This document shows positions 1 to 64,000 of a stretch of DNA of 64,000 bases, one piece after another. A program made the position numbers and the translations under genes. The notes beneath the pieces were generated by a model that saw nothing but the letters and a program-made list of their open reading frames with translations, did not search any database and had not been told where the DNA came from. The stretch's first letter is position 1. Every line of letters starts with the position of its first letter. The stretch covers positions 496,001-560,000 of the forward strand of contig NZ_JAQSDY010000027.1 in NCBI RefSeq assembly GCF_029946145.1. Direction: 5' to 3'. The DNA comes from Brevundimonas sp. (GTDB taxonomy: Bacteria > Pseudomonadota > Alphaproteobacteria > Caulobacterales > Caulobacteraceae).

Positions 1-1390
1 ACGGAACTGGGGTCAGGAGGCGGCCGGCCAAGGAGTTCTGTTGTCCCTTCAGGATCTCGACAGGAACGATCCGGCCGATCAGATGATCCGCGTCGTCGAC
101 GTGAACCGATTGCAGCCACGGCGAACGCCCTATCGCCTGCGCCCCGTGACGCCCCTTCTTCTCGAACAGGACATCGAACGTCCGCCCCGCCTTGTCCACA
201 TTGAACGCCAGCTGCTGTTCCGCCAGCAGGGCCTGCAGGGCATGCAGCCGTTCGCGCGACACGTCGTCGGGAACCTGACCGGCCATGGTCGCGGCCGGCG
301 TGCCCGGGCGTGGCGAATACATGAAGGCGAAGGCGGACGCGTACCTGACCCTGCGGACGAGATCCATCGTCTCCTCGAAGTCCCGATCCGTCTCGCCCGG
401 GAAGCCGACGATGAAGTCGCCCGCTATGGCGGTGTCGGCCCGGCTGTCGCGGATGCGGCCGATCAGCTCGAGATATTTCGCCCGCCCGTGCTTGCGGTTC
501 ATCAGCCGCAGGATCCGGTCCGATCCCGCCTGCACCGGCAGATGCAGCCACGGCATCAGGGCGTCCAGCTCGCCGTGCGCCGCGATCAGCTCATCCGACA
601 TGTCATTGGGATGGCTGGTCGTATAGCGGATGCGGTCGATGCCGGGGATCCCGGCCAGGGCCCAGGCCAGCCGCGCCAGGGTCGACGGTTTCCCGTCCGC
701 CCCCTCGCCGTCATAGGCGTTGACGTTCTGACCCAGCAGGGTGACCTCGCGCACCCCCCGGGCCGCCAGCTCACGCGCCTCGGCCAGCACCGCCGCCAGC
801 GGCCGCGACCATTCGGCGCCGCGCGTATACGGCACGACGCAGAAGGTGCAGAATTTGTCGCATCCCTCCTGCACCGTCAGGAAGGCGGTCGGCCCGCTGA
901 CGCCCCGGGCTGACGGCAGGGCGTCGAACTTGTCGACGGGGGCGAAGTCGGCCCCGATCCGCTCGCCCCGCGCCCGCGCCGTGCGGGTCAGAAGCTCCGG
1001 CAGCTGATGATAGGCCTGTGGTCCCACCACGATGTCCACCGCCGGCTGACGGCGCATGATCTCCTCGCCCTCCGCCTGGGCGACGCAGCCGGCCACGGCG
1101 ATGATCATTCCCGGCTGGCCGGCGGCCAGGCGGATGTCCCGCATCTCGCGCAGCTTGCCCAGTTCGGAATAGACCTTCTCGGCCGCCTTCTCGCGGATAT
1201 GGCAGGTGTTGAGAATGACGAAATCCGCGCCTTCGGCCGTGTCCGTCGTGGCATAGCCCAGCGGCCGCAGCACATCGGCCATGCGCTCGGAGTCATAGAC
1301 GTTCATCTGGCAGCCGTAGGTCTTGATGAACAGGCGCTTCGGCGCGGCCTGTCCGTCCGACGCCGCGGGCGGGACGAGGGTCTCGGTCAT
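1..1390 (-). CDS. miaB: tRNA-2-methylthio-N6-dimethylallyladenosine synthase MiaB (3' end cut by window)
   Basis: Radical-SAM methylthiotransferase that turns i6A37 into ms2i6A37 in tRNAs reading UNN codons. The frame is absent from the ORF track because its stop lies outside the window. Translating from the ATG at 1390 gives the N-terminal UPF0004 cysteines ([23 protein letters not shown]) and, at about residue 180, the radical-SAM signature CDKFCTFC. The last visible residues (NSLAGRLL) look like the end of the TRAM region, so only a few codons are probably missing. It is the last visible gene of a minus-strand block with tsaB, rimI and fur. Confidence 0.95.
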
Positions 1391-1399
1391 GGGCTGCTT

Positions 1400-2080
1400 T
1401 TAATCCGGCCCGGACCCGCGCGCCAGCAAGGCGCCGCCGCCTGCGCCGCCCGTGGTCAGGTAGTCGTCGATCAGGTAATCCGCCGCGTCCGGAACCCCGC
1501 CGACCACGGTCACCTCGCGGATGACGTCCAGGCGCCTGCGCAACCGCCGCCAATCGCCGTAGCTGTGCCGCAGCATGGGGGTGAAGGTCGCCAGACCCCG
1601 CCGGACGGGTTTGCGCCGGGTATTGCCCGTATTGAACGCCGCCAGTTCGATGTCGGCGGCGTGACGCCGGGCCAGACCCAGGGTGTCGAACACCAGCACC
1701 CGTTTGACCGCCCCCGCGTTCGCACGCGCGCCCAGCAGACCGGCCAGGCTCTTTTCGTCGGGCCAGAAGAACACCCGCCCGTTCAGCATTTGCAGCCACT
1801 CGGCGGCGGTCAGGCCGTCATCCAGACAGGCCGCGAGCGCCGTCTCGCTGAGTGGAATATTGTCGGTGATCACGGCGCGGCCGTGCGCGGGATGCTGGAG
1901 GGCGATCGATGTCGGGCGCCGCCGCCGCTCGATCGCCCCGCGCTGCTCCGGCGGTGTCCCGAACAGGTCCAGCAACCGCGATGTCGACAGCAGGCCGTGC
2001 CGGCGAACGCCCTCGAGCGCATCGGAGGCGGCGACGTGATAGAGCTTGGGGTGCAGGGCCGCGAGGTCTTCGGGCGTCAC
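1400..2080 (-). CDS. Conserved hypothetical protein, DUF7002-like
   Basis: Predicted 226-residue soluble protein with no signal peptide. The N-terminus (LYHVAASDALEGVRRHGLLS) has the H-x(n)-HGLLS pattern of DUF7002 proteins and looks like the first strand-helix of ADP-ribosyltransferase-like folds. I recognise the family only from memory and cannot assign an activity. Its ATG overlaps the fur stop by 4 bases (ATGA) and it ends 9 bases before miaB, so it is very probably co-transcribed with both. Confidence 0.7.
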   Translation of the reverse strand: MTPEDLAALHPKLYHVAASDALEGVRRHGLLSTSRLLDLFGTPPEQRGAIERRRRPTSIALQHPAHGRAVITDNIPLSETALAACLDDGLTAAEWLQMLNGRVFFWPDEKSLAGLLGARANAGAVKRVLVFDTLGLARRHAADIELAAFNTGNTRRKPVRRGLATFTPMLRHSYGDWRRLRRRLDVIREVTVVGGVPDAADYLIDDYLTTGGAGGGALLARGSGPD

Positions 2081-2556
2081 GAATCCTGGATCGGATCGAC
2101 CCGCGCCGCGTGGCGCTTGAAGATCAGGCCTTCGCGCTTGCCCGGCTCGGCGCCCTCGATCGGCTTGCCGTAGAGCTCCAGCTTGTGGCCGATCAGTTCG
2201 AAGCCCAGCCGTTCGGCGATCTCGGTCTTCAGCCGCTCGATCTCGGCGTCGAAGAATTCGATCACCTCGCCCGACCGGGTGTCGATCAGATGGTCGTGGT
2301 GGTCGTCGCCCGCCTCTTCATAGCGGCTGCGCCCATCGCCGAAGTCATGTTTCTCGACGACGCCCGCCTCTTCAAACAGCCGGACGGTGCGATAGACGGT
2401 GGCGATCGAGATATGGGGGTCAATGGCCGAGGCGCGGCGGTACAGCTCCTCGACGTCCGGATGATCCTCGGCGCTCGACAGCACGCGCGCGATGACGCGG
2501 CGCTGTTCGGTCATCCGCATGCCGCGTTCGGCGCAAAGCTTTTCGATCCGGTCCAT
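2077..2556 (-). CDS. fur: Fur-family transcriptional regulator
   Basis: 159-residue Fur protein, a metal-sensing repressor of iron-uptake genes. Residues 1-85 form the winged helix, including the family signature ISIATVYRTVRLFEEAGVV. The dimerisation and metal-binding half carries HHDHLID and nearby acidic residues. The CxxC structural zinc pairs of E. coli Fur are absent, which is common among alphaproteobacterial Fur proteins. It lies 28 bases after rimI and overlaps the next gene by ATGA. Position next to miaB and tsaB resembles Caulobacter. Mur or Irr is less likely from the sequence. Confidence 0.92.
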   Translation of the reverse strand: MDRIEKLCAERGMRMTEQRRVIARVLSSAEDHPDVEELYRRASAIDPHISIATVYRTVRLFEEAGVVEKHDFGDGRSRYEEAGDDHHDHLIDTRSGEVIEFFDAEIERLKTEIAERLGFELIGHKLELYGKPIEGAEPGKREGLIFKRHAARVDPIQDS

Positions 2557-2584
2557 GCGCGCAAGGATAGGCGGGCCGCCCGAC

Positions 2585-3010
2585 TTATGGAAGCCGTGCG
2601 GTCAGGTCGAGAGCCAGCAGCAAGGCGTCCCGTCGCGAACCATCCGCCCGGGCGTAATAGCGGGGCCGCCGCCCGACCTCGAGGAACCCCGCGCGGGCGT
2701 AGAGGGCGCGCGCCGCCGCATTGTCCTCGGACACTTCCAGAAACAGCCGCATCGCCCCGCGCGCCGCCGCATCGGCCGCGCCGCACGCCACCAGTTCCGC
2801 GCCAAGGCCGCGCCGCCGGGCCCCGGGCCGCACGGCCAGGGTCAGGATCTCGGCTTCGTCGGCGACCGTCCGCATCAGGATGAAACCGTCCGGGTCCTCG
2901 GCCAGATGAACCCCGGCCTGGTCCAGCAGACTCTCGAACGCCCATGCGTCCCACGCCGCGTCGAAGGCCTCGGCGTGCAGCGCGGCCAGCCGTTCGGCGA
3001 CATCGGTCAT
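2585..3010 (-). CDS. rimI: Ribosomal-protein-alanine N-acetyltransferase RimI (GNAT)
   Basis: 141-residue GNAT-fold acetyltransferase. The acetyl-CoA pyrophosphate loop (RRRGLGAELV) sits near residues 75-85 and is followed by the motif-B stretch LFLEVSEDNAAARALYARAG typical of RimI. It is expected to acetylate the N-terminal alanine of ribosomal protein S18. It overlaps the tsaB stop by 4 bases; the tsaB-rimI pair is widely conserved and supports the assignment over a generic GNAT. Confidence 0.88.
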   Translation of the reverse strand: MTDVAERLAALHAEAFDAAWDAWAFESLLDQAGVHLAEDPDGFILMRTVADEAEILTLAVRPGARRRGLGAELVACGAADAAARGAMRLFLEVSEDNAAARALYARAGFLEVGRRPRYYARADGSRRDALLLALDLTARLP

Positions 3011-3693
3011 GACGGCCGCGCGGGCCGGGCCTGCCCCGGCAGGCGGCTGGGCGGGGTGGCGTCGGGCGCCCGCAGATACAGGGGCCGGGGCGGCGATGTC
3101 GCTGGATCGGCCGCCGCCGCCAGCCGGGCCAGCGCCTCGGGGCCCGGTCCCGCCAGCGGCCTCTGCGTCAGGGACGGGAACGCTTCGGCGAACAGCGCCG
3201 CGCCCGAGCCGATCAGCACGGCCCCGGGCGCCAGCGCCGCGATCCGCCCGGCCGCCGCCTCCAGCGACAGGGCCTCGGGCGGCCCCCCGGCGACGCCCGC
3301 CGTCCAGAACCGCGCATAGACCTGCCCCCGCCGCGCATCGATCAGGGCCGCCACGGAACCCGTCGGCGCCCCCGCGGACTCCGCCAGCGCATCCAGACTC
3401 GACACCCCGACCACCGGTCGCCCCAGGGCCGCGCCCAGGCCCTGGGCGAAGGCCAGGCCGACCCGCAGACCCGTGAACGACCCCGGCCCCACCGTCACCC
3501 CGATCCGGTCGACAGCCTCGAACGCCAGCGCGGCCTCGGCCATGGCGTCACGCGCGAACCCCGCCAGCCGTTCCGAATGCCCCTTGGTCATGAGCTCTGA
3601 CCGCAGGCCCAGCCGGCGAACCTCCGTCCCCTCGACCTCGAATGCGCCGGCGGTGCACAGGCCCAGCGCCGTGTCGACGACCAGAACCCTCAC
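3007..3693 (-). CDS. tsaB: tRNA threonylcarbamoyladenosine biosynthesis protein TsaB
   Basis: 228-residue ASKHA-fold protein, the non-catalytic partner of TsaD in making t6A37 on tRNAs that read ANN codons. The start (VLVVDTALGLCTAG) is the family phosphate-1 region and GPGSFTGLRVGLAFAQGLG at about residues 70-88 is the TsaB/TsaD signature. The metal-binding histidines of TsaD are absent. Length is normal. It lies 22 bases downstream of an HTH regulator gene and overlaps rimI. Confidence 0.93.
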   Translation of the reverse strand: MRVLVVDTALGLCTAGAFEVEGTEVRRLGLRSELMTKGHSERLAGFARDAMAEAALAFEAVDRIGVTVGPGSFTGLRVGLAFAQGLGAALGRPVVGVSSLDALAESAGAPTGSVAALIDARRGQVYARFWTAGVAGGPPEALSLEAAAGRIAALAPGAVLIGSGAALFAEAFPSLTQRPLAGPGPEALARLAAAADPATSPPRPLYLRAPDATPPSRLPGQARPARPS

Positions 3694-3715
3694 GCCCCCG
3701 CCTCCGAAGACCCGC

Positions 3716-4105
3716 TCAGGGCTCCCCCGCCAGGGCCTGAACGATCCGCGCCACCGCCTTGCGCACCTCGCGATCCTCGATCATCGGAAAGCCCGTCGCC
3801 ACGGTCCGGCCGTCGGTCGTGGCGGTGATGAAGCGCAACCCGGCCCAGCCGTCGTCGACCGCGCCCCGGGCCGTCTCGACCGGGGGAAAAAAGCTCTCGA
3901 CCGAGGTTCCCAGCACCGTCGCGGCCCGGTGCAGCCGCGAGGCCGAAATGCGGTTCTGACCCGTCTCGTACTTCTGCACCTGCTGGAAGCTGATGCCCAG
4001 CTGCTGGGCCAGGGCGCTCTGGGACAGGCCCAGGGCCGACCGCCGCAGGCTGATGCGCGCGCCCACATAGGCGTCCACATCGTTCCGTCCGCCTGTTCTG
4101 GCCAT
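3716..4105 (-). CDS. XRE-family helix-turn-helix transcriptional regulator
   Basis: 129 residues from the ATG at 4105. The track start at 4129 is rejected because a GGGAGG Shine-Dalgarno lies just upstream of 4105. An HTH_3 domain covers about residues 10-65 (LGLSQSALAQQLGISFQQVQKYE); a short C-terminal half has no recognised ligand motif. This type is common in alphaproteobacteria as a small cytoplasmic DNA-binding protein. A palindrome over the ribosome-binding region suggests autoregulation. It precedes tsaB by 22 bases and may lead that operon. Confidence 0.85.
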   Translation of the reverse strand: MARTGGRNDVDAYVGARISLRRSALGLSQSALAQQLGISFQQVQKYETGQNRISASRLHRAATVLGTSVESFFPPVETARGAVDDGWAGLRFITATTDGRTVATGFPMIEDREVRKAVARIVQALAGEP

Positions 4106-4118
4106 GAGCGCTCGCCTC

Positions 4119-4136
4119 CCTTTCCACACGGAAAGG
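4119..4136. promoter_or_regulatory. Palindrome CCTTTCC-ACAC-GGAAAGG, candidate operator
   Basis: Perfect 7-bp inverted repeat with a 4-base centre, just upstream of and overlapping the Shine-Dalgarno of the HTH gene that starts at 4105. Position and symmetry fit a dimeric repressor binding its own leader. No T-tract follows, so a terminator is unlikely. The operator role is inference. Confidence 0.45.
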
Positions 4137-4175
4137 TTTCATGGAACCGAAAATAGCGCAACTAAAAAGTTTCAT

Positions 4176-4772
4176 TCAGTGCTCCAGCCGCGCCACGACG
4201 GCGGAGACCGACCGGGTGTCGGCGCGCGCGATCCGTTCCTCGGCGCCCAGGCCGCCCGCGCCCCCGCGCACCACCAGCACCTCGGCGTCGGCCCGGTCAT
4301 ACAGCCTGACCCGCGTCTCGCCGTCGGCCATCTCGATGACGCAACCCTGATCCCGGCGCGGCCAGCGGCCCGGTTCATACTCCAGCACCACGCCCGAGGC
4401 GGCCCAGGGCGCCAGGTCGTCGTTGGAAAGCTGCACTCGCCGGCCCGGGGCAGCCGCCGGGGGCGCGCCGGTGAAGCCCCGGCCCGTGCTCGCCACGCCG
4501 CGCGTATCGCCCGGCCGCTCCGGCCTCTCGTCGGCGGGACCCCGCGCCAGGGCCAGCGCCTCCGCCGTCGCGCCGATCGCGGCCGTCAGCCGCCGCTGCA
4601 CGTCGGGGCGGAACAGGCCGGGACGCTTGCCCGTCTCGTACAGGCCCCAGCCCTGGCTGGTCATGCCGGCGCGCTGTCCGGCCTCGGCCTGACTCAGGCC
4701 GGCCTCGCGGCGCAAGGCCGCCAGGGCCTCGCCGAGACGCCGGGCATCCTCGTCGCTTTCAAACCGGGGCAT
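4176..4772 (-). CDS. Helix-turn-helix (XRE-type) regulator with C-terminal domain
   Basis: 198 residues. An N-terminal HTH_3 domain (about 10-65; AGLSQAEAGQRAGMTSQGWGLYETG) is followed by a Pro/Gly-rich linker and a C-terminal region (about 115-198; VRLYDRADAEVLVVRGG) that recalls the beta-rich sensor half of S24/CI-like regulators. No Ser-Lys protease dyad is evident. It lies upstream of the first HTH gene on the same strand but about 70 bases away, so it is probably a separate unit. Target unknown. Confidence 0.72.
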   Translation of the reverse strand: MPRFESDEDARRLGEALAALRREAGLSQAEAGQRAGMTSQGWGLYETGKRPGLFRPDVQRRLTAAIGATAEALALARGPADERPERPGDTRGVASTGRGFTGAPPAAAPGRRVQLSNDDLAPWAASGVVLEYEPGRWPRRDQGCVIEMADGETRVRLYDRADAEVLVVRGGAGGLGAEERIARADTRSVSAVVARLEH

Positions 4773-4826
4773 GGGGCGATGATGGCGCCGTCCGCGCGCG
4801 GAAGCGAGGACGGATTCGTTTCAGGA

Positions 4827-4866
4827 GCACTCAAGCAGCAGCGACCGCGTCGCGAGCGATAGCGCC
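4827..4866. repeat. Dispersed repeat D, copy 1
   Basis: About 40 bases beginning GCACTCAAGCAGC and ending GCGAGCGATAGCGCC in the gap after nfuA. Related copies lie at 44439-44478 (inverted) and 45477-45518. The arms can pair imperfectly around the GCG-rich centre. Intergenic in all cases; function unknown. Confidence 0.6.
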
Positions 4867-4875
4867 CAGGAACCT

Positions 4876-5433
4876 TCAAAGCACCTGTTCGACGCGGGTC
4901 ACTTCGGGGATGTAGTGTTTCATCATCTGCTCGACCCCGGTCTTCAGCGTCGCCGAAGACGACGGGCAGCCGGCGCAGGCCCCGCGCATGCGCAGGGTCA
5001 GGACGCCGGTCTCCTCGTCGAAGGCGTCGAACAGGATGTCGCCTCCGTCCTGGGCCACCGCCGGACGAACCCGGCTGTCCAGCAGCTGCTTGATCTCGGC
5101 CACGACCTCGCTGTCCTCGCCCATGTCGGCGTGCGCCGCCGGCGCCGCGTTCCGCATCAACGGCTCGCCGGAGACGAACTGGTCCATCACGGCGGCCAGG
5201 ATGGGCGCCTTCATCGTGCTCCACTCCGGCCCCTGGGCGTCCCGGGTCACAGAGACATAGTCATAGCCGAAGAAGACGCCGGTCACGCCCTCGAGCGCGA
5301 ACAGGGCCTCGGCCAGGGGTGAGGCGGCCGCCTCTTCCGCGCTGACGAAGTCGGTCGGCGAATTCGCAACGTCCCGCCCGGGAAGGAATTTCAGGACGTT
5401 CGGATTGGGCGTCGGTTCGGTCTGGATGAACAT
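4876..5433 (-). CDS. nfuA: NfuA-type Fe-S cluster carrier (Nfu N-terminal + NifU C-terminal domains)
   Basis: 185 residues, the usual length for an alphaproteobacterial Nfu. The N-terminal scaffold domain starts MFIQTEPTPNPNVLKFLPG; the C-terminal NifU domain (about 110-185) has the cluster-binding CAGC within MRGACAGCPSS. It delivers 4Fe-4S clusters to client enzymes in the cytoplasm, and neighbouring miaB encodes a known kind of client. It appears transcribed alone: a repeat-filled gap lies upstream and the next gene is 100 bases away. Confidence 0.93.
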   Translation of the reverse strand: MFIQTEPTPNPNVLKFLPGRDVANSPTDFVSAEEAAASPLAEALFALEGVTGVFFGYDYVSVTRDAQGPEWSTMKAPILAAVMDQFVSGEPLMRNAAPAAHADMGEDSEVVAEIKQLLDSRVRPAVAQDGGDILFDAFDEETGVLTLRMRGACAGCPSSSATLKTGVEQMMKHYIPEVTRVEQVL

Positions 5434-5482
5434 GGCGCTCAGATGCGCCGTGCGAGGCGCTGGTTCAAGGCCCTATGACGGT

Positions 5483-5617
5483 CTCCCTCCCCCTCGTGGG
5501 GAGGGTGGCTGTCGCACAGCGACAGACGGGTGGGGAACCGCCGCACGGTCTGCTTCACCATACCCCACCCTGTCGTCGCTGCGCGCCGACATCCCTCCCC
5601 ATGAAGGGGAGGGAGAG
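5483..5617. repeat. Dispersed G/C-rich hairpin repeat A, copy 1
   Basis: Intergenic element of about 135 bases built from an outer hairpin at each end (CTCCCTCCCC...GGGGAGGG and TCCCTCCCC-ATGAA-GGGGAGGGA) and an inner GGGTGGGGA/TCCCCACCC pair. The same architecture recurs at 18756-18901, and shorter relatives lie at 27627-27758 and 33607-33671. It fills the gap between nfuA and the UspA gene. Confidence 0.75.
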
Positions 5618-5627
5618 GCTGACTGCG

Positions 5628-6098
5628 TCACGCCAGATCCTCGATGTCCTTCTCGGTCAGCTCGCCCGGTACAATGGTCACCGGCAGCTTGCGGCCCGTG
5701 AAGGCGGCGCCCTGTTTGACCACCGCCGAGACCAGCGGCCCGGGTCCCCGCCCGCCGTGGCCCGCGGCCAGGACCAGAATCTTGATCTCGGCGTCCTCGC
5801 CGACAACCTTGCGGATGGCGTCCTGGGGCTCGCCCCGCTCTATCAGCAGCACCGGCGTGGCCCCCGACCGTTCGGCCGCCTCCTCCGCCCATTTGTTCAG
5901 CAGGGCTTCGGCCTCGACCCGGGTCTGGCGCTCGATCTCCTCGCGCACCCCCGCCCAGTGGGCGTCGGACGCCGCCGCCGGGATCACCCGCAGCAGCGTC
6001 ACCCGCCCGCCCGTCGAACGCGCCCGCCGCGCCGCATAGCGCAAGGCGGACTCGAACTCGGGACTGTCATCGACGACGACCAGAAACTTGCGCGGCAT
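5628..6098 (-). CDS. Universal stress protein (UspA family)
   Basis: 156-residue single-domain Usp. The start FLVVVDDSPEFESALRYAA is the typical first strand with its conserved Asp. The end (VSAVVKQGAAFTGRKLPVTIVPG) has the helix and last strand, but the ATP-binding G-x2-G-x9-G(S/T) loop is only partly kept (GHGGRGPGPLVSAVV), so nucleotide binding is uncertain. Flanked by repeats A and C, it is probably monocistronic. Confidence 0.85.
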   Translation of the reverse strand: MPRKFLVVVDDSPEFESALRYAARRARSTGGRVTLLRVIPAAASDAHWAGVREEIERQTRVEAEALLNKWAEEAAERSGATPVLLIERGEPQDAIRKVVGEDAEIKILVLAAGHGGRGPGPLVSAVVKQGAAFTGRKLPVTIVPGELTEKDIEDLA

Positions 6099-6144
6099 CG
6101 GCCCTCTCCCTCAACCCCGGAAGCTATCAGAACCCGGACGCAGG

Positions 6145-6228
6145 CGCGAAGCGCCAGGCCGCGTCGGGTCGACCCAAAGGGCGGCGCGAAGCATCAAAAG
6201 GCGGAGCCTTTTGACCGCGGCCCGACAA
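6145..6228. repeat. Dispersed repeat C, copy 1
   Basis: Contains GCGCCAGGCCGCGTCGGGTCG and ends CCGCGGCCCGACAAG, matching the inner and right parts of the element at 44408-44551. This copy holds an insert with hairpin TCAAAAGGC-GGA-GCCTTTTGA (6194-6214). It lies between the UspA gene and gdhZ and may end gdhZ transcripts. Confidence 0.6.
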
Positions 6229-6238
6229 GAAGGCTTCG

Positions 6239-9200
6239 TCAGCTTGCTGACGAGGCTATCTCACGAATGGCGCTGTTGGCGATGGTCAGTTTGGCGAAGG
6301 TCCAGCCCGAACCCGAGGCCTCGATCTCGTCGACCGAGGTGCGCACGCCCTCCACCGTCGCCTGACGCGGTCCGATCCAGGCGTCGACCGCCGCCTCGGC
6401 GGCCGCCTCGCTGGCCCCGACCGAGACTTTCGACGCCCTGGCCACGGCCCGGGTGAGCAGCACCTGCTCCGCCATCAGATCCTCGATCAGACGCCGCACC
6501 GCCAGCCGGTCGAAATGATCCGCCGACGGTACATTGTTCGCCGCCGACCTCAGCCGGTCGAAGTCGAAGGCCGCGCCGACCTGATGGTACAGCATCGCCA
6601 TGGCCGGTTCGGGCCAGCCCGCCTCGCGCGCCAGATCGCCGATGTCGGCCGTGGCGACCAGCGGCCGCAGCATGGCGAAGTCGCGCGCCATGGCCTCGGA
6701 CGCGCCCAGTCCGATGAAGGTCTGGACCCGGCTTTCCAGTCCGGCCTGTTCGAAGCGCGACAGCACCGCGCCGCCGGCGGCGCGCAGGGCGTCCGCCGCC
6801 GGGCGATAGGCCTCGATCAGCTGGTCGACGGTGCAGTCCTTGCGCATGGCCCGGCGGGCCAGCCAGAAGGTCTGGCGGCGCAGCACGGTCGCGATCTCGC
6901 GGTACAGCACCGTCTGGGCCTCGGCCGGAATTTTCAGATCCAGGGCCGACACCGCATCCCAGGCCTCGTCGAGGCGGAAGATCTGACGCGCGGCCTCGAA
7001 GGCGACGACCATGGCGCCCGTGTCGCACCGCGCCGACTGGCGCAACCGCTCGGGGAAGGTCGGGCCGGCCATGTTGACGATCTCGTTCGACAATATGGTC
7101 GAGACGATTTCGCGGCGCAGCCGGTGCCGCTGCATGTCGGCCTCGTATTTGGCCAGGGGGGCCGGGAAATAGCGGACCAGGGTCCGTTTGAAGAAGGCGT
7201 CGTCCGGCGCCGTCGAGGCGACGATGTCGTCGAACAGCTCCAGCTTGGAATAGGCCGTCAGCACCGCCAGCTCGGGCCGGGTCAGCGCCTGGCCCGCGGC
7301 CTTCATCTCGGCCAGTTTCACATCGTCGGGCAGGCCCTCGACCTTGCGGTCCAGCTTACCCCTGGACCCCAGCCACTGCATGAAACGCTGCTGGGAATCG
7401 AGCGCGGCCAGCCCTTCCGCCTCCTGCAGCGAGACGGCCAGGGTCTGGTCGTAGTTGTGCACCAGCACCTTCAGCCCGACCTCGTCGGTCATCGAGGCCA
7501 GCAGGGCGTCACGGTCCCCGGCCTTCAGCGCCCCCGAGGCGATGGCCGCCCCGGTCAGGATCTTGATGTTGACCTCGTGGTCGGACGAATCCACGCCCGC
7601 CGAATTGTCGATGGCGTCGGTGTTGATCCGGCCGCCCGCCCCGCCTGCACCGGAACGGGCGAAGGCGATGCGCCCGGCCTGGGTCATGCCCAGATTGGCG
7701 CCTTCGCCGATCACCTTTGCGCGCACGTCGGCGCCGTCGATGCGGATGGCGTCATTGGCCTTGTCGCCGACCTGGGCGTCGCTCTCGTGCGGCGCCTTCA
7801 CATAGGTCCCGATACCGCCGAAATAGAGCAGCTCGGCCGGAGCCTTGAGGATGGCCTTCATCAGGGCGGCCGGGTCCAGCACATCGTCCTGGATGTCCAG
7901 CGCCGCCTTGATCTCGGGGCTCAGCTCGATCGACTTGGCCGAGCGCGGGAAGACCCCGCCGCCCTTCGAGATTCTCGACTTGTCATAGTCCTGCCAGGAC
8001 GAGCGCGGGACCTTGAACATCCGCTCCCGTTCGACCCAGGAACTGGCCGGATCCGGGTTCGGATCAAGGAAGATGTCGCGGTGATCGAAGGCCGCGACCA
8101 GTTTGATCGCCTTCGACAGCAGCATGCCGTTGCCGAACACGTCGCCGCTCATGTCGCCGACGCCGACGACGGTGAAGGGCTCGCTCTGGATATCCTTGCC
8201 CATCTCGCGGAAGTGACGCTTGACCGCCTCCCACGCGCCGCGGGCGGTGATGCCCATCTCCTTGTGATCGTAGCCGACCGAGCCGCCCGAGGCGAAGGCG
8301 TCGTCCAGCCAGAAGCCGTAGTCGCGGGATATGCCGTTGGCGATGTCCGAGAAGGTCGCCGTGCCCTTGTCGGCGGCCACGACCAGATAGGGGTCGTCGC
8401 CCTCGAAGCGGATGACCTGGGGCGGCGGAACCACCGCGCCGGACTTGTCGATATTGTCAGTGATGTCCAGCAGACCCGACAGGAAGGTCTTGTAGGCGCG
8501 GATGGCCTCGGCCTGCTGGGCGTCGCGGTCGCCGCCGGCGCGCACGATCGCCGCCAGGCATTTCGGGAAGAAGCCGCCCTTGGAGCCGACCGGCACGATG
8601 ACGGCGTTCTTGACCTGCTGCGCCTTGACCAGGCCCAGCACCTCGGTGCGGAAGTCGTCGCGGCGGTCGGACCAGCGCAGGCCCCCCCGCGCCACCGGCC
8701 CGAAGCGCAGGTGCACGCCCTCGATATGCGGCGCCCAGACGAAGATCTCGCGGAAGGGTTTGGGCAGCGGCAGGTCGGCCAGCTCGCGCGAGGCGATCTT
8801 GATCGAGATATGCGGCTTGGGCCGGCCGTCCGGGCCGGTCTGGTAGTAGTTGGTTCGCTTGATCGCCCGCACCAGCAGCGCCAGGCGCCGCAGGGCGCGG
8901 TCATGATCCAGACTCTTCACATTCTGCAGCAGGGCGTTGATCTGCTCGCCCAGCCTGGCGACCTCGGCCTCCCGGCTGGCGGCGTCGCCGCCCTTCGCCA
9001 GGTCGAACTTCGCCTCGAACAGCGCAAGAATGGCCCGCGCCACGGCCGGATAGTCGCGCAGCGCCTCTTCCTGCACGGCCTGCGACGGATCGAGACCGGT
9101 CTGCTGGCGATAGCGGGCCAGGGTCCGCACCAGCGCCGCCTCGCGCCAGTCGACGCCCAGTTCCAGCACCAGACGGTTGAAGCCGTCGCTTTCGGTCAGC

Positions 9201-11119
9201 CCGGTCCAGACGGCCGAGAAGGCGGCCTCGAACGGCCCCTTCACATCCTCGAATTTCAGACTCCCGCCGCGCGGGTCCTCAAGCAGGAACTCGTGCACAT
9301 GGATGTCGGCGTCGCCCGACGGGTGCAGGGCATGGCCCCACTCTTCCAGCGTCTTCATCCCCATGTCGGCGAGAATGGGCAGCACATCCGACAGCGGCAC
9401 CGCCGAACCCCGGCGGTACAGCTTGAAGCGGAAATTCAGCGGGCCGTCCGCCGGTGTGCGGAAGGCGCGCACGGATACCGGGTCGCCCGACCCGACCTGC
9501 CCCGACTCATTCAGCCCGTCGACCGCCTGCAGGTCGCGCACGGCCTCGTCGGCGTCATACCGGTCGCGATAGCCGGCGCCGAAGGCCTCGGCCCAGCGCG
9601 CGCTCAGCGGACCGACGGCGACATCGTCCACGTCGGCGGCGCGCAGGGCGGCCTCGAACCGGTCGATCCAGCTGCGCCCGGCCTCGGCGACCTCGGCCTC
9701 CAGCGCCGCATGATCCGGGCACGGATGATCGCCGGGCGTCACGCCGATGATATAGTGGATTCGCACCAGCGGCTGGTCCGACAGCTGCGGATACCAGGCC
9801 GACAGACGCCCGCCCCAGGCGCGCACCAGGATGCGGCCGATCCGTTCACGGACCGAGGCGTCGAAGCGCTCGCGCGGGACGAAGGCCAGGATCGAGACGA
9901 AGCGGTCGAACGGGTCCTTGCGGGTGAAGATCTTGATCCGCGGCCGGTCATGCAGGTGCAGTATGCCCAGCGCGATCTCCAGCAGTTCGTTCTCGGTGAC
10001 CTGGAAGAGTTCGTCGCGCGGATAGTTCTCGAGGATGTTCCTGAGCCGCTTTTCGTTGTGACTGCCCGGCGTCTTGCCGGCGCGGGTCAGGGCGTTGGCG
10101 ACCTTGCGGCGGATCAGCGGCACCTGGGTCGCGGTCTTGTCATAGGCCTCGGCGGTGAACAGGCCGACGAAGCGGGTCTCGCCCGACGGCCGGCCGTCCG
10201 GCCCGAACCGCTTGACCCCGATATAGTCCATATAGGCGCGGCGATGGACCCGCGACCGCACATTGGCCTTGGCCACGGTGACCGGCTCGGACAGGTCCAG
10301 CTGCTTCTTCATCGATTTCGTCAGCACCGCCGGCTCATTGGCGCGGCGCAGCACGGTGCGGTCCGGGTCCGCCAGCACGCCCAGGCCGGCGCCCGACTGC
10401 GACAGCGGCGCCTCGGCCTCATAGCCGCCGTCCTTGTTGCGCGGATAGTCGTAGTCGCGCGCGCCGAGGAAGACGAAATGATCGGCCTGAAGCCATTGCA
10501 GGAAGGCCAGGTTCTCGGCCAGGACCTCGGCGTCCACCCCGGGGGGCGAGGTTTCCAGATGGGCGATCGAGCGCGCCATCAGGGCGTTCATCGCCGCGTG
10601 ACCGGCCACGGCGCTGCGCACGTCGCCCATGGTCGCGGCGAGGCCTTCCCCCAGGGCGTCGCGGCGCTCCTGGGGCAGGGGGTCGAGAACGACGATGATC
10701 ACCGAGACCCGCCCGCCGTCCCGCTCGACCAGCGGATGGAACATCGACCGCACCGTCACCCCGGCCTCGGCCAGTTCGCCCATGACGCTGTCGACGAGGA
10801 AGGGTCGGTCCTCCTGGACGATGGCCAGACTGTCATAGCCGGTCGGCCGGCCGTCGGCGCCGGTCAGCGGCCCCAGGCTGATGCGCGCGGTCTCGCCCGC
10901 CTTGCGGCCGTCCGCCGAGCGCCAGACCGAGGCCAGCAGGGCCGCCAGATCGGCGCCGCCCAGTTCGGGCGCCTCGTCGGCGGCGTAGTCGTCCCATGCC
11001 TGCAGCAGATAGGATTTCGCCTCCGGGCCGGGCTTTCCGCCGACCGCGCTCGCAAACCCGGCCTCCAGTTCCTCCAGGGTGATCGCCTGAGGGAGCTTGG
11101 CAGCCAGTTCGCCGGACAT
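6239..11119 (-). CDS. gdhZ: NAD-specific glutamate dehydrogenase, large (180-kDa) type
   Basis: 1626 residues, matching the giant NAD-GDH class. It catalyses glutamate + NAD to 2-oxoglutarate + ammonium. The long N-terminal region holds ACT-like regulatory segments; the catalytic core near residues 800-1250 has GGLRWSDRRDDFRTEVLGL and the lysine motif VPVGSKGGFFP, followed by the NAD-binding part (GEGANLGMTQAGR). In Caulobacter the homologue GdhZ also couples metabolism to FtsZ disassembly; whether that holds here is inference. Transcribed alone; the very long ORF antisense to it is a codon-bias shadow. Confidence 0.97.
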   Translation of the reverse strand: MSGELAAKLPQAITLEELEAGFASAVGGKPGPEAKSYLLQAWDDYAADEAPELGGADLAALLASVWRSADGRKAGETARISLGPLTGADGRPTGYDSLAIVQEDRPFLVDSVMGELAEAGVTVRSMFHPLVERDGGRVSVIIVVLDPLPQERRDALGEGLAATMGDVRSAVAGHAAMNALMARSIAHLETSPPGVDAEVLAENLAFLQWLQADHFVFLGARDYDYPRNKDGGYEAEAPLSQSGAGLGVLADPDRTVLRRANEPAVLTKSMKKQLDLSEPVTVAKANVRSRVHRRAYMDYIGVKRFGPDGRPSGETRFVGLFTAEAYDKTATQVPLIRRKVANALTRAGKTPGSHNEKRLRNILENYPRDELFQVTENELLEIALGILHLHDRPRIKIFTRKDPFDRFVSILAFVPRERFDASVRERIGRILVRAWGGRLSAWYPQLSDQPLVRIHYIIGVTPGDHPCPDHAALEAEVAEAGRSWIDRFEAALRAADVDDVAVGPLSARWAEAFGAGYRDRYDADEAVRDLQAVDGLNESGQVGSGDPVSVRAFRTPADGPLNFRFKLYRRGSAVPLSDVLPILADMGMKTLEEWGHALHPSGDADIHVHEFLLEDPRGGSLKFEDVKGPFEAAFSAVWTGLTESDGFNRLVLELGVDWREAALVRTLARYRQQTGLDPSQAVQEEALRDYPAVARAILALFEAKFDLAKGGDAASREAEVARLGEQINALLQNVKSLDHDRALRRLALLVRAIKRTNYYQTGPDGRPKPHISIKIASRELADLPLPKPFREIFVWAPHIEGVHLRFGPVARGGLRWSDRRDDFRTEVLGLVKAQQVKNAVIVPVGSKGGFFPKCLAAIVRAGGDRDAQQAEAIRAYKTFLSGLLDITDNIDKSGAVVPPPQVIRFEGDDPYLVVAADKGTATFSDIANGISRDYGFWLDDAFASGGSVGYDHKEMGITARGAWEAVKRHFREMGKDIQSEPFTVVGVGDMSGDVFGNGMLLSKAIKLVAAFDHRDIFLDPNPDPASSWVERERMFKVPRSSWQDYDKSRISKGGGVFPRSAKSIELSPEIKAALDIQDDVLDPAALMKAILKAPAELLYFGGIGTYVKAPHESDAQVGDKANDAIRIDGADVRAKVIGEGANLGMTQAGRIAFARSGAGGAGGRINTDAIDNSAGVDSSDHEVNIKILTGAAIASGALKAGDRDALLASMTDEVGLKVLVHNYDQTLAVSLQEAEGLAALDSQQRFMQWLGSRGKLDRKVEGLPDDVKLAEMKAAGQALTRPELAVLTAYSKLELFDDIVASTAPDDAFFKRTLVRYFPAPLAKYEADMQRHRLRREIVSTILSNEIVNMAGPTFPERLRQSARCDTGAMVVAFEAARQIFRLDEAWDAVSALDLKIPAEAQTVLYREIATVLRRQTFWLARRAMRKDCTVDQLIEAYRPAADALRAAGGAVLSRFEQAGLESRVQTFIGLGASEAMARDFAMLRPLVATADIGDLAREAGWPEPAMAMLYHQVGAAFDFDRLRSAANNVPSADHFDRLAVRRLIEDLMAEQVLLTRAVARASKVSVGASEAAAEAAVDAWIGPRQATVEGVRTSVDEIEASGSGWTFAKLTIANSAIREIASSAS

Positions 11120-11263
11120 GGGCAGGTCTCTTGCAGACGCGGCCTCTGCATCGGCCGCTGGAGTGATCGCCAGACTAGGCCGCTTCGCCGCAGGGGCAAG
11201 GGTGCTGTCAGACGGCCGCCTGACTAGGCCAGTCGGCCCGTTCCGGGAACCCCGAAAACGACA

Positions 11264-11291
11264 ACGCCGGCCCCGTTTCCGGAGCCGGCGT
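11264..11291 (-). terminator. Intrinsic-terminator-like hairpin after the beta-barrel gene
   Basis: On the minus strand an ACGCCGGC/GCCGGCGT stem (8 bp, 12-base loop) follows the stop at 11318 by 27 bases and is trailed by TTGTCGTTTTC. Placed between the beta-barrel gene and gdhZ, it separates the two units. Confidence 0.65.
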
Positions 11292-11317
11292 CGCTGATCG
11301 TCGATCCTGGAAGGGAC

Positions 11318-12157
11318 CTAGAAGCGGACGTTCATGCCGATGCGGAGCGCGTGCAGCTCCAGACCGTCGTTGCCGCGGGTGATATCCGTGCCCGCCGTGT
11401 TGGGGGCCAGGACGAAGGGGTTGGTGGCCGGAGCCGTCCCCTGACCGACGCGGACGACATGATCGCCGGGCTGCAGGTTGGAATACAGGTACTCGCCCGT
11501 GACCGACAGGTTCCGGGCCAGTTTCCACTCGACGCCGGCGCCCAGCTGATAGCCGTCGGCGTCGTCCTCATTGACCGTTTCGGTGAAGCTGTTGGCGCCG
11601 TTGGTGGTGCGGAAGCTGTTCTCGACTTTGGCCTTGGCGGCGCCGCCGGTCGCATAGAGCAGGGCCGGGCCGACGGCGAAGCCGACGCGGGCGCGCAGGG
11701 CGGCCATCTGTTCCACCTGACGGGTGAAGACATAGGCGGCCGGCGTGGTGCTGAAGGACGTGACCGAGTCTTCCAGATCCACGGCGCTCAGTTCGCCGAC
11801 CAGGCCGACGACCAGCGGGCCGAACTGCATGTCATAGCCGGCGCGGATCGAACCATCGACGCCCGTGGGGTCGACGTCGCAGCTGTCGCCCGCGGCCTGG
11901 GCCGTGGCCGAGCCGTCGCACGAGCCGGGACCGAAGGCGTTGGTGGTCGTGCCGCTCAGAACGACGGTGTCGTCGAACTGGCCGTCGAAATCGCGGTCGA
12001 ACACCAGGCCTTCGCCGGCGTCCTCATTGTTCTCAACCACGCCGCCGTAGACGCCGATGTAGGGGCCGCTCCAGTCGGGAACCGATTGGGCCAGGGCGGG
12101 CGCGGCGACGCCGGCCAGCAGAACCGCCAGGGACGCGGCGGAGAGAGACTTGTACAT
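11318..12157 (-). CDS. Outer-membrane beta-barrel protein (OmpA-like barrel fold)
   Basis: 279 residues from the ATG at 12157. The track start at 12577 would add 140 low-complexity residues before an obvious signal peptide, so I reject it. Signal peptide MYKSLSAASLAVLLAGVAAPALA, then alternating barrel strands (WSGPYIGVYGGV near the mature start) and a terminal phenylalanine (IGMNVRF), the BAM-recognition signature. Large polar loops carry acidic stretches. Porin or adhesion role unknown. A hairpin follows the stop. Confidence 0.85.
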   Translation of the reverse strand: MYKSLSAASLAVLLAGVAAPALAQSVPDWSGPYIGVYGGVVENNEDAGEGLVFDRDFDGQFDDTVVLSGTTTNAFGPGSCDGSATAQAAGDSCDVDPTGVDGSIRAGYDMQFGPLVVGLVGELSAVDLEDSVTSFSTTPAAYVFTRQVEQMAALRARVGFAVGPALLYATGGAAKAKVENSFRTTNGANSFTETVNEDDADGYQLGAGVEWKLARNLSVTGEYLYSNLQPGDHVVRVGQGTAPATNPFVLAPNTAGTDITRGNDGLELHALRIGMNVRF

Positions 12158-12488
12158 GGGGAGGTATCCTGGGAGCTTTCGCGGACTGTCCGCGGTTCGC
12201 CCTTCCGCGCCGCTAACGTGGCGGAATTCGGCGCGTTCCGTCCGAACACGTCCTTTGTCTCTCGAAGGGGCGGGCCTGTTGCGGAGATGTCGCGGCGCGA
12301 TTCCGCACGCGGGACCCTGGAAAAGACAAGGCCGCCGAACTTTCGTCCGGCGGCCTGCTTGGGATCGGCGCCCGGGAGGGGGAGGGTTGGCGCCGATCTG
12401 TCCACCGCGGCTTGGGGGAGGGGAGGGGCCGCGGCGACAGGGATGAGATAGGCGCCGGTTGTGACCAATCAAGGGCGGTGAAACGCCC
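12158..12488. other. Gene-free 331-bp stretch between beta-barrel and AI-2E genes
   Basis: Holds the presumed promoter and leader of the beta-barrel gene (AGGA about 11 bases before its ATG), the terminator hairpin at 12329-12356, and a second perfect stem GATCGGCGCC (12363-12372) / GGCGCCGATC (12389-12398) with a 16-base loop. No credible ORF on either strand. Confidence 0.6.
12329..12356 (-). terminator. Intrinsic terminator downstream of the AI-2E transporter gene
   Basis: Stem AGGCCGCCG/CGGCGGCCT with loop; on the minus strand it is followed by TGTCTTTT. It lies about 130 bases after the stop of the AI-2E-type gene and upstream of the beta-barrel gene on the same strand. Confidence 0.65.
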
Positions 12489-13619
12489 TCAATCGGCCGC
12501 CCCCTGCGGCGGGTTGACGCGGACCCGCCTGCTTCGCGCGGGCCCGGGGTCGTCCTCGTCGGCATAGGGTTCGCCATCGCCCGACATCAGGATGGCCATC
12601 CAGCGCGAGCCCCTGAACTCGGCCAGAATGGCCATGGCCATGACCGCCAGCGGCGTCGAAAGGAACATGCCGACCACGCCCCACAGCTGCCCCCACAGGG
12701 CCAGCGACAGCAGCACCACCACGGGATCGATGTTCTGGTTGTCGCCCTGCATGCGCGGCTGGATCATGTTGCCGCTGATGAACAATATGGCCTGCAGCCC
12801 GACCAGCAGCACCGCCGCGGGCCAGTAGCTTTCGAACTGCACCAGGGCGAACATCGGCGGGGCCAGACCCGCGACGGCCCCGCCCAGCACCGGAATGAAA
12901 CCGACGATGAAGATGACGAAGGTCCAGAACTCCGCGTTCTGAAGGCCCACGGCCCGCATCAGCAGCCAGGCGGCGGCGCAGATCATGGCCCCCGTCACCG
13001 TCTGCACCCACAGATAGCCCTCGACCCCGCCGCGCACCCGCTGGAATACCTCCAGCGCTTCCGACCGGGACTCGCGGGCGGGGAACAGGCCGACCAGCTT
13101 GCGCCGGAACCCGGACTGCGACGCCAGCAGGAAGGCCAGATAGACCATGACGAAGAACGAGCCCGACAGCACCCCCTGGGCCTGCCTGGCGGCGCCGGCC
13201 AGATAGCCGCGCACGTCCAGCTGGCTCAGCAGCTCGGCCGCCGTCGGGGCCGCCTTGATCCCGAACAGCCGCCCGCCGTCGATCAGGATCTGGTCGATCC
13301 GGGGCCCTATCCGGGTGGTGATGCCCGTCGCCTCGTCAAAGAAGCCCGTGGCTCCGTTCACGATGAGGGCGATCGAGGCGAAGAAGCCCAGGACGACCAG
13401 CAGCAGGGCCGCCGCGCCGGCCCAGCGACCGGGAATGGGGGTCCGGTCCTCGATCGACCGCTTCACGCCGTCGATCATGATCATCAGGAAGACGGCCATG
13501 GCCAGCGGCGTCAGTATGCCCCGCAGCCAGTAGAGCGCCGCCCCGGCCGCCACCACGGCGATCAGCACGAGCGCGTTGCGCGCGACGGTGGAGGCCGGCA
13601 GGGCGATGGGCGGTTTCAT
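12489..13619 (-). CDS. AI-2E / PerM family membrane transporter
   Basis: 376 residues using the ATG at 13619 (MKPPIALPA). The longer track start would overlap the leader of the divergent gene and adds a basic, non-conserved stretch. Seven or eight hydrophobic segments include the family C-terminal helices ([58 protein letters not shown]). Members export small molecules or ions; true autoinducer-2 transport is shown for few. Divergent from the HerA-like gene with about 100 bases between starts. Confidence 0.85.
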
Positions 13620-13722
13620 GTCCGCATCGTCGGCGGCGTCGCGCGTCCGGTCAATGATCTCGACATGGCGCTTGAAGCCCGCCGCTCGCCGCGACAGGGT
13701 AAAGCCCATTCAGGAGTTCTCC

Positions 13723-15297
13723 ATGACCGACGCGCCCGGCATCTTCCTCGGCCAATCCATGGACGGCGCGCCGGCCAGTGGTCCCGGCCTGCCGGAAATC
13801 CTGCTGCTGAACCGCGCCAACCGCCACGGCGTGGTCGCCGGCGCGACCGGCACCGGCAAGACCGTGACCCTGCAGATCATGGCCCAGGGCTTTTCCGACG
13901 CCGGCGTCCCGGTCTTCTGCGCCGATGTGAAGGGCGACCTGTCGGGCATCTGCGTTCCCGGCTCGCCCAACGAGAAACTGCTGGCCCGCGCCGCCTCCAT
14001 GGGGCTGACGCTCCAGCCGAAGGCCGCCCCGGTCGTCTTCTGGGACCTGTACGGCCTCAAGGGCCACCCGATCCGCACCACGGTCAGCGAGATCGGCCCC
14101 CTGCTGCTGGCGCGGATGCTGAATCTGAACGACGTGCAGGAGGGGGTGCTGTCGGTCCTCTTCCACGTCGCGGACAAGGAAGGCCTGCTGCTGCTCGACC
14201 TCGACGATCTGCGCGCCATGCTGGCCTATGTCGGCGAGAATTCGGAGCGTATCGGCCGCGAGGTCGGCAATGTCGCCCCCGCCTCCATCGCCTCGATCCA
14301 GCGCGCCATCCTTCAGCTCGAACAACAGGGCGGCAAGGCCTTCTTCGGCGAACCGGCCCTGAAGCTTGAGGACATGATGCGCACCGGCCTGGACGGCCGC
14401 GGCCAGGTGAACGTTCTCGACGCGACGAAGCTGATGGCCAGTCCGCGCCTCTACGCCGCCTTCCTGCTGTGGCTGCTTTCGGAACTGTTCGAACAGCTGC
14501 CGGAGGTCGGCGACCCCGAAAAGCCGCGCCTCGTCTTCTTCTTCGACGAGGCCCATCTGCTGTTCAATGATGCGCCCGACGCCCTGCGCGAAAAGGTCGA
14601 ACAGGTCGTGCGCCTGATCCGCTCCAAGGGCGTCGGCGTCTATTTCGTCACCCAGAACCCGGCCGACATTCCCGACAGCGTCCTGGCCCAGCTGGGCAAC
14701 CGCATCCAGCATGCGCTGCGCGCCTACACCCCCGCCGAGCAGCGCGGCCTGAAGGCGGCTTCGCAAAGCTTCCGCGTCAATCCCGCCTTCGACACCGCCG
14801 AGGCCATCCAGGGTCTGGGCGTGGGCGAGGCCCTGGTCTCGGCCCTCGACGAAAAGGGCGCCCCCCGCGTCGTCGCCCGCACCATGATCCGCCCGCCCGA
14901 CAGCCGCCTCGGCCCCGCCACCGACGCCGAACGCGCCGCCGTCATGGCCGCCAGTCCGGTGCGCGGCCTCTACGAGGCCATGGTCGACCGCGAATCCGCG
15001 GAGGAAATCCTCACCGCCCGGCGTGGCGAGGAAAATCAGGCCGCCGCCGACGCCAGACTGGCCGAAGCCCGCGCGAAAGCCGACGCCGCCGCCGCGAAAG
15101 ACGCCGACAAGGCCGCCGCCCGCGCGAAGGAACAGGCCCGCTACGACCGCGAAGCCGCCCGCCCCCGCGCCGCGCCGCGCCGCTCGACCCGGGAGACGCC
15201 GATCGAGGCGGCGACCAAGTCGGTGCTCAGGACAGCGGGCTCGACGCTGACGCGGGAGTTGCTGCGAGGCCTGCTCGGCGGGTTGAAGCGGCGGTGA
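13723..15297 (+). CDS. HerA-like ATPase, DUF853 (helicase HerA C-terminal domain)
   Basis: 524 residues from the ATG at 13723, preceded by AGGAGTTCTCC; the track start at 13576 lies inside the divergent gene. Walker A is [10 protein letters not shown] (about residue 40) and Walker B is [12 protein letters not shown] (about 270), followed by the sensor stretch [19 protein letters not shown], typical of DUF853 ATPases of the FtsK/HerA superfamily. The last 90 residues are Ala/Arg/Lys-rich and look disordered. Nucleic-acid translocation is presumed; the cellular role is not established. Confidence 0.88.
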
Positions 15298-15345
15298 TGG
15301 GGCCCCCCTCCCTGGGGGAGGGCCTGAGCGCACAACCACACCCCC

Positions 15346-15486
15346 TTGTCGTCATCCCGGCGAAGGCCGGGACCCAGCGGCGCGCGCGAGCGCGAACCTG
15401 TCGCGGATACGTCTGCCAGATCCATCGTGCGTGAACAGGTCGCCTTCGGCGCCGCTGGGTCCCGGCTTTCGCCGGGATGACGACAG
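15346..15486. repeat. Dispersed 140-bp repeat B, copy 1
   Basis: Element bounded by GTCGTCATCCCGGCGAAGG and its complement CCGGGATGACGACAG, so each copy can fold into a long hairpin. Copy 2 at 16123-16263 is the reverse complement of this one along nearly its whole length, including the asymmetric middle (GAACAGGTCGCCTTCGGCG). Confidence 0.8.
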
Positions 15487-16122
15487 GAAAACTGTGACGC
15501 TACTCCGCGAACCTATAGTCGCTTTGGCGAGAGAATATCTCACCGCATCAACGGCTTCTGCTTTTCCCAAACTCTATTGCCAGCACGGGGTCCCGGCCCC
15601 CTATCATTCTCCTCATCCCGTCGCGGGGGAGGGCGTCTGGCGCCAGGGCCAATCACGTGCGGCGGGAGTGATCGTTGCGGGACGCCGCGCCTCGCCTTCG
15701 GGCGGCGCGCGCGGCGGAACTGGACCACCCTAGAGGACGGGTTGCTCCCCCCTCCGGCGTGCGAAGGGACTGTCCTCCGGTTTGAAACGGAGGAGCCCGG
15801 GGGCCTGGCCGCCCCCGCCCGTCCGGGCTTAGTTTCGAAAGGGCCTAAATGGCGAGAGATCGGGGGCCGAAAACTGGCGACACCCCGGTTGGCCATGGGA
15901 TGCCCGCCCCGAAGCGCTCGGAAGCCGCGATCACGCGGAGCGAAGGCGGCGACGCCGAAAACACATCCCGGTCCCCGTAACGCGAAAGCAGGGGGCCATC
16001 TATCGGTTCCGGGCCAGCCGCCCGCGCTCCGCCACCTCCCCGCACTTTTCGGCGGCGACGCCGGAAAGCGCTTGAGCCTGTCCGTCTTTGACAATCGAAT
16101 GAATGGCCCGCGCCCCACCCCC
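15487..16122. other. Unassigned 636-bp island between inverted B repeats
   Basis: No ORF here has a family signature; the 226-aa plus-strand ORF and the minus-strand reading are low-complexity Arg/Pro/Gly shadows. The stretch is rich in potential hairpins, for instance TCCTCCG-GTTTGAAA-CGGAGGA (15773-15794). I compared it with memory of tmRNA, RNase P RNA, SRP RNA and 6S RNA and could not match any. It could be a structured RNA gene, a decayed insert or repeat debris. Confidence 0.5.
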
Positions 16123-16263
16123 TTGTCGTCATCCCGGCGAAGGCCGGGACCCAGCGGCGCCGAAGGCGATCTGTTCACGCACGCTGCATCTACCAGCCCT
16201 GTTCCCGACAGGTTCGCGCTCTCGCGCGCCGCTGGGTCCCGGCCTTCGCCGGGATGACGACAG
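16123..16263. repeat. Dispersed 140-bp repeat B, copy 2 (inverted)
   Basis: Reverse-complement copy of 15346-15486 with scattered substitutions, mostly in the central third. Its right end abuts the mltA stop (16267), so it may act as the mltA terminator. Confidence 0.8.
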
Positions 16264-16266
16264 AAC

Positions 16267-17394
16267 CTACCCGCGCGGAACCAGCCGCCACATCCGCAGC
16301 GGATGGCGCACCGCCCCCGCCTCGGCCCCCGCCGCCTCGCCGCGGCCCATGTAGAGGTCCGCCCGCACCGGCCCGCGAATAGCCGAGCCGGTGTCCAACG
16401 CCACGACCAGACCCTGATACCCGCCCCGCGCCCCGGCCAGGTTGCCGCCGTCGGCCGAGATCCACACCAGATCGCCATAGCGCCAGCTGGCCGGATCGAC
16501 GGCGATGGCGCGCCGCGCCGGCAGCGGGATCCCCGCCGCCCCGGCCGGGTCGCCGCCGTCGTCGGGGTCCAGCTTGAAGAAGATGTAGCGGGCGTTCAGC
16601 GCCATGACCTCTCGCGCCTCCGGCCCCCGATGCGCCGCCAGCCAGCCGCGGATGGCGTCGCCCGAGGTCCCGTTCGGCGGCAACAGTCCCCGCTCGGCCA
16701 TCGGCCGGGCGATGCCGGTGAAGGGCCGGCCGTTGTCAGCGGCGTAGGCGGCGCGGACCCGCGACCCGTCCTCCAGCGTCAGATAACCCGACCCCTGGAT
16801 CTGCATAAAGAACAGGTCCTCGGCCCGCATCCACGCCAGCGGTGGCGCGCCCGAGACCGTCTCCGGGTCCGCCTCGATATCGGCGCGGACGGGCAGGGTC
16901 TGGCCCCGCGTCCAGCCCGCCGGTCGGGCCAGAACCGGCGCATCGAACTCGGCGTTCGGGGCGGTGCGCGCGGCATACTCCGGCGCGAAATAGGAAGTCA
17001 GCAGGCCGGGCCGGCCATCCTCGGTCTCCGCCGCCACGACGGTGAAGCCGCTCTCGAAAAAAGCCCGCGCCGCCGAGGGCGTCACCGGCCTGGAGGTCTG
17101 TTTGATCCTCATGGCCCGGTCGCACTGGGCGCGGGCCGCCGGCTCCCGCGACGCCGTGCAGCCGACGGCGTAGGCCTCGAACGCCGCCAGATGATCCTCG
17201 CCGTTCCAGCCCGGCAGCACGGTCGGGCTCAGGCCCGCGTCCGCAGCCGGACGCGGCGGCGCGGGCCGGGGCTCGCCCGGAACAGGGGCTGGAGCGAGAG
17301 GCGCGGTCACGCACCCCGCCAGCAGGATCGTCAGGGCCAGGGCGGCGGCGCCGGCCCGGGGAGTTCGCCAGCGGCGCACGCCGCCCGCGATCAT
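16267..17394 (-). CDS. mltA: Membrane-bound lytic murein transglycosylase A
   Basis: 375 residues from the ATG at 17394, which overlaps the upstream stop by ATGA; the longer track start is rejected. Lipoprotein signal with lipobox ILLAGC, then the MltA barrel domain (EAYAVGCTASREPAARAQC; FFESGFTVVAAE; GLLTSYFAPEYAA) and the C-terminal 3D domain with its Asp cluster (VVALDTGSAIRGPVRADLYMG). It cleaves peptidoglycan glycan strands to 1,6-anhydro products at the outer membrane. Translationally coupled to timA. Confidence 0.93.
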   Translation of the reverse strand: MIAGGVRRWRTPRAGAAALALTILLAGCVTAPLAPAPVPGEPRPAPPRPAADAGLSPTVLPGWNGEDHLAAFEAYAVGCTASREPAARAQCDRAMRIKQTSRPVTPSAARAFFESGFTVVAAETEDGRPGLLTSYFAPEYAARTAPNAEFDAPVLARPAGWTRGQTLPVRADIEADPETVSGAPPLAWMRAEDLFFMQIQGSGYLTLEDGSRVRAAYAADNGRPFTGIARPMAERGLLPPNGTSGDAIRGWLAAHRGPEAREVMALNARYIFFKLDPDDGGDPAGAAGIPLPARRAIAVDPASWRYGDLVWISADGGNLAGARGGYQGLVVALDTGSAIRGPVRADLYMGRGEAAGAEAGAVRHPLRMWRLVPRG

Positions 17395-18032
17395 GCGGCG
17401 GCGGGTTCGGTGCGGGCCAGAACCCAGTTGGGGTCGGCGGCGCCCAGGGTCCGCTCGAAGGTCCACAGTTCGGCCACCCGCCGTTCCTCGATCTGCGGCT
17501 CGGCCGCCGCATCGGCCGAGGTCACGGTATTGCGCAGTTCGGCCAGGAAGCGGACCTTGGCGGTGGCGCGGTCTTCCTCGGCCGAGGCCTGTTCCAGATC
17601 GGCGCGGGCCGGGTGCAGGAATTCGGCGACCTCGCTCTCGGCCCGGGCCTCGCGCGCCGCGATCCCGGCCTCGAACGAGGCCATGACCGTCGGGGTCAGC
17701 AGCGGCTTCAGCGTCTCGCGGTCGCCGGCGGCATAGGCCCGCACGATGGTCTCATGGGCCTGACGGGCGCCCTCGAGAAAGCGCACGGGGTCGAAATTCG
17801 GGTCGCGCGCCTTCAGGCTGGCGATCGAGGCCAGGGTCACGGCGTCCAGAACATTGGGACGGCCGGCGGCCTGATCCGGACGGACCCCCGGCGTCGCGAG
17901 GGCGGCGGGCTTGGCGCGCGCATCCTCTTCCGGCTGCCGCCCGACCTTCTTGCCCAGCACATTATAGAGCTGGAACAGGACGATGGCGGCGATCACGGCG
18001 AAGATGACGATCTGGATCTGGACCGGCGGCAC
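17391..18032 (-). CDS. timA: Tim44-like domain protein (TimA)
   Basis: 213 residues from a GTG at 18032 preceded by AAGGA; the 485-residue track ORF runs far upstream into antisense secB. One N-terminal transmembrane helix (VIFAVIAAIVLFQLYNVLG), a linker, then the Tim44 domain (about 75-205; FLEGARQAHETIVRAYAAGD...LTPTVMASFEAGI). Bacterial TimA is a membrane-anchored relative of mitochondrial Tim44; its bacterial role is unclear. It sits beside secB, divergent, as in Caulobacter, and upstream of mltA. Confidence 0.88.
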   Translation of the reverse strand: MPPVQIQIVIFAVIAAIVLFQLYNVLGKKVGRQPEEDARAKPAALATPGVRPDQAAGRPNVLDAVTLASIASLKARDPNFDPVRFLEGARQAHETIVRAYAAGDRETLKPLLTPTVMASFEAGIAAREARAESEVAEFLHPARADLEQASAEEDRATAKVRFLAELRNTVTSADAAAEPQIEERRVAELWTFERTLGAADPNWVLARTEPAAA

Positions 18033-18227
18033 TGGCAATCCTTGGCTGGCGTCCGCGAAACGACGGCCGCGGCGACTGACGATTAGGGGCTCATATAGGG
18101 GCGCGCAACATGAACCGCTGCTGAGGTTGGGCGAGCGTCGTTGCCGCACCCCCGGCCTCGTGCTAGTCGCCGCGCCTTCCGGGCGCCTGAAATGGCGCCG
18201 TTCACCCTCTTCAGACAGACCCGACCG

Positions 18228-18746
18228 ATGACCGACGCCGCCCCTCCCGCCGACGCCAAGCCTGCCGCGCCCGCTGCTGACGCCGCCCAGGGCCCGCAAG
18301 GACCCGGCTTCCGGATCGTGGCCCAGTACGTCAAGGACCTGTCCTTCGAGAATCCCAAGGCCCCCGACAGCCTGCGCGTCGACGGCAAGCCGGCCATCGA
18401 CATGGGCGTCGAGATGAACGCCCAGGGGCGTCCCGACGGCCTGTTCGAGGTCGAGCTGCGCCTGACCATCAAGGCCACCACCGACGCCATGACCGTCTTC
18501 AACGTCGAACTGCAGTACGGCGGCCTGTTCGCCCTGCAGGGCGTGCCCGAGCAGGACATCGAGCCGCTGCTCCTGATCGAGTGCCCGCGCTACCTGTTCC
18601 CGTTCGCCCGCGAGATCATCGCCCGCGCCACCTCGGACGGCGGCTTCTACCCGCCCTTCATGCTGGACCCGATCGACTTCGCCGGCATCTACGTCGCCCG
18701 CCAGCAGTCCATCGCCCGCGGCCCGGCCGAGAGCGGCAAGGCTTAA
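18228..18746 (+). CDS. secB: Protein-export chaperone SecB
   Basis: 172 residues from the ATG at 18228. An Ala/Pro-rich N-terminal extension of about 25 residues precedes the SecB fold ([19 protein letters not shown]). The SecA-binding and tetramer core ([18 protein letters not shown]) and the family ending [20 protein letters not shown] are intact. Binds unfolded precursors and passes them to SecA. Divergent from timA and followed by a repeat A element. Confidence 0.96.
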
Positions 18747-18755
18747 GCGGAAACT

Positions 18756-18901
18756 CTCCCTCCCCCGAAGTGGGGAGGGACGGCGAGGCGTGAGCCGAGC
18801 CCGGGTGGGGAAGTTTGAAGCAACCCCCATCCGGCCCCGCGGCTGCAATTCCCCACCCGGATCGCTGCGCGATCGTCCCTCCCCATGAAGGGGAGGGAGA
18901 G
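18756..18901. repeat. Dispersed G/C-rich hairpin repeat A, copy 2
   Basis: Closest relative of copy 1: same outer hairpins and identical right end TCCCTCCCCATGAAGGGGAG, same inner GGGTGGGGA/TCCCCACCC pair, but a different central loop. It lies between convergent secB and dnaQ and could serve both as a terminator. Confidence 0.78.
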
Positions 18902-18905
18902 GCGG

Positions 18906-19622
18906 TCAGGCCGCTTCGACCTCGACGCCGTAACCCTTCCACAGCGACCAGTCCTTCAGCGTCGCCTGCAGGAAAGCCTCGTGCGCCGCATGCTCCGCCT
19001 CGCTCCCGCGGGGCTGGAGCGGTCTTGGGCGCGGGGGATAGCCGGCCGCCGCATGGGCCGCCGCCGCCGCGGTGACGACGCGCGACGCCGACAGGTCCAG
19101 CCGCCGCTCCTTGCCGCCCTTGAGCTCCAGATAGACCTCGGCCAACAGCCGGGCGTCGATCAGGGCGCCGTGCAGGCTGCGCTCGACCAGGCTGATCTTG
19201 TAGCGCTTGCACAGGGCGTCCAGCGAGTTCGCCATGCCCGGAAACCGCGTCTGGGCCAGCTTCAGCGTGTCGATCCAGCGGTCCTCGGGGAACAGCGCCC
19301 GGCCGCATCGGCCAAACTCGTGATCGATGAAATTGCGGTCGAACTGGGCGTTGTGGGCGATGATCGGCGCGTCGCCGATGAAGTCGCACAGGTCGATGAC
19401 GATCTCCGCGAATTTCGGCGCATCCTTCACATGATCGTCGGTGATCCCGTGCACCCGGATTGCGTCGGCCGGGATCAGGCGCTCGGGATGGATCAGACGA
19501 TGAAACGTCCTTCCCGTCGGCAGCAGATCCTCGATCTCGATACAGCCGACCTCGATCATCCGGTCGCCCGTGCGGGGATCGAAGCCGGTGGTTTCGGTGT
19601 CGAGAACGATTTCGCGGGACAT
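18906..19622 (-). CDS. dnaQ: DNA polymerase III epsilon subunit (3'-5' proofreading exonuclease)
   Basis: 238 residues from the ATG at 19622 (MSREIVLDTETTG); the track start adds a non-conserved leader. DEDDh motifs: LDTETTGFD (ExoI), HNAQFDRNFIDHE (ExoII) and HGALIDARLLAEVY (ExoIII, catalytic His and Asp). The C-terminal tail binds the alpha subunit. Follows coaE on the same strand after a repeat C copy. A dnaQ-coaE-aroE-maf chain beside the origin matches Caulobacter. Confidence 0.95.
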   Translation of the reverse strand: MSREIVLDTETTGFDPRTGDRMIEVGCIEIEDLLPTGRTFHRLIHPERLIPADAIRVHGITDDHVKDAPKFAEIVIDLCDFIGDAPIIAHNAQFDRNFIDHEFGRCGRALFPEDRWIDTLKLAQTRFPGMANSLDALCKRYKISLVERSLHGALIDARLLAEVYLELKGGKERRLDLSASRVVTAAAAAHAAAGYPPRPRPLQPRGSEAEHAAHEAFLQATLKDWSLWKGYGVEVEAA

Positions 19623-19654
19623 GCCCCTTATTGGCGCGCTTCGCCCGGTTTCGA

Positions 19655-19705
19655 AAGGGCCGCGTGGGGTCGGGAGGTCCCGAAGGGCCGACGATCGCGG
19701 CCCGC
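19655..19705. repeat. Dispersed repeat C, copy 3 (short)
   Basis: GGCCGCGTGGGGTCGGGAGG, then TCCCGAAG and CGCGGCCCGC, matching the core of repeat C at 44500-44550. Contains palindrome TCGGGAGGTCCCGA. It occupies the dnaQ-coaE gap. Confidence 0.6.
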
Positions 19706-20323
19706 TCAGATGCCGCGCCGGGGCGGCGACCATCCCGGAGCCAGAACCATCCCCACGATTTCCTCGACCCGGGCCCGCGCCGCCTCCAGCCCCTCGCCCG
19801 TATCGACGACGAAGTCCGCCCGGCGGCGCTTTTCTGCGTCCGGCAGCTGCCGCGCCAGGATGGCCTCGAACCGTTCACGGGTCATGCCGGGCCGGGTCAA
19901 TACCCGCGCCGCCTGCACCTTGGCCGGCGCCGTCACCACCACCACCGCGTCCACCCCGGCGTCGCCGCCGGTCTCGAACAGCAGCGGAATGTCCAGCACG
20001 GCCAGCCTGACGCCCCGCAACCGTGCGGCCTCCAGATCCCCGAGTCGCCCTTGCAGCACCAGCGGATGGACGATGGCCTCCAGCCGCCGGAACGCCTGCT
20101 CGTCCCGCCCCAGCGCCCTGGCCAGTCGCGCCCGGTCCACGGCCCCGTCCACCACCACCCCCGGAAACGCCTCGCCTACGGGCGCCACGGCGGCGCCGCC
20201 CCGGGCGTAGAGCCGGTGCACGGCGTCGTCGGCGTTCCAGACCAGCGCCCCGGCGTCGGCGAACATCGCCGTCGTCGTCGACTTGCCCATGCCGATGGAG
20301 CCGGTCAGGCCGAGAACGATCAC
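19706..20323 (-). CDS. coaE: Dephospho-CoA kinase
   Basis: 205 residues. P-loop [13 protein letters not shown] at residues 5-17, the following [11 protein letters not shown] and the [11 protein letters not shown] motif are characteristic. Phosphorylates the 3' hydroxyl of dephospho-CoA, last step of CoA synthesis. The ATG overlaps the aroE stop by 4 bases, so it is coupled in the ppsR-maf-aroE-coaE chain that reads away from the origin. Confidence 0.95.
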
Positions 20324-21117
20324 GCCGCCTCTCCCAAAGCCCGCAGCGCCACGGCCCGCACATCCACATCCGGCGGCTCGACGCCGAACAGCGCCCGGAA
20401 CGACGGCCTCGCCTGACCGATCAGCATGGCCAGCCCGTCCACCGTCGTCAGCCCTCGCGCCCGCCCTTCAGCCAGAAAGGCGGTGACCAGCGGCCGGTAG
20501 GTCATGTCCATCAGCACCGTGTCATCCGGCAGCGCCGCCAGATCGATCGTCGGCGGAACGCTCAGCGCATTGACCACCAGCGCGGCCTCGCCCAGGGCGC
20601 CGACGTCAGCCACCGCCACCCCCAGATCAACCGCCAGCACCCGCGCCCGCTCCACCGTCCGGTTCAGCACCCCGACCCGGGCTCCCGCCGCCTTCAGCGC
20701 CGCCGCCGCCGCCCGCGCCGCGCCGCCTGCGCCCAGCACGATTACCGGGCGGCCCCGTACGTCCAGACCCGGGGCCTGTTCGGCCAGGGCGGCCACCAGA
20801 CCATGACCGTCCGTGCTGTCGGCCCGGACCCGGCCGCCCTCGAACACCAGCAGATTGGCCGCGCCGCAGGTCCGCGCCGTCTCACCCGCCTCATCCGCCA
20901 GGGCGAGCGCCTGCCCCTTGAACGGAGCCGTCACGTTCAGTCCTCGCAAGGTTCCGCGCCGTCCCTGATCCACCAGTTCGGCGAAGGCGTCGGCGTCCGC
21001 CGGCCCGAAGGCGCGATAGACCGCGTCCAGTCCCGCCGCCGCGATCCACGCCCCGTGGATGACCGGGCTCAGGGAATGCGCGATCGGTTGTCCGGCGACG
21101 CCCGCAACCATGGTCAT
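20320..21117 (-). CDS. aroE: Shikimate dehydrogenase (NADP+)
   Basis: 265 residues from the ATG at 21117, chosen because it overlaps the maf stop by ATGA. Substrate site at the N-terminus ([15 protein letters not shown]), catalytic Lys in [12 protein letters not shown], and NADP-binding loop [19 protein letters not shown]. Reduces 3-dehydroshikimate in aromatic amino-acid synthesis. Embedded in the four-gene chain next to the origin. Confidence 0.95.
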
Positions 21118-21749
21118 GACCGCAGCACTCCGGCCCGCCGCAGCTCTTCCAGCACCGGCCACAGCGGCAGACCCAGGACGGTGAAATAGTCGCCCTCCAC
21201 CACCTCGAACAGCTGTGCGCCCATCCCCTCCAGCCGATAGGATCCGACGCAGGCCAGCAGTCCGTCGCCCTCGGCTTTCAGATAGGCGTCCAGAAAACCG
21301 TCCGAGAAATTCCGCACCCGCATTGTCGCCGTGTCGACGCCCGACCAGAACACCTGCCCGTACCGCGCCAGCGCCGCGCCCGAATGCAGCTGGTGCGCCT
21401 TGCCCCGCATCGCCATCAGCCCGTCCCGCGCCTCGTCCCGGGAAGCAGCCTTCGACACCAGCCCGCCTTCGAAGGCCAGGGTCTGGTCCGCCCCAAGCAC
21501 CCAGGCCTCCGCATCGTGTCGCGAAACCGCCAGCGCCTTGACCCGAGCCAGCTCGACCGCCAGTCCCGCGGCGTCGGCCGGGTCGTGCGTGGCCTTGACC
21601 GCATCCTCGTCGATGTCGGCGACCTGGACCGAAAACGGCACGCCGGCGCCTTCCAGCATGGCCCGGCGGGCGACGCTCTTTGATGCAAGGATCAGACGCT
21701 CGCCGCGCTCATGCAGCCCGAGGGTCGACGGCGCACCGGAAATGCTCAC
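21114..21749 (-). CDS. Maf-like nucleoside triphosphate pyrophosphatase
   Basis: 211 residues. The Maf signature LILASKSVARRAMLEGAGV opens the protein; the catalytic Asp lies in WVLGADQTLAFEG and the third motif in DGFLDAYLKAEGDGLLACVGSYRLEG. Maf enzymes hydrolyse modified or canonical NTPs to the monophosphate; the SVARRAML form resembles YceF-type m7GTP enzymes, but substrate is not assignable. Overlaps aroE and ppsR by 4 bases each. Confidence 0.92.
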   Translation of the reverse strand: MSISGAPSTLGLHERGERLILASKSVARRAMLEGAGVPFSVQVADIDEDAVKATHDPADAAGLAVELARVKALAVSRHDAEAWVLGADQTLAFEGGLVSKAASRDEARDGLMAMRGKAHQLHSGAALARYGQVFWSGVDTATMRVRNFSDGFLDAYLKAEGDGLLACVGSYRLEGMGAQLFEVVEGDYFTVLGLPLWPVLEELRRAGVLRS

Positions 21750-22630
21750 CAGGTCGCTCCCAGCCGGCGCGTGCGGCGCTCGTTCAGCACATTGATGATC
21801 GCGGCGGCCGTCTCCTCGACCGAACGACGGGTCACGTCGATAACCGGCCAGCCGCGCCTTTCGAACGCCCGGCGCGCCCTGACCGTCTCGTCGCGCACGG
21901 CGTCGTGATCAACATAGGAGGACGCCCGCGTCGCGTTCAGCCCGTCCAGCCTGTTCTTGCGGATTTGCACCAGCCGATCGGGCGACACGGTCAGGCCGAC
22001 GATCAGCGGATTCTTCAGCCCGACCAGCCGTTCGCCGTCCTCCTGACCCGGCACCAGCGGCACATTGGCGGCGCGGATGCCGCGGTGGGCCAGATAGATG
22101 CAGGTCGGGGTCTTGGAGGTGCGGCTGACCCCGCACAGCACCACATCGGCGCTTTCCAGCTGGGCTGTCGTGCCCTGGCCGTCATCGTGCGCCATGGCGA
22201 AGTCCAGCGCCGCGATGCGGTTGAAATAGTCGGTGTCGAGCGCGTGCTGCGCCCCCACCCGCGTCGACAGGGCCGCCCCCAGATAGCGCGACAGGGCGCC
22301 GACCAGGGGATCCAGCGCCGCGATCTGCGGCATGTCCAGCCTGCGGCACCCCGCTTCCAGCTGTTCGCGCAGCTCCCGATCAACCAGGGTATGCAGAACC
22401 ACGCCCGGCGAGGAAGCGATCTCCTCCAGCACCCGCTCCATCTGCTTGTCGTTCCGCACCAGGGCGTAGATGTGCTCGATCGGAATGACTCCGTCGAAGC
22501 GCGCCACCACGGCCTTGGCCATGGCGTTCAGGGTCTCCCCGGTGGAATCCGAGACCAGGTGGACATGGAAATAGGTGGCCAGTCGCGTCGGTCCCGTGGT
22601 CCGGCCCGTCCCTGTTGCGCCCGGCGTCAT
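21746..22630 (-). CDS. ppsR: PEP synthase/PPDK regulatory kinase-pyrophosphorylase (DUF299, PSRP/PpsR)
   Basis: 294 residues from the ATG at 22630; the 405-residue track ORF runs through the origin. Start of the fold: HLVSDSTGETLNAMAKAVVA; P-loop-like GVSRTSKTPTCIYLA at about residue 165; KNPLIVGLTVSPDRL after it. A bifunctional enzyme that inactivates by ADP-dependent phosphorylation and reactivates by phosphorolysis either PEP synthase or pyruvate phosphate dikinase. In Caulobacter a DUF299 gene likewise borders Cori opposite hemE. Confidence 0.93.
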   Translation of the reverse strand: MTPGATGTGRTTGPTRLATYFHVHLVSDSTGETLNAMAKAVVARFDGVIPIEHIYALVRNDKQMERVLEEIASSPGVVLHTLVDRELREQLEAGCRRLDMPQIAALDPLVGALSRYLGAALSTRVGAQHALDTDYFNRIAALDFAMAHDDGQGTTAQLESADVVLCGVSRTSKTPTCIYLAHRGIRAANVPLVPGQEDGERLVGLKNPLIVGLTVSPDRLVQIRKNRLDGLNATRASSYVDHDAVRDETVRARRAFERRGWPVIDVTRRSVEETAAAIINVLNERRTRRLGATW

Positions 22631-22818
22631 CGGCGGCTGTCCATATGTGCGAGACTCCTGTGGACGGGGCGGGGCGCCGTTGGCCCGCGGCTGTCGGTCT
22701 TTCCCTATAGCCGGGCCGGACGAGGGCGGCGAGCGGGGACAGGGGTGGACGAGACATGCATCGCCGGGCCGGTTCATCCCAAGGCCGTCATCCGTCACCG
22801 GTTCGCCTGTGGAGATCC

Positions 22819-22833
22819 TTAATGAGGGGTTAA
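22819..22833 (+). promoter_or_regulatory. CtrA box 1, TTAATGAGGGGTTAA
   Basis: Exact TTAA-N7-TTAA match followed by C, the full CtrA consensus. In Caulobacter CtrA~P bound at such boxes in Cori silences initiation. Its position in the ppsR-hemE gap supports the origin call. Confidence 0.8.
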
Positions 22834-22878
22834 CGGCGCCCAGCCGCCATGGTCGGCCCCTCCCCGAAAAGCCCGTCC

Positions 22879-22893
22879 TTAATGCCTCGTTAG
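22879..22893 (+). promoter_or_regulatory. CtrA box 2, TTAATGCCTCGTTAG
   Basis: TTAA-N7-TTAG, one mismatch from the CtrA consensus, 60 bases to the right of box 1 and 3 bases before a DnaA-like motif, so CtrA and DnaA could compete here. Confidence 0.7.
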
Positions 22894-22896
22894 GAC

Positions 22897-22905
22897 TTAT
22901 CCCCG
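22897..22905 (+). promoter_or_regulatory. DnaA-box-like motif 1, TTATCCCCG
   Basis: Seven of nine bases of TTATCCACA, directly beside CtrA box 2. An identical nonamer recurs at 22988-22996, supporting a functional origin-specific variant. Confidence 0.6.
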
Positions 22906-22987
22906 CTTTCACCAGCCCGGTGCATGACGGTGCGGCGTCTGTGACCATTTGCGGAAAACCCATCCGTCCGCGTCCGAACGATCCGGC

Positions 22988-22996
22988 TTATCCCCG
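22988..22996 (+). promoter_or_regulatory. DnaA-box-like motif 2, TTATCCCCG
   Basis: Second exact copy of the nonamer, same strand, just left of the AT-rich tract at 23013-23056, as expected for a box that loads DnaA next to an unwinding element. Confidence 0.6.
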
Positions 22997-23114
22997 CCAT
23001 CCCCCGTACTGTCTTCTACCTCCAAAACTTTCGAATCTTTCTTGATAAGGATTGAAGGGGTGCGACACGGGTCGGGCTTGAGCCTGAACCGGGCCACCGG
23101 TAGGACCGGGTCAG

Positions 23115-24161
23115 ATGACCGTCTCACCCCCCACACCGTTGCTTCTCAAGGTTCTCTCCGGGGAGACGACCTCACGTCCACCGGTCTGGTTCATGCGTCA
23201 GGCCGGGCGCTACCTGCCGGAGTATCGGGCGCTCAGGGCGACGACGCCGGACTTCATCTCCTTCTGTCTGGATCCGGAAAAGGCCGCCGAGGCGACGCTG
23301 CAGCCGATGCGCCGTTTCGGCTTCGACGCCGCCATCGTCTTCGCCGACATCCTGTTGATCCCCCGGGCGTTGGGTCAGGAGGTCTGGTTCGAGGCCGGCG
23401 AGGGGCCGCGGCTGGGCGCACTGCCTCCTGTTGAGGCCATGCGGGACCTGACATCCGGGGCCGGCGAGGCGCTGAAACAGGTCGGCCAGACCCTGTCGAT
23501 CGTGCGGGCGCAGCTGGATCCGGAGCGCGCCCTGATCGGGTTCGCCGGCGCGCCCTGGACCGTCGCCACCTATATGCTGGACGGCGAGGCCCGGACGATC
23601 GGCAAGGGCGAACGCGCCCAGGCCCGGACCTACGCCTATGCCGAGCCGGAAAAGGTCGCGGCCCTGCTCGAGGTGCTGGTCGAGGCCACGGCCCATTATC
23701 TGAAGATGCAGGCCGACGCCGGGGCCCAGGTGCTGAAGATCTTCGAGAGCTGGGCCGAGGGCCTGCCGGAAGACCTGTTCGAAAGCCTGGTCCTGCGGCC
23801 TCATCAGCAACTGGTCCGCCGGGTGCGCGAACTGGGTGTCACCGTGCCCCTGATCGGCTTCCCGAGGGGCTCGGCGGCGCTGGCGGAACGCTACGCCGCC
23901 GAGGTCGACGTTCAGGCCGTGGCCCTGGACACCGCCTGCCCGCTTGAGATCGGTCGCCGCGTCCAGGCGATCAAGCCGATCCAGGGCGCGCTCGATCCCC
24001 TGCTGCTGCGCGCCGGCGGCCCGATGCTCGATCGCCGCGTCGACCAGCTGCTCGAGGCCTGGGGGCAGGGACCGTGGATCTTCAATCTCGGCCACGGCAT
24101 CCTGCCCGACGTCCCGATCGCCCATGTCGAACAGGTGCTGAAACGGATCGGCGCCCAATGA
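23115..24161 (+). CDS. hemE: Uroporphyrinogen decarboxylase
   Basis: 348 residues. Signature RPPVWFMRQAGRYLPEYR near residue 20 with the substrate-binding arginines, IGFAGAPWTVATYML at about 140, and the C-terminal FNLGHGILPDVP. Converts uroporphyrinogen III to coproporphyrinogen III. First gene of a haem operon: its TGA overlaps the hemH ATG. Its promoter must lie in the origin, as reported for Caulobacter hemE. Confidence 0.97.
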   Translation: MTVSPPTPLLLKVLSGETTSRPPVWFMRQAGRYLPEYRALRATTPDFISFCLDPEKAAEATLQPMRRFGFDAAIVFADILLIPRALGQEVWFEAGEGPRLGALPPVEAMRDLTSGAGEALKQVGQTLSIVRAQLDPERALIGFAGAPWTVATYMLDGEARTIGKGERAQARTYAYAEPEKVAALLEVLVEATAHYLKMQADAGAQVLKIFESWAEGLPEDLFESLVLRPHQQLVRRVRELGVTVPLIGFPRGSAALAERYAAEVDVQAVALDTACPLEIGRRVQAIKPIQGALDPLLLRAGGPMLDRRVDQLLEAWGQGPWIFNLGHGILPDVPIAHVEQVLKRIGAQ

Positions 24162-25219
24162 GCGGGCTGGTTGCCGGTCGCCGGATCGCCGTCGTCCTGT
24201 TCAATCTGGGCGGGCCGGACGATCAGGCCTCGGTGCGCCCCTTCCTGTTCAACCTGTTTCGCGACCCGGCGATCATCGGCCTGCCCGATCCGTTCCGGAC
24301 CTGGCTGGCAGGACTGATCTCCAGCCGCCGCGAGGTCGGCGCCCAGGCCAACTACGCCCTGATGGGCGGAGGCTCGCCGCTTCTGGCCGAGACGCGCAAA
24401 CAGGCCGCCGCGCTGGAACAGGCGCTCGGGACCGCGCTCCCCGGAGACCAGGTCCGCACCTTTGTCGCCATGCGCTACTGGTCGCCCCTGACCGAACAGA
24501 CGGCCGCCGAGGTCGCGGCCTTCGTCCCTGATGAGATCGTCCTGCTACCGCTCTATCCGCAGTTCTCGACCACCACGACGCAATCATCCCTGAAGCTGTG
24601 GGACCAGGTTTACATCGGGCCCGGCGCCAGCCGGACAGTCTGTTGCTATCCGGAGGCCCCCGGCTGGATCGCGGCCCAGGCAGGGGCTGTTCGGACCGCC
24701 GTCACGGCGGCTGCCGGCAAACCCGTGCGCGTTCTGTTTTCGGCCCACGGCATCCCCGAGAGTCTGATCGCGAAGAAGGGCGACCCCTATCAGGAGCAGG
24801 TCGAGGCGACTTGCGCCGCCATCGCCTCGGCCGCGGGACTGGGCGAGCGCGAAGCGGACTGGACGATCTGTTACCAGAGCCGGGTCGGGCCGATGAAATG
24901 GCTGGGTCCCTCGACGCCCGAGGCGATCGCCCGGGCCGCCCATGACGGCGTCGGCGTGATTGTCACGCCCGTCGCCTTCGTCTCCGAACACATCGAGACC
25001 CTGGTCGAGCTCGACATCGAATACGCAGAGATGGCCCACGGACTGGGCCTCACCCCGTATCTCCGCACGCCTGCGGTCGGGGTGGCCGCCCCCTTTATCC
25101 AGACGCTGGCCGAAGCCGTTATGGAGGCCTTGCCGCGCGGGGGAGTCGCGCCCTACGGTCCTGGCTGCCGGGCCGTCTGGAAGGCCTGCCCATCTCAATG
25201 CGCAAGGAGGGCGGCGTGA
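24158..25219 (+). CDS. hemH: Ferrochelatase
   Basis: 353 residues from the ATG at 24158, overlapping the hemE stop by ATGA. Opens with VVLFNLGGPDDQASVRPFL; active-site histidine in LFSAHGIPESLI at about residue 200; YQSRVGPMKWLGPST and the conserved Glu stretch FVSEHIETLVELDIEYAEMA follow. Inserts Fe2+ into protoporphyrin IX at the inner membrane face. Coupled to hemJ through a one-base TGATG overlap. Confidence 0.96.
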   Translation: MSGLVAGRRIAVVLFNLGGPDDQASVRPFLFNLFRDPAIIGLPDPFRTWLAGLISSRREVGAQANYALMGGGSPLLAETRKQAAALEQALGTALPGDQVRTFVAMRYWSPLTEQTAAEVAAFVPDEIVLLPLYPQFSTTTTQSSLKLWDQVYIGPGASRTVCCYPEAPGWIAAQAGAVRTAVTAAAGKPVRVLFSAHGIPESLIAKKGDPYQEQVEATCAAIASAAGLGEREADWTICYQSRVGPMKWLGPSTPEAIARAAHDGVGVIVTPVAFVSEHIETLVELDIEYAEMAHGLGLTPYLRTPAVGVAAPFIQTLAEAVMEALPRGGVAPYGPGCRAVWKACPSQCARRAA

Positions 25220-25713
25220 TGCTCGATTTCGCTACGTTCGAGGTGGTGCGGGGGCTGCATATTCTGGCGGTCATCGCCTGGATGGCCGGCATGCTCTTCC
25301 TGCCGCGTCTCTATGCCTATGACGCCGAACAGGCCGACAAGGCCGAGCCGCTGCGCTCGGAGATGCGATCCCTGCTGCGAATCTGGCAACACCGGCTGCT
25401 GAAGATCATCATCAATCCGTCGATGATCCTCGCCTGGGTGTTCGGGGTGTGGCTGATCGTCATCCATATGGTCGGCTTCGATGAAGGGTGGAGCTTCCTG
25501 GCCCAGCCATGGATGATCGCCAAACTGGCGGGCGTGGTCGCTCTCAGCGGCTGGCACGGCTTCCTGGCGAAAGAGCTTCGCCGCATCCGCGCAGGGACGT
25601 CCGTCCGCACCGGAAAGTTCTGGCGCATGACCAACGAGATCCCCTTCCTGATCGCCATCGTCATGGTGCTCTCGGTCACGACCCAATGGACCTTCGGCCA
25701 GGCCGGCGCTTGA
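25219..25713 (+). CDS. hemJ: Protoporphyrinogen IX oxidase HemJ
   Basis: 164 residues using the ATG at 25219, which has AAGGAGG seven bases upstream; the track start at 25198 lies before that ribosome-binding site. Four transmembrane helices, with the family His in [22 protein letters not shown] and the [17 protein letters not shown] segment. HemJ is the oxygen-independent-type oxidase used in most alphaproteobacteria in place of HemG/HemY. Operon with hemE and hemH reinforces the call. Confidence 0.92.
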
Positions 25714-25924
25714 CCTGACCCCCCCAGGCGTGGTTTCGCTGATCCCGAACCGTTCCTGGCCCAAGAGCCTTCCACGCCGGGCGGTCCCTCTCTCCCAGCG
25801 ACGCCGATCGGATCTCTCCCGTCGGACCCCGTCGTTCTCCCTGCCGGCCGCAAGGCCAGACATTGTCAGCCCGCCCGGTCTCGCTTGCGCGAGCGCCCGG
25901 CTGCGCATGTGTAAGAAGCCTCCC
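25714..25924 (+). promoter_or_regulatory. C-rich rho leader
   Basis: 211 bases between hemJ and rho with long pyrimidine-rich stretches (for example CCCTCTCTCCCAGCGACGCC and ATCTCTCCCGTCGG) and no credible separate ORF. C-rich, weakly structured RNA is what Rho binds, so autogenous attenuation, known for enteric rho, is plausible. No obvious Shine-Dalgarno precedes the chosen ATG. Regulatory role is inference. Confidence 0.45.
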
Positions 25925-27340
25925 ATGACCGACGTCCGCGACACCGATCCCACCGCCCCTGAAGCCGAAAACCTCGAAGGCGAACAACCGTCAACGGAAT
26001 TGGCCGCCGCCGACCTGCCCATGGTCGATCAGGAGTCCGGCGACGAAGAGGACGACGGCGAACCGATCGTCCCCAACGGCCGCATCACCCTGCAGGAGCT
26101 CAACGACAAGACGCCCGAGGAACTGGTCGCCTTCGCCGAGAGCCTCGAGATCGAGAACGCCGGCAACCTGCGCAAGCAGGACCTGCTGTTCGCCATCCTG
26201 AAGACCCTGGCTGACGAAGAGGTCGAGATCATCGCCTCCGGGACGCTGGAAATCCTGCCCGACGGTTTCGGCTTCCTGCGCAGTCCGGACGTCAATTATC
26301 TTCCGGGTCCGGACGATGTTTACGTCTCTCCCTCGCAGATCAGACGCTTCGGCCTGCGCTCGGGCGACACCATCCACGGCGCCGTCCGCGGCCCGCGCGA
26401 GGGCGAGCGCTATTTCGCCCTGCTCAAGGTCGACACGATCAATTTCGAGGACCCGGAAACGGTCAAGACCAAGGTCCTGTTCGACAATCTGACCCCGCTC
26501 TATCCCGAAGAGCGGCTGCACATGGAAATCCAGGACCCGACCCTGAAGGACCGCTCGGGCCGGGTCATCGACATCGTCGCCCCGCTGGGCAAGGGCCAGC
26601 GCTGCCTGATCGTCGCCCCGCCGCGGGTCGGCAAGACGGTCATGCTGCAGAACATCGCCAAGTCGATCGAGCGCAACCACCCGGAAGTGACCCTGATGGT
26701 CCTGCTCATCGACGAGCGCCCCGAGGAGGTCACCGACATGCAGCGCACGGTGAAGGGCGAGGTCATCGCCTCGACCTTCGACGAGCCCGCTACCCGCCAC
26801 GTCGCTGTCGCCGAAATGGTGATCGAAAAGGCCAAGCGCCTGGTCGAGCACAAGAAGGACGTCGTCATCCTGCTCGACTCCATCACCCGCCTGGGCCGCG
26901 CCTACAACGCCACCGTCCCGTCGTCGGGCAAGGTCCTGACCGGCGGCGTCGACGCCAACGCCCTGCAGCGGCCGAAACGCTTCTTCGGCGCCGCGCGGAA
27001 CGTGGAGCAGGGGGGCTCGCTGACCATCATCGCCACCGCCCTGATCGACACCGGCTCGCGTATGGACGAGGTGATCTTCGAAGAGTTCAAGGGCACCGGC
27101 AACTCCGAGATCGTGCTGGACCGCAAGGTCGCGGACAAGCGCATCTTCCCCGCCATCGACGTGCTGAAGTCCGGCACCCGCAAGGAAGAGCTGACCACGC
27201 CCAAGGATCAGCTGGCCAAGACCTATGTCCTGCGCCGCATCCTGAACCCGATGGGCCCGCAGGACGCGATCGAATTCCTCATCGACAAGCTGCGCCAGTC
27301 CAAGAACAATGCGGACTTCTTCCAGTCGATGAACACCTGA
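25925..27340 (+). CDS. rho: Transcription termination factor Rho
   Basis: 471 residues from the ATG at 25925; the in-frame upstream ORF extension (to 25730) is Arg/Ser-rich leader. An acidic N-terminal extension of about 45 residues precedes the Rho-N helices ([20 protein letters not shown]), the RNA-binding cold-shock domain ([20 protein letters not shown]) and the RecA-like ATPase with P-loop [11 protein letters not shown] and the Q/R loops ([16 protein letters not shown]). A hexameric RNA translocase. Its neighbour mnmE matches the Caulobacter origin region. Confidence 0.97.
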
Positions 27341-27352
27341 TGCGGCTTCGGC

Positions 27353-27368
27353 TGTTTCACGTGAAACA
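27353..27368. promoter_or_regulatory. parS: parS site 1, TGTTTCACGTGAAACA
   Basis: Perfect 16-bp palindrome identical to the canonical ParB-binding site, 12 bases after the rho stop and about 4.3 kb from the origin. Confidence 0.93.
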
Positions 27369-27380
27369 TGGAGCGGCGGC

Positions 27381-27620
27381 ATGAAGGTCAACGTTGAAGT
27401 CGAGTGCACGCCCGAGGAGGCCCGCGTCTTCATGGGCCTGCCCAATGTCGAACCGCTGAACGACCATCTGGTCGCCGAGATGAAGCGGCGCATGGACGAG
27501 AACATCACGGCCATGCAACCGGACGAACTGATGAAGACCTGGACCAGCTTCGGCCTTCAGGCCCAGGACCAGTTCCGCAAGCTGATGGAAACCGCCGTCA
27601 CCGGCGCGACCCGGCCGTGA
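27381..27620 (+). CDS. DUF6489 family protein
   Basis: 79-residue soluble protein beginning MKVNVEVECTPEEARVFMGL, a conserved small alphaproteobacterial family that I recall as DUF6489. A strand and turn are followed by two amphipathic helices (LNDHLVAEMKRRMDENI; FGLQAQDQFRKLMETAV). No catalytic motif. It sits 12 bases after a parS site and 40 bases after rho, so it may be read from the rho transcript. Confidence 0.78.
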   Translation: MKVNVEVECTPEEARVFMGLPNVEPLNDHLVAEMKRRMDENITAMQPDELMKTWTSFGLQAQDQFRKLMETAVTGATRP

Positions 27621-27626
27621 CCTCCG

Positions 27627-27758
27627 TCTCCTCCCCCGCAGGGGGAGGGGGACCGCGAAGCGGTGGAGGGGGCCTGTCCGCATCCGCCGGCGTCGCCCCC
27701 TCCGTCACGCCGCCAAGGCGGCGCGCCACCTCCCCATCGCTGCGCGACAGGGAGGAGA
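27627..27758. repeat. Dispersed repeat A relative, copy 3
   Basis: CTCCTCCCCC-GCA-GGGGGAGG with a following AGCGG/TGGAGGGGGC arm and a right end GACAGGGAGGAGA. The terminal GGAGGAG sits immediately before the mnmE ATG at 27760 and so provides its Shine-Dalgarno. Confidence 0.65.
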
Positions 27759-27759
27759 C

Positions 27760-29064
27760 ATGAGCACCATCTTCGCCCTTGCCACCCCTCCGGGCCGGGG
27801 CGCCATCGCCATCCTCCGCCTCTCCGGTCCATCCACCGACGCCGCCCTGACCGCTCTCGGCGCCGGCGGCCTTAAGCCGCGTCTCGCCTCGCTGCGGACC
27901 CTGACCCATGCCGGCCAGGCCGTCGACCAGGCCCTCGTCCTGCGTTTCCCCGCCCCCAACAGCTACACCGGCGAGGACTGCGCCGAGCTCCACCTCCACG
28001 GCGGCCGCGCCGTGGTCGAGGCCGCCAGCCAGGCCTTGATCGCCCTCGGCCTGCGCCCCGCCGATCCCGGAGAATTCACCCGCCGGGCTTTCGAGAACGG
28101 CCGCATGGATCTGGCCCAGGCCGAGGCCGTGGCCGACCTGATCGACGCCGAGACCACGGCCCAGGCGGCCCAGGCGCGGGGCCAGCTGGACGGCGCCCTG
28201 TCGCGCACCTACGCCGGTTTCCGCCGCGACCTGCTCAAGGCCATGGCTCTGGTCGAGGCCGAGATCGATTTTCCGGACGAGGAGATTCCCGACAATCTGG
28301 CCCGCACGGCCGGACCGGTTCTCGACGCCCTGATCGCCGATCTGGGCGCGGCCCTGGCCGACTCCCGGCGCGGCGAGCGGGTGCGCGAGGGCTATCGCAT
28401 CGTCCTGATCGGCGAGACCAACGCCGGCAAGTCCTCGCTGTTCAACGCCCTGATCGCGCGCGAGGCCGCTATCGTCACCCCGATCGCGGGCACCACCCGG
28501 GACGTGCTGGACGTTGATCTGATCATCGGCGGATACGCCGTGACCCTGTCGGACACGGCCGGCCTGCGCGAGTCCGACGATGTCGTCGAGGCCGAGGGCG
28601 TTCGACGCGCGCGGGCCCGGGCCGAGGCGGCGGAGTTGCGGCTCTGGGTCCGCGGCCCGGGCGATCCGGCGGGCGCCGCGGCCGACCATGTGAGGCCGGG
28701 CGACCTGTTGATCCTCAACAAGGCAGACCTCGGAGAGGCGGAACCCGTCGCCGGCATGGAAAGTCTCGCGATCAGCACCGCGACGGGGCGGGGGTTGGCT
28801 GAGCTGCACGACTGGATTGCGGCCCGGCTCGCCCGCGATCTGTCGGGCGCCGATTTCCCGGCGGTCACCCGCGAGCGCCACCGCCGCCGTCTGACCGAGG
28901 CTCTCGCGGACGTCGAGGCGGCGCGGCGGGCGCTCGACCACACGCCGGAAATGGCCGGCGACGATCTTCGCCGGGCGGCGGAGACCCTGGGCCGGGTCAC
29001 GGGCGCCATCGGCGTCGAAGACATTCTCGGCGAGGTCTTCTCGACCTTCTGCATCGGCAAGTGA
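27760..29064 (+). CDS. mnmE: tRNA uridine-5-carboxymethylaminomethyl modification GTPase MnmE
   Basis: 434 residues. N-terminal tetrahydrofolate-binding domain (TIFALATPPGRGAIAILRLSG), helical domain with an inserted GTPase (P-loop GETNAGKSSLFNALI at about 213-227, DTAG in LSDTAGLRE, NKAD in LILNKADLG) and the invariant C-terminal CIGK. With MnmG it makes cmnm5U34 in tRNA. The ribosome-binding site comes from a repeat A element. A parS site begins 2 bases after its stop. Confidence 0.97.
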   Translation: MSTIFALATPPGRGAIAILRLSGPSTDAALTALGAGGLKPRLASLRTLTHAGQAVDQALVLRFPAPNSYTGEDCAELHLHGGRAVVEAASQALIALGLRPADPGEFTRRAFENGRMDLAQAEAVADLIDAETTAQAAQARGQLDGALSRTYAGFRRDLLKAMALVEAEIDFPDEEIPDNLARTAGPVLDALIADLGAALADSRRGERVREGYRIVLIGETNAGKSSLFNALIAREAAIVTPIAGTTRDVLDVDLIIGGYAVTLSDTAGLRESDDVVEAEGVRRARARAEAAELRLWVRGPGDPAGAAADHVRPGDLLILNKADLGEAEPVAGMESLAISTATGRGLAELHDWIAARLARDLSGADFPAVTRERHRRRLTEALADVEAARRALDHTPEMAGDDLRRAAETLGRVTGAIGVEDILGEVFSTFCIGK

Positions 29065-29066
29065 GG

Positions 29067-29082
29067 TGTTTCACGTGAAACC
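29067..29082. promoter_or_regulatory. parS: parS site 2, TGTTTCACGTGAAACC
   Basis: One mismatch from site 1 at the last base. Lies in the 69-bp mnmE-mnmG gap. Confidence 0.9.
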
Positions 29083-29133
29083 ACTCTCCGGCGCCGGTGG
29101 CGTTTCGGGCGCTTTTGCCCTATCTCCCCGGCC

Positions 29134-30990
29134 ATGAAATCCTTCGATGTCATCGTCATCGGCGGCGGCCACGCCGGCTGCGAGGCCGCGGCCGCCTCCG
29201 CGCGCGCCGGGGCGAAGACGGTGCTGCTGACCCAGAAACTCGAGACCGTCGGCGAGATGTCGTGCAACCCGGCCATCGGCGGACTGGGCAAGGGCCATCT
29301 GGTGCGTGAGATCGACGCCATGGACGGCGTCATGGCCCGGCTGGGCGATGTCTCCGGCATCCAGTTCCGCCTGCTCAACCGCTCCAAGGGGGCCGCGGTT
29401 CAGGGGCCGCGCAGCCAGATCGACCGCCGCCTTTATCGCGAGGCCATGCAGACGGAACTGGCGCAGACGCCGAACCTGACCCTGATGGCCGGAACAGCCG
29501 AAAGCCTGATCCTCGACGGCGGCCGCGTCGTCGGCGTCGTCACGGGCGAGGGGACCGAGGTTCGCGCCGGCGCGGTGGTGCTGACCACGGGCACCTTCCT
29601 CAACGGCGTCATACACAAGGGCGACCAGCGCATCCCCGCCGGCCGCCACGGCGAGGCGCCGTCCACCGGCCTGGCCGCCGACCTCTATGGCGCGGGCTTG
29701 CAGATGGGCCGGCTAAAGACCGGCACTCCCGCCCGCCTCGACGGCCGCACCATCGCCTGGGACCGGCTGGAGATGCAGGCGGCGGACGCCGAGCCCGCGC
29801 CGTTCAGCTTCCTGACCGACCGCATTGACGTGCCCCAGATCGCCTGCGGGGTGACCCACACGACCGAGGCCACCCACCGGATCATCGCCGACAACCTGGG
29901 CGACAGCGCCGTCTATGGCGGCCACCTGTCCGGCCGCGGCCCGCGTTACTGCCCCTCGATCGAGGACAAGGTGGTCCGGTTCGCCGACAAGGCCTCGCAC
30001 CAGATCTTCCTCGAGCCCGAGGGCCTCGACGATCCGACGGTCTATCCCAACGGCATCTCGACCTCGGTGTCCGATGCGACCCAGGCCGCCTTCCTGCGCA
30101 CCATTCCGGGGCTGGAGGCGGTCGAGGTGTTCCGCTTCGGCTACGCCATCGAGTACGACTATGTCGATCCGCGCGAGCTGACGCCGGCGCTGGAGGTCAA
30201 GAAGCGGCCCGGCCTTTATCTGGCCGGCCAGATCAACGGCACCACAGGATACGAGGAGGCCGGAGCTCAAGGGTTGATCGCCGGCCTGAACGCCGCCCGC
30301 GCCGCCGCCGGCTCGGACCCCATCATCCTTGGCCGGGACCAGGCCTATATCGGCGTCATGATCGACGATCTGGTCACACGCGGCGTGACCGAGCCCTACC
30401 GGATGTTCACCAGCCGGGCCGAGTTCAGGTTGACGCTGCGGGCCGACAATGCGGATCAACGGCTGACCCCCATCGCCGAGGCGGCTGGAATTGTGTCGTC
30501 CAGGCGGTCACAGGCTTTCGCAGCCAAATCCGCGCAGCTGGCCGAGGCGGCGGCTGTTTCACGTGAAACGGTCTTTACGCCCAGGGAGGCCGGGGCTTTG
30601 GGGATCCACGTCAACGCCGACGGCCAGCGCCGCTCGATCCGCGACCTTCTGGCCTTCCCCGGTGTGACTCTGGAGACCTTCGCCGCAACCCGGTCCGAGA
30701 TCGCGGGCTGGTCGCCCCAGGTCCGCCAGCAGATCGAGATCGAAGCGGGCTACGCCGGCTATCTGGACCGGCAGGCTTCTGACGCGGAGGCGCTGCGGCG
30801 CGAGGAGGCCCTGGCCCTGCCGGTTGACCTCGACTACGCCGCCATCGGCAGCCTGTCGAACGAGGTCCGTGAGAAACTCACGCTTGTCCGGCCGCGCACC
30901 CTGGGTCAGGCCGGGCGCATCGAAGGTATGACCCCCGGCGCCCTGACGGCGCTTCTGTCCCACGTGAAGCGCGCCCGGGTGGCTGCGTGA
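29134..30990 (+). CDS. mnmG: tRNA uridine-5-carboxymethylaminomethyl modification enzyme MnmG (GidA)
   Basis: 618 residues. FAD-binding [20 protein letters not shown] at the N-terminus; signature [18 protein letters not shown] at about 270 and [20 protein letters not shown] at about 367; the C-terminal helical MnmE-binding domain ends with [10 protein letters not shown]. Partner of MnmE; the two are separated only by a parS-bearing gap. A third parS site sits inside this gene. Confidence 0.97.
30555..30570. promoter_or_regulatory. parS: parS site 3, TGTTTCACGTGAAACG, inside mnmG
   Basis: One mismatch at the final base. It encodes VSRET in the C-terminal part of MnmG, so the gene accommodates the site in frame. 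Confidence 0.88.
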
Positions 30991-31042
30991 CTCGCGTCGC
31001 CTTCGCGTCTCCTCTGCCTGAAATCGGGGAGGAGACCCGTCC

Positions 31043-31663
31043 ATGACCCCCGAAGAATTCCAGATCCAGACCGGCGCGACCCTCGCGCAGATGGCCGACC
31101 TTCACATCTTCATCGAGCGCCTGACCGAGACCAATGCGGTGATGAATCTCGTCGGTCCCGACAGCCTGCCCGACGTCTGGAACCGGCATATCTGGGACTC
31201 GGCCCAACTGCTCGCGATGAAGCCCAATGCGAAGACCTGGGCCGATCTCGGGGCCGGGGCCGGGTTCCCCGGTCTGGTTCTCGCGATTCTGCTGAAGGAT
31301 CGGTCCGACAGCCACGTCTGGCTGATCGACAGTCTGGGCAAGCGTTGCCGCTTCCTGCAGGAGGCGGTCGAAGGCCTGTCGCTGCGCGCCACCGTGATCA
31401 ATGGCCGGGCCGAGGAGCAGAGGATAAAGGTGGACGTCGTCACCGCGCGCGCCCTGGCGCCGATGGAGCGGCTTCTGGCCTATGCACAGCCTTATCTACA
31501 GCGTGGCGCACAGGGGCTGTTTCTCAAGGGGGAAAAGGCCGAGGCTGAGTTGATCGAAGCCCGCAAGGTCTGGCAGTTCGATAGCGACCTCTCCGTCTCG
31601 CGCAGCGATCCGCGCGGCCGTATCGTTTCCGTCCGGAGCCTTCGACGTGTCCCCAACCGGTAA
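31043..31663 (+). CDS. rsmG: 16S rRNA (guanine-527-N7) methyltransferase RsmG (GidB)
   Basis: 206 residues. SAM-binding motif WADLGAGAGFPGLVLAIL near residue 65 and the second strand VWLIDSLGKRCRFLQE; the family region VTARALAPMERLLAYAQPYL follows. Methylates G527 in 16S rRNA; loss gives low-level streptomycin resistance. Its end overlaps the GTG start of parA by 17 bases, indicating coupled translation. Confidence 0.95.
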   Translation: MTPEEFQIQTGATLAQMADLHIFIERLTETNAVMNLVGPDSLPDVWNRHIWDSAQLLAMKPNAKTWADLGAGAGFPGLVLAILLKDRSDSHVWLIDSLGKRCRFLQEAVEGLSLRATVINGRAEEQRIKVDVVTARALAPMERLLAYAQPYLQRGAQGLFLKGEKAEAELIEARKVWQFDSDLSVSRSDPRGRIVSVRSLRRVPNR

Positions 31664-32459
31664 GACTCGCGTCCTCGCGGTTTCCAATCAGAAGGGCGGC
31701 GTCGGCAAGACCACGACCGCCATCAACCTGGGCACCGCCCTGGCTGCGATCGGCGAAAAGGTGCTGATCGTCGACATGGATCCGCAGGGCAATGCCTCCA
31801 CGGGTCTGGGTGTTCCACGTGAAACACGACGGGTGACCATCTATGACGTCATCGTCGACGGCCGCTCGGTCGACGAGTCCGCCGTCCCGACCAGCGTGCC
31901 CGGCCTCCACATCATTCCCGCCGACGCCGACATGTCGGGCGTGGAGATCGAGCTGAGCCAGGCCGACCGCCGCTCCTTTCGTCTGCGTGACGCACTCTCG
32001 GGGCAGGGGGCGGATGGGCAGGCCCGGTATGACTATGTCCTGATCGACTGCCCCCCGTCGCTGAACCTGCTGACCCTCAACGCCATGGCCGCGGCGGACG
32101 CCGTGCTGGTGCCGCTGCAATGCGAGTTCTTCGCGCTGGAGGGCCTGACCCAGCTGATGAAGACGATCGAGATGGTGCGGCAGAGCCTTAATCCCACGCT
32201 GGAGATCCAGGGTCTGGTCCTGACCATGTACGATCGGCGCAGCACCCTGTCGGGTCAGGTCGCGGCCGACGTCCGGTCCCATTTCGGGGAGAAGGTCTAT
32301 GAGGCGGTCATTCCCCGCAACGTGCGCGTGGCCGAGGCTCCGTCATTCGGCAAGCCGGCCTTGATCTACGACCTGAAATGCGCCGGCAGCCAGGCCTATC
32401 TGCGCCTCGCCCGTGAAGTGGTGGCGCGTGAGAAGTCCCGTCGGCTTCAGGCCGCGTGA
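31647..32459 (+). CDS. parA: Chromosome partitioning ATPase ParA
   Basis: 270 residues from a GTG start. Deviant Walker A KGGVGKTTTAIN near residues 14-25 carries the extra lysine that marks ParA; Walker A' VDMDPQGNAS; Walker B YDYVLIDCPPSL. ATP-bound dimers coat the nucleoid and are released by ParB-parS, pulling the origin to the pole. Overlaps rsmG and precedes parB by 28 bases. A parS-like site is embedded in it. Confidence 0.97.
   Translation: MSPTGKTRVLAVSNQKGGVGKTTTAINLGTALAAIGEKVLIVDMDPQGNASTGLGVPRETRRVTIYDVIVDGRSVDESAVPTSVPGLHIIPADADMSGVEIELSQADRRSFRLRDALSGQGADGQARYDYVLIDCPPSLNLLTLNAMAAADAVLVPLQCEFFALEGLTQLMKTIEMVRQSLNPTLEIQGLVLTMYDRRSTLSGQVAADVRSHFGEKVYEAVIPRNVRVAEAPSFGKPALIYDLKCAGSQAYLRLAREVVAREKSRRLQAA
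31811..31826. promoter_or_regulatory. parS: parS site 4, TGTTCCACGTGAAACA, inside parA
   Basis: One internal change (T to C in the left arm) from the perfect palindrome. It encodes VPRET in ParA. Confidence 0.85.
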
Positions 32460-32487
32460 CGATGAATAGAAGAACGGAATCAGTGTC

Positions 32488-33387
32488 TTGAGCGAACGTC
32501 AACGCGGGCCGCAACGGGGATTGGGGCGAGGTCTCTCCGCCCTTCTGGGTGAACAGGTGGCCGAGAGCGCGCCGGTCGATGGCGCGCCCGCGCCCGCGGG
32601 CGTGCGCATGGCCCCGATCGAGAGCCTGAAGCCCAATCCGGAACAGCCCCGCAAGATCTTCAACAACGACGATCTGGCCGAGCTGTCGGGCTCGATCCGC
32701 GACAAGGGCGTTCTGCAGCCGATCCTGGTGCGGTCCCAGCCGGGTCAGGATGGCGTGTGGCAGATCATCGCCGGCGAACGCCGCTGGCGCGCGGCCCAGC
32801 TGGCGCGTCTGACCGAGGTGCCGATCGTGGTCCGCGAGATGGACGACGTCGAGGTGTTCGAGGTGGCGATCATCGAGAACGTCCAGCGCAGCGACCTGAA
32901 CCCGCTGGAGGAGGCCGACGCCTATCGCATGCTGATGGAACGGTTCGGCCGCACCCAGGACGCCGTCGCCGGCGTCGTCGGCAAGAGCCGCAGCCACGTG
33001 GCCAATACCCTGCGCCTGCTGCAGCTGCCGGAAGAGGTCCTCTGGTTCGTGCGCCACGGCAAGATGAGCGCCGGCCACGCCCGCGCACTGATCACGGCCC
33101 CGAACCCGGCTGTCCTCGCCCAGCAGATCGTCGACGCGGGGTTGAACGTTCGTCAGGCCGAAGCGCTGGCGCGCCGCGCCGCCGAAGGGCCGAAGCCCGC
33201 CAAGGCGCGGGCGAAGGCGCCCTCTGGGGAGGGCGCGGCCGATGTGGTGGCGCTGGAGCAGGATCTGGCCGACGCCCTCGGCCTGAAGGTCCAGTTGTCG
33301 GACAAGGGCGGCAAGGGCGAGATCACCATCCGCTACGGCACGCTGGAGCAGCTGGACGACCTCTGCCGGCGGCTGATGCGGGGCTGA
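32488..33387 (+). CDS. parB: Chromosome partitioning protein ParB (CTPase, parS binding)
   Basis: 299 residues from a TTG start, supported by the N-terminal ParA-stimulating motif (GLGRGLSALLG). CTP-binding motifs AGERRWRAAQL and IENVQRSDLNPLEEA lie in the N-terminal domain at about 90-145; the HTH (VAGVVGKSRSHVANTLRLLQ) follows; the C-terminal dimerisation domain is at about 250-299 after a basic linker. It loads at parS and slides as a CTP clamp. The weak start codon may limit ParB relative to ParA. Confidence 0.97.
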   Translation: MSERQRGPQRGLGRGLSALLGEQVAESAPVDGAPAPAGVRMAPIESLKPNPEQPRKIFNNDDLAELSGSIRDKGVLQPILVRSQPGQDGVWQIIAGERRWRAAQLARLTEVPIVVREMDDVEVFEVAIIENVQRSDLNPLEEADAYRMLMERFGRTQDAVAGVVGKSRSHVANTLRLLQLPEEVLWFVRHGKMSAGHARALITAPNPAVLAQQIVDAGLNVRQAEALARRAAEGPKPAKARAKAPSGEGAADVVALEQDLADALGLKVQLSDKGGKGEITIRYGTLEQLDDLCRRLMRG

Positions 33388-33412
33388 AGGCAACCTGTGC
33401 TAGGCTGATCCC

Positions 33413-33598
33413 ATGACCGACAAGCCCAGCAATCCAACCGCCGAAGCCATGAAGCGCGCGCTCGCCGCCAAGAAGGCGGGGGGAGGCGCCACGCCCGCGG
33501 GCCTGCAGGGCGGCGAACGCGCCGAACAGAAGGCCCAGCAGGCGCGCAATCTGCAGCTCGCCAAGCCCGCCTTCCGCAAGGCTTCGAAGCGCGGCTAG
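33413..33598 (+). CDS. Small basic hypothetical protein
   Basis: 61 residues, Lys/Ala/Gln-rich, with an EAMKRALAAKKAGGG start and AKPAFRKASKRG end. No transmembrane segment or known motif; probably disordered or helical. It starts 25 bases after parB. I do not recognise the family, though the even codon use and position make it credible. Confidence 0.6.
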   Translation: MTDKPSNPTAEAMKRALAAKKAGGGATPAGLQGGERAEQKAQQARNLQLAKPAFRKASKRG

Positions 33599-33606
33599 GT
33601 CCGCCG

Positions 33607-33671
33607 TCTCCTCCCCACGCGTGGGGAGGTGGCGCGGCGCGGCTTCGCGCCGTGACGGAGGGGGCGACGCC
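33607..33671. repeat. Dispersed repeat A relative, copy 4 (short)
   Basis: CTCCTCCCC-ACGCGT-GGGGAGG hairpin followed by GGCGCGGC/GCGCC arm and GACGGAGGGGGCGACGCC, close to the left half of copy 3. It lies in the 171-bp gap between the small ORF and convergent holA, whose remainder has a direct repeat of GAATTCCTCG. Confidence 0.6.
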
Positions 33672-33769
33672 GGTCTCGCCCGCCTGTATCTCCGTCTCCT
33701 GTTTCTTCCGATCCGTAGTCGAATTCCTCGCGAATCCGTCGCTGAATTCCTCGGTGTTTTCGGGCCGTT

Positions 33770-34822
33770 TCAGAGCCCCAGTCTTCTCGCCCGGGCGGAT
33801 ATCTCCAGCAGCAGCCGTTCGGCGATCAACTGGTCGGGCGAGCCCGTGGTCTTGGTGGCGATGTCGGCGGTGTTGATGCTGTCCAGTACCCGGTCGAGGT
33901 CCTCCAGCCGCCAGCTGCGGGCCTGACGCAGCATCTCGGCCTCCTGTTTCCAGAACACCCCCGCCGCCTTGGCCGCCTCCTTGGCCCCCGAGCCGTTCGC
34001 CTGAAGCACATTGATGCGGCGCAGACGGCCGAGGTGGATCGAGGCCTGTCTCACAGCCATGACAGGGGATTCGCCCTCGGCGAAGGCGCGGCGCAGCCCG
34101 GACTGGGCCGGGGCCGGGCGGCCGCCGAAGGCCTGCAACGCGGCGTCCTGCAGCGAGGCGTCGGCCTCGACCCCCAGATGTTGTTCCAGTTCGGCCACGT
34201 CGATCGTCTTGCCCGAGCCGGGGCCGATATAGAGGGCCAGCCGCTCGATCTCCTGCCGCATCAGTCCCCGTTCGCGAGGCAGACGGCTGACGAACCGGTC
34301 GAGGGCGTCGCCGGTCAGCCCGACCTTGTCAGCGGCCAGGGCCTCGCGCGTCATCCGGGCCACATCGCCAGCCTCATCCTCATAGCAGGCGATGCCCACA
34401 GCGCCTGAAGCCCCTTCAGCGGCCTTGCGCAGGGCGGAGTCGCGGCCCAGGGCCCCGGCCTCGATCACCAGCATGGCGTCGGGATTGTAGGCGCCCTCGG
34501 CGTGGTGCTTGAGAGCGGCGGCCAGCATCCGGTCGATCGAGGCCTTTTCGGATCCCAGCCGGACGCGCACCAGACGGCGGCCGCCGATCATGCTCAGCGC
34601 CGTCAGCGCCTCTTCCAGCCGCGCCTCGTCGCCATCGATGTCGCTGTCTGTGAGGACGGTGACGTTGAAGGGGTCGTTCAGGTCGGGGGTGATCGCCTTG
34701 CACAGGATTTCGGCGCGCTCGCCGACGCCCGAGCGGTCCTTGCCGTGGATGACGGCGGCGCGGACGCCGCGGTCGGGCGATGACAGGAAGCGATCGACCT
34801 CGGGCCGTTTGGTCAGGATCAT
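33770..34822 (-). CDS. holA: DNA polymerase III delta subunit
   Basis: 350 residues. The N-terminal AAA+-like clamp-loader fold (MILTKRPEVDRFLSSPDRGVRAAVIHGKDR) lacks a functional ATPase site, as expected for delta. The C-terminal helical domain includes FWKQEAEMLRQARSW. Opens the beta clamp during loading. The order holA-lptE-leuS, all minus strand, is the usual alphaproteobacterial cluster (reading leuS first). Confidence 0.93.
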   Translation of the reverse strand: MILTKRPEVDRFLSSPDRGVRAAVIHGKDRSGVGERAEILCKAITPDLNDPFNVTVLTDSDIDGDEARLEEALTALSMIGGRRLVRVRLGSEKASIDRMLAAALKHHAEGAYNPDAMLVIEAGALGRDSALRKAAEGASGAVGIACYEDEAGDVARMTREALAADKVGLTGDALDRFVSRLPRERGLMRQEIERLALYIGPGSGKTIDVAELEQHLGVEADASLQDAALQAFGGRPAPAQSGLRRAFAEGESPVMAVRQASIHLGRLRRINVLQANGSGAKEAAKAAGVFWKQEAEMLRQARSWRLEDLDRVLDSINTADIATKTTGSPDQLIAERLLLEISARARRLGL

Positions 34823-34832
34823 GGTGCGACCC

Positions 34833-35324
34833 TCAAGGCCGCGCCGACAGCGCCCGCAAGATGTCCAGCCGGATCAGGCGCGCCAATTCGGCTGCGGCGC
34901 GTTCCTCGCCGTCCTGCTGGGCGGCGATGGCGGCGTAAGGCTGGTCGGCGGCGGCATAGGTGGTGGTGACGGTCTCGACACCGGAGACCGGTTCGCCACC
35001 GACCGCCGGCGTCAGGGTCCAGGCTCCGCGCACGGTGAGTTCATAACGGGTCGCGGTGTCGTCGATCCGGCGCCCCAGCGACTGGCGTGATTGTTCCAGG
35101 GACGTCTGCAGGCGGTACATCGGTTCCTGCGACCCGTCGCGGCCGAGAGCGTCCTCAAGCTGTTCGCGTACACGATAGCCGAGCCGGTCGTCCTGGGTGG
35201 AGACGGCGATGCGCGAGAGTGAGGATCCGGCGCCTGCCTCGCCGTACAGGGGTGTGAAGCCGCAGGCGGACAGTCCCATGACAGAGACAGCGGCGATGAC
35301 AGACAACGACCAGGAGCGACGCAT
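34833..35324 (-). CDS. lptE: LPS-assembly lipoprotein LptE
   Basis: 163 residues. Lipoprotein signal with lipobox LSAC followed by GFTPLYG, the conserved LptE start. The family is sequence-divergent; identity rests on this start, its length and its place between leuS and holA. LptE plugs the LptD barrel in the outer membrane. Coupled to leuS by a one-base TGATG overlap and 10 bases before holA. Confidence 0.9.
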   Translation of the reverse strand: MRRSWSLSVIAAVSVMGLSACGFTPLYGEAGAGSSLSRIAVSTQDDRLGYRVREQLEDALGRDGSQEPMYRLQTSLEQSRQSLGRRIDDTATRYELTVRGAWTLTPAVGGEPVSGVETVTTTYAAADQPYAAIAAQQDGEERAAAELARLIRLDILRALSARP

Positions 35325-37882
35325 CAGCCGACCACCAGATTGACGATACGATCCTTGACCACCACGACCTTCCTCACCGTCTGACCCTCCAGCCGCGCCT
35401 GCACATCGGCGTCGGCCATGACGATCGCCTCGACTTCGGCCGGTTCCAGGCCTCTGGCGACGCGGATTTCGCCGCGGCGCTTGCCGTTGACCTGGATCGG
35501 CAGGACCACCTCGTCGTCAGCCGCCAGGGCCGGGTCGAACTCCGGCCAGTGCGCGTCCAGCACCATCCCCTGTTCGCCGAGGCGCGTCCAGCATTCCTCG
35601 GCCAGGTGGGGGGTGAAGGGCGCGATCAGCCGGGTCAGGGCCGACAGGGCCTCGCGCCGCGCCGCGCCGCCGGCCTTGGGCGTGTCGCGGATGGTGGCGA
35701 TGAAGCCGTAGAGCTTGGCGATGGCCGAGTTGAAGCGGAAGGCGGCGACCCCTTCGGACACGGCCTTGATCGCCTTGTGGGTCTCACGGATCAGGGCGGC
35801 GTCGGCCTCGGGTTCGCCGGCGGCGTTCGGATCGAAGGCCTCGACCTCGGCCCAGACCCGCTGGACGAAGCGGCCGGCGCCCTCGACACCGCCGGGCGTC
35901 CACTGCACGTCCCGTTCGGGCGGACTGTCGGACAGGACGAACAGGCGGCCGGCGTCGACGCCATAGCCCTCGACGATCTCCTGCGGGGCGACGACGTTCT
36001 TCTTCGACTTCGACATCTTCTCGATGTCGCCGATGATCAGGCTCTCGCCGGTCGACAGCTGGCGGGCCGAGCGTTTTCCGGCCTGGTTGGTCAGTTCGAC
36101 GTCGGTGGGCTCGACCCAGGCGCCGTCGGCGCGGCGGTAGGTCTCGTGGACGACCATCCCTTGCGTGAACAGGCCGGCGAACGGCTCCCGCACCGACATC
36201 AGGCCGGCGTCGCTCAGGGCCCGGCTGATGAAGCGGGCATAGAGCAGGTGCAGGACGGCGTGCTCCACGCCGCCGATATACTGGTCGACGGGCAGCCATT
36301 TGTCGGCGGCGGCCCTGGAGATCGGCTCGGCGGCCGTCGGATCGGTGAAGCGGGCGAAATACCAGCTGGAGTCGACGAAGGTGTCGAGGGTGTCGGTCTC
36401 GCGCACCGCCTCGCCGCCGCAGGACGGGCAGGCGACGTGCTTCCAGGTCGGATGACGGTCCAGCGGGTTACCGGGGGTGTCGAAGGTCACGTCCCTGGGC
36501 AGTTCGACGGGCAGCTGCTCTGGGGGCACGCCCACGGGACCGCATCTGGAGCAGTGGATCACAGGGATGGGACATCCCCAGTACCGCTGGCGGCTGACAC
36601 CCCAGTCGCGCAGGCGATAGATGGTCGCCCCCTGGCCCTGACCGGCCGCCTCGATGCGGGCGATGGCCGCGGCCTTCGCCGGTTCGATCTCCATCCCGTC
36701 CAAGAAGTCGGACCGGAACAGGCGGCCGGGGCCCACATACGCTTCTGAATTCACGACGAAATCGTCGCCAGCGCCGTCGGGTCTCACGACCGGAATTACG
36801 GGCAGGCCGTATTTGCGGGCGAAGTCGAGGTCGCGCTGGTCATGGGCCGGGCAGCCGAAGATGGCGCCGGTGCCGTATTCCGACAGGATGAAGTTGGCGA
36901 TCCAGACGCTGACCTCGCGGCCGTCGAACGGATGGATGACCCTGAGGCCCGTGTCGAAGCCGATCTTTTCGGCCTGTTCAATCTCGGCCTGGGTCGAGCC
37001 GCCCTTGCGGCATTCGGCGACGAAGGCGGCGGCGGCGGGGTTGGCTTCGGCGATCTCGCGGGCGATCGGGTGATCCGGCGCCACGCCCATGAAGCTGGCC
37101 CCGAACAGGGTGTCGGGGCGGGTGGTGTAGATCTCAAGCCCGTCCGGCGCGGCGGCGGGCGCGTCACCGGCCCATTTCCACGTCATCTGCAGGCCCTTCG
37201 ACCGGCCGATCCAGTTCTCCTGCATCAGGCGGACCTTGTCGGGCCAGCGGCCTTCCAATTCCTTCAGCCCCTCGATCAGGTCGTCGGCATAGTCGGTGAT
37301 GCGCAGGAACCACTGGTTCAGCTTGCGCTTCTCGACCACCGCGCCCGAGCGCCAGCCGCGGCCGTCCACCACCTGCTCATTGGCCAGGACGGTGTTGTCG
37401 ACCGGGTCCCAGTTGACGACCGAGTCCTTGCGATAGACCAGGCCGCGCCTGAACAGCTCCAGGAACCAGGCCTGCTGTTTGCCATAGTAGGCCGGGTCGC
37501 AGGTGGCGAACTCGCGGGACCAGTCCAGCGACAGGCCCAGCAGCTTCAGCTGGTCGCGCATGGCGGCGATGTTGGACCAGGTCCAGTCGCCGGGGTGGAT
37601 GCCGCGCTCGATGGCCGCGTTCTCGGCCGGCAGCCCGAAGGCGTCCCAGCCCATGGGGTGCAGGACGTCGAAGCCCTGGGCCCGTTTCGAGCGGGCCACG
37701 ACGTCGCCCATGACGTAGTTGCGGGCGTGACCCATGTGGATGGCCCCTGACGGATAGGGGAACATCTCAAGCACATAGTATTTCGGCTTGCCGGTCCCCT
37801 CGGTGGGGGTGCGGAAGGCGTCGGCGGCCGCCCAGCGGGCCTGCTGGCGGGGTTCGGCGGTCTTGGGCTCGTATCGGGCCAC
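35324..37882 (-). CDS. leuS: Leucyl-tRNA synthetase
   Basis: 852 residues from a GTG start. Class I motifs: the HIGH equivalent in [15 protein letters not shown] (about residue 48) and KMSKS in [12 protein letters not shown] (about 620). The CP1 editing domain includes the threonine-rich [13 protein letters not shown] CxxC pair (CPSCGG) marks the zinc-ribbon insertion. C-terminal anticodon-binding and Leu-specific domains are present. A hairpin covers its ribosome-binding site. Confidence 0.97.
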
Positions 37883-37888
37883 GGGAAT

Positions 37889-37910
37889 CCTTCAGGGTCG
37901 CTCCTGAAGG
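37889..37910 (-). promoter_or_regulatory. Hairpin sequestering the leuS Shine-Dalgarno
   Basis: On the minus strand CCTTCAGG-AGCGAC-CCTGAAGG forms a perfect 8-bp stem whose 3' arm contains GAAGG, the only Shine-Dalgarno, 6 bases before the GTG. Folding would block initiation. Whether it is used for control is inference. Confidence 0.55.
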
Positions 37911-37945
37911 CGGGGCCAGAAGGAGGCGGTGGTCGTAGGGGAGGG

Positions 37946-38419
37946 TTAGCCGGCGTTCTGGAGGTTGAGCTGGCGCGCCTTGGTCAGGATGGCGTTTTCC
38001 AGATCGGTCTCGGTCTGTGCCGCCACACGGGCGCCGATCCAGGCGCCCGTCGCGTCGCGGACTTCCTTGGTCACCGTCACGTTCAGCGCATCGGCGCGAA
38101 GGCGGGTGTCGAGGATGAAGACCGTGGCCTTGAACCGCTCGTTCGGCGTCGCCGGGTCGGTGTACCAGTCGTAGTTGATGACGCCGCCCCAGGGATCGGC
38201 GTTGGCCAGGGGCATGAAGGCCATGGTGTCGAGGGTGGCGCGCCACAGATAGGCGTTGACGCCGATGCCGGCCTGGGCCGCGGCCGCCGACCGGGCGGGG
38301 GTGTTGCCGCCGCCGAATACGTCGCCCACGGTCGGTCCGAACGGACGGTCGGACGAGCAGCCGCTGAGCAGAACGCCCGAGGCGATAAGGGCGAACGACG
38401 CACCGCGAACCAGCACCAT
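37946..38419 (-). CDS. DUF3576 domain-containing lipoprotein
   Basis: 157 residues from the ATG at 38419. Signal ending in lipobox LLSGC, then the DUF3576 region (GIGVNAYLWRATLDTMAFMPLANADPWGGVI YDW-type start and RFKATVFILDTRLRADALNV). The family is limited to alphaproteobacteria and its function is unknown. The position between leuS and ntrZ agrees with the Caulobacter order I recall. Confidence 0.85.
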   Translation of the reverse strand: MVLVRGASFALIASGVLLSGCSSDRPFGPTVGDVFGGGNTPARSAAAAQAGIGVNAYLWRATLDTMAFMPLANADPWGGVINYDWYTDPATPNERFKATVFILDTRLRADALNVTVTKEVRDATGAWIGARVAAQTETDLENAILTKARQLNLQNAG

Positions 38420-38755
38420 CGAGAAACTCCATTCGATCGAGACGTGCGGCGGACCGGTTCCACCCACGCGCTGGCTCGCCCCAACGTGGGTCGCAGCCGA
38501 AGCGAGGCTCTATAACACGGCGAAAAGGGGCGATGACAAGGCGAAGAAGCGTCCGGAACCCAAGGATCGTGTCTCGCGCCGGGCATTCGCGCGTCGCGAG
38601 AGCCGGCGGGCCGTGACGCTCGCGCCACAGGAGTCTTCCAGAGTCATGCGGAACCCCTTTCCAGCGGCGCCGTTTCGTTGACCGGGCTGACCAGCGGTGT
38701 CTATCTGCTGGGAGAGATCACGACGGGATCCCCGTCGTGACGTGAAGGGCAGGAC
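38420..38755. other. 336-bp divergent gap between DUF3576 and ntrZ
   Basis: Contains the two divergent promoters. A CTATAAC stretch near 38510 could be part of the minus-strand promoter. The hairpin at 38718-38740 is the only strong structure. No credible ORF seen; the minus-strand ORF 38510-39094 is antisense to ntrZ. Confidence 0.5.
38718..38740 (+). promoter_or_regulatory. Perfect hairpin just upstream of ntrZ
   Basis: TCACGACGGG-ATC-CCCGTCGTGA, a 10-bp stem with a 3-base loop, ending 15 bases before the ntrZ ATG and 3 bases before its GAAGGGCAGG Shine-Dalgarno region. No T-tract, so more likely an operator or leader structure than a terminator. Confidence 0.5.
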
Positions 38756-39148
38756 ATGCGCAGCAAAAGCGCCGTCATCGCTGGACTGACCGCGGGGCTT
38801 GCGCTCCTGGCCGTGGCCGACGTCGCGTCGGCCCAGACCGACGCCCGCACGCGCGCGCCCGCCGTCTCCCTGACCGACGCCCAATCCGCCCGCGCCGCCG
38901 TCGGCCCGTCGCGCCTGCGCTTCACCGAGCGCGGCCGCTGGGGTCTGGATCTGAACCTGGGCCAGCCGGAAACCCGCGACAGCAATGTCGGCGACGTCGA
39001 GGCCGGAGCCTATTACCGCGTCAACCCGCGCCTGCGCGTCGGCGCCGCCGCCGGCCTGACCGAGGCCGACACCGATCCGGCCCGCGGCCCGCAAACCGAG
39101 CGCCGCCAGGCTGCGCGGTTCCGGCTGGAATCGATCTTCCGCTTCTGA
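38756..39148 (+). CDS. ntrZ: NtrZ family periplasmic regulatory protein
   Basis: 130 residues. Signal peptide with cleavage expected after DVASAQ; mature part GPSRLRFTERGRWGLDLNLG and AGAYYRVNPRLRVGAAAGL. This matches the small periplasmic NtrZ described in Caulobacter as an inhibitor of the NtrY sensor kinase, and it holds the same place near leuS and DUF3576. The C-terminal FRLESIFRF resembles a beta-barrel end, so a small barrel protein is the alternative. Confidence 0.8.
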   Translation: MRSKSAVIAGLTAGLALLAVADVASAQTDARTRAPAVSLTDAQSARAAVGPSRLRFTERGRWGLDLNLGQPETRDSNVGDVEAGAYYRVNPRLRVGAAAGLTEADTDPARGPQTERRQAARFRLESIFRF

Positions 39149-39154
39149 CGCCGG

Positions 39155-39796
39155 TCAGGCGCCGAACGCCGCCTGGATCGCCGATACCCCCGCCAGACCG
39201 CCCGCGCCCGAGCCAATGAGGCTTTGCGCGTTCTTCGCGTCGATCCCGCCGAGGGCGTAGACCGGACAGGCGGCTGACGCCGCCAGTGTCCGAAAAACCG
39301 TTAAATCGAGCGGCGCCCTGGCCGATGAGGCGCCTCCCGCCGCGAACAGTGGCGACAGGATGCGGGCGTGAAGGTGCGCGCTGTCGAGCGGGGAGCCCGC
39401 ATGGGCCGCGCCGGTGATCAGCCACTCCGGATGCGCTTCCGACAGGGGCCCGGCTTGATCCAGGGCGCGTTCGGGCAGGTGCAGGCCGTCCGCGCCGACC
39501 GCTTCGGCCAGATCGGCGTCCAGACCGATCAGAAGCCGAACGCCGGCCCTCGCCGTGACATCCCGCAGCCGCAGGGCGGCGCCCAGGGCGTCCGCCTGAC
39601 CGAAATGACGGAACACCACCGCCGCCCCGGCCGGCAGCCGCGCCGCCGTTTCCCACGGGCGGGGCGTACGGATCGGGTCGGTAAAGAACAACAGCGGCGG
39701 CAGTGCCCGTGGCGCCCGCGCCCGGCTGACTTTCGCGGCGTCGCGTGCGAGGACACGGGCCACCTCCCACAGGGTTTCGGCGTCCGAGCGGTTCAT
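39155..39796 (-). CDS. Thiamine-phosphate synthase (ThiE/TenI) family protein
   Basis: 213 residues from the ATG at 39796; the 386-residue track ORF is an antisense extension through the YggS gene. TIM-barrel features: LLFFTDPIRTPRPWE, VVFRHFGQADALG, GLHLPE, ITGAAHA and the phosphate-loop YALGGIDAKNAQSLIGSGAGG. The lysine and Asp residues of active ThiE are only partly kept, so it may be a TenI-like relative. Its start overlaps the divergent YggS start. No TPP riboswitch is seen. Confidence 0.8.
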   Translation of the reverse strand: MNRSDAETLWEVARVLARDAAKVSRARAPRALPPLLFFTDPIRTPRPWETAARLPAGAAVVFRHFGQADALGAALRLRDVTARAGVRLLIGLDADLAEAVGADGLHLPERALDQAGPLSEAHPEWLITGAAHAGSPLDSAHLHARILSPLFAAGGASSARAPLDLTVFRTLAASAACPVYALGGIDAKNAQSLIGSGAGGLAGVSAIQAAFGA

Positions 39797-40511
39797 GGCT
39801 TCCTCATCCCCCGATCCTGCCGACGCGTCCAGCATCGCCGGCCGCCTGGCCGCGCTCCGGCGGCGGATAGGGCAGGCTTGCGAGACGGCTGCGCGCGGGT
39901 CCGACAGCGTCGTCCTGACCGCAGTGACCAAGACCCAGCCGCCCGAGGCGATCGACGCCATTCTGGCCGCCGGCCAGCGGGTGTTCGGCGAGAACCGGGT
40001 GCAGGAGGCGCAGGCGCGGTGGGCTGGGCGCCGCGCTGCCGTTGCTGATCTCGAACTGCGCCTGATCGGGCCTTTGCAGACCAACAAGGTCCCGGACGCC
40101 CTCGCCCTGTTCGACGTTATCGAGACGCTGGACCGGCCCCGCCTGGCGGAAGCCCTCGCTATCGCCGCCGGCAAGGCCGGCAAGACGCCGCGGGTGCTGG
40201 TCCAGGTCAACACCGGAGCCGAGCCGCAGAAGGCCGGCGTCCTGCCGGAAGAGGCCGACGCCCTGATCGCTCTGGCGCGGTCGCTGGGGCTGACGGTCGA
40301 GGGGTTGATGTGCATTCCGCCTGTGGATGACGCGCCCGATCACCATTTTGTCTTGCTGGGAGACATCGCCCGCCGCAACGGGCTGGACGTCCTGTCGATG
40401 GGGATGAGCGGCGACTATGAGACCGCGATCCGCCTCGGTGCGACCCATGTCCGAGTCGGTTGGGCGTTGTTCGGGGAACGAAACACCCCTCAAACGGCCT
40501 CTATCGATTGA
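39795..40511 (+). CDS. YggS/PLPBP family pyridoxal-phosphate homeostasis protein
   Basis: 238 residues. PLP lysine in VVLTAVTKTQPPEAI, then VFGENRVQEAQARW, LRLIGPLQTNKV, VLVQVNTGAEPQKAGV and the phosphate-binding SMGMSGDYETAIRLGATHVRVG, all classic YggS motifs. It is a non-enzymatic PLP carrier that balances B6 vitamers. The ATG at 39795 shares bases with the divergent ThiE-like start. Confidence 0.94.
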   Translation: MASSSPDPADASSIAGRLAALRRRIGQACETAARGSDSVVLTAVTKTQPPEAIDAILAAGQRVFGENRVQEAQARWAGRRAAVADLELRLIGPLQTNKVPDALALFDVIETLDRPRLAEALAIAAGKAGKTPRVLVQVNTGAEPQKAGVLPEEADALIALARSLGLTVEGLMCIPPVDDAPDHHFVLLGDIARRNGLDVLSMGMSGDYETAIRLGATHVRVGWALFGERNTPQTASID

Positions 40512-40573
40512 AAACCGCTCCGCTTCGGGTCCTGCCCTTGGCGGAACGGGCAACGCTCGCCATTCTGGTATCC

Positions 40574-41260
40574 ATGCCCGCACCCAAGACCATCCTGATC
40601 ATCGACGACGACGACGACCTGCGCGAGGCGCTGGCCGAACAACTGGCCCTGCACGAGGCTTTCCGGCCGGTGCAGGCCTCGACCGCCGCCGAAGGGGTGC
40701 GGATGGGCCGCGAGGTGCGGGCCGACCTGATCCTGCTGGACGTCGACCTGCCCGACATGGACGGGCGCGAGGCCTGCCGTCTGCTGCGCAAGGACGGCGT
40801 CTCGACCCCCATCATCATGCTGACGGGCCAGTCGTCTGATTCCGACACCGTTCTGGGGCTGGAGTCGGGGGCCAACGACTATGTCACCAAGCCCTTCCGC
40901 TTCGCCGTCCTGCTGGCCCGCATCCGGGCCCATCTGCGTAGCCATGAACAATCCGAGGACGCCGTATTCCGCATCGGCCCCTATGAGTTCCGGCCCGCCG
41001 CCAAGGTCCTGGTCGACGACAAGGCGCGCAAGGTGCGGTTGACCGAGAAGGAAACCAGCATCCTCAAATACCTCTATCGCGCCGGGGCCAAGGCCGTGTC
41101 GCGCGAGGAGCTGCTGACCGAGGTCTGGGGCTATAACGCCGGGGTCACGACCCATACGCTGGAAACCCACATCTACCGCCTGCGCCAGAAGATCGAGCCC
41201 GAGCCGGGCCAGGCGCGCCTGCTGCTGACCGACGCGGGCGGGTACCGTCTGCAGCCCTAG
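40574..41260 (+). CDS. cenR: OmpR/PhoB-type response regulator, CenR-like
   Basis: 228 residues from the ATG at 40574. Receiver domain: acidic pocket IIDDDDDLRE, phospho-Asp in LILLDVDLPDMDG (about 57), Lys in YVTKPFR (about 107). Winged-helix effector at about 125-228 (LTEKETSILKYLYRAGAKAVSREELL; THTLETHIYRLRQKIE). The sequence and the position two genes from ntrZ match CenR, the essential envelope regulator of Caulobacter, whose kinase CenK is encoded elsewhere. Confidence 0.85.
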   Translation: MPAPKTILIIDDDDDLREALAEQLALHEAFRPVQASTAAEGVRMGREVRADLILLDVDLPDMDGREACRLLRKDGVSTPIIMLTGQSSDSDTVLGLESGANDYVTKPFRFAVLLARIRAHLRSHEQSEDAVFRIGPYEFRPAAKVLVDDKARKVRLTEKETSILKYLYRAGAKAVSREELLTEVWGYNAGVTTHTLETHIYRLRQKIEPEPGQARLLLTDAGGYRLQP

Positions 41261-42099
41261 CCGGGCCGCCACTCACTGAGCACCGAACCTGTCGCGCCGT
41301 CCTCGAAGGCGATGCGATCCACGGTCGCGCCCACGACGCAGGCGGGCGGCCGATCGGGTGCGATGACCCTGCAGCGGATCACCCGCCCGTCGGCCCAGCC
41401 GGTCAGGCGGCCTTCCAGAACCAGCCGGTACCCCTGGGCGGGGGTTGCCACGGGCTGCTCGCCCTCGGCCCGAACCACGTAGGTGAAGTCGCGGTCGCCC
41501 GACCGTCCCAGCCGCGAGGCACCAGCCGGGCGAACCATGACCAGACCCGCCACCCGGGCCGGGAGCGGGACAGCCGGAGCGCCGGGCGTGCGGATGGTTC
41601 GGGCAGGGCAGGCCTCGGACCGCATCCATGGCTGGTTGATCCAGACGCCCGACAAGGCCTCGAACCCGTCGGGCGGGGGGCCGGAGACGTCGCCCCCGGT
41701 CCAGTCGGCCAGGGACAGGGTCAGGCGGATCGACCGCCCGTCGGCGGAGGCGACCCAACCGGGGGCGCCGTCCGTGGTCGAGGGCGCGCCCGGGAGGCCC
41801 GGTTCCGGGCCGAAACAGCCGAACGCCATCTTCAGGGTGAAGGTGCGGCCGGCCAGGGCGTCGGGCCCGGCGGGCGCGATGCCCGCCGCGGCGTCGGAGG
41901 CGGCGGCGTCGATGGCGGAGAGAATGGCGGCCCTGTCCAGCGCCGGCGAGGGCGGCGCGGGCGCGGGCGCGGGGGTTGCGGGTTCGGGCGACGCAGGCTC
42001 GGCTGGTCCGGACCGGTCGCAGCCGGCGGCGATGCATCCCATCAGGACGAGCGCCGCCGTGGTTCGCCGCGCGCTATTCACTGTCGCCTCTGAAACCAT
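41257..42099 (-). CDS. Hypothetical lipoprotein
   Basis: 280 residues. Signal ending in a CIAAGC lipobox, then a Pro/Ala-rich linker (about 30-55) and a folded domain with cysteines (MAFGCFGPEPG, RSEACPART, IRCRVIA, PPACVVG) that could form disulfides in the periplasm. I do not recognise the family. It converges on cenR with the two TAG stops sharing CTAG. Confidence 0.72.
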   Translation of the reverse strand: MVSEATVNSARRTTAALVLMGCIAAGCDRSGPAEPASPEPATPAPAPAPPSPALDRAAILSAIDAAASDAAAGIAPAGPDALAGRTFTLKMAFGCFGPEPGLPGAPSTTDGAPGWVASADGRSIRLTLSLADWTGGDVSGPPPDGFEALSGVWINQPWMRSEACPARTIRTPGAPAVPLPARVAGLVMVRPAGASRLGRSGDRDFTYVVRAEGEQPVATPAQGYRLVLEGRLTGWADGRVIRCRVIAPDRPPACVVGATVDRIAFEDGATGSVLSEWRPG

Positions 42100-42188
42100 G
42101 GAACAAGCCTAGCATATCGTCCGCTTGGACAGGGGGCGCTCCTGTGCGGGGCTCCTTTCAGAAAGCCGCAGGGGGGCCGCGCCGTTCC

Positions 42189-43598
42189 ATGACCTTCGAT
42201 CAGATCGCGGCCCTGGTGGTCCTGACGGCGGTGGTCGGCGTGCTGGTCCACGGTCGGGTGCGGGCCGATGTCGTGGCCCTGTCGGGAGCCGCGGCCCTGC
42301 TGCTGCTGGGCGTGGTGCGCCCGGTGGAGGTTCAGGGCGCCTTCGCCAGTCCCGCGGTTATCGCCCTGGCCGGCCTGTTCGTCATCGCCTACGCCATAGA
42401 GCTGTCCGGCCTGCTGGGACTGATGATCCGGCAGGCGACAAAGCTGGCGGCGCGCGTCGGAGCGATCGGGGTCTGGGCCGTGATCGGCATGTGCGGCGTG
42501 CTCGGCGGTTTTCTCAACAATACGCCGGTGGTGGTGCTGGCGGCGCCGGTGATCCGCGACGTCGCCCAGTCGCTGAGGCTGTCGCCCAAACGCTTTCTGA
42601 TGCCGCTCAGCCACGTCTCGGTGCTGGGCGGGCTGATGACCCTGATCGGCACCTCGACCAATCTGCTTGTCAACGACATGGCCCGCAATGCCGGCCAGCC
42701 CGTGTTCAGCCTGTTCGAGATCACGCCCGTCGGCCTCAGCATCGCCGTCGTCGGCGGCCTGTGGCTGTATTTCGTCGGCGCGCGCCAGCTGGGGCGCAGC
42801 GTGGAGGCCGACGAAGCGGAACAGGCGCGGTTGGCCGAGATGGAAGAGGCCCGGCGCCAGGCGGCCGAAGCCGTCATGGCGAAGCGGCGACGGCTCCTGC
42901 CATTCAACCTGCCGCGCCTGGGCGAGGCGCGCACCAACGAGGACGGCTCCGGCGACGCTCACCTGGGGGACGTGGCCCTGTTCGGGGCGGCCGACCGGCC
43001 CTTCGACCTGCGCCGCGCCCTGATCGCGCTCGGGGTGTTCGTGGCGGTGGTCGCGGCCGCGGGGCTTGGCCTGGCTCCGATCGCCGCGGCGGCCTTCGCC
43101 GGGGCCGTCGCCCTGATCCTGCTCAAGGTCATCACGCCCGAGGAGGCCTATGCCGGACTGCGTCCCGAGATCCTGCTGCTGATCGCCGGCATGGTGGTGG
43201 TCGGGGTCGCCATCGAGGTCACCGGCCTGGCCGCGATCGGGGCCGAGATGCTGATCGGGGTGATCCGTCCGTACGGGCCGCTGGTCGCCCTGATCATCCT
43301 GTACGGGGTGACCCTGTTCGCTACGGAACTGCTGTCCAACGCCACGGTGGCGGTGCTGATCACCCCGATCGCGGTGGCACTGGCCGAAAGCTTCGGGGTC
43401 GATCCCCGGCCGTTCCTCGTCTGCGTGATGATGGCGGCCTCGGCGGCCTTCGCCACGCCGTTCGGCTATCAGACCAATGTACTGGTCTTCCAGATGGGCA
43501 ATTACAGCTACATGGATTTCGTGCGGGTGGGCGTGCCGCTAAACCTGATCACCTGGGCGGCGGCCATGATCGCGATCCCGATCTTCTTCCCCTTCTAG
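42189..43598 (+). CDS. SLC13/DASS family permease
   Basis: 469 residues from the ATG at 42189 (MTFDQIAALVVLTAVVG). About 11 membrane segments. The paired substrate and sodium motifs of the DASS fold are visible: FLNNTPVVVLAAPVI with GTSTNLLVNDMA in the first half, and LLSNATVAVLITPIA with TPFGYQTNVLV in the second. The roughly 70-residue charged middle loop replaces the TrkA-C domains seen in longer homologues. Substrate (dicarboxylate, sulfate or other anion) cannot be told. Confidence 0.87.
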   Translation: MTFDQIAALVVLTAVVGVLVHGRVRADVVALSGAAALLLLGVVRPVEVQGAFASPAVIALAGLFVIAYAIELSGLLGLMIRQATKLAARVGAIGVWAVIGMCGVLGGFLNNTPVVVLAAPVIRDVAQSLRLSPKRFLMPLSHVSVLGGLMTLIGTSTNLLVNDMARNAGQPVFSLFEITPVGLSIAVVGGLWLYFVGARQLGRSVEADEAEQARLAEMEEARRQAAEAVMAKRRRLLPFNLPRLGEARTNEDGSGDAHLGDVALFGAADRPFDLRRALIALGVFVAVVAAAGLGLAPIAAAAFAGAVALILLKVITPEEAYAGLRPEILLLIAGMVVVGVAIEVTGLAAIGAEMLIGVIRPYGPLVALIILYGVTLFATELLSNATVAVLITPIAVALAESFGVDPRPFLVCVMMAASAAFATPFGYQTNVLVFQMGNYSYMDFVRVGVPLNLITWAAAMIAIPIFFPF

Positions 43599-44389
43599 AC
43601 CGCCAGATCGACCGTGACCGGGGCGTGGTCGCTGGGCTGGGTCCATTCGCGGACGGTGTCGTGGATGCGGGCCGTGCCGGGCGCTGCCGCCGGGGTCAGG
43701 CCGGGCGAGGTCCAGATGTGGTCGAGGCGCAGGCCGCGGTTCGACTTGCGGAAGTCGGCGGCGCGATAGCTCCACCAGCTGGCCAGCTTCTGCGGCTCGG
43801 GAATCTGGTCGCGTACGACGTCAGCGAAGCCGCCTGCTTCCTGGAGGCGGCGCAGGGTCTCGACCTCCAGCGGCGTGTGGCTGACGATTTTCGACATATA
43901 GCGGTGGTTCCAGACGTCATTCTCGCCCGGGGCGATGTTGAAATCCCCTGCCAGCAGCAGGGGCCGCTGCTTGTCGCGGCCCGCCATCTCGGCGGTCAGA
44001 CGCTCGTAGAAGTCCATCTTGTGATCGAATTTCGGGTTCACCGCCCGGTCCGGCGTGTCGCCGCCGGCGGGGATGTAGAAATTCTGGATCTCGACGCCGT
44101 CGACCATGGCCGAGACGCAGCGGGCGTGCCCCTCACGGCAGACGTCCAGCCTGGGAGCCTCGGCGATCGGCTTGCGGCTGGCGATGGCGACGCCGTGCCA
44201 GCCCTTCTGGCCGCCGATCTTCAGGTGGGGCATGCCCATGGCCTCGAAGGCCGCCCGGGGGAACTGGTCCTCGAGGCATTTGATCTCCTGCAGGCACAGG
44301 ACGTCGGTTCCGCTCTCCTCGACGAAGCGGGCGACCTGGTCGATGCGCAGGCGGACGGAGTTGATGTTCCAGGTGGCGATGCGAAGCAT
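43595..44389 (-). CDS. xthA: Exodeoxyribonuclease III
   Basis: 264 residues from the ATG at 44389 (MLRIATWNINSVR). EEP-nuclease motifs: LCLQEIKCLEDQFP with the metal Glu, IQNFYIPAGGD, LLAGDFNIAPGENDVWN, and the ending GLRLDHIWTSPGL ... SDHAPVTVDL with the catalytic His. AP endonuclease and 3'-5' exonuclease of base-excision repair. Converges on the permease with the stops overlapping in CTAG. Confidence 0.95.
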   Translation of the reverse strand: MLRIATWNINSVRLRIDQVARFVEESGTDVLCLQEIKCLEDQFPRAAFEAMGMPHLKIGGQKGWHGVAIASRKPIAEAPRLDVCREGHARCVSAMVDGVEIQNFYIPAGGDTPDRAVNPKFDHKMDFYERLTAEMAGRDKQRPLLLAGDFNIAPGENDVWNHRYMSKIVSHTPLEVETLRRLQEAGGFADVVRDQIPEPQKLASWWSYRAADFRKSNRGLRLDHIWTSPGLTPAAAPGTARIHDTVREWTQPSDHAPVTVDLAV

Positions 44390-44407
44390 GGTGAAGGCTC
44401 TAGCATC

Positions 44408-44551
44408 TTTGTCGGGCCGCGGTCGCCGGACGCTTTGGGCGCTATCGCTCGCCGCGCGGCGGCTCGCTGCTTGAGCGCGGAACGCGCGCGAAGCGCCAGG
44501 CCGCGTCGGGTCGGGAGGTCCCGAAGCGTCCGGCGACCGCGGCCCGACAAA
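44408..44551. repeat. Repeat C copy 2 with perfect 28-bp terminal inverted repeats, enclosing repeat D copy 2
   Basis: Left arm 44408-44435 (TTTGTCGGGCCGCGGTCGCC and on) is the exact complement of 44524-44551. The loop holds the inverted copy of repeat D (44439-44478) and the shared C core CAGGCCGCGTCGGGTCGGGA. It lies upstream of xthA; its right arm merges with the terminator at 44549. Confidence 0.82.
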
Positions 44552-44580
44552 AAAGCGCCCGATCGGGGGGATCGGGCGCT
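44549..44580 (-). terminator. Strong intrinsic terminator downstream of lolA
   Basis: Minus strand: AGCGCCCGATC-CCCCC-GATCGGGCGCT followed by TTTTTT, an 11-bp stem and U-tract. It is 120 bases beyond the lolA stop. The 44581-44702 gap also holds a TTGACATTTTTTCAAGT sequence on the minus strand. Confidence 0.88.
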
Positions 44581-44702
44581 GGAAGGTTCGTCTCTCGCCG
44601 CCGGGAAGGGGATGAAATCCGTAGCGGTCAGGCCGGCTCCCGCCGACCTGTTGCCAAAGTGCCACTCACTTGAAAAAATGTCAAGTTCGCTCCGGGCGTG
44701 AC

Positions 44703-45335
44703 TCAGCCGCGGCGCGGACGGCGCGTGGGGTCGCTGAGCTGGAACAGGCTGGCGGCGAGGCCCGGGGCCGCTTGCAGGGTGGTCAGCTGGGTGCGGGTGC
44801 GGCCGCCCTGGGCGTCGGTGATGGTCCATTCATGCAGCCGCAGCGGCGAACCGGCGAAGGACAGGATGACCGAGCCATCGTTGGGCCGGCGATTGTCCCG
44901 CGCGGTGATGGCGAAGGCGCCGGACGCCATGCGGGTGACGCGGTCGATGCGCACGCCCTGATCCAGACGCACGGTCCGGGCGAGGAAGGTCGACAGAGGC
45001 GTCGAGCCCAGCGGCACCTGGCGGAAAACGTTCAGCCGCGGGTCGTAGCGTTTGACGTTGGAGCCGTCCGACACGACCAGCAGGCCGGCCGGGCTGGTGT
45101 ATTCGAAGCGCATCTTGCCCGGGCGTTGCAGCCAGAAGCGGCCTTCCCGGCGCTGGGCGCCCGAGGTCTCGACGAAATTGCCCCGGGCCGAGGTCAGATT
45201 CTGCAGATAGGTCTGGGCCTGGGCCACCACGGCGCGATCCTCGGCCGAAAGGCCGGTCTGGGCGGCGGCGGGCAGGGCGGCGAAGGCCGCAATGGCGGCG
45301 GTTCCAAAGGCGAAGGCGCGGCGCGAGACGGTCAT
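44703..45335 (-). CDS. lolA: Outer-membrane lipoprotein carrier LolA-like protein
   Basis: 210 residues from the ATG at 45335, preceded by GGGAGAAGAC. Signal peptide AFGTAAIAAFAALPAAAQ; LolA fold with ARGNFVETSGAQRREGRFWLQRPGKMRFEY and the LLVVSDGSNVKRYDPRLNVF segment. Carries lipoproteins across the periplasm to the outer membrane. LolB is not separable in this lineage, which often lacks it. Downstream of ftsK on the same strand, as in many proteobacteria. Confidence 0.9.
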   Translation of the reverse strand: MTVSRRAFAFGTAAIAAFAALPAAAQTGLSAEDRAVVAQAQTYLQNLTSARGNFVETSGAQRREGRFWLQRPGKMRFEYTSPAGLLVVSDGSNVKRYDPRLNVFRQVPLGSTPLSTFLARTVRLDQGVRIDRVTRMASGAFAITARDNRRPNDGSVILSFAGSPLRLHEWTITDAQGGRTRTQLTTLQAAPGLAASLFQLSDPTRRPRRG

Positions 45336-45476
45336 GGGGTCTTCTCCCGTTCGGGATGGTTGTTGTTCATGCCGTAATGCGGACTGCGAATGGCGCGGGC
45401 ATGACCCGACCCTGACCATATTCCGGCGGCGGAATGAAGCGTCGTTCATCGACGGCGGTTCCGAAAAGCCGGAAAT

Positions 45477-45518
45477 GCGCTCAAGCAGCAAGCCGACGCG
45501 CGGCGAGCGGTAGCGCGC
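45477..45518. repeat. Dispersed repeat D, copy 3
   Basis: GCGCTCAAGCAGCAAGCCGA through GGCGAGCGGTAGCGCGCC, adjoining the ftsK stop. Matches 4827-4866 directly and 44439-44478 in inverse orientation. Confidence 0.6.
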
Positions 45519-47897
45519 CTACGCCATCGGCGGAGGCCCCGCCAGAATGTCGCGCTTGCCGGCGTGGTTGGCCTGGCTGACGACGCCTTCCTGCTCCATC
45601 CGCTCGATCAGGGAGGCGGCGCGGTTGTAGCCGATCTGCAGGCGGCGCTGGATATAGCTGGTCGAGGCCTTGCGGTCGCGGGTGACCACGGCCACGGCGC
45701 GGTCGTACAGGTCGTCGCCCGAACCGCCGCCGCCCTCGTCGTCGAACGCCGCGTCGCCGTCGCCGTCGGGATCATCGGTGATCAGGTCCAGATAGTCGGG
45801 CTCGGCCTGGCCGCGCAGGTGTTTGCAGACCTCGTCGACCTCCTGGTCCGTCACGAACGGTCCGTGCAGGCGGGTGATGCGGCCGCCGCCGGCCATGTAG
45901 AGCATGTCGCCCTGGCCCAGCAGCTGCTCGCCGCCCTGTTCGCCGAGGATGGTGCGGCTGTCGATCTTGGAGGTGACCTGGAAGGAAATGCGGGTCGGGA
46001 AGTTCGCCTTGATGGTGCCGGTGATGACGTCGACCGAGGGGCGCTGGGTGGCCATGATCAGGTGGATGCCGGCGGCGCGGGCCATCTGGGCCAGCCGCTG
46101 GACCGCGCCCTCGACGTCCTTGCCGGCGACCAGCATCAGGTCGGCCATCTCGTCCATGACGACGACGAGGAAGGGCAGGGGTTCCGGGCGGATCTTCTCG
46201 GACTCATAGACCGGGCGGCCCTGTTCGTCGAAGCCGGTCTGGACGGTGCGTTCGAAATGCTCGCCCTTGGCCACGGCCTCGCGGGCCCGCTCGTTGTAGG
46301 AGGCGATGTTGCGCACGCCGAGCTTGGACATGCGGCGATAGCGGTCCTCCATCTCCCGCACGGTCCATTTCAGCGCGACGACGGCCTTCTTGGGATCGGT
46401 GACGACGGGGGCCAGCAGGTGCGGGATGCCGTCATAGACCGACAGCTCCAGCATCTTGGGGTCGATCATGATGAAGCGGCACTCGGCCGGCGTCATCCGG
46501 TAGAGGATCGACAGGATCATGGCGTTGACCCCGACCGACTTGCCCGAACCGGTGGTGCCGGCGATCAGCAGGTGCGGCATGCGCGCCAGATCGGCGACAT
46601 AGGGCTCGCCGCCGATGGTCTCACCCAGGGCCAGCGGCAGCAGGTGGGCGGGCTTGTCGTATTCGGTCGAGGCCAGCAGGTCGCGCAGATAGACGGTTTC
46701 ACGCTTCGCATTCGGCAGCTCGATGCCGATGGCGTTGCGCCCCGGCACGACCGAGATACGGCAGGCGCGGGCGGACATGGAGCGGGCGATGTCGTCCGAC
46801 AGGGCCACGACCCGGCCGTGCTTGACCCCGGGGGCGGGCACCAGCTCGTACAGGGTGACGACCGGGCCGGGGCGGATCTGGTCGATCACGCCGCGCACGC
46901 CGAATTCCTGCAGCACGCCTTCCAGCATCTTGGCGTTCTGCTTCAGCGCCTCTTCATCGACCGAGGCGACGCGTTTGGCCGGCTTGGTCAGCATGCCCAG
47001 CGGCGGCAGTTCGAAACCGCCCCCCGGACCGTTCTGGGGCCGGGCGAAGTCGAAGGCCACCTGGCTGTCGTCGAGTTCGCGCCTGGACGCCCTCGGCGCC
47101 TTGGCGGCGGCGACCTTGGGCTCGGGCGCGCTGCGGGCGGGAACGGGGGCGTCCCACGGCGGGTCGTCCGGGGCGTCGAGGCCGATCGTGGGATAGTCGT
47201 CCGGTTCGGGCGCCGGGCGCGGACGGGGCGGCGCCTTGACCGCATCGCGGCGCGCCCTGGCAGGCGACGGCGCGGGCGCGCGGCGACGGCCGGCCCAGTG
47301 GAAGGCGTCGCCCACGTCCGCCAGTCTCAGGCCGATGGCGTAGCCGATGGCCCACAGGGCCATGGGGAAGAAGAGAACGCCGGCGAAGATCGGGGCGCCC
47401 GGTAGACGCAGGGCCGTGCAGGTCATCCGCACCAGGCCGACGATCGCGTCGCCCCACAGGCCGCCGAGGCCGGCGGCCAGCGGCCAGGCGGCGGGCGGGG
47501 CGAGGGCCGACAGGGCGGCGGACAGGGCCAGAACGCCGCCGGCGGCGGACAGGGCCTTCAATCCCGTGGGCTTGAGCCTTTGCTGGATCACGTCGCCGAT
47601 GGCCGCGGCGAGTCCGAAGGCGATCAGCAGCAGGGCGGCGGGGAAGGCGGCCATGCCCAGGGACTGCATGAACAGGTCGGCGAACAGGGCGCCGTTCAGG
47701 CCCAGCCAGTTGGTCGGAGCGACGCCCGAGGCGGCGTTGAGGCTGGGATCGACCGGATTCCACGACACCAGGGCGGCCAGCAGCAGGGCCGCCAGCAGGG
47801 CCTGGAGCACGCCGCGGAATTTGATCGCGATGGGCGCGCCCCAGACGATGCGGGCGCTCTCGAAGGCGCGATGGCCGATGGCGAGGGCGGCGGACAT
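45519..47897 (-). CDS. ftsK: DNA translocase FtsK
   Basis: 792 residues. Four N-terminal membrane helices anchor it at the septum (residues about 25-185), followed by a Pro/Ala-rich linker of about 100 residues, the alpha/beta motor with Walker [13 protein letters not shown] (about 447) and Walker [12 protein letters not shown] (about 578), and the winged-helix gamma domain ([24 protein letters not shown]) that reads KOPS. Clears chromosome ends and activates XerCD at dif. Upstream DNA has CtrA-like and GANTC motifs. Confidence 0.97.
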
Positions 47898-47948
47898 GCG
47901 AGGGCGGACTCCGGACGAGGACTGGCGCCTGTTGTCACCCGGGCAGGG

Positions 47949-47963
47949 TTAAGACGCTGTTTA
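47949..47963. promoter_or_regulatory. CtrA-like half-degenerate box upstream of ftsK
   Basis: TTAAGACGCTGTTTA: TTAA, 7 bases, then TTTA (one mismatch to TTAA). In the 161-bp divergent ftsK-ubiH gap, with GANTC sites at 47907-47911 and 48011-48015. Suggests cell-cycle control but is a weak match. Confidence 0.4.
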
Positions 47964-48058
47964 CCAGCGCACTGTCCCTCCCCCGCACGCGGGAGAAGGA
48001 AAAAGGCCGCGACTCCGCGGCACTGGACGCGCCCCCGATCCAGCGCGACAACCGGCCC

Positions 48059-49312
48059 ATGAGCACGCCAGACCGTTATGACGTCATCATCGCCGGCGCC
48101 GGCCTGGCCGGGGCGACCTTCGCCCTGGCCGCCGCCCAGGGCGGGCTGAAGGTCGTGCTGTTCGATCCGCAGCCGTTCTCGCTGCAACTGGCGCCGACGT
48201 TCGACGGACGGTCGACGGCCATCGCCTTCTCGACCTTCCGCATGCTGGACGCGCTGGGCGTCGGTGCGGCCTTGCGGCCGCATGCCTGCCGGATGGACCG
48301 GATTCTGGTCACCGACGGCCATCGGCCGGGGGCGGCGTCGCGACCCGCGGGTTCCGCCTTCCTGCGCTTCGACGCCGACGAGATCGGCGACCGGACCGAG
48401 GGCGAGCCCCTGGGTTACATGGTCGAGAACCGGCGCATCCGGATGGCGCTGGCCGAGGCCGTCACGGCCGCCGGGATCGAGGTTCGGGCGCCCGCCGCGG
48501 CCGCGAAGATCGAGGCCGGCCCGGCCGGCGCCGTCGTCACCCTGGCGGACGGCGCGCGTCTGGGGGCACCCCTGGTCGTGGGAGCCGAGGGTCGTTTCTC
48601 GCCTGTGAGACAAAGCGCCGGAATCGAGACCGTCGGCTGGGGCTATGGCCAGAGCGGGGTCGTGGCCACCGTGTCCCTTGGCCGGGACCACGGCAATGTC
48701 GCCCATGAATATTTCCTGCCCTCGGGCCCGTTCGCCATCCTGCCGCTGACGGAACAGCGGGCCAGTCTGGTGTGGACCGAGACGACGCGCCGGGCGGACG
48801 CGCTGAAGGCCGCGTCGGACGCCGCCTTCCAGTCGCATCTGATGCGGCGGTTCGGCGACTTCCTCGAGGATGTGACGGTGGTCGGGCCGCGCTTCGTCTA
48901 TCCGCTGTCGCTGCAGCTGGCCGAGGCCCTGACCGGCCCCCGCACGGCCCTGATCGGCGACGCCGCGCACGGGGTGCATCCCGTGGCGGGTCAGGGGCTG
49001 AACATGGGCCTGAAGGACGCCGCCGCCCTCGCCGAGGTGCTGGTCGAGGCCATGCGGCTGGGCGAGGACATCGGCTCGGAGACGGTGCTGGACCGCTACG
49101 CCCGCTGGCGGCGCTTCGACAATGCGGCGCTGGCGGCGGGCTTCGACGCCTTCGTGCGGCTGTTCTCGAACGACATCGCACCGGTTCGGCTGGCCCGGGG
49201 TCTGGGCATCGCCGCCGTCAACCGCATCGCGCCCCTGCGCCGCGCCTTCATGCACGAGGCCGGCGGCGCGACGGGGGATTTGCCGCGGTTGCTCCGGGGC
49301 GAGGCGGTCTAG
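48059..49312 (+). CDS. UbiH/UbiF/Coq6 family FAD-dependent ubiquinone hydroxylase
   Basis: 417 residues. Rossmann FAD motif [20 protein letters not shown] at residue 10; the GD motif [23 protein letters not shown] at about 300, typical of the Ubi hydroxylase subfamily. It hydroxylates the ubiquinone ring; the exact position (C1, C5 or C6, or several as in UbiL/UbiM types) cannot be read from sequence. Divergent from ftsK and convergent with the Trm112-like gene, stops interlocked in CTAG. Confidence 0.9.
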
Positions 49313-49503
49313 TCCAGCTTCCGCGCCTCTTCCGGCAGCATGATCGGCACGCCGTCGCGGATCGGATAGGCCAGTTTGGCGCCCTTCGACACCAGCTCCT
49401 GACGCTCGCGATCATAGGTCAGCTTGCCGCGCGTGACCGGGCAGACCAGCACCTCCAGCAGGCGGGGGTCGACCGAGGCGGGGGTGTGGAAGGTGTCGGA
49501 CAT
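49309..49503 (-). CDS. Trm112 family protein (YcaR-like)
   Basis: 64 residues: [18 protein letters not shown] and [16 protein letters not shown] are the family hallmarks. Only one of the zinc-binding cysteines is present, as in many bacterial members. Eukaryotic Trm112 activates methyltransferases; the bacterial role is poorly defined. Follows the Lon-N and ybbN genes on the same strand across a heptamer hairpin. Confidence 0.88.
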
Positions 49504-49509
49504 GGCTGC

Positions 49510-49627
49510 AGTGGCTAGTGGCTAGTGGCTAGTCGAGACTCGTAGGGCATAGGCGGCTCCTTGGCGACGGGTTGCAACGCCACAGGCGCTTCGACACTCA
49601 ATCACTAGCCACTAGCCACTAGCCACT
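49510..49627. repeat. Hairpin with tandem-heptamer arms, copy 1
   Basis: Left arm (AGTGGCT)3AGT at 49510-49533 and right arm ACT(AGCCACT)3 at 49604-49627 form a perfect 24-bp inverted repeat around a 70-base loop. It fills the gap between the Lon-N stop and the Trm112 start. A second element of the same kind is at 59356-59443. Confidence 0.85.
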
Positions 49628-49631
49628 CTCC

Positions 49632-50291
49632 TCACTGCATCAACGGCGCATCGCCCTCGCCGTCGCTGGCGGCGTCGATCGTCAGCAGCGCCGTCAGGAC
49701 CGAGGAGCGGTCGGTCAGGCTGACCGCCTCCAGCAGGGCCTGTTTCTCGGCCGGCTCGAACGGCAGGGCCATCGACAGGCTGTTGATCAGGGCCTCGGGC
49801 GGGGCCGTTTCGGCGGTGTCCCAGTCGATGTCGAGACCGCGCGTCTCCAGATAGGCGCGCAGGGCGTCCAGCAGGCCGTCGCGGTCCAGGCCTATGTCGT
49901 CCACGGGCGGGGCGCTGAGATCGTTCTCGAACGGGGCGAAGTCGGCGCGGATCTGGCGATAGGGCGTCTGGGCCGGCAGCTCGCTGGACAGACGGAAACG
50001 GGCGCAGCCGGTCAGGGTGATCAGATACCGGCCGTCCGACGTCTCGGCGAAACTGGTGATCCGCCCGGCGCAGCCGACGGGCGACAGGTTGGGCAGGCGG
50101 GCCGAGCCGGCCTGGGGCTGGAGCATGCCGATGATGCGGTCGCCGGCCATCGCATCATCGATCATGTTCAGATAGCGCGGCTCGAAGATGTTCAGCGGCA
50201 GCTGGCCGCGCGGCAGCAGGATGGCGCCCGGCAGCGGGAACACAGGGATGACCTGCGGCAGGTCGGCGGCCTTCACATATCCCTGCGCCAC
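49632..50291 (-). CDS. Lon N-terminal (LON substrate-binding) domain protein
   Basis: 219 residues from a GTG preceded by GGAGGCCGGG. Only the Lon substrate-binding domain is present (VIPVFPLPGAILLPRGQLPLNIFEPRYLNMID; GCAGRITSFAETSDGRYLITLTGCARFRL); there is no AAA+ or protease part. Such stand-alone proteins may act in substrate handling; function unproven. 9 bases after ybbN, probably co-transcribed. Confidence 0.9.
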   Translation of the reverse strand: MAQGYVKAADLPQVIPVFPLPGAILLPRGQLPLNIFEPRYLNMIDDAMAGDRIIGMLQPQAGSARLPNLSPVGCAGRITSFAETSDGRYLITLTGCARFRLSSELPAQTPYRQIRADFAPFENDLSAPPVDDIGLDRDGLLDALRAYLETRGLDIDWDTAETAPPEALINSLSMALPFEPAEKQALLEAVSLTDRSSVLTALLTIDAASDGEGDAPLMQ

Positions 50292-50300
50292 CCCGGCCTC

Positions 50301-51197
50301 CTATGCGAACAGAATGGAGGACAGACGGCGGCGCCCGTCCCGCGCGATGTCGGACGCCCCGCCGGCGGCGTCGAAGACGACCAGCAGTTGCTTGCGCGCG
50401 GCCTGATCGTTCCATTCCCGGTCGGCGGCGACGATGGCCAGCAGGCTGTCGACCGCGCCCTTCAGATCGCCGGCGGACGCCTGTGCCAGCGACAGGTCGT
50501 AACGGGCCTGATGGTCGGCGGGGGTGGCGGCGACCCGGGCTTCCAGTTCGGACGCGGCGCCGGTCGGGGCGGCCGAGGCGAGCGCCAGCTGGGCGCGCAC
50601 GCTCTGGACGGTCGGCTCCTTCGAGTCCTGCGGGGCCATGGCGATGGTCTGGCGGGCCTGGTCCGTGTCCCCGTCGGCCAGATAGACGCGGGCCATGCCG
50701 GCGATGGCCTTTTCATTGGCCGGCTCCAGCGTCAGCAACTGGGCGAAGGCCTGGGCCGCGCCGCCGAGGTCGTTCAGCGACAGGGATTCCTCGCCCAGCG
50801 ACAACAGCTGTTCGATGTCGGAGTTGGCGCTCGTGCCGCCGGTCAGCTTGTCGATGAAGGCCTTGAGCTGGCTGTCCGGCACGGCGCCCTGGAAGCCGTC
50901 GACGGGCTGGCCGTTGACGAAGGCGTAGACGGTGGGGATCGACTGGACGCGCAGCTGGCCCGCATAGGCCGGGTTCTTGTCGACGTCGATCTTGACCAGT
51001 TTCACGGCCCCGCCGGCGGCGCGGACGGCCTTCTCGATCATCGGCGTCAGGGTGCGGCACGGTCCGCACCAGGTGGCCCAGAAGTCGACCAGCACGGGCT
51101 GGGTCTTCGAGGCTTCGATGACGTCGGCCATGAAGCCGGCGTCCGAGCCGTCCTTGATCAGGTCGTCAGGGAGGGTGGTTGGGTCGGCGAGGCTCAT
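50301..51197 (-). CDS. ybbN: YbbN/CnoX-type thioredoxin with TPR tail (co-chaperone)
   Basis: 298 residues from the ATG at 51197 (MSLADPTTLP). Thioredoxin domain at about 25-130 with active site FWATWCGPCRTL and cis-Pro SIPTVYAF; TPR-like repeats follow (AAQAFAQLLTLEPANEKAIAGMARVYLADGD). Unlike E. coli YbbN (SxxC), it keeps both cysteines, as I recall for the Caulobacter homologue, so redox activity plus chaperone holding is likely. Operon with the Lon-N gene. Confidence 0.92.
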   Translation of the reverse strand: MSLADPTTLPDDLIKDGSDAGFMADVIEASKTQPVLVDFWATWCGPCRTLTPMIEKAVRAAGGAVKLVKIDVDKNPAYAGQLRVQSIPTVYAFVNGQPVDGFQGAVPDSQLKAFIDKLTGGTSANSDIEQLLSLGEESLSLNDLGGAAQAFAQLLTLEPANEKAIAGMARVYLADGDTDQARQTIAMAPQDSKEPTVQSVRAQLALASAAPTGAASELEARVAATPADHQARYDLSLAQASAGDLKGAVDSLLAIVAADREWNDQAARKQLLVVFDAAGGASDIARDGRRRLSSILFA

Positions 51198-51289
51198 GGT
51201 CGTCCTTCGGGGGTCGGTCCTGTGGTCGGAAAGGCGTAACGCGGCAGTCCCCAGATGGTCGCGGCGACCCTTCGTCTCAAGGGACAGGA

Positions 51290-53098
51290 TCAGGAAGGAT
51301 CGCCCCCCGCGCCGGCGGGGCTCAGCTTCCAGCGGATCTTGGTTTCGGAATCGGTGCGGGCCGAGCCGCGCACGACGATCTGCAGCGACCGCCGGGTCAG
51401 GCCATCGTCGATATGGACCGAGGGCTCGATGGCCACGTCGGGCCCGTCGGTGCGGAACCACCAGCCCCGGCCCGAATGGCCGCGCAGCAGGATGGAGCGG
51501 CGATCGCGGGCCAGCGAGGCCTGGACGCCGGGCTCCAGCTGGAAGCGCACGGCATAGGGGGCGGCGATGGCGCGGATCACCTCCTTCTGGCCGGGGGCGG
51601 GGTGCAGCCGCTCCTCGGCGCGCAGTTCGTCGAGACGCTGGTCCAGATACAGGCGGCGCTGATGCAGCAGGCCGTAGTCGTGGACCCAGCCGTCGTGCTC
51701 GACCTCCAGCCAGACCGCGCCCTCGCCGTCGCGCTGGTCGACGGCGAAGTGAAGCGGCCGGCCGACCAGGCGGTGGTCCAGAAGTTCACCGCGCCAGCCG
51801 CCCAGGGGTTCTCCGGTCGAGCCGTCGCCGAGGGTCAGGGTCGAATGGCCGGGGGCGAGGCGCAGGCCCTGGCGGTCGGCGGCGCGCGGGGTCCAGCCGC
51901 AACCGGTGACGATCCGGTCCTTGCCGCAGACGATCTCCAGCGCCATCGGCTGGGCGCAGGCGGCGGCGGACCAGGCGCCGCGCGCGGGGCTGGCGATATC
52001 GGCGGCGATGGTCAGCAGGGGACTGCGGATGCGGGCGACGCCGCCGACGGTCCCGCCCGGAGCCTCGGCGTGGACGTCGTCGTGGGCGCGCCCGGCCGCG
52101 ACCCGGGCGGCGGTCGAGGGACCTCCGCCCTGCATGGTGATCAGCCGGCCGTCGGGCAGGTTCTGCAGGCGCAGGGCGTGGGTCAGGCGCCGGATCGCGG
52201 ACCGCACGACGTCGGGCGTGGCTTCCGAGACCTGCGACAGGGCGTCGTCCAGCGTCAGCAGATCGAGCAGCAGTTCGAGACCGGCCTCCGGGCTGCGGCT
52301 GGCGTGGCCGCCGTCGGGCGCGACCGTGCGGTCCAGGGCGCCGGGCAGGCCGCGCAGGGCCGGGCGCCGCAGGGAGACGCCCGGGGCGCCGGCGAGGGCG
52401 CAGCCGGCGATGGCGGCGGCGGTCAGGCGTTCGGCCTTGCCCACCAGACCGCCGGGCGGGCGCAGCAGCTGGCGGCCCTGACGGCCGAGGATGTCGGCCA
52501 GCCTGAGCCGTTCGGCCTCGGTCGCCACCTGTCCCATACGTCGGGCGGCGCAGGCCAGATGACAGGTCCGGCGCGCCAGAATTTCCGGACCCCAGGCGAA
52601 GGGCGACCAGCGGGCGAAGGCGTCGGCCCATGCCAAGGTCAGCCGCACCGCCTCGCGCGCGCCGCGCTCGCCCTGCAGCATCAGCGACGGCAGCCAGGCG
52701 AAGCTGTGCAGCTCGACGGCGAAGGCGCGGGTCGGACTGGGCCGGTTCCACGGATCGTCGGGCGCGGCGGCCTCGAGGCTGGATCCGGCGAGAGTGAATT
52801 TGCCGCCGAGGACGATCTTGCCCTGGGCCGGATCGACGGGGCGGAAATCGCGCGGGGTGGCGGCGAAGCCCTGGGCCGGGCGGCCCTTCAGGGTCAGGCT
52901 GTAGCCGGGCAGGCCGTAGAGTTCGATCCACAGCTGGCGGGTCAGCAGCCGGCCGATGACGGCGGGCCACAGGCCGGGCCCGCTCGACACGCCGGTGGTC
53001 CTGACCGGCGTGCGCATCGGGGCGCCGCGCAGGCCGGGGATTTCTCCGGGCGCGGGACCGTCGGCTTCAGGACGGGCGAAGGGACCGGGAGGACTCAC
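51290..53098 (-). CDS. Heparinase II/III family protein
   Basis: 602 residues from a GTG that overlaps the rpe stop by 4 bases. The N-terminal alpha-alpha barrel (LWIELYGLPGYSLTLKGRPA; RAFAVELHSFAWLPSLML; HLACAARRMGQ) and C-terminal beta-sandwich (LEVEHDGWVHDYGLLHQRRLYL; SILLRGHSGRGWWFRTDGPDV) match Hepar_II_III proteins. No signal peptide. Members cleave acidic polysaccharides or contribute to capsule or holdfast; the substrate here is unknown. Commonly placed next to rpe and purH in alphaproteobacteria. Confidence 0.85.
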   Translation of the reverse strand: MSPPGPFARPEADGPAPGEIPGLRGAPMRTPVRTTGVSSGPGLWPAVIGRLLTRQLWIELYGLPGYSLTLKGRPAQGFAATPRDFRPVDPAQGKIVLGGKFTLAGSSLEAAAPDDPWNRPSPTRAFAVELHSFAWLPSLMLQGERGAREAVRLTLAWADAFARWSPFAWGPEILARRTCHLACAARRMGQVATEAERLRLADILGRQGRQLLRPPGGLVGKAERLTAAAIAGCALAGAPGVSLRRPALRGLPGALDRTVAPDGGHASRSPEAGLELLLDLLTLDDALSQVSEATPDVVRSAIRRLTHALRLQNLPDGRLITMQGGGPSTAARVAAGRAHDDVHAEAPGGTVGGVARIRSPLLTIAADIASPARGAWSAAACAQPMALEIVCGKDRIVTGCGWTPRAADRQGLRLAPGHSTLTLGDGSTGEPLGGWRGELLDHRLVGRPLHFAVDQRDGEGAVWLEVEHDGWVHDYGLLHQRRLYLDQRLDELRAEERLHPAPGQKEVIRAIAAPYAVRFQLEPGVQASLARDRRSILLRGHSGRGWWFRTDGPDVAIEPSVHIDDGLTRRSLQIVVRGSARTDSETKIRWKLSPAGAGGDPS

Positions 53099-53754
53099 GC
53101 TGCCTTCAGCGCCTGGATATTGGCGGCGTAGGCCGAGGGGCCGCCCCGGAACACGGCCGTGCCGGCGACCAGGGCGTCGGCTCCGGCGGCGACGCAGGCG
53201 CCGGCGTTTGCGGCGGTGACCCCGCCGTCGACCTGCAGGTGCGCCTTCGATCCGGCGGCGTCGAGCAGGGCGCGGGTCCGCTCGATCTTGCGCAGGGTGG
53301 CGTCGATGAAGGACTGGCCGCCGAAGCCGGGATTGACCGACATCAGCAGCACCAGATCGACCAGGTCGATGACGTCTTCCAGCACGCCGAGGGGGGTGCC
53401 CGGGTTCAGCACAACGCCGGCCTTCGCCCCCAGCTGGCGGATCCGGCCCAGCGTCCGGTGCAGATGCGGCCCGCTTTCAGGATGGACCGTCAGAATGTCG
53501 GCGCCGGCCTCGCGATAGGCCTCCAGCCAGGGATCGACCGGGGCGACCATCAGGTGCACGTCGAACGGCAGGGCGGTGTGGGGGCGCAGGGCCTTCACCA
53601 CATCCGGGCCGATGGTGATGTTGGGCACGAAATGGCCATCCATCACGTCGACGTGGATCCAGTCGGCGCCCGCGGCGTCGAGCGCTCGGACCTCCTCGCC
53701 CAGACGGGCGAAGTCGCTGGCGAGGATCGAGGGGCAGATCAGGGGCGCGGCCAT
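53095..53754 (-). CDS. rpe: Ribulose-phosphate 3-epimerase
   Basis: 219 residues from the ATG at 53754 (MAAPLICPSILASDFARLG). TIM barrel with metal ligands in HVDVMDGHFVPNITIG, DVHLMV, and the catalytic Asp in LQVDGGVTAANAG; LLMSVNPGFGGQSFID is diagnostic. Interconverts ribulose-5-P and xylulose-5-P. Coupled by overlap to the heparinase-family gene. Confidence 0.96.
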   Translation of the reverse strand: MAAPLICPSILASDFARLGEEVRALDAAGADWIHVDVMDGHFVPNITIGPDVVKALRPHTALPFDVHLMVAPVDPWLEAYREAGADILTVHPESGPHLHRTLGRIRQLGAKAGVVLNPGTPLGVLEDVIDLVDLVLLMSVNPGFGGQSFIDATLRKIERTRALLDAAGSKAHLQVDGGVTAANAGACVAAGADALVAGTAVFRGGPSAYAANIQALKAA

Positions 53755-53856
53755 GTCAGCGGGGATAAGGCGGGTCGAGGGCGGGAGCAAGGCGCGGCTT
53801 GGGTTTCGGCCGGCCCGGCGCTACACGGTTCGGTCATCGCCGTTTGGAGGACCGTC

Positions 53857-54321
53857 ATGAGCGAGCATCTGGCCACCATCGAATGGAGCCGTGGCGACCA
53901 GCCGTTCCTCGATAAGCGCTACGCCCGCGCCCATGACTGGCGTTTTGACGGCGGGGCGCTGGTGCGCGGGTCCTCGGCGCCGTCCGACCTCGTGCCGCCG
54001 CCGCTGTCGGATCCGGCCGCGGTCGATCCTGAGGAGGCCCTCGTGGCGGCGCTGTCGAGCTGCCACATGCTGTTCTTCCTCGCCTTCGCGGCCAAGGAAG
54101 GGTTTCTCATCGACGCCTACCGGGACGAGGCTATCGGCGTCCTGGGCCGGGACGAGCGCGGAAAGACCTCGATCACAGCCGTGACGCTGCGGCCAGCCGT
54201 GACCTTCTCGGGCGCACTGCTGCCGGACGCCGCCGCTATCGATGGCCTGCACCACCGGGCTCACGGGGCTTGCTACATCGCGAATTCGATCCGGGCGGAA
54301 GTCACGATCGAACCGCGCTAG
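53857..54321 (+). CDS. OsmC/Ohr family peroxiredoxin-like protein
   Basis: 154 residues from the ATG at 53857, preceded by TTGGAGG; the 360-residue track ORF is upstream antisense to rpe. OsmC fold with one catalytic cysteine in LVAALSSCHMLFFLAFAAKEG and the second in HRAHGACYIANSIR. Detoxifies organic hydroperoxides with a lipoyl or thiol partner. Monocistronic and flanked by minus-strand genes. Confidence 0.92.
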   Translation: MSEHLATIEWSRGDQPFLDKRYARAHDWRFDGGALVRGSSAPSDLVPPPLSDPAAVDPEEALVAALSSCHMLFFLAFAAKEGFLIDAYRDEAIGVLGRDERGKTSITAVTLRPAVTFSGALLPDAAAIDGLHHRAHGACYIANSIRAEVTIEPR

Positions 54322-54386
54322 AGCCAGTCAACAGTGTCACCCGGACGCCGCGCAGCGGCGATCCGGGACGCCAGGGCGTTTCCAGC

Positions 54387-55142
54387 TCAGGCGGCGGGGG
54401 CCACGGCCACGTCGTTCAGCAGGGCGACAAACCGCCGCTCTGCCTCGGCCGCCAGCTCGGGATGATAGCGCATCGGCCCGGCCGCCATCGGCTCGTCAAA
54501 GGCGTGGCTGCCCTCGGCGATCCAGGTCTCGACCTCGGCCCCGCAGCGGCGGACCATGTCGTGCACCCGCTCGGCATTGCGAACGGTGGTCAGGTGGTCG
54601 GTGCGCGAAATCACGGCCAGCGTCTTCGGGCAATGCCGCCACGGCCGCATCCGGTTGAAGGCGCCGACGCCGACGTAAGGATAGGCCAGCCAGGCCCCGA
54701 TCACCCCGTCCAGCGAGACGGCGCCGGGGTCCTCGACGCCCAGCATGCGGCGGCCCCGCTGCGAGCTCATCGCCTCCATGATGCCCCAGCCGCCATGGCT
54801 CCAGCCGGCGAGAACGATCTTCGAGGCGTCGACGTCGGGCCGCCGCGAAACGCCGTACAAGGCCGTGAGCACGTCGCCCGCCCGCTGCCAGCCATGCAGC
54901 AGCAGGCCCGTGCAGACCATGGCCATGGCGAACTGACGGCTCCAGCCGCGGGGCGCATAGGAGTCGACGATGACCGCCCGCCAGCCCGCCGCCTTCGCCG
55001 CCTCGGCGTATCGGGGCAGGTGATCGCGCAGGCCTCCGCAGCCGTGGAACAGGATCACCGTCGGGCGCGGCCGGTCGTCGTCGGGGCCGACGACGGTGGC
55101 GTGCGGCTCGAGCATCGACCAGCGCTGGGAGAGAGTCTGCAT
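54387..55142 (-). CDS. Dienelactone hydrolase family protein
   Basis: 251 residues from the ATG at 55142; an in-frame TTG at 55172 would add ten residues and neither has a strong Shine-Dalgarno. Alpha/beta-hydrolase with oxyanion segment [21 protein letters not shown], nucleophile elbow GWSHGGWG (Ser) and probable triad residues in ISRTDHLT and EGSHAFDEP. The true DLH family uses Cys; here the nucleophile is Ser. Substrate unknown. Downstream of purH by about 60 bases on the same strand. Confidence 0.85.
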
Positions 55143-55200
55143 GGGGCAAGCCTGAAGGGAGGGGGCGTTCAAACCGCCGGCAATGGCAGAGGTTCCGCCT

Positions 55201-56805
55201 TCAGTGCCGGAAGACCCGCACCCCCGTAAAGGCCATGGCCACGCCGGCCTCGTCGGCGGCGGCGATGACCTCGTCGTCGCGGATCGAGCCGCCGGGCTGG
55301 ATCACGGCCGTCGCCCCGGCGGCCACCGCTTCCAGCAGGCCGTCGGCGAAGGGGAAGAAGGCTTCGGAGGCGCAGGCGGACCCCTGGGCCAGCGAATGGG
55401 CCAGACCCTTGGCCTCGCCGGCCTCGCGGGCGCGGATGGCGGCGATGCGGGCCGAGTCGCGGCGGTTCATCTGGCCGGCGCCGATGCCGGCTGTCTGGCC
55501 GTCCTTCGCATAGACGATGGCGTTCGATTTCACGTGCTTGGCCACGGTGAAGGCGAACAGCATGTCCTCGATCTCCTGCGGCGTCGGCTCGCGGCGGGTG
55601 ACGATCTTCAGGTCCGCGGCGGTGATGCGGCTGCGGTCGCGCGACTGGACCAGGAAGCCGCCGGCCACCGAGCGGAACACCTCGCCCGCGGCCAGCGGAT
55701 CGGGCAGGCCGTCTGTGAGCAACAGGCGCAGGTTCTTCTTCGCCGCGAAGATGGCCTTCGCCTCGTCGTCGGCGCCGGGGGCGATGACGACCTCGGTGAA
55801 GATGTCGGTGATCAGCTTCGCATCGGCGCCGGACAGCGGCCGGTTGACCGCGACCACGCCGCCGAAGGCCGAAACCGCGTCGCACTCCAGGGCGCGGGCG
55901 TAGGCGGCGGCGAGGTCAGAGCCCACCGCGACGCCGCAGGGGTTGGCGTGTTTGACGATGACGCAGGCCGGGGCCTCGAACTCGGCGACCAGCTCATAGG
56001 CGGCGTCGGCGTCGGCGATATTGTTGTAGCCCAGCTCCTTGCCCTGCAGCTGGCGGGCGTGGGCGACGCCCGGCCGCGTGTCGCCGGTGCGGTAGAAGGC
56101 GCCGGTCTGGTGCGGGTTCTCGCCATAGCGCAGCGTCTGGGCCAGCGAGCCGCTGATCGACTTGCGCGCCGGGGCGGCGTCGCCGACCTGACGGGCGAAC
56201 CAGCCGGAGACGGCGGCGTCATAGGCGGCGGTGCGGGCGAAGGCGCGGGCGGCGAGGCGCTTGCGCAGCTCGAGCGTCGTGGCTCCGTCGGCCTCGAGGG
56301 CCGCCAGCAGTTCGGCGACCGAGGTCCGATCGACGCAGACGGCGACATAGCCGTGGTTCTTGGAGCCTGAACGGATCATGGCCGGGCCGCCGATGTCGAT
56401 GTTCTCGACCACGGCGTCGAAGCCGCCGCCCGACGCCACCGTGGCCTCGAACGGATAGAGATCGACCCAGACGATATCGATGGGGCCGATGTTGTGGGTG
56501 GTCATGGCCTCGGCGTGATCGGCCGCGTCGCGCACGCCCAGCAGGCCGCCGTGCACCACCGGGTGCAGGGTCTTGACCCGGCCGTCCATCATCTCGGGGA
56601 AGCCGGTCAGCTCGGCGACGTCCTTCACCGGCACGCCGAAGCCGGCGATGGCGGCCCGGGTGCCGCCGGTCGAGACCAGTTCGACGCCGAGGCCGTGCAG
56701 GGTGCGGGCTGCGTCCTCCAGCCCGGTCTTGTCGGACAGGGAGATCAGCGCGCGCTGCGGCGCCACGCGGTCCGGCGCGGGGGGAAAGTCGGGAGCGGCG
56801 GGCAT
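55201..56805 (-). CDS. purH: Bifunctional AICAR transformylase / IMP cyclohydrolase
   Basis: 534 residues. N-terminal MGS-like cyclohydrolase domain ([30 protein letters not shown]) and C-terminal AICARFT domain with [27 protein letters not shown] (catalytic Lys-His) and the ending [14 protein letters not shown]. Last two steps of IMP synthesis. Usual full length, no frameshift. The block purH, hydrolase ... rpe on the minus strand is common near rsmB in alphaproteobacteria. Confidence 0.97.
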
Positions 56806-56908
56806 GGCGGCGTCCGTATCTGGCGTTGGGGTCGGGGAGACGGGGCGCGTCTAGCACCGGAAGCGCCGCGATAGAACCGTCGGAACAGATCGACGCAAAA
56901 ACACGATC

Positions 56909-56940
56909 GGCCCGGAACGTCCCTGGGGACATTCCGGGCC
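56909..56940 (-). terminator. Intrinsic terminator after the Mn-catalase gene
   Basis: GGCCCGGAACGTCCC/GGGGACATTCCGGGCC hairpin (about 15 bp, one mismatch); on the minus strand it is followed by GATCGTGTTTTT. It starts 29 bases after the catalase stop, upstream of purH. Confidence 0.85.
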
Positions 56941-56968
56941 TCTCGGGCAGTCTCTTACGCTGGGCGCC

Positions 56969-57865
56969 CTACTCGAGCGGCGTCGTCGATCCGGCCCCCG
57001 GACCCGCGCCCAGATCGGCGCCGGTGATCGGGTTGCTGGCGGGGTCGGAGGCGAGGCGCTCCGACAGGGCGGCGATGGTCTTCTTCTGCGCGGCGTTCAG
57101 CCTGACGCTCGCCGTGCCGTCGCCGCCATCGACGGCCATCTGGTCTTCGCGCTCATCGACGAATTCCCACTGCTCGCCCTCGTTCCAGGGCCCGCGTGCG
57201 TCACCCTCGCCCTGGGACATGTTGTAGTATTTGTCAGCGAAGGCCGGATCGGCGGGGATCTTGCCCGGCGGGAAATTGGGCTCGATCGAATACAGGGCTT
57301 TCTCGAACGACTTCTGGTGCGCGACCTCGCGGGTCATGAGGAAGCCGAGCGCCTCCTTGATGCCCGGGTCGTCGGTCACGTTGATGAGCCGCTCATAGAC
57401 GATCTTGGCCCGCGACTCGGCGGCGATGTTGGAGCGCAGGTCGCAGGCCGGGTCGCCGATCGAGTCGATATAGGCGGCCGTCCACGGCACGCCCGCCGAG
57501 TTCACCAGCGCCGGTCCTCCACCGTACAGGATCGAGGTCGTGTGGCTTTCGCCCTGGTTGTTCAGCGACATGTAGAGCTCGGCCTCGGTCTTCGACGCTT
57601 CGGCCAGTTCGCCCTTGGCGCCGCGGTTCAGCATGGAGACGATCGAGCCGATCACCTCGAGGTGGCTCAGCTCCTCGGTGGCGATGTCTATGAGCATGTC
57701 CTTGCGGCCCGGGTCCTCTTCCGCCAACGCCTGGGTGAAGTAGCGCATGGCCGCCGCCAGCTCCCCCTGCGGGCCGCCGAACTGCTCCAGCAACAGCGTC
57801 GCCAGCCCCGGGTTGGGCTCCGCAACCCTGACAGTATACATCAAGCGCTTGTTGTGCATGAACAT
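56969..57865 (-). CDS. Manganese (non-haem) catalase
   Basis: 298 residues from the ATG at 57865, which has AGGA nine bases upstream; the track ATG at 57901 lacks one. Ferritin-like di-manganese enzyme: ligand helices with IATEELSHLEVIGSI (EExxH) and MTREVAHQKSFEKAL (ExxxH), plus the first Glu in LLLEQFGGPQGELAAA. PWTAAYIDSIGDPACDLRSN is typical of the family. Dismutates hydrogen peroxide in the cytoplasm. Stand-alone unit with its own terminator; stress regulation is likely. Confidence 0.94.
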   Translation of the reverse strand: MFMHNKRLMYTVRVAEPNPGLATLLLEQFGGPQGELAAAMRYFTQALAEEDPGRKDMLIDIATEELSHLEVIGSIVSMLNRGAKGELAEASKTEAELYMSLNNQGESHTTSILYGGGPALVNSAGVPWTAAYIDSIGDPACDLRSNIAAESRAKIVYERLINVTDDPGIKEALGFLMTREVAHQKSFEKALYSIEPNFPPGKIPADPAFADKYYNMSQGEGDARGPWNEGEQWEFVDEREDQMAVDGGDGTASVRLNAAQKKTIAALSERLASDPASNPITGADLGAGPGAGSTTPLE

Positions 57866-58031
57866 GACGAGAATTCCTGACAAATGATCCGATGGGACCA
57901 CAAGCTTTCGCCGCCCATTCAGTTCCTATGACAAGTTTCCGACACAGCCGGTCAGGGTCGGTATTTCAACCTCTACAGTAAAGCGTCGCCGAAGCTTCAG
58001 CATAAGGGGTGAGGCGTCACTGATTCCGGCG

Positions 58032-58559
58032 TCAGCCCTCCAGCCGGCTGAAATCCACCACCATCGGCTCCCGCCCGATCAGCGACAGGAAGCGCCGGAA
58101 ATCCGCCTGCGCCAGCGCCATCGTGGCCGTATTGGTCAGCGGGTGGAAGTTGACGATCTCCGCGTCCCACAGCGCCTTGTCGAGCACGAAGGCGACGCGC
58201 CGGTCCGGGTCGTTGATCAGGGCCAGCGCCGTGACCGAGCCGCCGCGCACGCCCAAGGTCTCATACAGCAGGACCTCATTGCCGAACGACAGCCGGTCCG
58301 AGCCCATCGTCCGATGCGCCCGTTTCAGGTCGACCACCGTGTCCTGGCGCGCCGAAATCAGCCACAGCCGGCCCTTCTTGTCCTTCAGGAACAGGTTCTT
58401 GGTGTGGGCGCCGGGCAGGGCGGCCTTGAGCGCCTGACCCTCCTCGACGCGGAAGACGGCCGGGTGGTCGTGCGTCGTCGAGGCGATCCCCTGCTCCTTC
58501 ATCCAGCCGAGCAGGCGGTCGCGGTCGTAAGCGGGCGGCGTCGGCTTGTGTTCGGTCAT
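58032..58559 (-). CDS. Prolyl-tRNA editing protein ProXp-ala / PrdX (YbaK domain)
   Basis: 175 residues. Contains the YbaK/ProX deacylase fold: [32 protein letters not shown] with the active-site lysine in the TKNLFLKD strand, then [12 protein letters not shown] and [14 protein letters not shown], diagnostic of the ProXp-ala branch that clears Ala-tRNAPro. It works in trans with prolyl-tRNA synthetases lacking an editing domain, as in Caulobacter. Divergent from DUF6065. Confidence 0.9.
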
Positions 58560-58611
58560 ACGGCTTCGCTAGGGATAGGGACGTCCCCTCGATACCGCCC
58601 GGAGGCTCCCT

Positions 58612-59352
58612 GTGGAACTCGAATGCTATCCGATGACGCAAACGCCGCCGGACCTGGTGCCCGGCCGGCAGTCGCGCAACTGGATGGACGCCTTCGCCAG
58701 CCGGCACCCCTATCGCTGCCTGCCGCTGACCATGGCCAACACCACGGGCTGGGAGATCCTGTGTCCCCTGACCTTCACCGCCGAATGGAACGGCGGGCCC
58801 AGCCAGGCCGACATCGTCATCACGCCGGAGCGGCCGAACGCGGACCTGACGCATGTGGTGACCTCGCACTTCTCGCGTGGGGTCCTGACCATGCATCCGC
58901 AATATCTGTTCCGCACGCCGCCGGGCTGGGGCCTGCTGGCGGGCGGTTCGCCCAACCATCTGAAGGACGGCATCCAGCCGCTGGTCGGTCTGATCGAAAC
59001 CGACTGGCTGCCCTTCCCCTTCACCATGAACTGGCTGTTCACCCGGCCGGGCAAGGTGAAGTTCGAAAAGGGCGAACCCTTCTGCTTCATCACCCCGATC
59101 GAGCACCGCAAGGTCGAGACCATGCAGCCGGTGATCCGGTCGCTGGAGTCCAATCCGGTCATGCACGGCCAGTTCGAGGCGTGGAACCGCGCCCGCACCG
59201 ACTTCAACAAGCGTCTGGCCTCGGGCGACCCGGACGCGGCCAAGGAGGCGTGGCAGCGCTATTATTTCAAGGGCGAGATTCCCGAGGATCTGGGCACGGC
59301 GCCCGAAACCCACGTCAACAAGCGCCGGCTCAAGTCGCCGCGCGTGGGCTGA
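58612..59352 (+). CDS. DUF6065 family protein
   Basis: 246 residues from a GTG with GGAGG six bases upstream. Start MELECYPMTQTPPDLVPG, then RNWMDAFASRHPYRCLPLTMANT-type signature and HFSRGVLTMHPQYLFRTPPGWGLLA. No signal peptide or membrane segment. I recognise it as DUF6065, whose members often neighbour natural-product or 2OG-oxygenase genes elsewhere, but nothing here suggests such a cluster. Function unknown. Confidence 0.83.
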   Translation: MELECYPMTQTPPDLVPGRQSRNWMDAFASRHPYRCLPLTMANTTGWEILCPLTFTAEWNGGPSQADIVITPERPNADLTHVVTSHFSRGVLTMHPQYLFRTPPGWGLLAGGSPNHLKDGIQPLVGLIETDWLPFPFTMNWLFTRPGKVKFEKGEPFCFITPIEHRKVETMQPVIRSLESNPVMHGQFEAWNRARTDFNKRLASGDPDAAKEAWQRYYFKGEIPEDLGTAPETHVNKRRLKSPRVG

Positions 59353-59355
59353 AGG

Positions 59356-59443
59356 AGTGGCTAGTGGCTAGTGGCTAGTGAGGTGCACCACAGCATTGCA
59401 CGACCCACGAATCGCCAGCCAACAATCACTAGCCACTAGCCAC
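59356..59443. repeat. Hairpin with tandem-heptamer arms, copy 2
   Basis: Left arm (AGTGGCT)3AGTG starting 4 bases after the DUF6065 stop; right arm CACT(AGCCACT)1AGCCAC ends at the base before the stop codon of the convergent lipoprotein gene. 17 bp pair perfectly around a 46-base loop. The right arm is preceded by CAATCACTAGCC as in copy 1. Confidence 0.82.
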
Positions 59444-59998
59444 CTACATGGGCCGGGTGACGCGCGGACCGAGGTTGGAGATGACCTCGCGGGCGTCGAA
59501 GGCGTTGGGGTCGCCGGCCGGCTTGGCGCCGCGGCCCATGACGATCTCGGCCGAGGCCTCGTAGCGGTCGATCTCGCGCACGTCGAAATCGCGGCTGCCC
59601 CAGAAGGGATCGCCCCACGGGCTCCAGTAGCCGCGGCGGTAATAGCGCCACGACGGACCCCAGTAGGGGCCGTACCGGTCGTAGTAGAAGGGATCGGGCG
59701 TGGCCTGCAGGCGCACGTCGCGGTCGGTGGCGCGGTTGACCGTGGCGAACCAGTCATAGCCGTTCTCGGCGGTGACCTCGGCGGCCCGCAGCAGCAGGGC
59801 CATCTCGACCTGGTCGCGCGAGGTGACGGAATTGCCCGAGAAGCTGACGCGGTATCGGTCGGCGTCGACGCGCTGTTCGGAATAGCCGTAACGGCTGCCC
59901 TGGCCGGCGGGACCGTAGGGGGTGGCCGTGGCGCAGGCGGACAGGGCGAGAGCCGCCGTCGCCGCCAGAAGCGCGGACCTGAGGAACCGATGTCTCAT
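59444..59998 (-). CDS. CC0125/CC1285 family lipoprotein
   Basis: 184 residues from the ATG at 59998, preceded by AAGGAGAG. Lipoprotein signal with lipobox LSAC; mature part has GYSEQRVDADRYRVSFSGNS and QVEMALLLRAAEVTAENGYDWF, the signature of the Caulobacter-type CC0125/CC1285 family, and a Tyr/Trp/Arg-rich insert (YYDRYGPYWGPSWRYYRRG). Probably outer-membrane anchored; function unknown. Longer track start rejected. Confidence 0.85.
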   Translation of the reverse strand: MRHRFLRSALLAATAALALSACATATPYGPAGQGSRYGYSEQRVDADRYRVSFSGNSVTSRDQVEMALLLRAAEVTAENGYDWFATVNRATDRDVRLQATPDPFYYDRYGPYWGPSWRYYRRGYWSPWGDPFWGSRDFDVREIDRYEASAEIVMGRGAKPAGDPNAFDAREVISNLGPRVTRPM

Positions 59999-60080
59999 GG
60001 GAACTCTCCTTGACGCGACATGACGCGCCCTGCCTGCTGAACGGGACATGAACGGCGTCGTTCCGTTCTGACACAAACCC

Positions 60081-60713
60081 TTATAAACGCGTAACAATAA
60101 GGACGGCCGCGGCCAGAAGAAGAAGACCCGTCATGAGGGCGAACCCCTTGCGGAAACGCGGCTCGCCCATGCGCCGAGCCAGGGCCGCCCCGCCCAGACC
60201 GTAGGCGGACATGGAAAGCACGTCCATGCCGATGGTGGCGACGGCGAACAGCGCCAGTTGAGGCGCCGCCGGACGGTTCACATCGAGGAAGGGCGGCAGG
60301 ACGGCGGTGAAGAACAGCACCGCCTTGGGGTTGGCGATCTGCACCATGAAGCCGTCGACCAGGGCGCTGCGTCCCATCCTGACCGTCGGCGCATCGGGAT
60401 CGGCGGCCGTGCGGAAGGCGCCGCGCAGGGCGTTGACGCCCAGCCACGCCACATACAGGGCCCCGCCGATCGAAATCAGCCGGAAGACCTGGGGAAAGGC
60501 GATCACCAGCGCCCCGAGGCCGAGGGCCGCCGCCGCGAACCAGACCAGGGTGGCGGCGTTCATGCCGACCACGCCCAGAAGCGCCCCGGCCTTGCCACGC
60601 TGGACCCCGTTGGCGACCGAGAAGATGTTGGCCGGGCCGGGGGTGATCGCCATCACCGTCATGACCCCGAGGAAGGTCAGATACAGGTGCGGATCGACGG
60701 GCAGGCTGTCCAT
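60081..60713 (-). CDS. LysE/RhtB family amino-acid exporter
   Basis: 210 residues, six predicted membrane helices. Family motifs: VMAITPGPANIFSVANGVQRGKAGALLGVVG at the N-terminus and VDGFMVQIANPKAVLFFTAVLPPFL in the middle. Exports amino acids such as homoserine, threonine or lysine; specificity is not predictable. Separated by 82 bases from the lipoprotein gene, with an AT-rich stretch (CTTATAAACGCGTAACAATAAG) in the gap that may be the lipoprotein promoter. Confidence 0.92.
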   Translation of the reverse strand: MDSLPVDPHLYLTFLGVMTVMAITPGPANIFSVANGVQRGKAGALLGVVGMNAATLVWFAAAALGLGALVIAFPQVFRLISIGGALYVAWLGVNALRGAFRTAADPDAPTVRMGRSALVDGFMVQIANPKAVLFFTAVLPPFLDVNRPAAPQLALFAVATIGMDVLSMSAYGLGGAALARRMGEPRFRKGFALMTGLLLLAAAVLIVTRL

Positions 60714-60817
60714 GCCGTCCTGTCGGGCGGCGCGGGGCTACGGTCAAGCCTGTCGAGCGGCGGGCCCGCCGCTCGGGGAGGCTGTGTGGCGCGGTTGCGC
60801 CAGCCCGGCCGGGCGGA

Positions 60818-61396
60818 TCAGTCTTCGTCGGCCGTGGCCGGAGCCTCGACCGCTTCGCCGCTGACCGCGACGGCGACCCCGGCTTCGTCCAGTGAATCCA
60901 TGGCCTCGCCGACGGTGTATTCGGCCACCAGGCCGTAGGTGGCCATGTGTTCCGGGTCATTGGAGGCCCAGGCGCCGTTCGTGGCGATGCCCTGGGCGGC
61001 CGCCAGGGCGCCGGGGACCTCGGCCATGGCTTCCGAGACGACCGCGCCGATATCGACGCCCGCCAGGGCCTCGGCGACGACCGCGTTCACATCGATTTCG
61101 GCCAGGGCCTCGGCGGCGATGGACGAGGCGTGCTGCGTGGCCGCGGCGGTGAAGGCGGTGACGTCGGGCTGATATTCGGTCCAGAGGGCGGCGATGCGCA
61201 GCTCGCGCTGGTCCTTGGTCAGGCTCTTGTCTTCGGAAATGGCCTCGGCGCGTTCGCCGAAGGCCTCCATGCGGGCCTCGAAGGCGTCGGCGGCGGCTTC
61301 CAGCGCGTCTTCGGACGGGCCGCGCACATCAGCGGCGACGGCGGCCGAGAGCGGCAGCAGGGCCAGGGCGGCGGCGAGGGAGAGGGCCTTGATCAT
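60818..61396 (-). CDS. Secreted Ala/Glu-rich helical protein (paralogue 1)
   Basis: 192 residues from the ATG at 61396, preceded by AAGGAAC; the track start is too far upstream. Signal peptide ALSLAAALALLPLSAAVAA. Mature region is almost wholly helical: ALEAAADAFEARMEAFGERAEAI, then LWTEYQPDVTAFTAAATQHAS. No cysteine. The pattern recurs in the next gene (61508-61969). I do not recognise a family. Confidence 0.7.
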   Translation of the reverse strand: MIKALSLAAALALLPLSAAVAADVRGPSEDALEAAADAFEARMEAFGERAEAISEDKSLTKDQRELRIAALWTEYQPDVTAFTAAATQHASSIAAEALAEIDVNAVVAEALAGVDIGAVVSEAMAEVPGALAAAQGIATNGAWASNDPEHMATYGLVAEYTVGEAMDSLDEAGVAVAVSGEAVEAPATADED

Positions 61397-61466
61397 CGGT
61401 CGGGTTCCTTGAGCGTGCACGCCCAGGTTCCGCCGAACGCCGTCCGGTCTCAAGTGAAATCGTGGT

Positions 61467-61494
61467 AAGGCGGCGGGCGCGCAGCCGCCGCCTT
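61467..61494 (-). terminator. Terminator-like hairpin between the paired secreted-protein genes
   Basis: AAGGCGGCGG/CCGCCGCCTT stem with 8-base loop, 14 bases after the stop of the 61508-61969 gene. The following sequence (ACCACGATTTC on the minus strand) is only weakly T-rich, so termination may be partial, letting transcripts reach the downstream paralogue. Confidence 0.5.
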
Positions 61495-61507
61495 CCGGAT
61501 CAATAAC

Positions 61508-61969
61508 TTATTGCGGCGCCGCAGGTCCGGCGGGCGCCGCCGCGGCCGCGGCGGCCTGTGTGATCTGGCCGCGCACCATGGCGGGCAGGCCCTGGATCAT
61601 GGGCACGACGGTCGAGGCCGCCGTCGCCATCTCCGCCTTCTGCTCCTCGGTCCCGGCGGCCGCCTTCGCCTCGAAGAAGGCCTTGAGCTCGACGCCGAAG
61701 GCGTCGGCTTCGGGCTGGTACCGGGCGACGATGGCGTCCAGAGCGGCGTCGGCGGCGGCCTGATCCCCGGCCGCGGCCGTTATCGCGGCCTGCATCTCGG
61801 TCCCCATCGCCTGCATCCGGGCGCCGAAGGCCTCCCCCTTCGCCTCCAGCGCGGCCTCGGCGGGATCGACCGCTTCGGCGGCCGGCGGCGCGGCCGGCGC
61901 GTCCTGGGCGAAGGCGGGGGCGGCGAAGGCCAGGGCGGCCGAGGCGGCGAGGATCATTCGGATGGACAT
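61508..61969 (-). CDS. Secreted Ala-rich helical protein (paralogue 2)
   Basis: 153 residues. Signal peptide MILAASAALAFAAPAFAQ; mature region AALEAKGEAFGARMQAMGTEMQAA and IVARYQPEADAFGVELKAFFE share order and spacing with the neighbouring protein (xAFxARMxA...YQPxxxAF). Low-complexity Ala/Pro tail. No known domain; periplasmic chaperone-like or structural roles are possible but unproven. Confidence 0.7.
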   Translation of the reverse strand: MSIRMILAASAALAFAAPAFAQDAPAAPPAAEAVDPAEAALEAKGEAFGARMQAMGTEMQAAITAAAGDQAAADAALDAIVARYQPEADAFGVELKAFFEAKAAAGTEEQKAEMATAASTVVPMIQGLPAMVRGQITQAAAAAAAPAGPAAPQ

Positions 61970-62056
61970 GACGGCTCCTGGTGCGCGGAAGGAGCCATGC
62001 TCCCGCCGGGAGAATGACGGATATTCCGGAACGGCGCGAGGCGAATTTCCTCGCGA

Positions 62057-63289
62057 TCAGCCCCGGTCGCGCGCGTCCCGCTTGCCCAGAACCCGCAGGC
62101 GCAGGGCGTTCAGCTTGATGAAGCCGGCGGCGTCCTTCTGGTCATAGGCGACGGCGCCGTCCTCGAAAGTGACCAGTTCCTGGTCGTACAGGCTCTCGGC
62201 GCTCTCGCGGCCGATGACGGTCGCATTGCCCTTGTACAGCTTGACCCGCACCGTCCCCGACACCTTCGTCTGGGAGTGGTCGATGGCCGCCTGCAGCATC
62301 TCGCGCTCGGGCGAGAACCAGAAGCCGTTGTAGACCAGATGGGCGTATTTGACCGCCAGCTCGTCCTTCAGATGCATGGCCCCGCCGTCGAGGGTGATGG
62401 ACTCGATGCCGCGGTGGGCCGCCAGCAGGATGGTCCCGCCCGGGGTCTCGTAGACGCCGCGCGACTTCATGCCGACGAAGCGGTTCTCGACCAGGTCCAG
62501 CCGGCCGATGCCGTTGTCGTGGCCGTACTGGTTCAGGGCGGTCAGCAGGGTCGCCGGCGACATCGCCTCGCCGTTGATCGAGACCGGGTCGCCTTTTTCG
62601 AAGCCGATGGTGATGACGGTGGCGACGTCGGGCGCGTCTTCAGGCGACAGGGTGCGCTGGTGCACGAACTCCGGGGCCTCGACCGACGGGTCCTCCAGCA
62701 CCTTGCCCTCGCTGGACGAGTGCAGAAGGTTGGCGTCGACGCTGAACGGGGCCTCGCCGCGCTTGTCCTTGGCGATCGGGATCTGGTGCTTCTCGGCGAA
62801 GTCGAGCAGGTGTTCGCGCGACTTGAAATCCCACTCGCGCCACGGCGCGATGACGCGGATGTCGGGCTCGAGCGCATAATAGCCGAGCTCGAAGCGGACC
62901 TGGTCGTTGCCCTTGCCGGTCGCGCCGTGACAGACGGCGTCGGCGCCGACCATGCGGGCGATCTCGATCTGGCGTTTGGCGATCAGCGGCCGCGCGATCG
63001 AGGTGCCCAGCAGATACTGGCCCTCGTACAGGGCGTTGGCCCGGAACATGGGGAAGACATAGTCGCGAACGAACTCCTCGCGCAGGTCGTCGATGAAGAT
63101 GTTCTCGGGCTTGATCCCCATCTTCAGCGCCTTCTCGCGCGCCGGCGCCAATTCCTCGCCCTGGCCCAGGTCGGCGGTGAAGGTCACGACCTCCGCGCCG
63201 TATTCGGTCTGCAGCCATTTCAGGATGATCGAGGTGTCCAGGCCGCCGGAATAGGCGAGGACGACCTTCTTGGGGGCGGGCTGGGTCAT
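62057..63289 (-). CDS. argG: Argininosuccinate synthase
   Basis: 410 residues. ATP PP-motif [18 protein letters not shown] at residue 9; citrulline/aspartate-binding stretches [19 protein letters not shown] and [24 protein letters not shown]. Condenses citrulline and aspartate to argininosuccinate. Normal length and monocistronic; no arginine-regulatory site was recognised upstream. Confidence 0.97.
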
Positions 63290-63385
63290 GACGGGTCTTT
63301 CGGCGAACGCGGGGAGGCGTTGGGGCGTGTCGGCGCGCTTAAAGGGCCAGACGCCCCGCGATGCAAGGGCGGGAATGGGGCAGGG

Positions 63386-64000
63386 TCAGCCCCAGGGGCC
63401 TGACTGGATCGTGGGCGTCGAGGGCACGCTGGTCGTCGCCGCCCGCGGTGCGGCCTCGACGAAAGCCGGGCGGCGGGCTGCAAGACCGACCTTCGTTCCC
63501 TGTTCCATGAGGGCTCTGACGCGGTTGCCGGTGGCCGGGTGGGTCGAGAACAGGTTGTCGGCGCCGCGTCCGGCCAGCGGGTTGATGATGAACAACTGGC
63601 CCGAGGCGGGATTGCGCTCGGCCGTGGTGTTGACGATGCGGCGGGCGTGGCCGTCGATCTTCTGCAGCGCCGAGGCGAGGGCTTGAGGGTCCCCGGCGAT
63701 CTCCGCGCCGACGCGGTCGGCCTCGTATTCGCGCGAGCGGCTGATGGCCATCTGCACCAGGCCGGCGGCCATGGGCGCCACGATCATCAGCGCCAGGGTC
63801 CCGACGACGCCGCCCGGCCGTTCGCGATCGTCGCCGCCGCCGAAGAACATCGCGAAATTGGCCAGGGCGGCGATAGCGCCGGCGACGGTGGCGGTGACCG
63901 TCATGGTCAGGGTGTCGCGGTTCTTCACATGGGCCAGCTCGTGGGCCATCACGCCGCGGATCTCGCCGCGCGTCAGCATGTCCAGCAGGCCGGTGGTGGC
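63386..64000 (-). CDS. htpX: Protease HtpX (5' end cut by window)
   Basis: C-terminal 204 codons of an M48 membrane metalloprotease. Visible: the family start [17 protein letters not shown] at the window edge, the zinc motif [10 protein letters not shown], two hydrophobic segments ([42 protein letters not shown]) and the third ligand region [17 protein letters not shown]. Degrades misfolded membrane proteins. The N-terminal helices and start codon are outside the window; the ORF track begins at an internal Met. Confidence 0.95.

Follow-up and report, generated by a model that had tools for sequence, protein, structure and literature searches.

Repression of the origin Cori by CtrA is a textbook example of how cell fate is tied to DNA replication. 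Shaheen et al. reportedly described in 2009 origins of freshwater and marine caulobacters in which a DnaA box is paired with a CtrA site. In Caulobacter crescentus, the mapped hemE-CC_0001 origin is bordered by hemE and a COG1806 gene (PMC1914354), and parS lies about 8 kb from it (PMC6399470). Exclusion of DnaA from Cori by CtrA is the simplest mechanism published for this species, and lowering the affinity for CtrA at all five sites only mildly perturbed its replication cycle in the laboratory (PMC4468827). Origins bordered by hemE are also found in Wolbachia, Rickettsia, Ehrlichia and Anaplasma, with a variable number of CtrA sites that can fall to zero (PMC1914354).

Here, we analysed a stretch of 64 kb (the window, to which bare positions refer) from a Brevundimonas, a genus described as dividing asymmetrically (PMC3885167). 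We give a probability of roughly 85% to the proposal that the gap between ppsR and hemE is the origin and that CtrA would exclude DnaA there from A and B, two of the three DnaA-like sites that we call A, B and C. The rigid two-box design seen in most species, and dropped by one clade, makes the purpose of origin-bound CtrA testable with natural species.

The ppsR-hemE gap and its conservation in the genus

The divergent genes ppsR and hemE start at 22630 on the minus strand and at 23115 on the plus strand, leaving a gap of 484 bp (Table 1). The first-pass annotation had placed this gap at the location of the Caulobacter Cori, and profile matches confirm the families of both border genes. The two CtrA boxes, two TTATCCCCG nonamers, two GANTC sites and AT-rich tract by hemE that it listed are positioned correctly to the base, and the spacing that it reported between box 2 and a DnaA-like motif is exactly 3 bp. 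From left to right, the gap carries site A, box 1, about 45 bp, box 2, site B, site C and the AT-rich tract, in a region of around 30% AT. Three features had been missed: site A, an inverted half-site that reads TGTGGA on the plus strand (22808-22813) to the left of box 1, the CCATCCCCC in tandem with site C, and a cluster of parS-like sites 4.2-8.7 kb rightward.

Few of these motifs are expected by chance. Perfect TTAA-N7-TTAA occurs 6 times in the whole genome of 3.49 Mb, box 1 included, which gives about 8e-4 expected per 484 bp. With up to one mismatch, there are three CtrA sites in the window and two of them are inside the gap. Likewise, two of the three TTATCCCCG of the window (both strands) fall within the gap, against 0.02 expected. 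The two GANTC sites (0.6 expected) are unremarkable for a single gap, but across the gaps of the genus (125 loci, see below) we found 3.0 per gap against 1.7 in shuffled ones, a mild enrichment that makes a role of CcrM at Brevundimonas origins possible. Genome-wide, TTAA-N7-TTAA shows no excess over the reversed control (6 vs 6), which means that a regulon cannot be delimited here by this motif on its own. The motif scan of the gap found neither the strict DnaA consensus TTATNCACA nor the G-box TGATCCACA, its nonamers being TTATCCCCG, which differs from the strong TTATCCACA. Neither the box region nor the putative DUE region showed any unusual structure on strand folding.

We then searched 131 Brevundimonas genomes for a composite pattern, i.e. 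a CtrA box, six free bases and TCCMC. The composite (box 2, 3 bp, DnaA-like box) is found once in the genome under study and in 80 of the 131 genomes, nearly always once, whereas the reversed control matches none of the 131. Gaps were collected from the hemE loci of the other genomes and from the stretches around the remaining composite matches, making a set of 125. In these, CtrA sites with no more than one mismatch number 195, against 3.1 when shuffled, and the count of CtrA boxes is none in 21 gaps, one in 20, two in 77 and three in 7. Seventy gaps have both the composite and box 1. In 67 of them the two boxes are separated by 60-65 bp and in the other 3 by 52-53 bp, about one helical turn shorter; in 58, TGTGGA or TGGGGA stands to the left of box 1 at a single fixed distance. 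The distance from site B to site C is 91-93 bp for 74 of the 76 downstream sites among composite-bearing gaps. Conservation extends to bases outside the search pattern: site A is one case, and the first two T's of the site B nonamer are another, conserved at 98-100% while flanking columns average about 0.5. Fixed spacings and conserved bases that were not searched for thus indicate that each CtrA box is flanked on its outer side by a DnaA-like site. At the position of the AT-rich tract, the AT content averaged over 108 gaps is 0.6-0.77.

Two boxes had been read as possibly a reduced version of Cori. We rejected this reading, because two boxes are the norm of the genus and their positions are unlike those of Caulobacter; a separate layout accounts for the gap equally well or better. 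The expectation that the motifs would be conserved in relatives held in part: the DnaA-like sites mostly persist, but the CtrA boxes were lost in several lineages. L125, the closest relative examined (97% HemE identity), has a degenerate box 2, as do L001 and L151, and the B. viscosa group lacks box 1. For annotation, a CtrA box followed after 3 bp by TTNTCCMC is a usable recognition pattern for Brevundimonas origins. Two metagenome-assembled genomes have record titles that look wrong: in the "Bordetella" L003 the locus is that of a Brevundimonas (86% HemE identity), and the identity of the "Brevundimonas vancanneytii" L012 is only 66%.

Table 1. Features in and around the ppsR-hemE gap (positions in the window; strand given where it applies).
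Feature	Position	Strand	Basis or remark
ppsR (COG1806/DUF299), left border gene	21746..22630	-	NCBIfam NF003742 above cut-off
GANTC (CcrM) site	22653..22657		motif scan
DnaA-like site A, ATCTCCACA, half-site TCCACA	22808..22816	-	2 bp from box 1; fixed offset across genus
CtrA box 1, TTAATGAGGGGTTAA, perfect TTAA-N7-TTAA	22819..22833		motif scan
CtrA box 2, TTAATGCCTCGTTAG, one mismatch	22879..22893		motif scan, genus survey
DnaA-like site B, TTATCCCCG	22897..22905	+	exactly 3 bp from box 2
DnaA-like site C, TTATCCCCG, DUE-side	22988..22996	+	starts 91 bp after site B start
CCATCCCCC, possible weak site in tandem with site C	22997..23005	+	conserved TCCCCGcC.TcCC in genus consensus
AT-rich tract, candidate unwinding region	~23010..23059		0.63-0.67 AT in 30-bp windows
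GANTC (CcrM) site	23033..23037		motif scan
hemE, right border gene	23115..24161	+	TIGR01464 above cut-off
parS-like site, perfect	27353..27368		motif scan
parS-like site, one mismatch	29067..29082		motif scan
parS-like site, one mismatch	30555..30570		motif scan
parS-like site, perfect	31811..31826		motif scan
parA	31647..32459	+	best NCBIfam matches ParA/MinD-type, below cut-offs; identity also via gene order
parB	32488..33387	+	TIGR00180 above cut-off

Probable origin function and a proposed role of CtrA

Replication of the chromosome very probably starts from this gap, as the first-pass annotation had suggested. Its claim of a Cori-like origin is well supported by the conserved location, the turn of the GC skew, the parS sites with parAB and the composite element conserved in the genus. 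Several features of a Cori-type origin are present, i.e. the border genes, CtrA sites above chance, DnaA boxes (as variants), the AT-rich tract and a skew turn (about 8 kb away). From the motifs and their spacings we infer DnaA binding to the variant boxes, CtrA binding and competition, melting of the AT-rich tract and a start of replication at this place. DnaA would bind site C, and with it B and A, opening the tract next to hemE. In the non-replicating cell, phosphorylated CtrA would occupy boxes 1 and 2 and sterically exclude DnaA from A and B, which would hold off initiation; upon removal of CtrA, DnaA would assemble. The exclusion would concern A and B because each box lies 2-3 bp from an outer DnaA-like site, a spacing that makes it plausible. 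Competition between CtrA and DnaA is quite likely the main mechanism, and the earlier remark that the layout suits it gains good support from the genus-wide composite and the fixed spacings. The W-box of C. crescentus, with consensus TCCCCA (PMC4285127), is very weak, and TTATCCCCG combines the 5' half of the strong box with a C-rich 3' half like that of the W-box; a low affinity of TTATCCCCG would suit competition.

One might argue that the gap is the origin but that its CtrA boxes act mainly on transcription, from the hemE and ppsR promoters or of an origin transcript. CtrA is mainly a transcription factor, a gap between divergent genes must hold their promoters, and promoter activation has also been discussed for Cori (PMC4468827). 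Yet both boxes stand at fixed distances of 2-3 bp from DnaA-like sites genus-wide, and they are 220-310 bp from the start of hemE, with the DUE-side site lying in between. A mainly transcriptional role is unlikely, even if a dual role remains compatible with these observations.

The skew bears on whether replication starts in the gap at all. Checking it, as had been suggested, placed the cumulative minimum (249 kb of the contig) at 31213, some 8 kb off the gap and within the parS/parAB stretch. In the complete genomes of two congeners, G037 and G061, sampled coarsely in 20 kb stretches about every 150 kb (single stretches being noisy), the skew passes from negative to positive in the region of hemE and reverses roughly opposite on the chromosome. 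In G037, which is boxless, the turn lies between 2.40 and 2.70 Mb and hemE at 2.56 Mb; in G061 the skew is slightly negative next to the module, which is at 0.345 Mb, and has become positive by 0.63 Mb. Rightward of hemE the gene order is hemH, rho, mnmE, mnmG (gidA), rsmG (gidB), parA and parB, and four parS-like sites (27353-31826, against 0.03 expected) are scattered over 4.5 kb in the stretch between rho and parA. Given the position of the minimum, the true start could be sought near parS (around 31 kb), the gap being merely a promoter region regulated by CtrA and DnaA. This is very unlikely. Skew turns are imprecise origin markers (PMC1914354), the same border genes flank the mapped origin of C. 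crescentus, whose parS likewise lies at about 8 kb (PMC6399470), and the DnaA-like sites and the AT-rich tract are in the gap and conserved. As for chance matches in a long intergenic gap, which motifs so short and partly degenerate, with a mismatch in one CtrA box, might have suggested, the genus survey refutes them by the excess of sites over shuffled gaps, by the composite that is missing from the reversed control and by spacings that stay fixed while the flanks drift.

Elsewhere in the genome, the dnaA gene (C27:261498) is some 257 kb away from the gap, and ctrA (G000:C9:97840-98520) is 87% identical to our C. crescentus query, an approximate value, the query being meant only as a probe. 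Adjoining ctrA on the opposite strand, G000:C9:97290-97481 (L317) has a weak match, below cut-off, to a DnaA_C-like helix-turn-helix; it is possibly a SciP/DUF1153-type protein.

Loss of CtrA boxes around B. diminuta

Among the 21 species without any CtrA box in the gap, 19 form one clade that includes B. diminuta. On a tree of ppsR and hemE (quick search, no bootstrap), box loss requires three changes and this clade has 99% SH-aLRT. Degenerate sites with up to two mismatches are no more frequent than expected (0.48 in the 21 boxless gaps against 0.54 when shuffled and 3.09 in other species), TTAA half-sites number 0.7 per gap against 3.8 in other species, and no CtrA sites were found in the boxless gaps at the alternative spacings N5, N6 and N8. 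Most of these gaps retain DnaA-like sites at the B and C positions. The ctrA gene was found in 20 of the 21 boxless genomes (the exception is incomplete), at an approximate 87-89% identity to the C. crescentus query, and the DNA-recognition stretch of CtrA (53 residues) is identical in all 23 proteins compared. Most boxless genomes also keep the genus-wide TTAAC-N4/5-TTAAG-type element in the ctrA promoter. Hence, the loss hit the sites at the origin, and neither the protein nor, as far as its sequence tells, its specificity. CtrA binds imperfect sites too, so that a missing consensus does not prove missing binding. Within this free-living genus, direct control of the origin by CtrA would on balance seem to have been lost in the clade of 19 species, while CtrA, its recognition stretch and most DnaA-like sites were kept. 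With box 2 gone from the nearest relatives and every box from 21 species, CtrA cannot be essential to origin function throughout the genus. Its control of the origin appears to be an overlay that a lineage may lose. If so, CtrA repression of the origin is an evolvable addition to a conserved DnaA core, and B. diminuta and the box-bearing Brevundimonas provide a natural experiment on its role. The open literature that we searched yielded no description of the loss in B. diminuta or of the genus-wide two-box spacing; we claim no priority for the layout.

In a boxless subgroup (L145, L164), the site B position reads the strong consensus TTATCCACA (gap positions 372-373). Stronger DnaA binding where the CtrA boxes are gone is worth testing.

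The ctrA promoter of the boxless clade and of its sister carries a CtrA-type box of the form TTAA-N7-TTGA, TTAACGAATCSTTGA, about 170 bp upstream of ctrA and overlapping a -35-like TTGAC (L225-L245, L350). It is present in 18 of 20 boxless genomes and in none of 33 box-bearing ones; G058, a sister species, has it as well. This box may be an autoregulatory site particular to the clade and, by its position over the -35-like TTGAC, could strengthen autorepression. We considered a trade-off between boxes at the origin and at the ctrA promoter and rejected it: all cases are in one clade, the two singleton boxless species lack the promoter box, G058 has it yet keeps an origin box, and the conserved -35-like TTGAC partly generates the match. 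The boxless clade being mainly one event, correlations of this kind carry little weight.

Comparison with described origins

The basal unwinding system (BUS) is defined by a DnaA box with three or more DnaA-trios no farther than 16 bp from it (PMC8287927). The gap resembles it by a DnaA-like box and a weaker tandem one pointing toward the AT-rich tract, but the run of DnaA-trios after site C averages 1.87 against 2.39 in shuffled sequences, short of the BUS definition.

The likeness to the Cori of C. crescentus is closer. Both have the same border genes, the same gap size, an AT-rich tract, CtrA boxes beside DnaA-like sites, parS at about 8 kb and a DUE-side TTNTCC[CA]C site in matching position. 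In 28 Caulobacter-type gaps this site is always present (positions 388-397), as the positional counterpart of site C, and it is found in most other Caulobacteraceae gaps compared. The CtrA boxes of these 28 gaps are typically at about 54, 264, 312, 434 and 455, with the G-box TGATCCACA beside the first in most. Measured from the DUE-side site, the boxes are at -169 and -109 in Brevundimonas but at about -337, -127, -79, +43 and +64 in a Caulobacter-type gap (L293). This suggests that the DUE-side DnaA site is the stable element and that the CtrA boxes moved, in agreement with a published view of CtrA use at origins as evolutionarily flexible (PMC4468827). Brevundimonas also differs by having two CtrA boxes instead of the four or five of the C. 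crescentus Cori, no G-box, no box over the AT-rich tract, no overlapping IHF 12-mer and nonamers that read TTATCCCCG. The set that defines the C. crescentus Cori proper, i.e. about five CtrA sites, two G-boxes and a CtrA/IHF dual site, is therefore not what this gap contains. The IHF 12-mer TAACGCTCTGTT, published for C. crescentus (PMC4285127), was found only in two Caulobacter gaps (L288 and L293), across the third box. A scan for the IHF consensus WATCAAN4TTR, which is insensitive, matched none of the 125 Brevundimonas gaps and none of the 28 Caulobacter ones.

The caulobacter origins of Shaheen et al. are reportedly alike in setting a CtrA site against a DnaA box, where the two proteins would compete. 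The boxless Brevundimonas resemble the hemE-bordered origins of Wolbachia, Rickettsia, Ehrlichia and Anaplasma that have no CtrA site, but those bacteria are obligate intracellular whereas Brevundimonas is a free-living genus.
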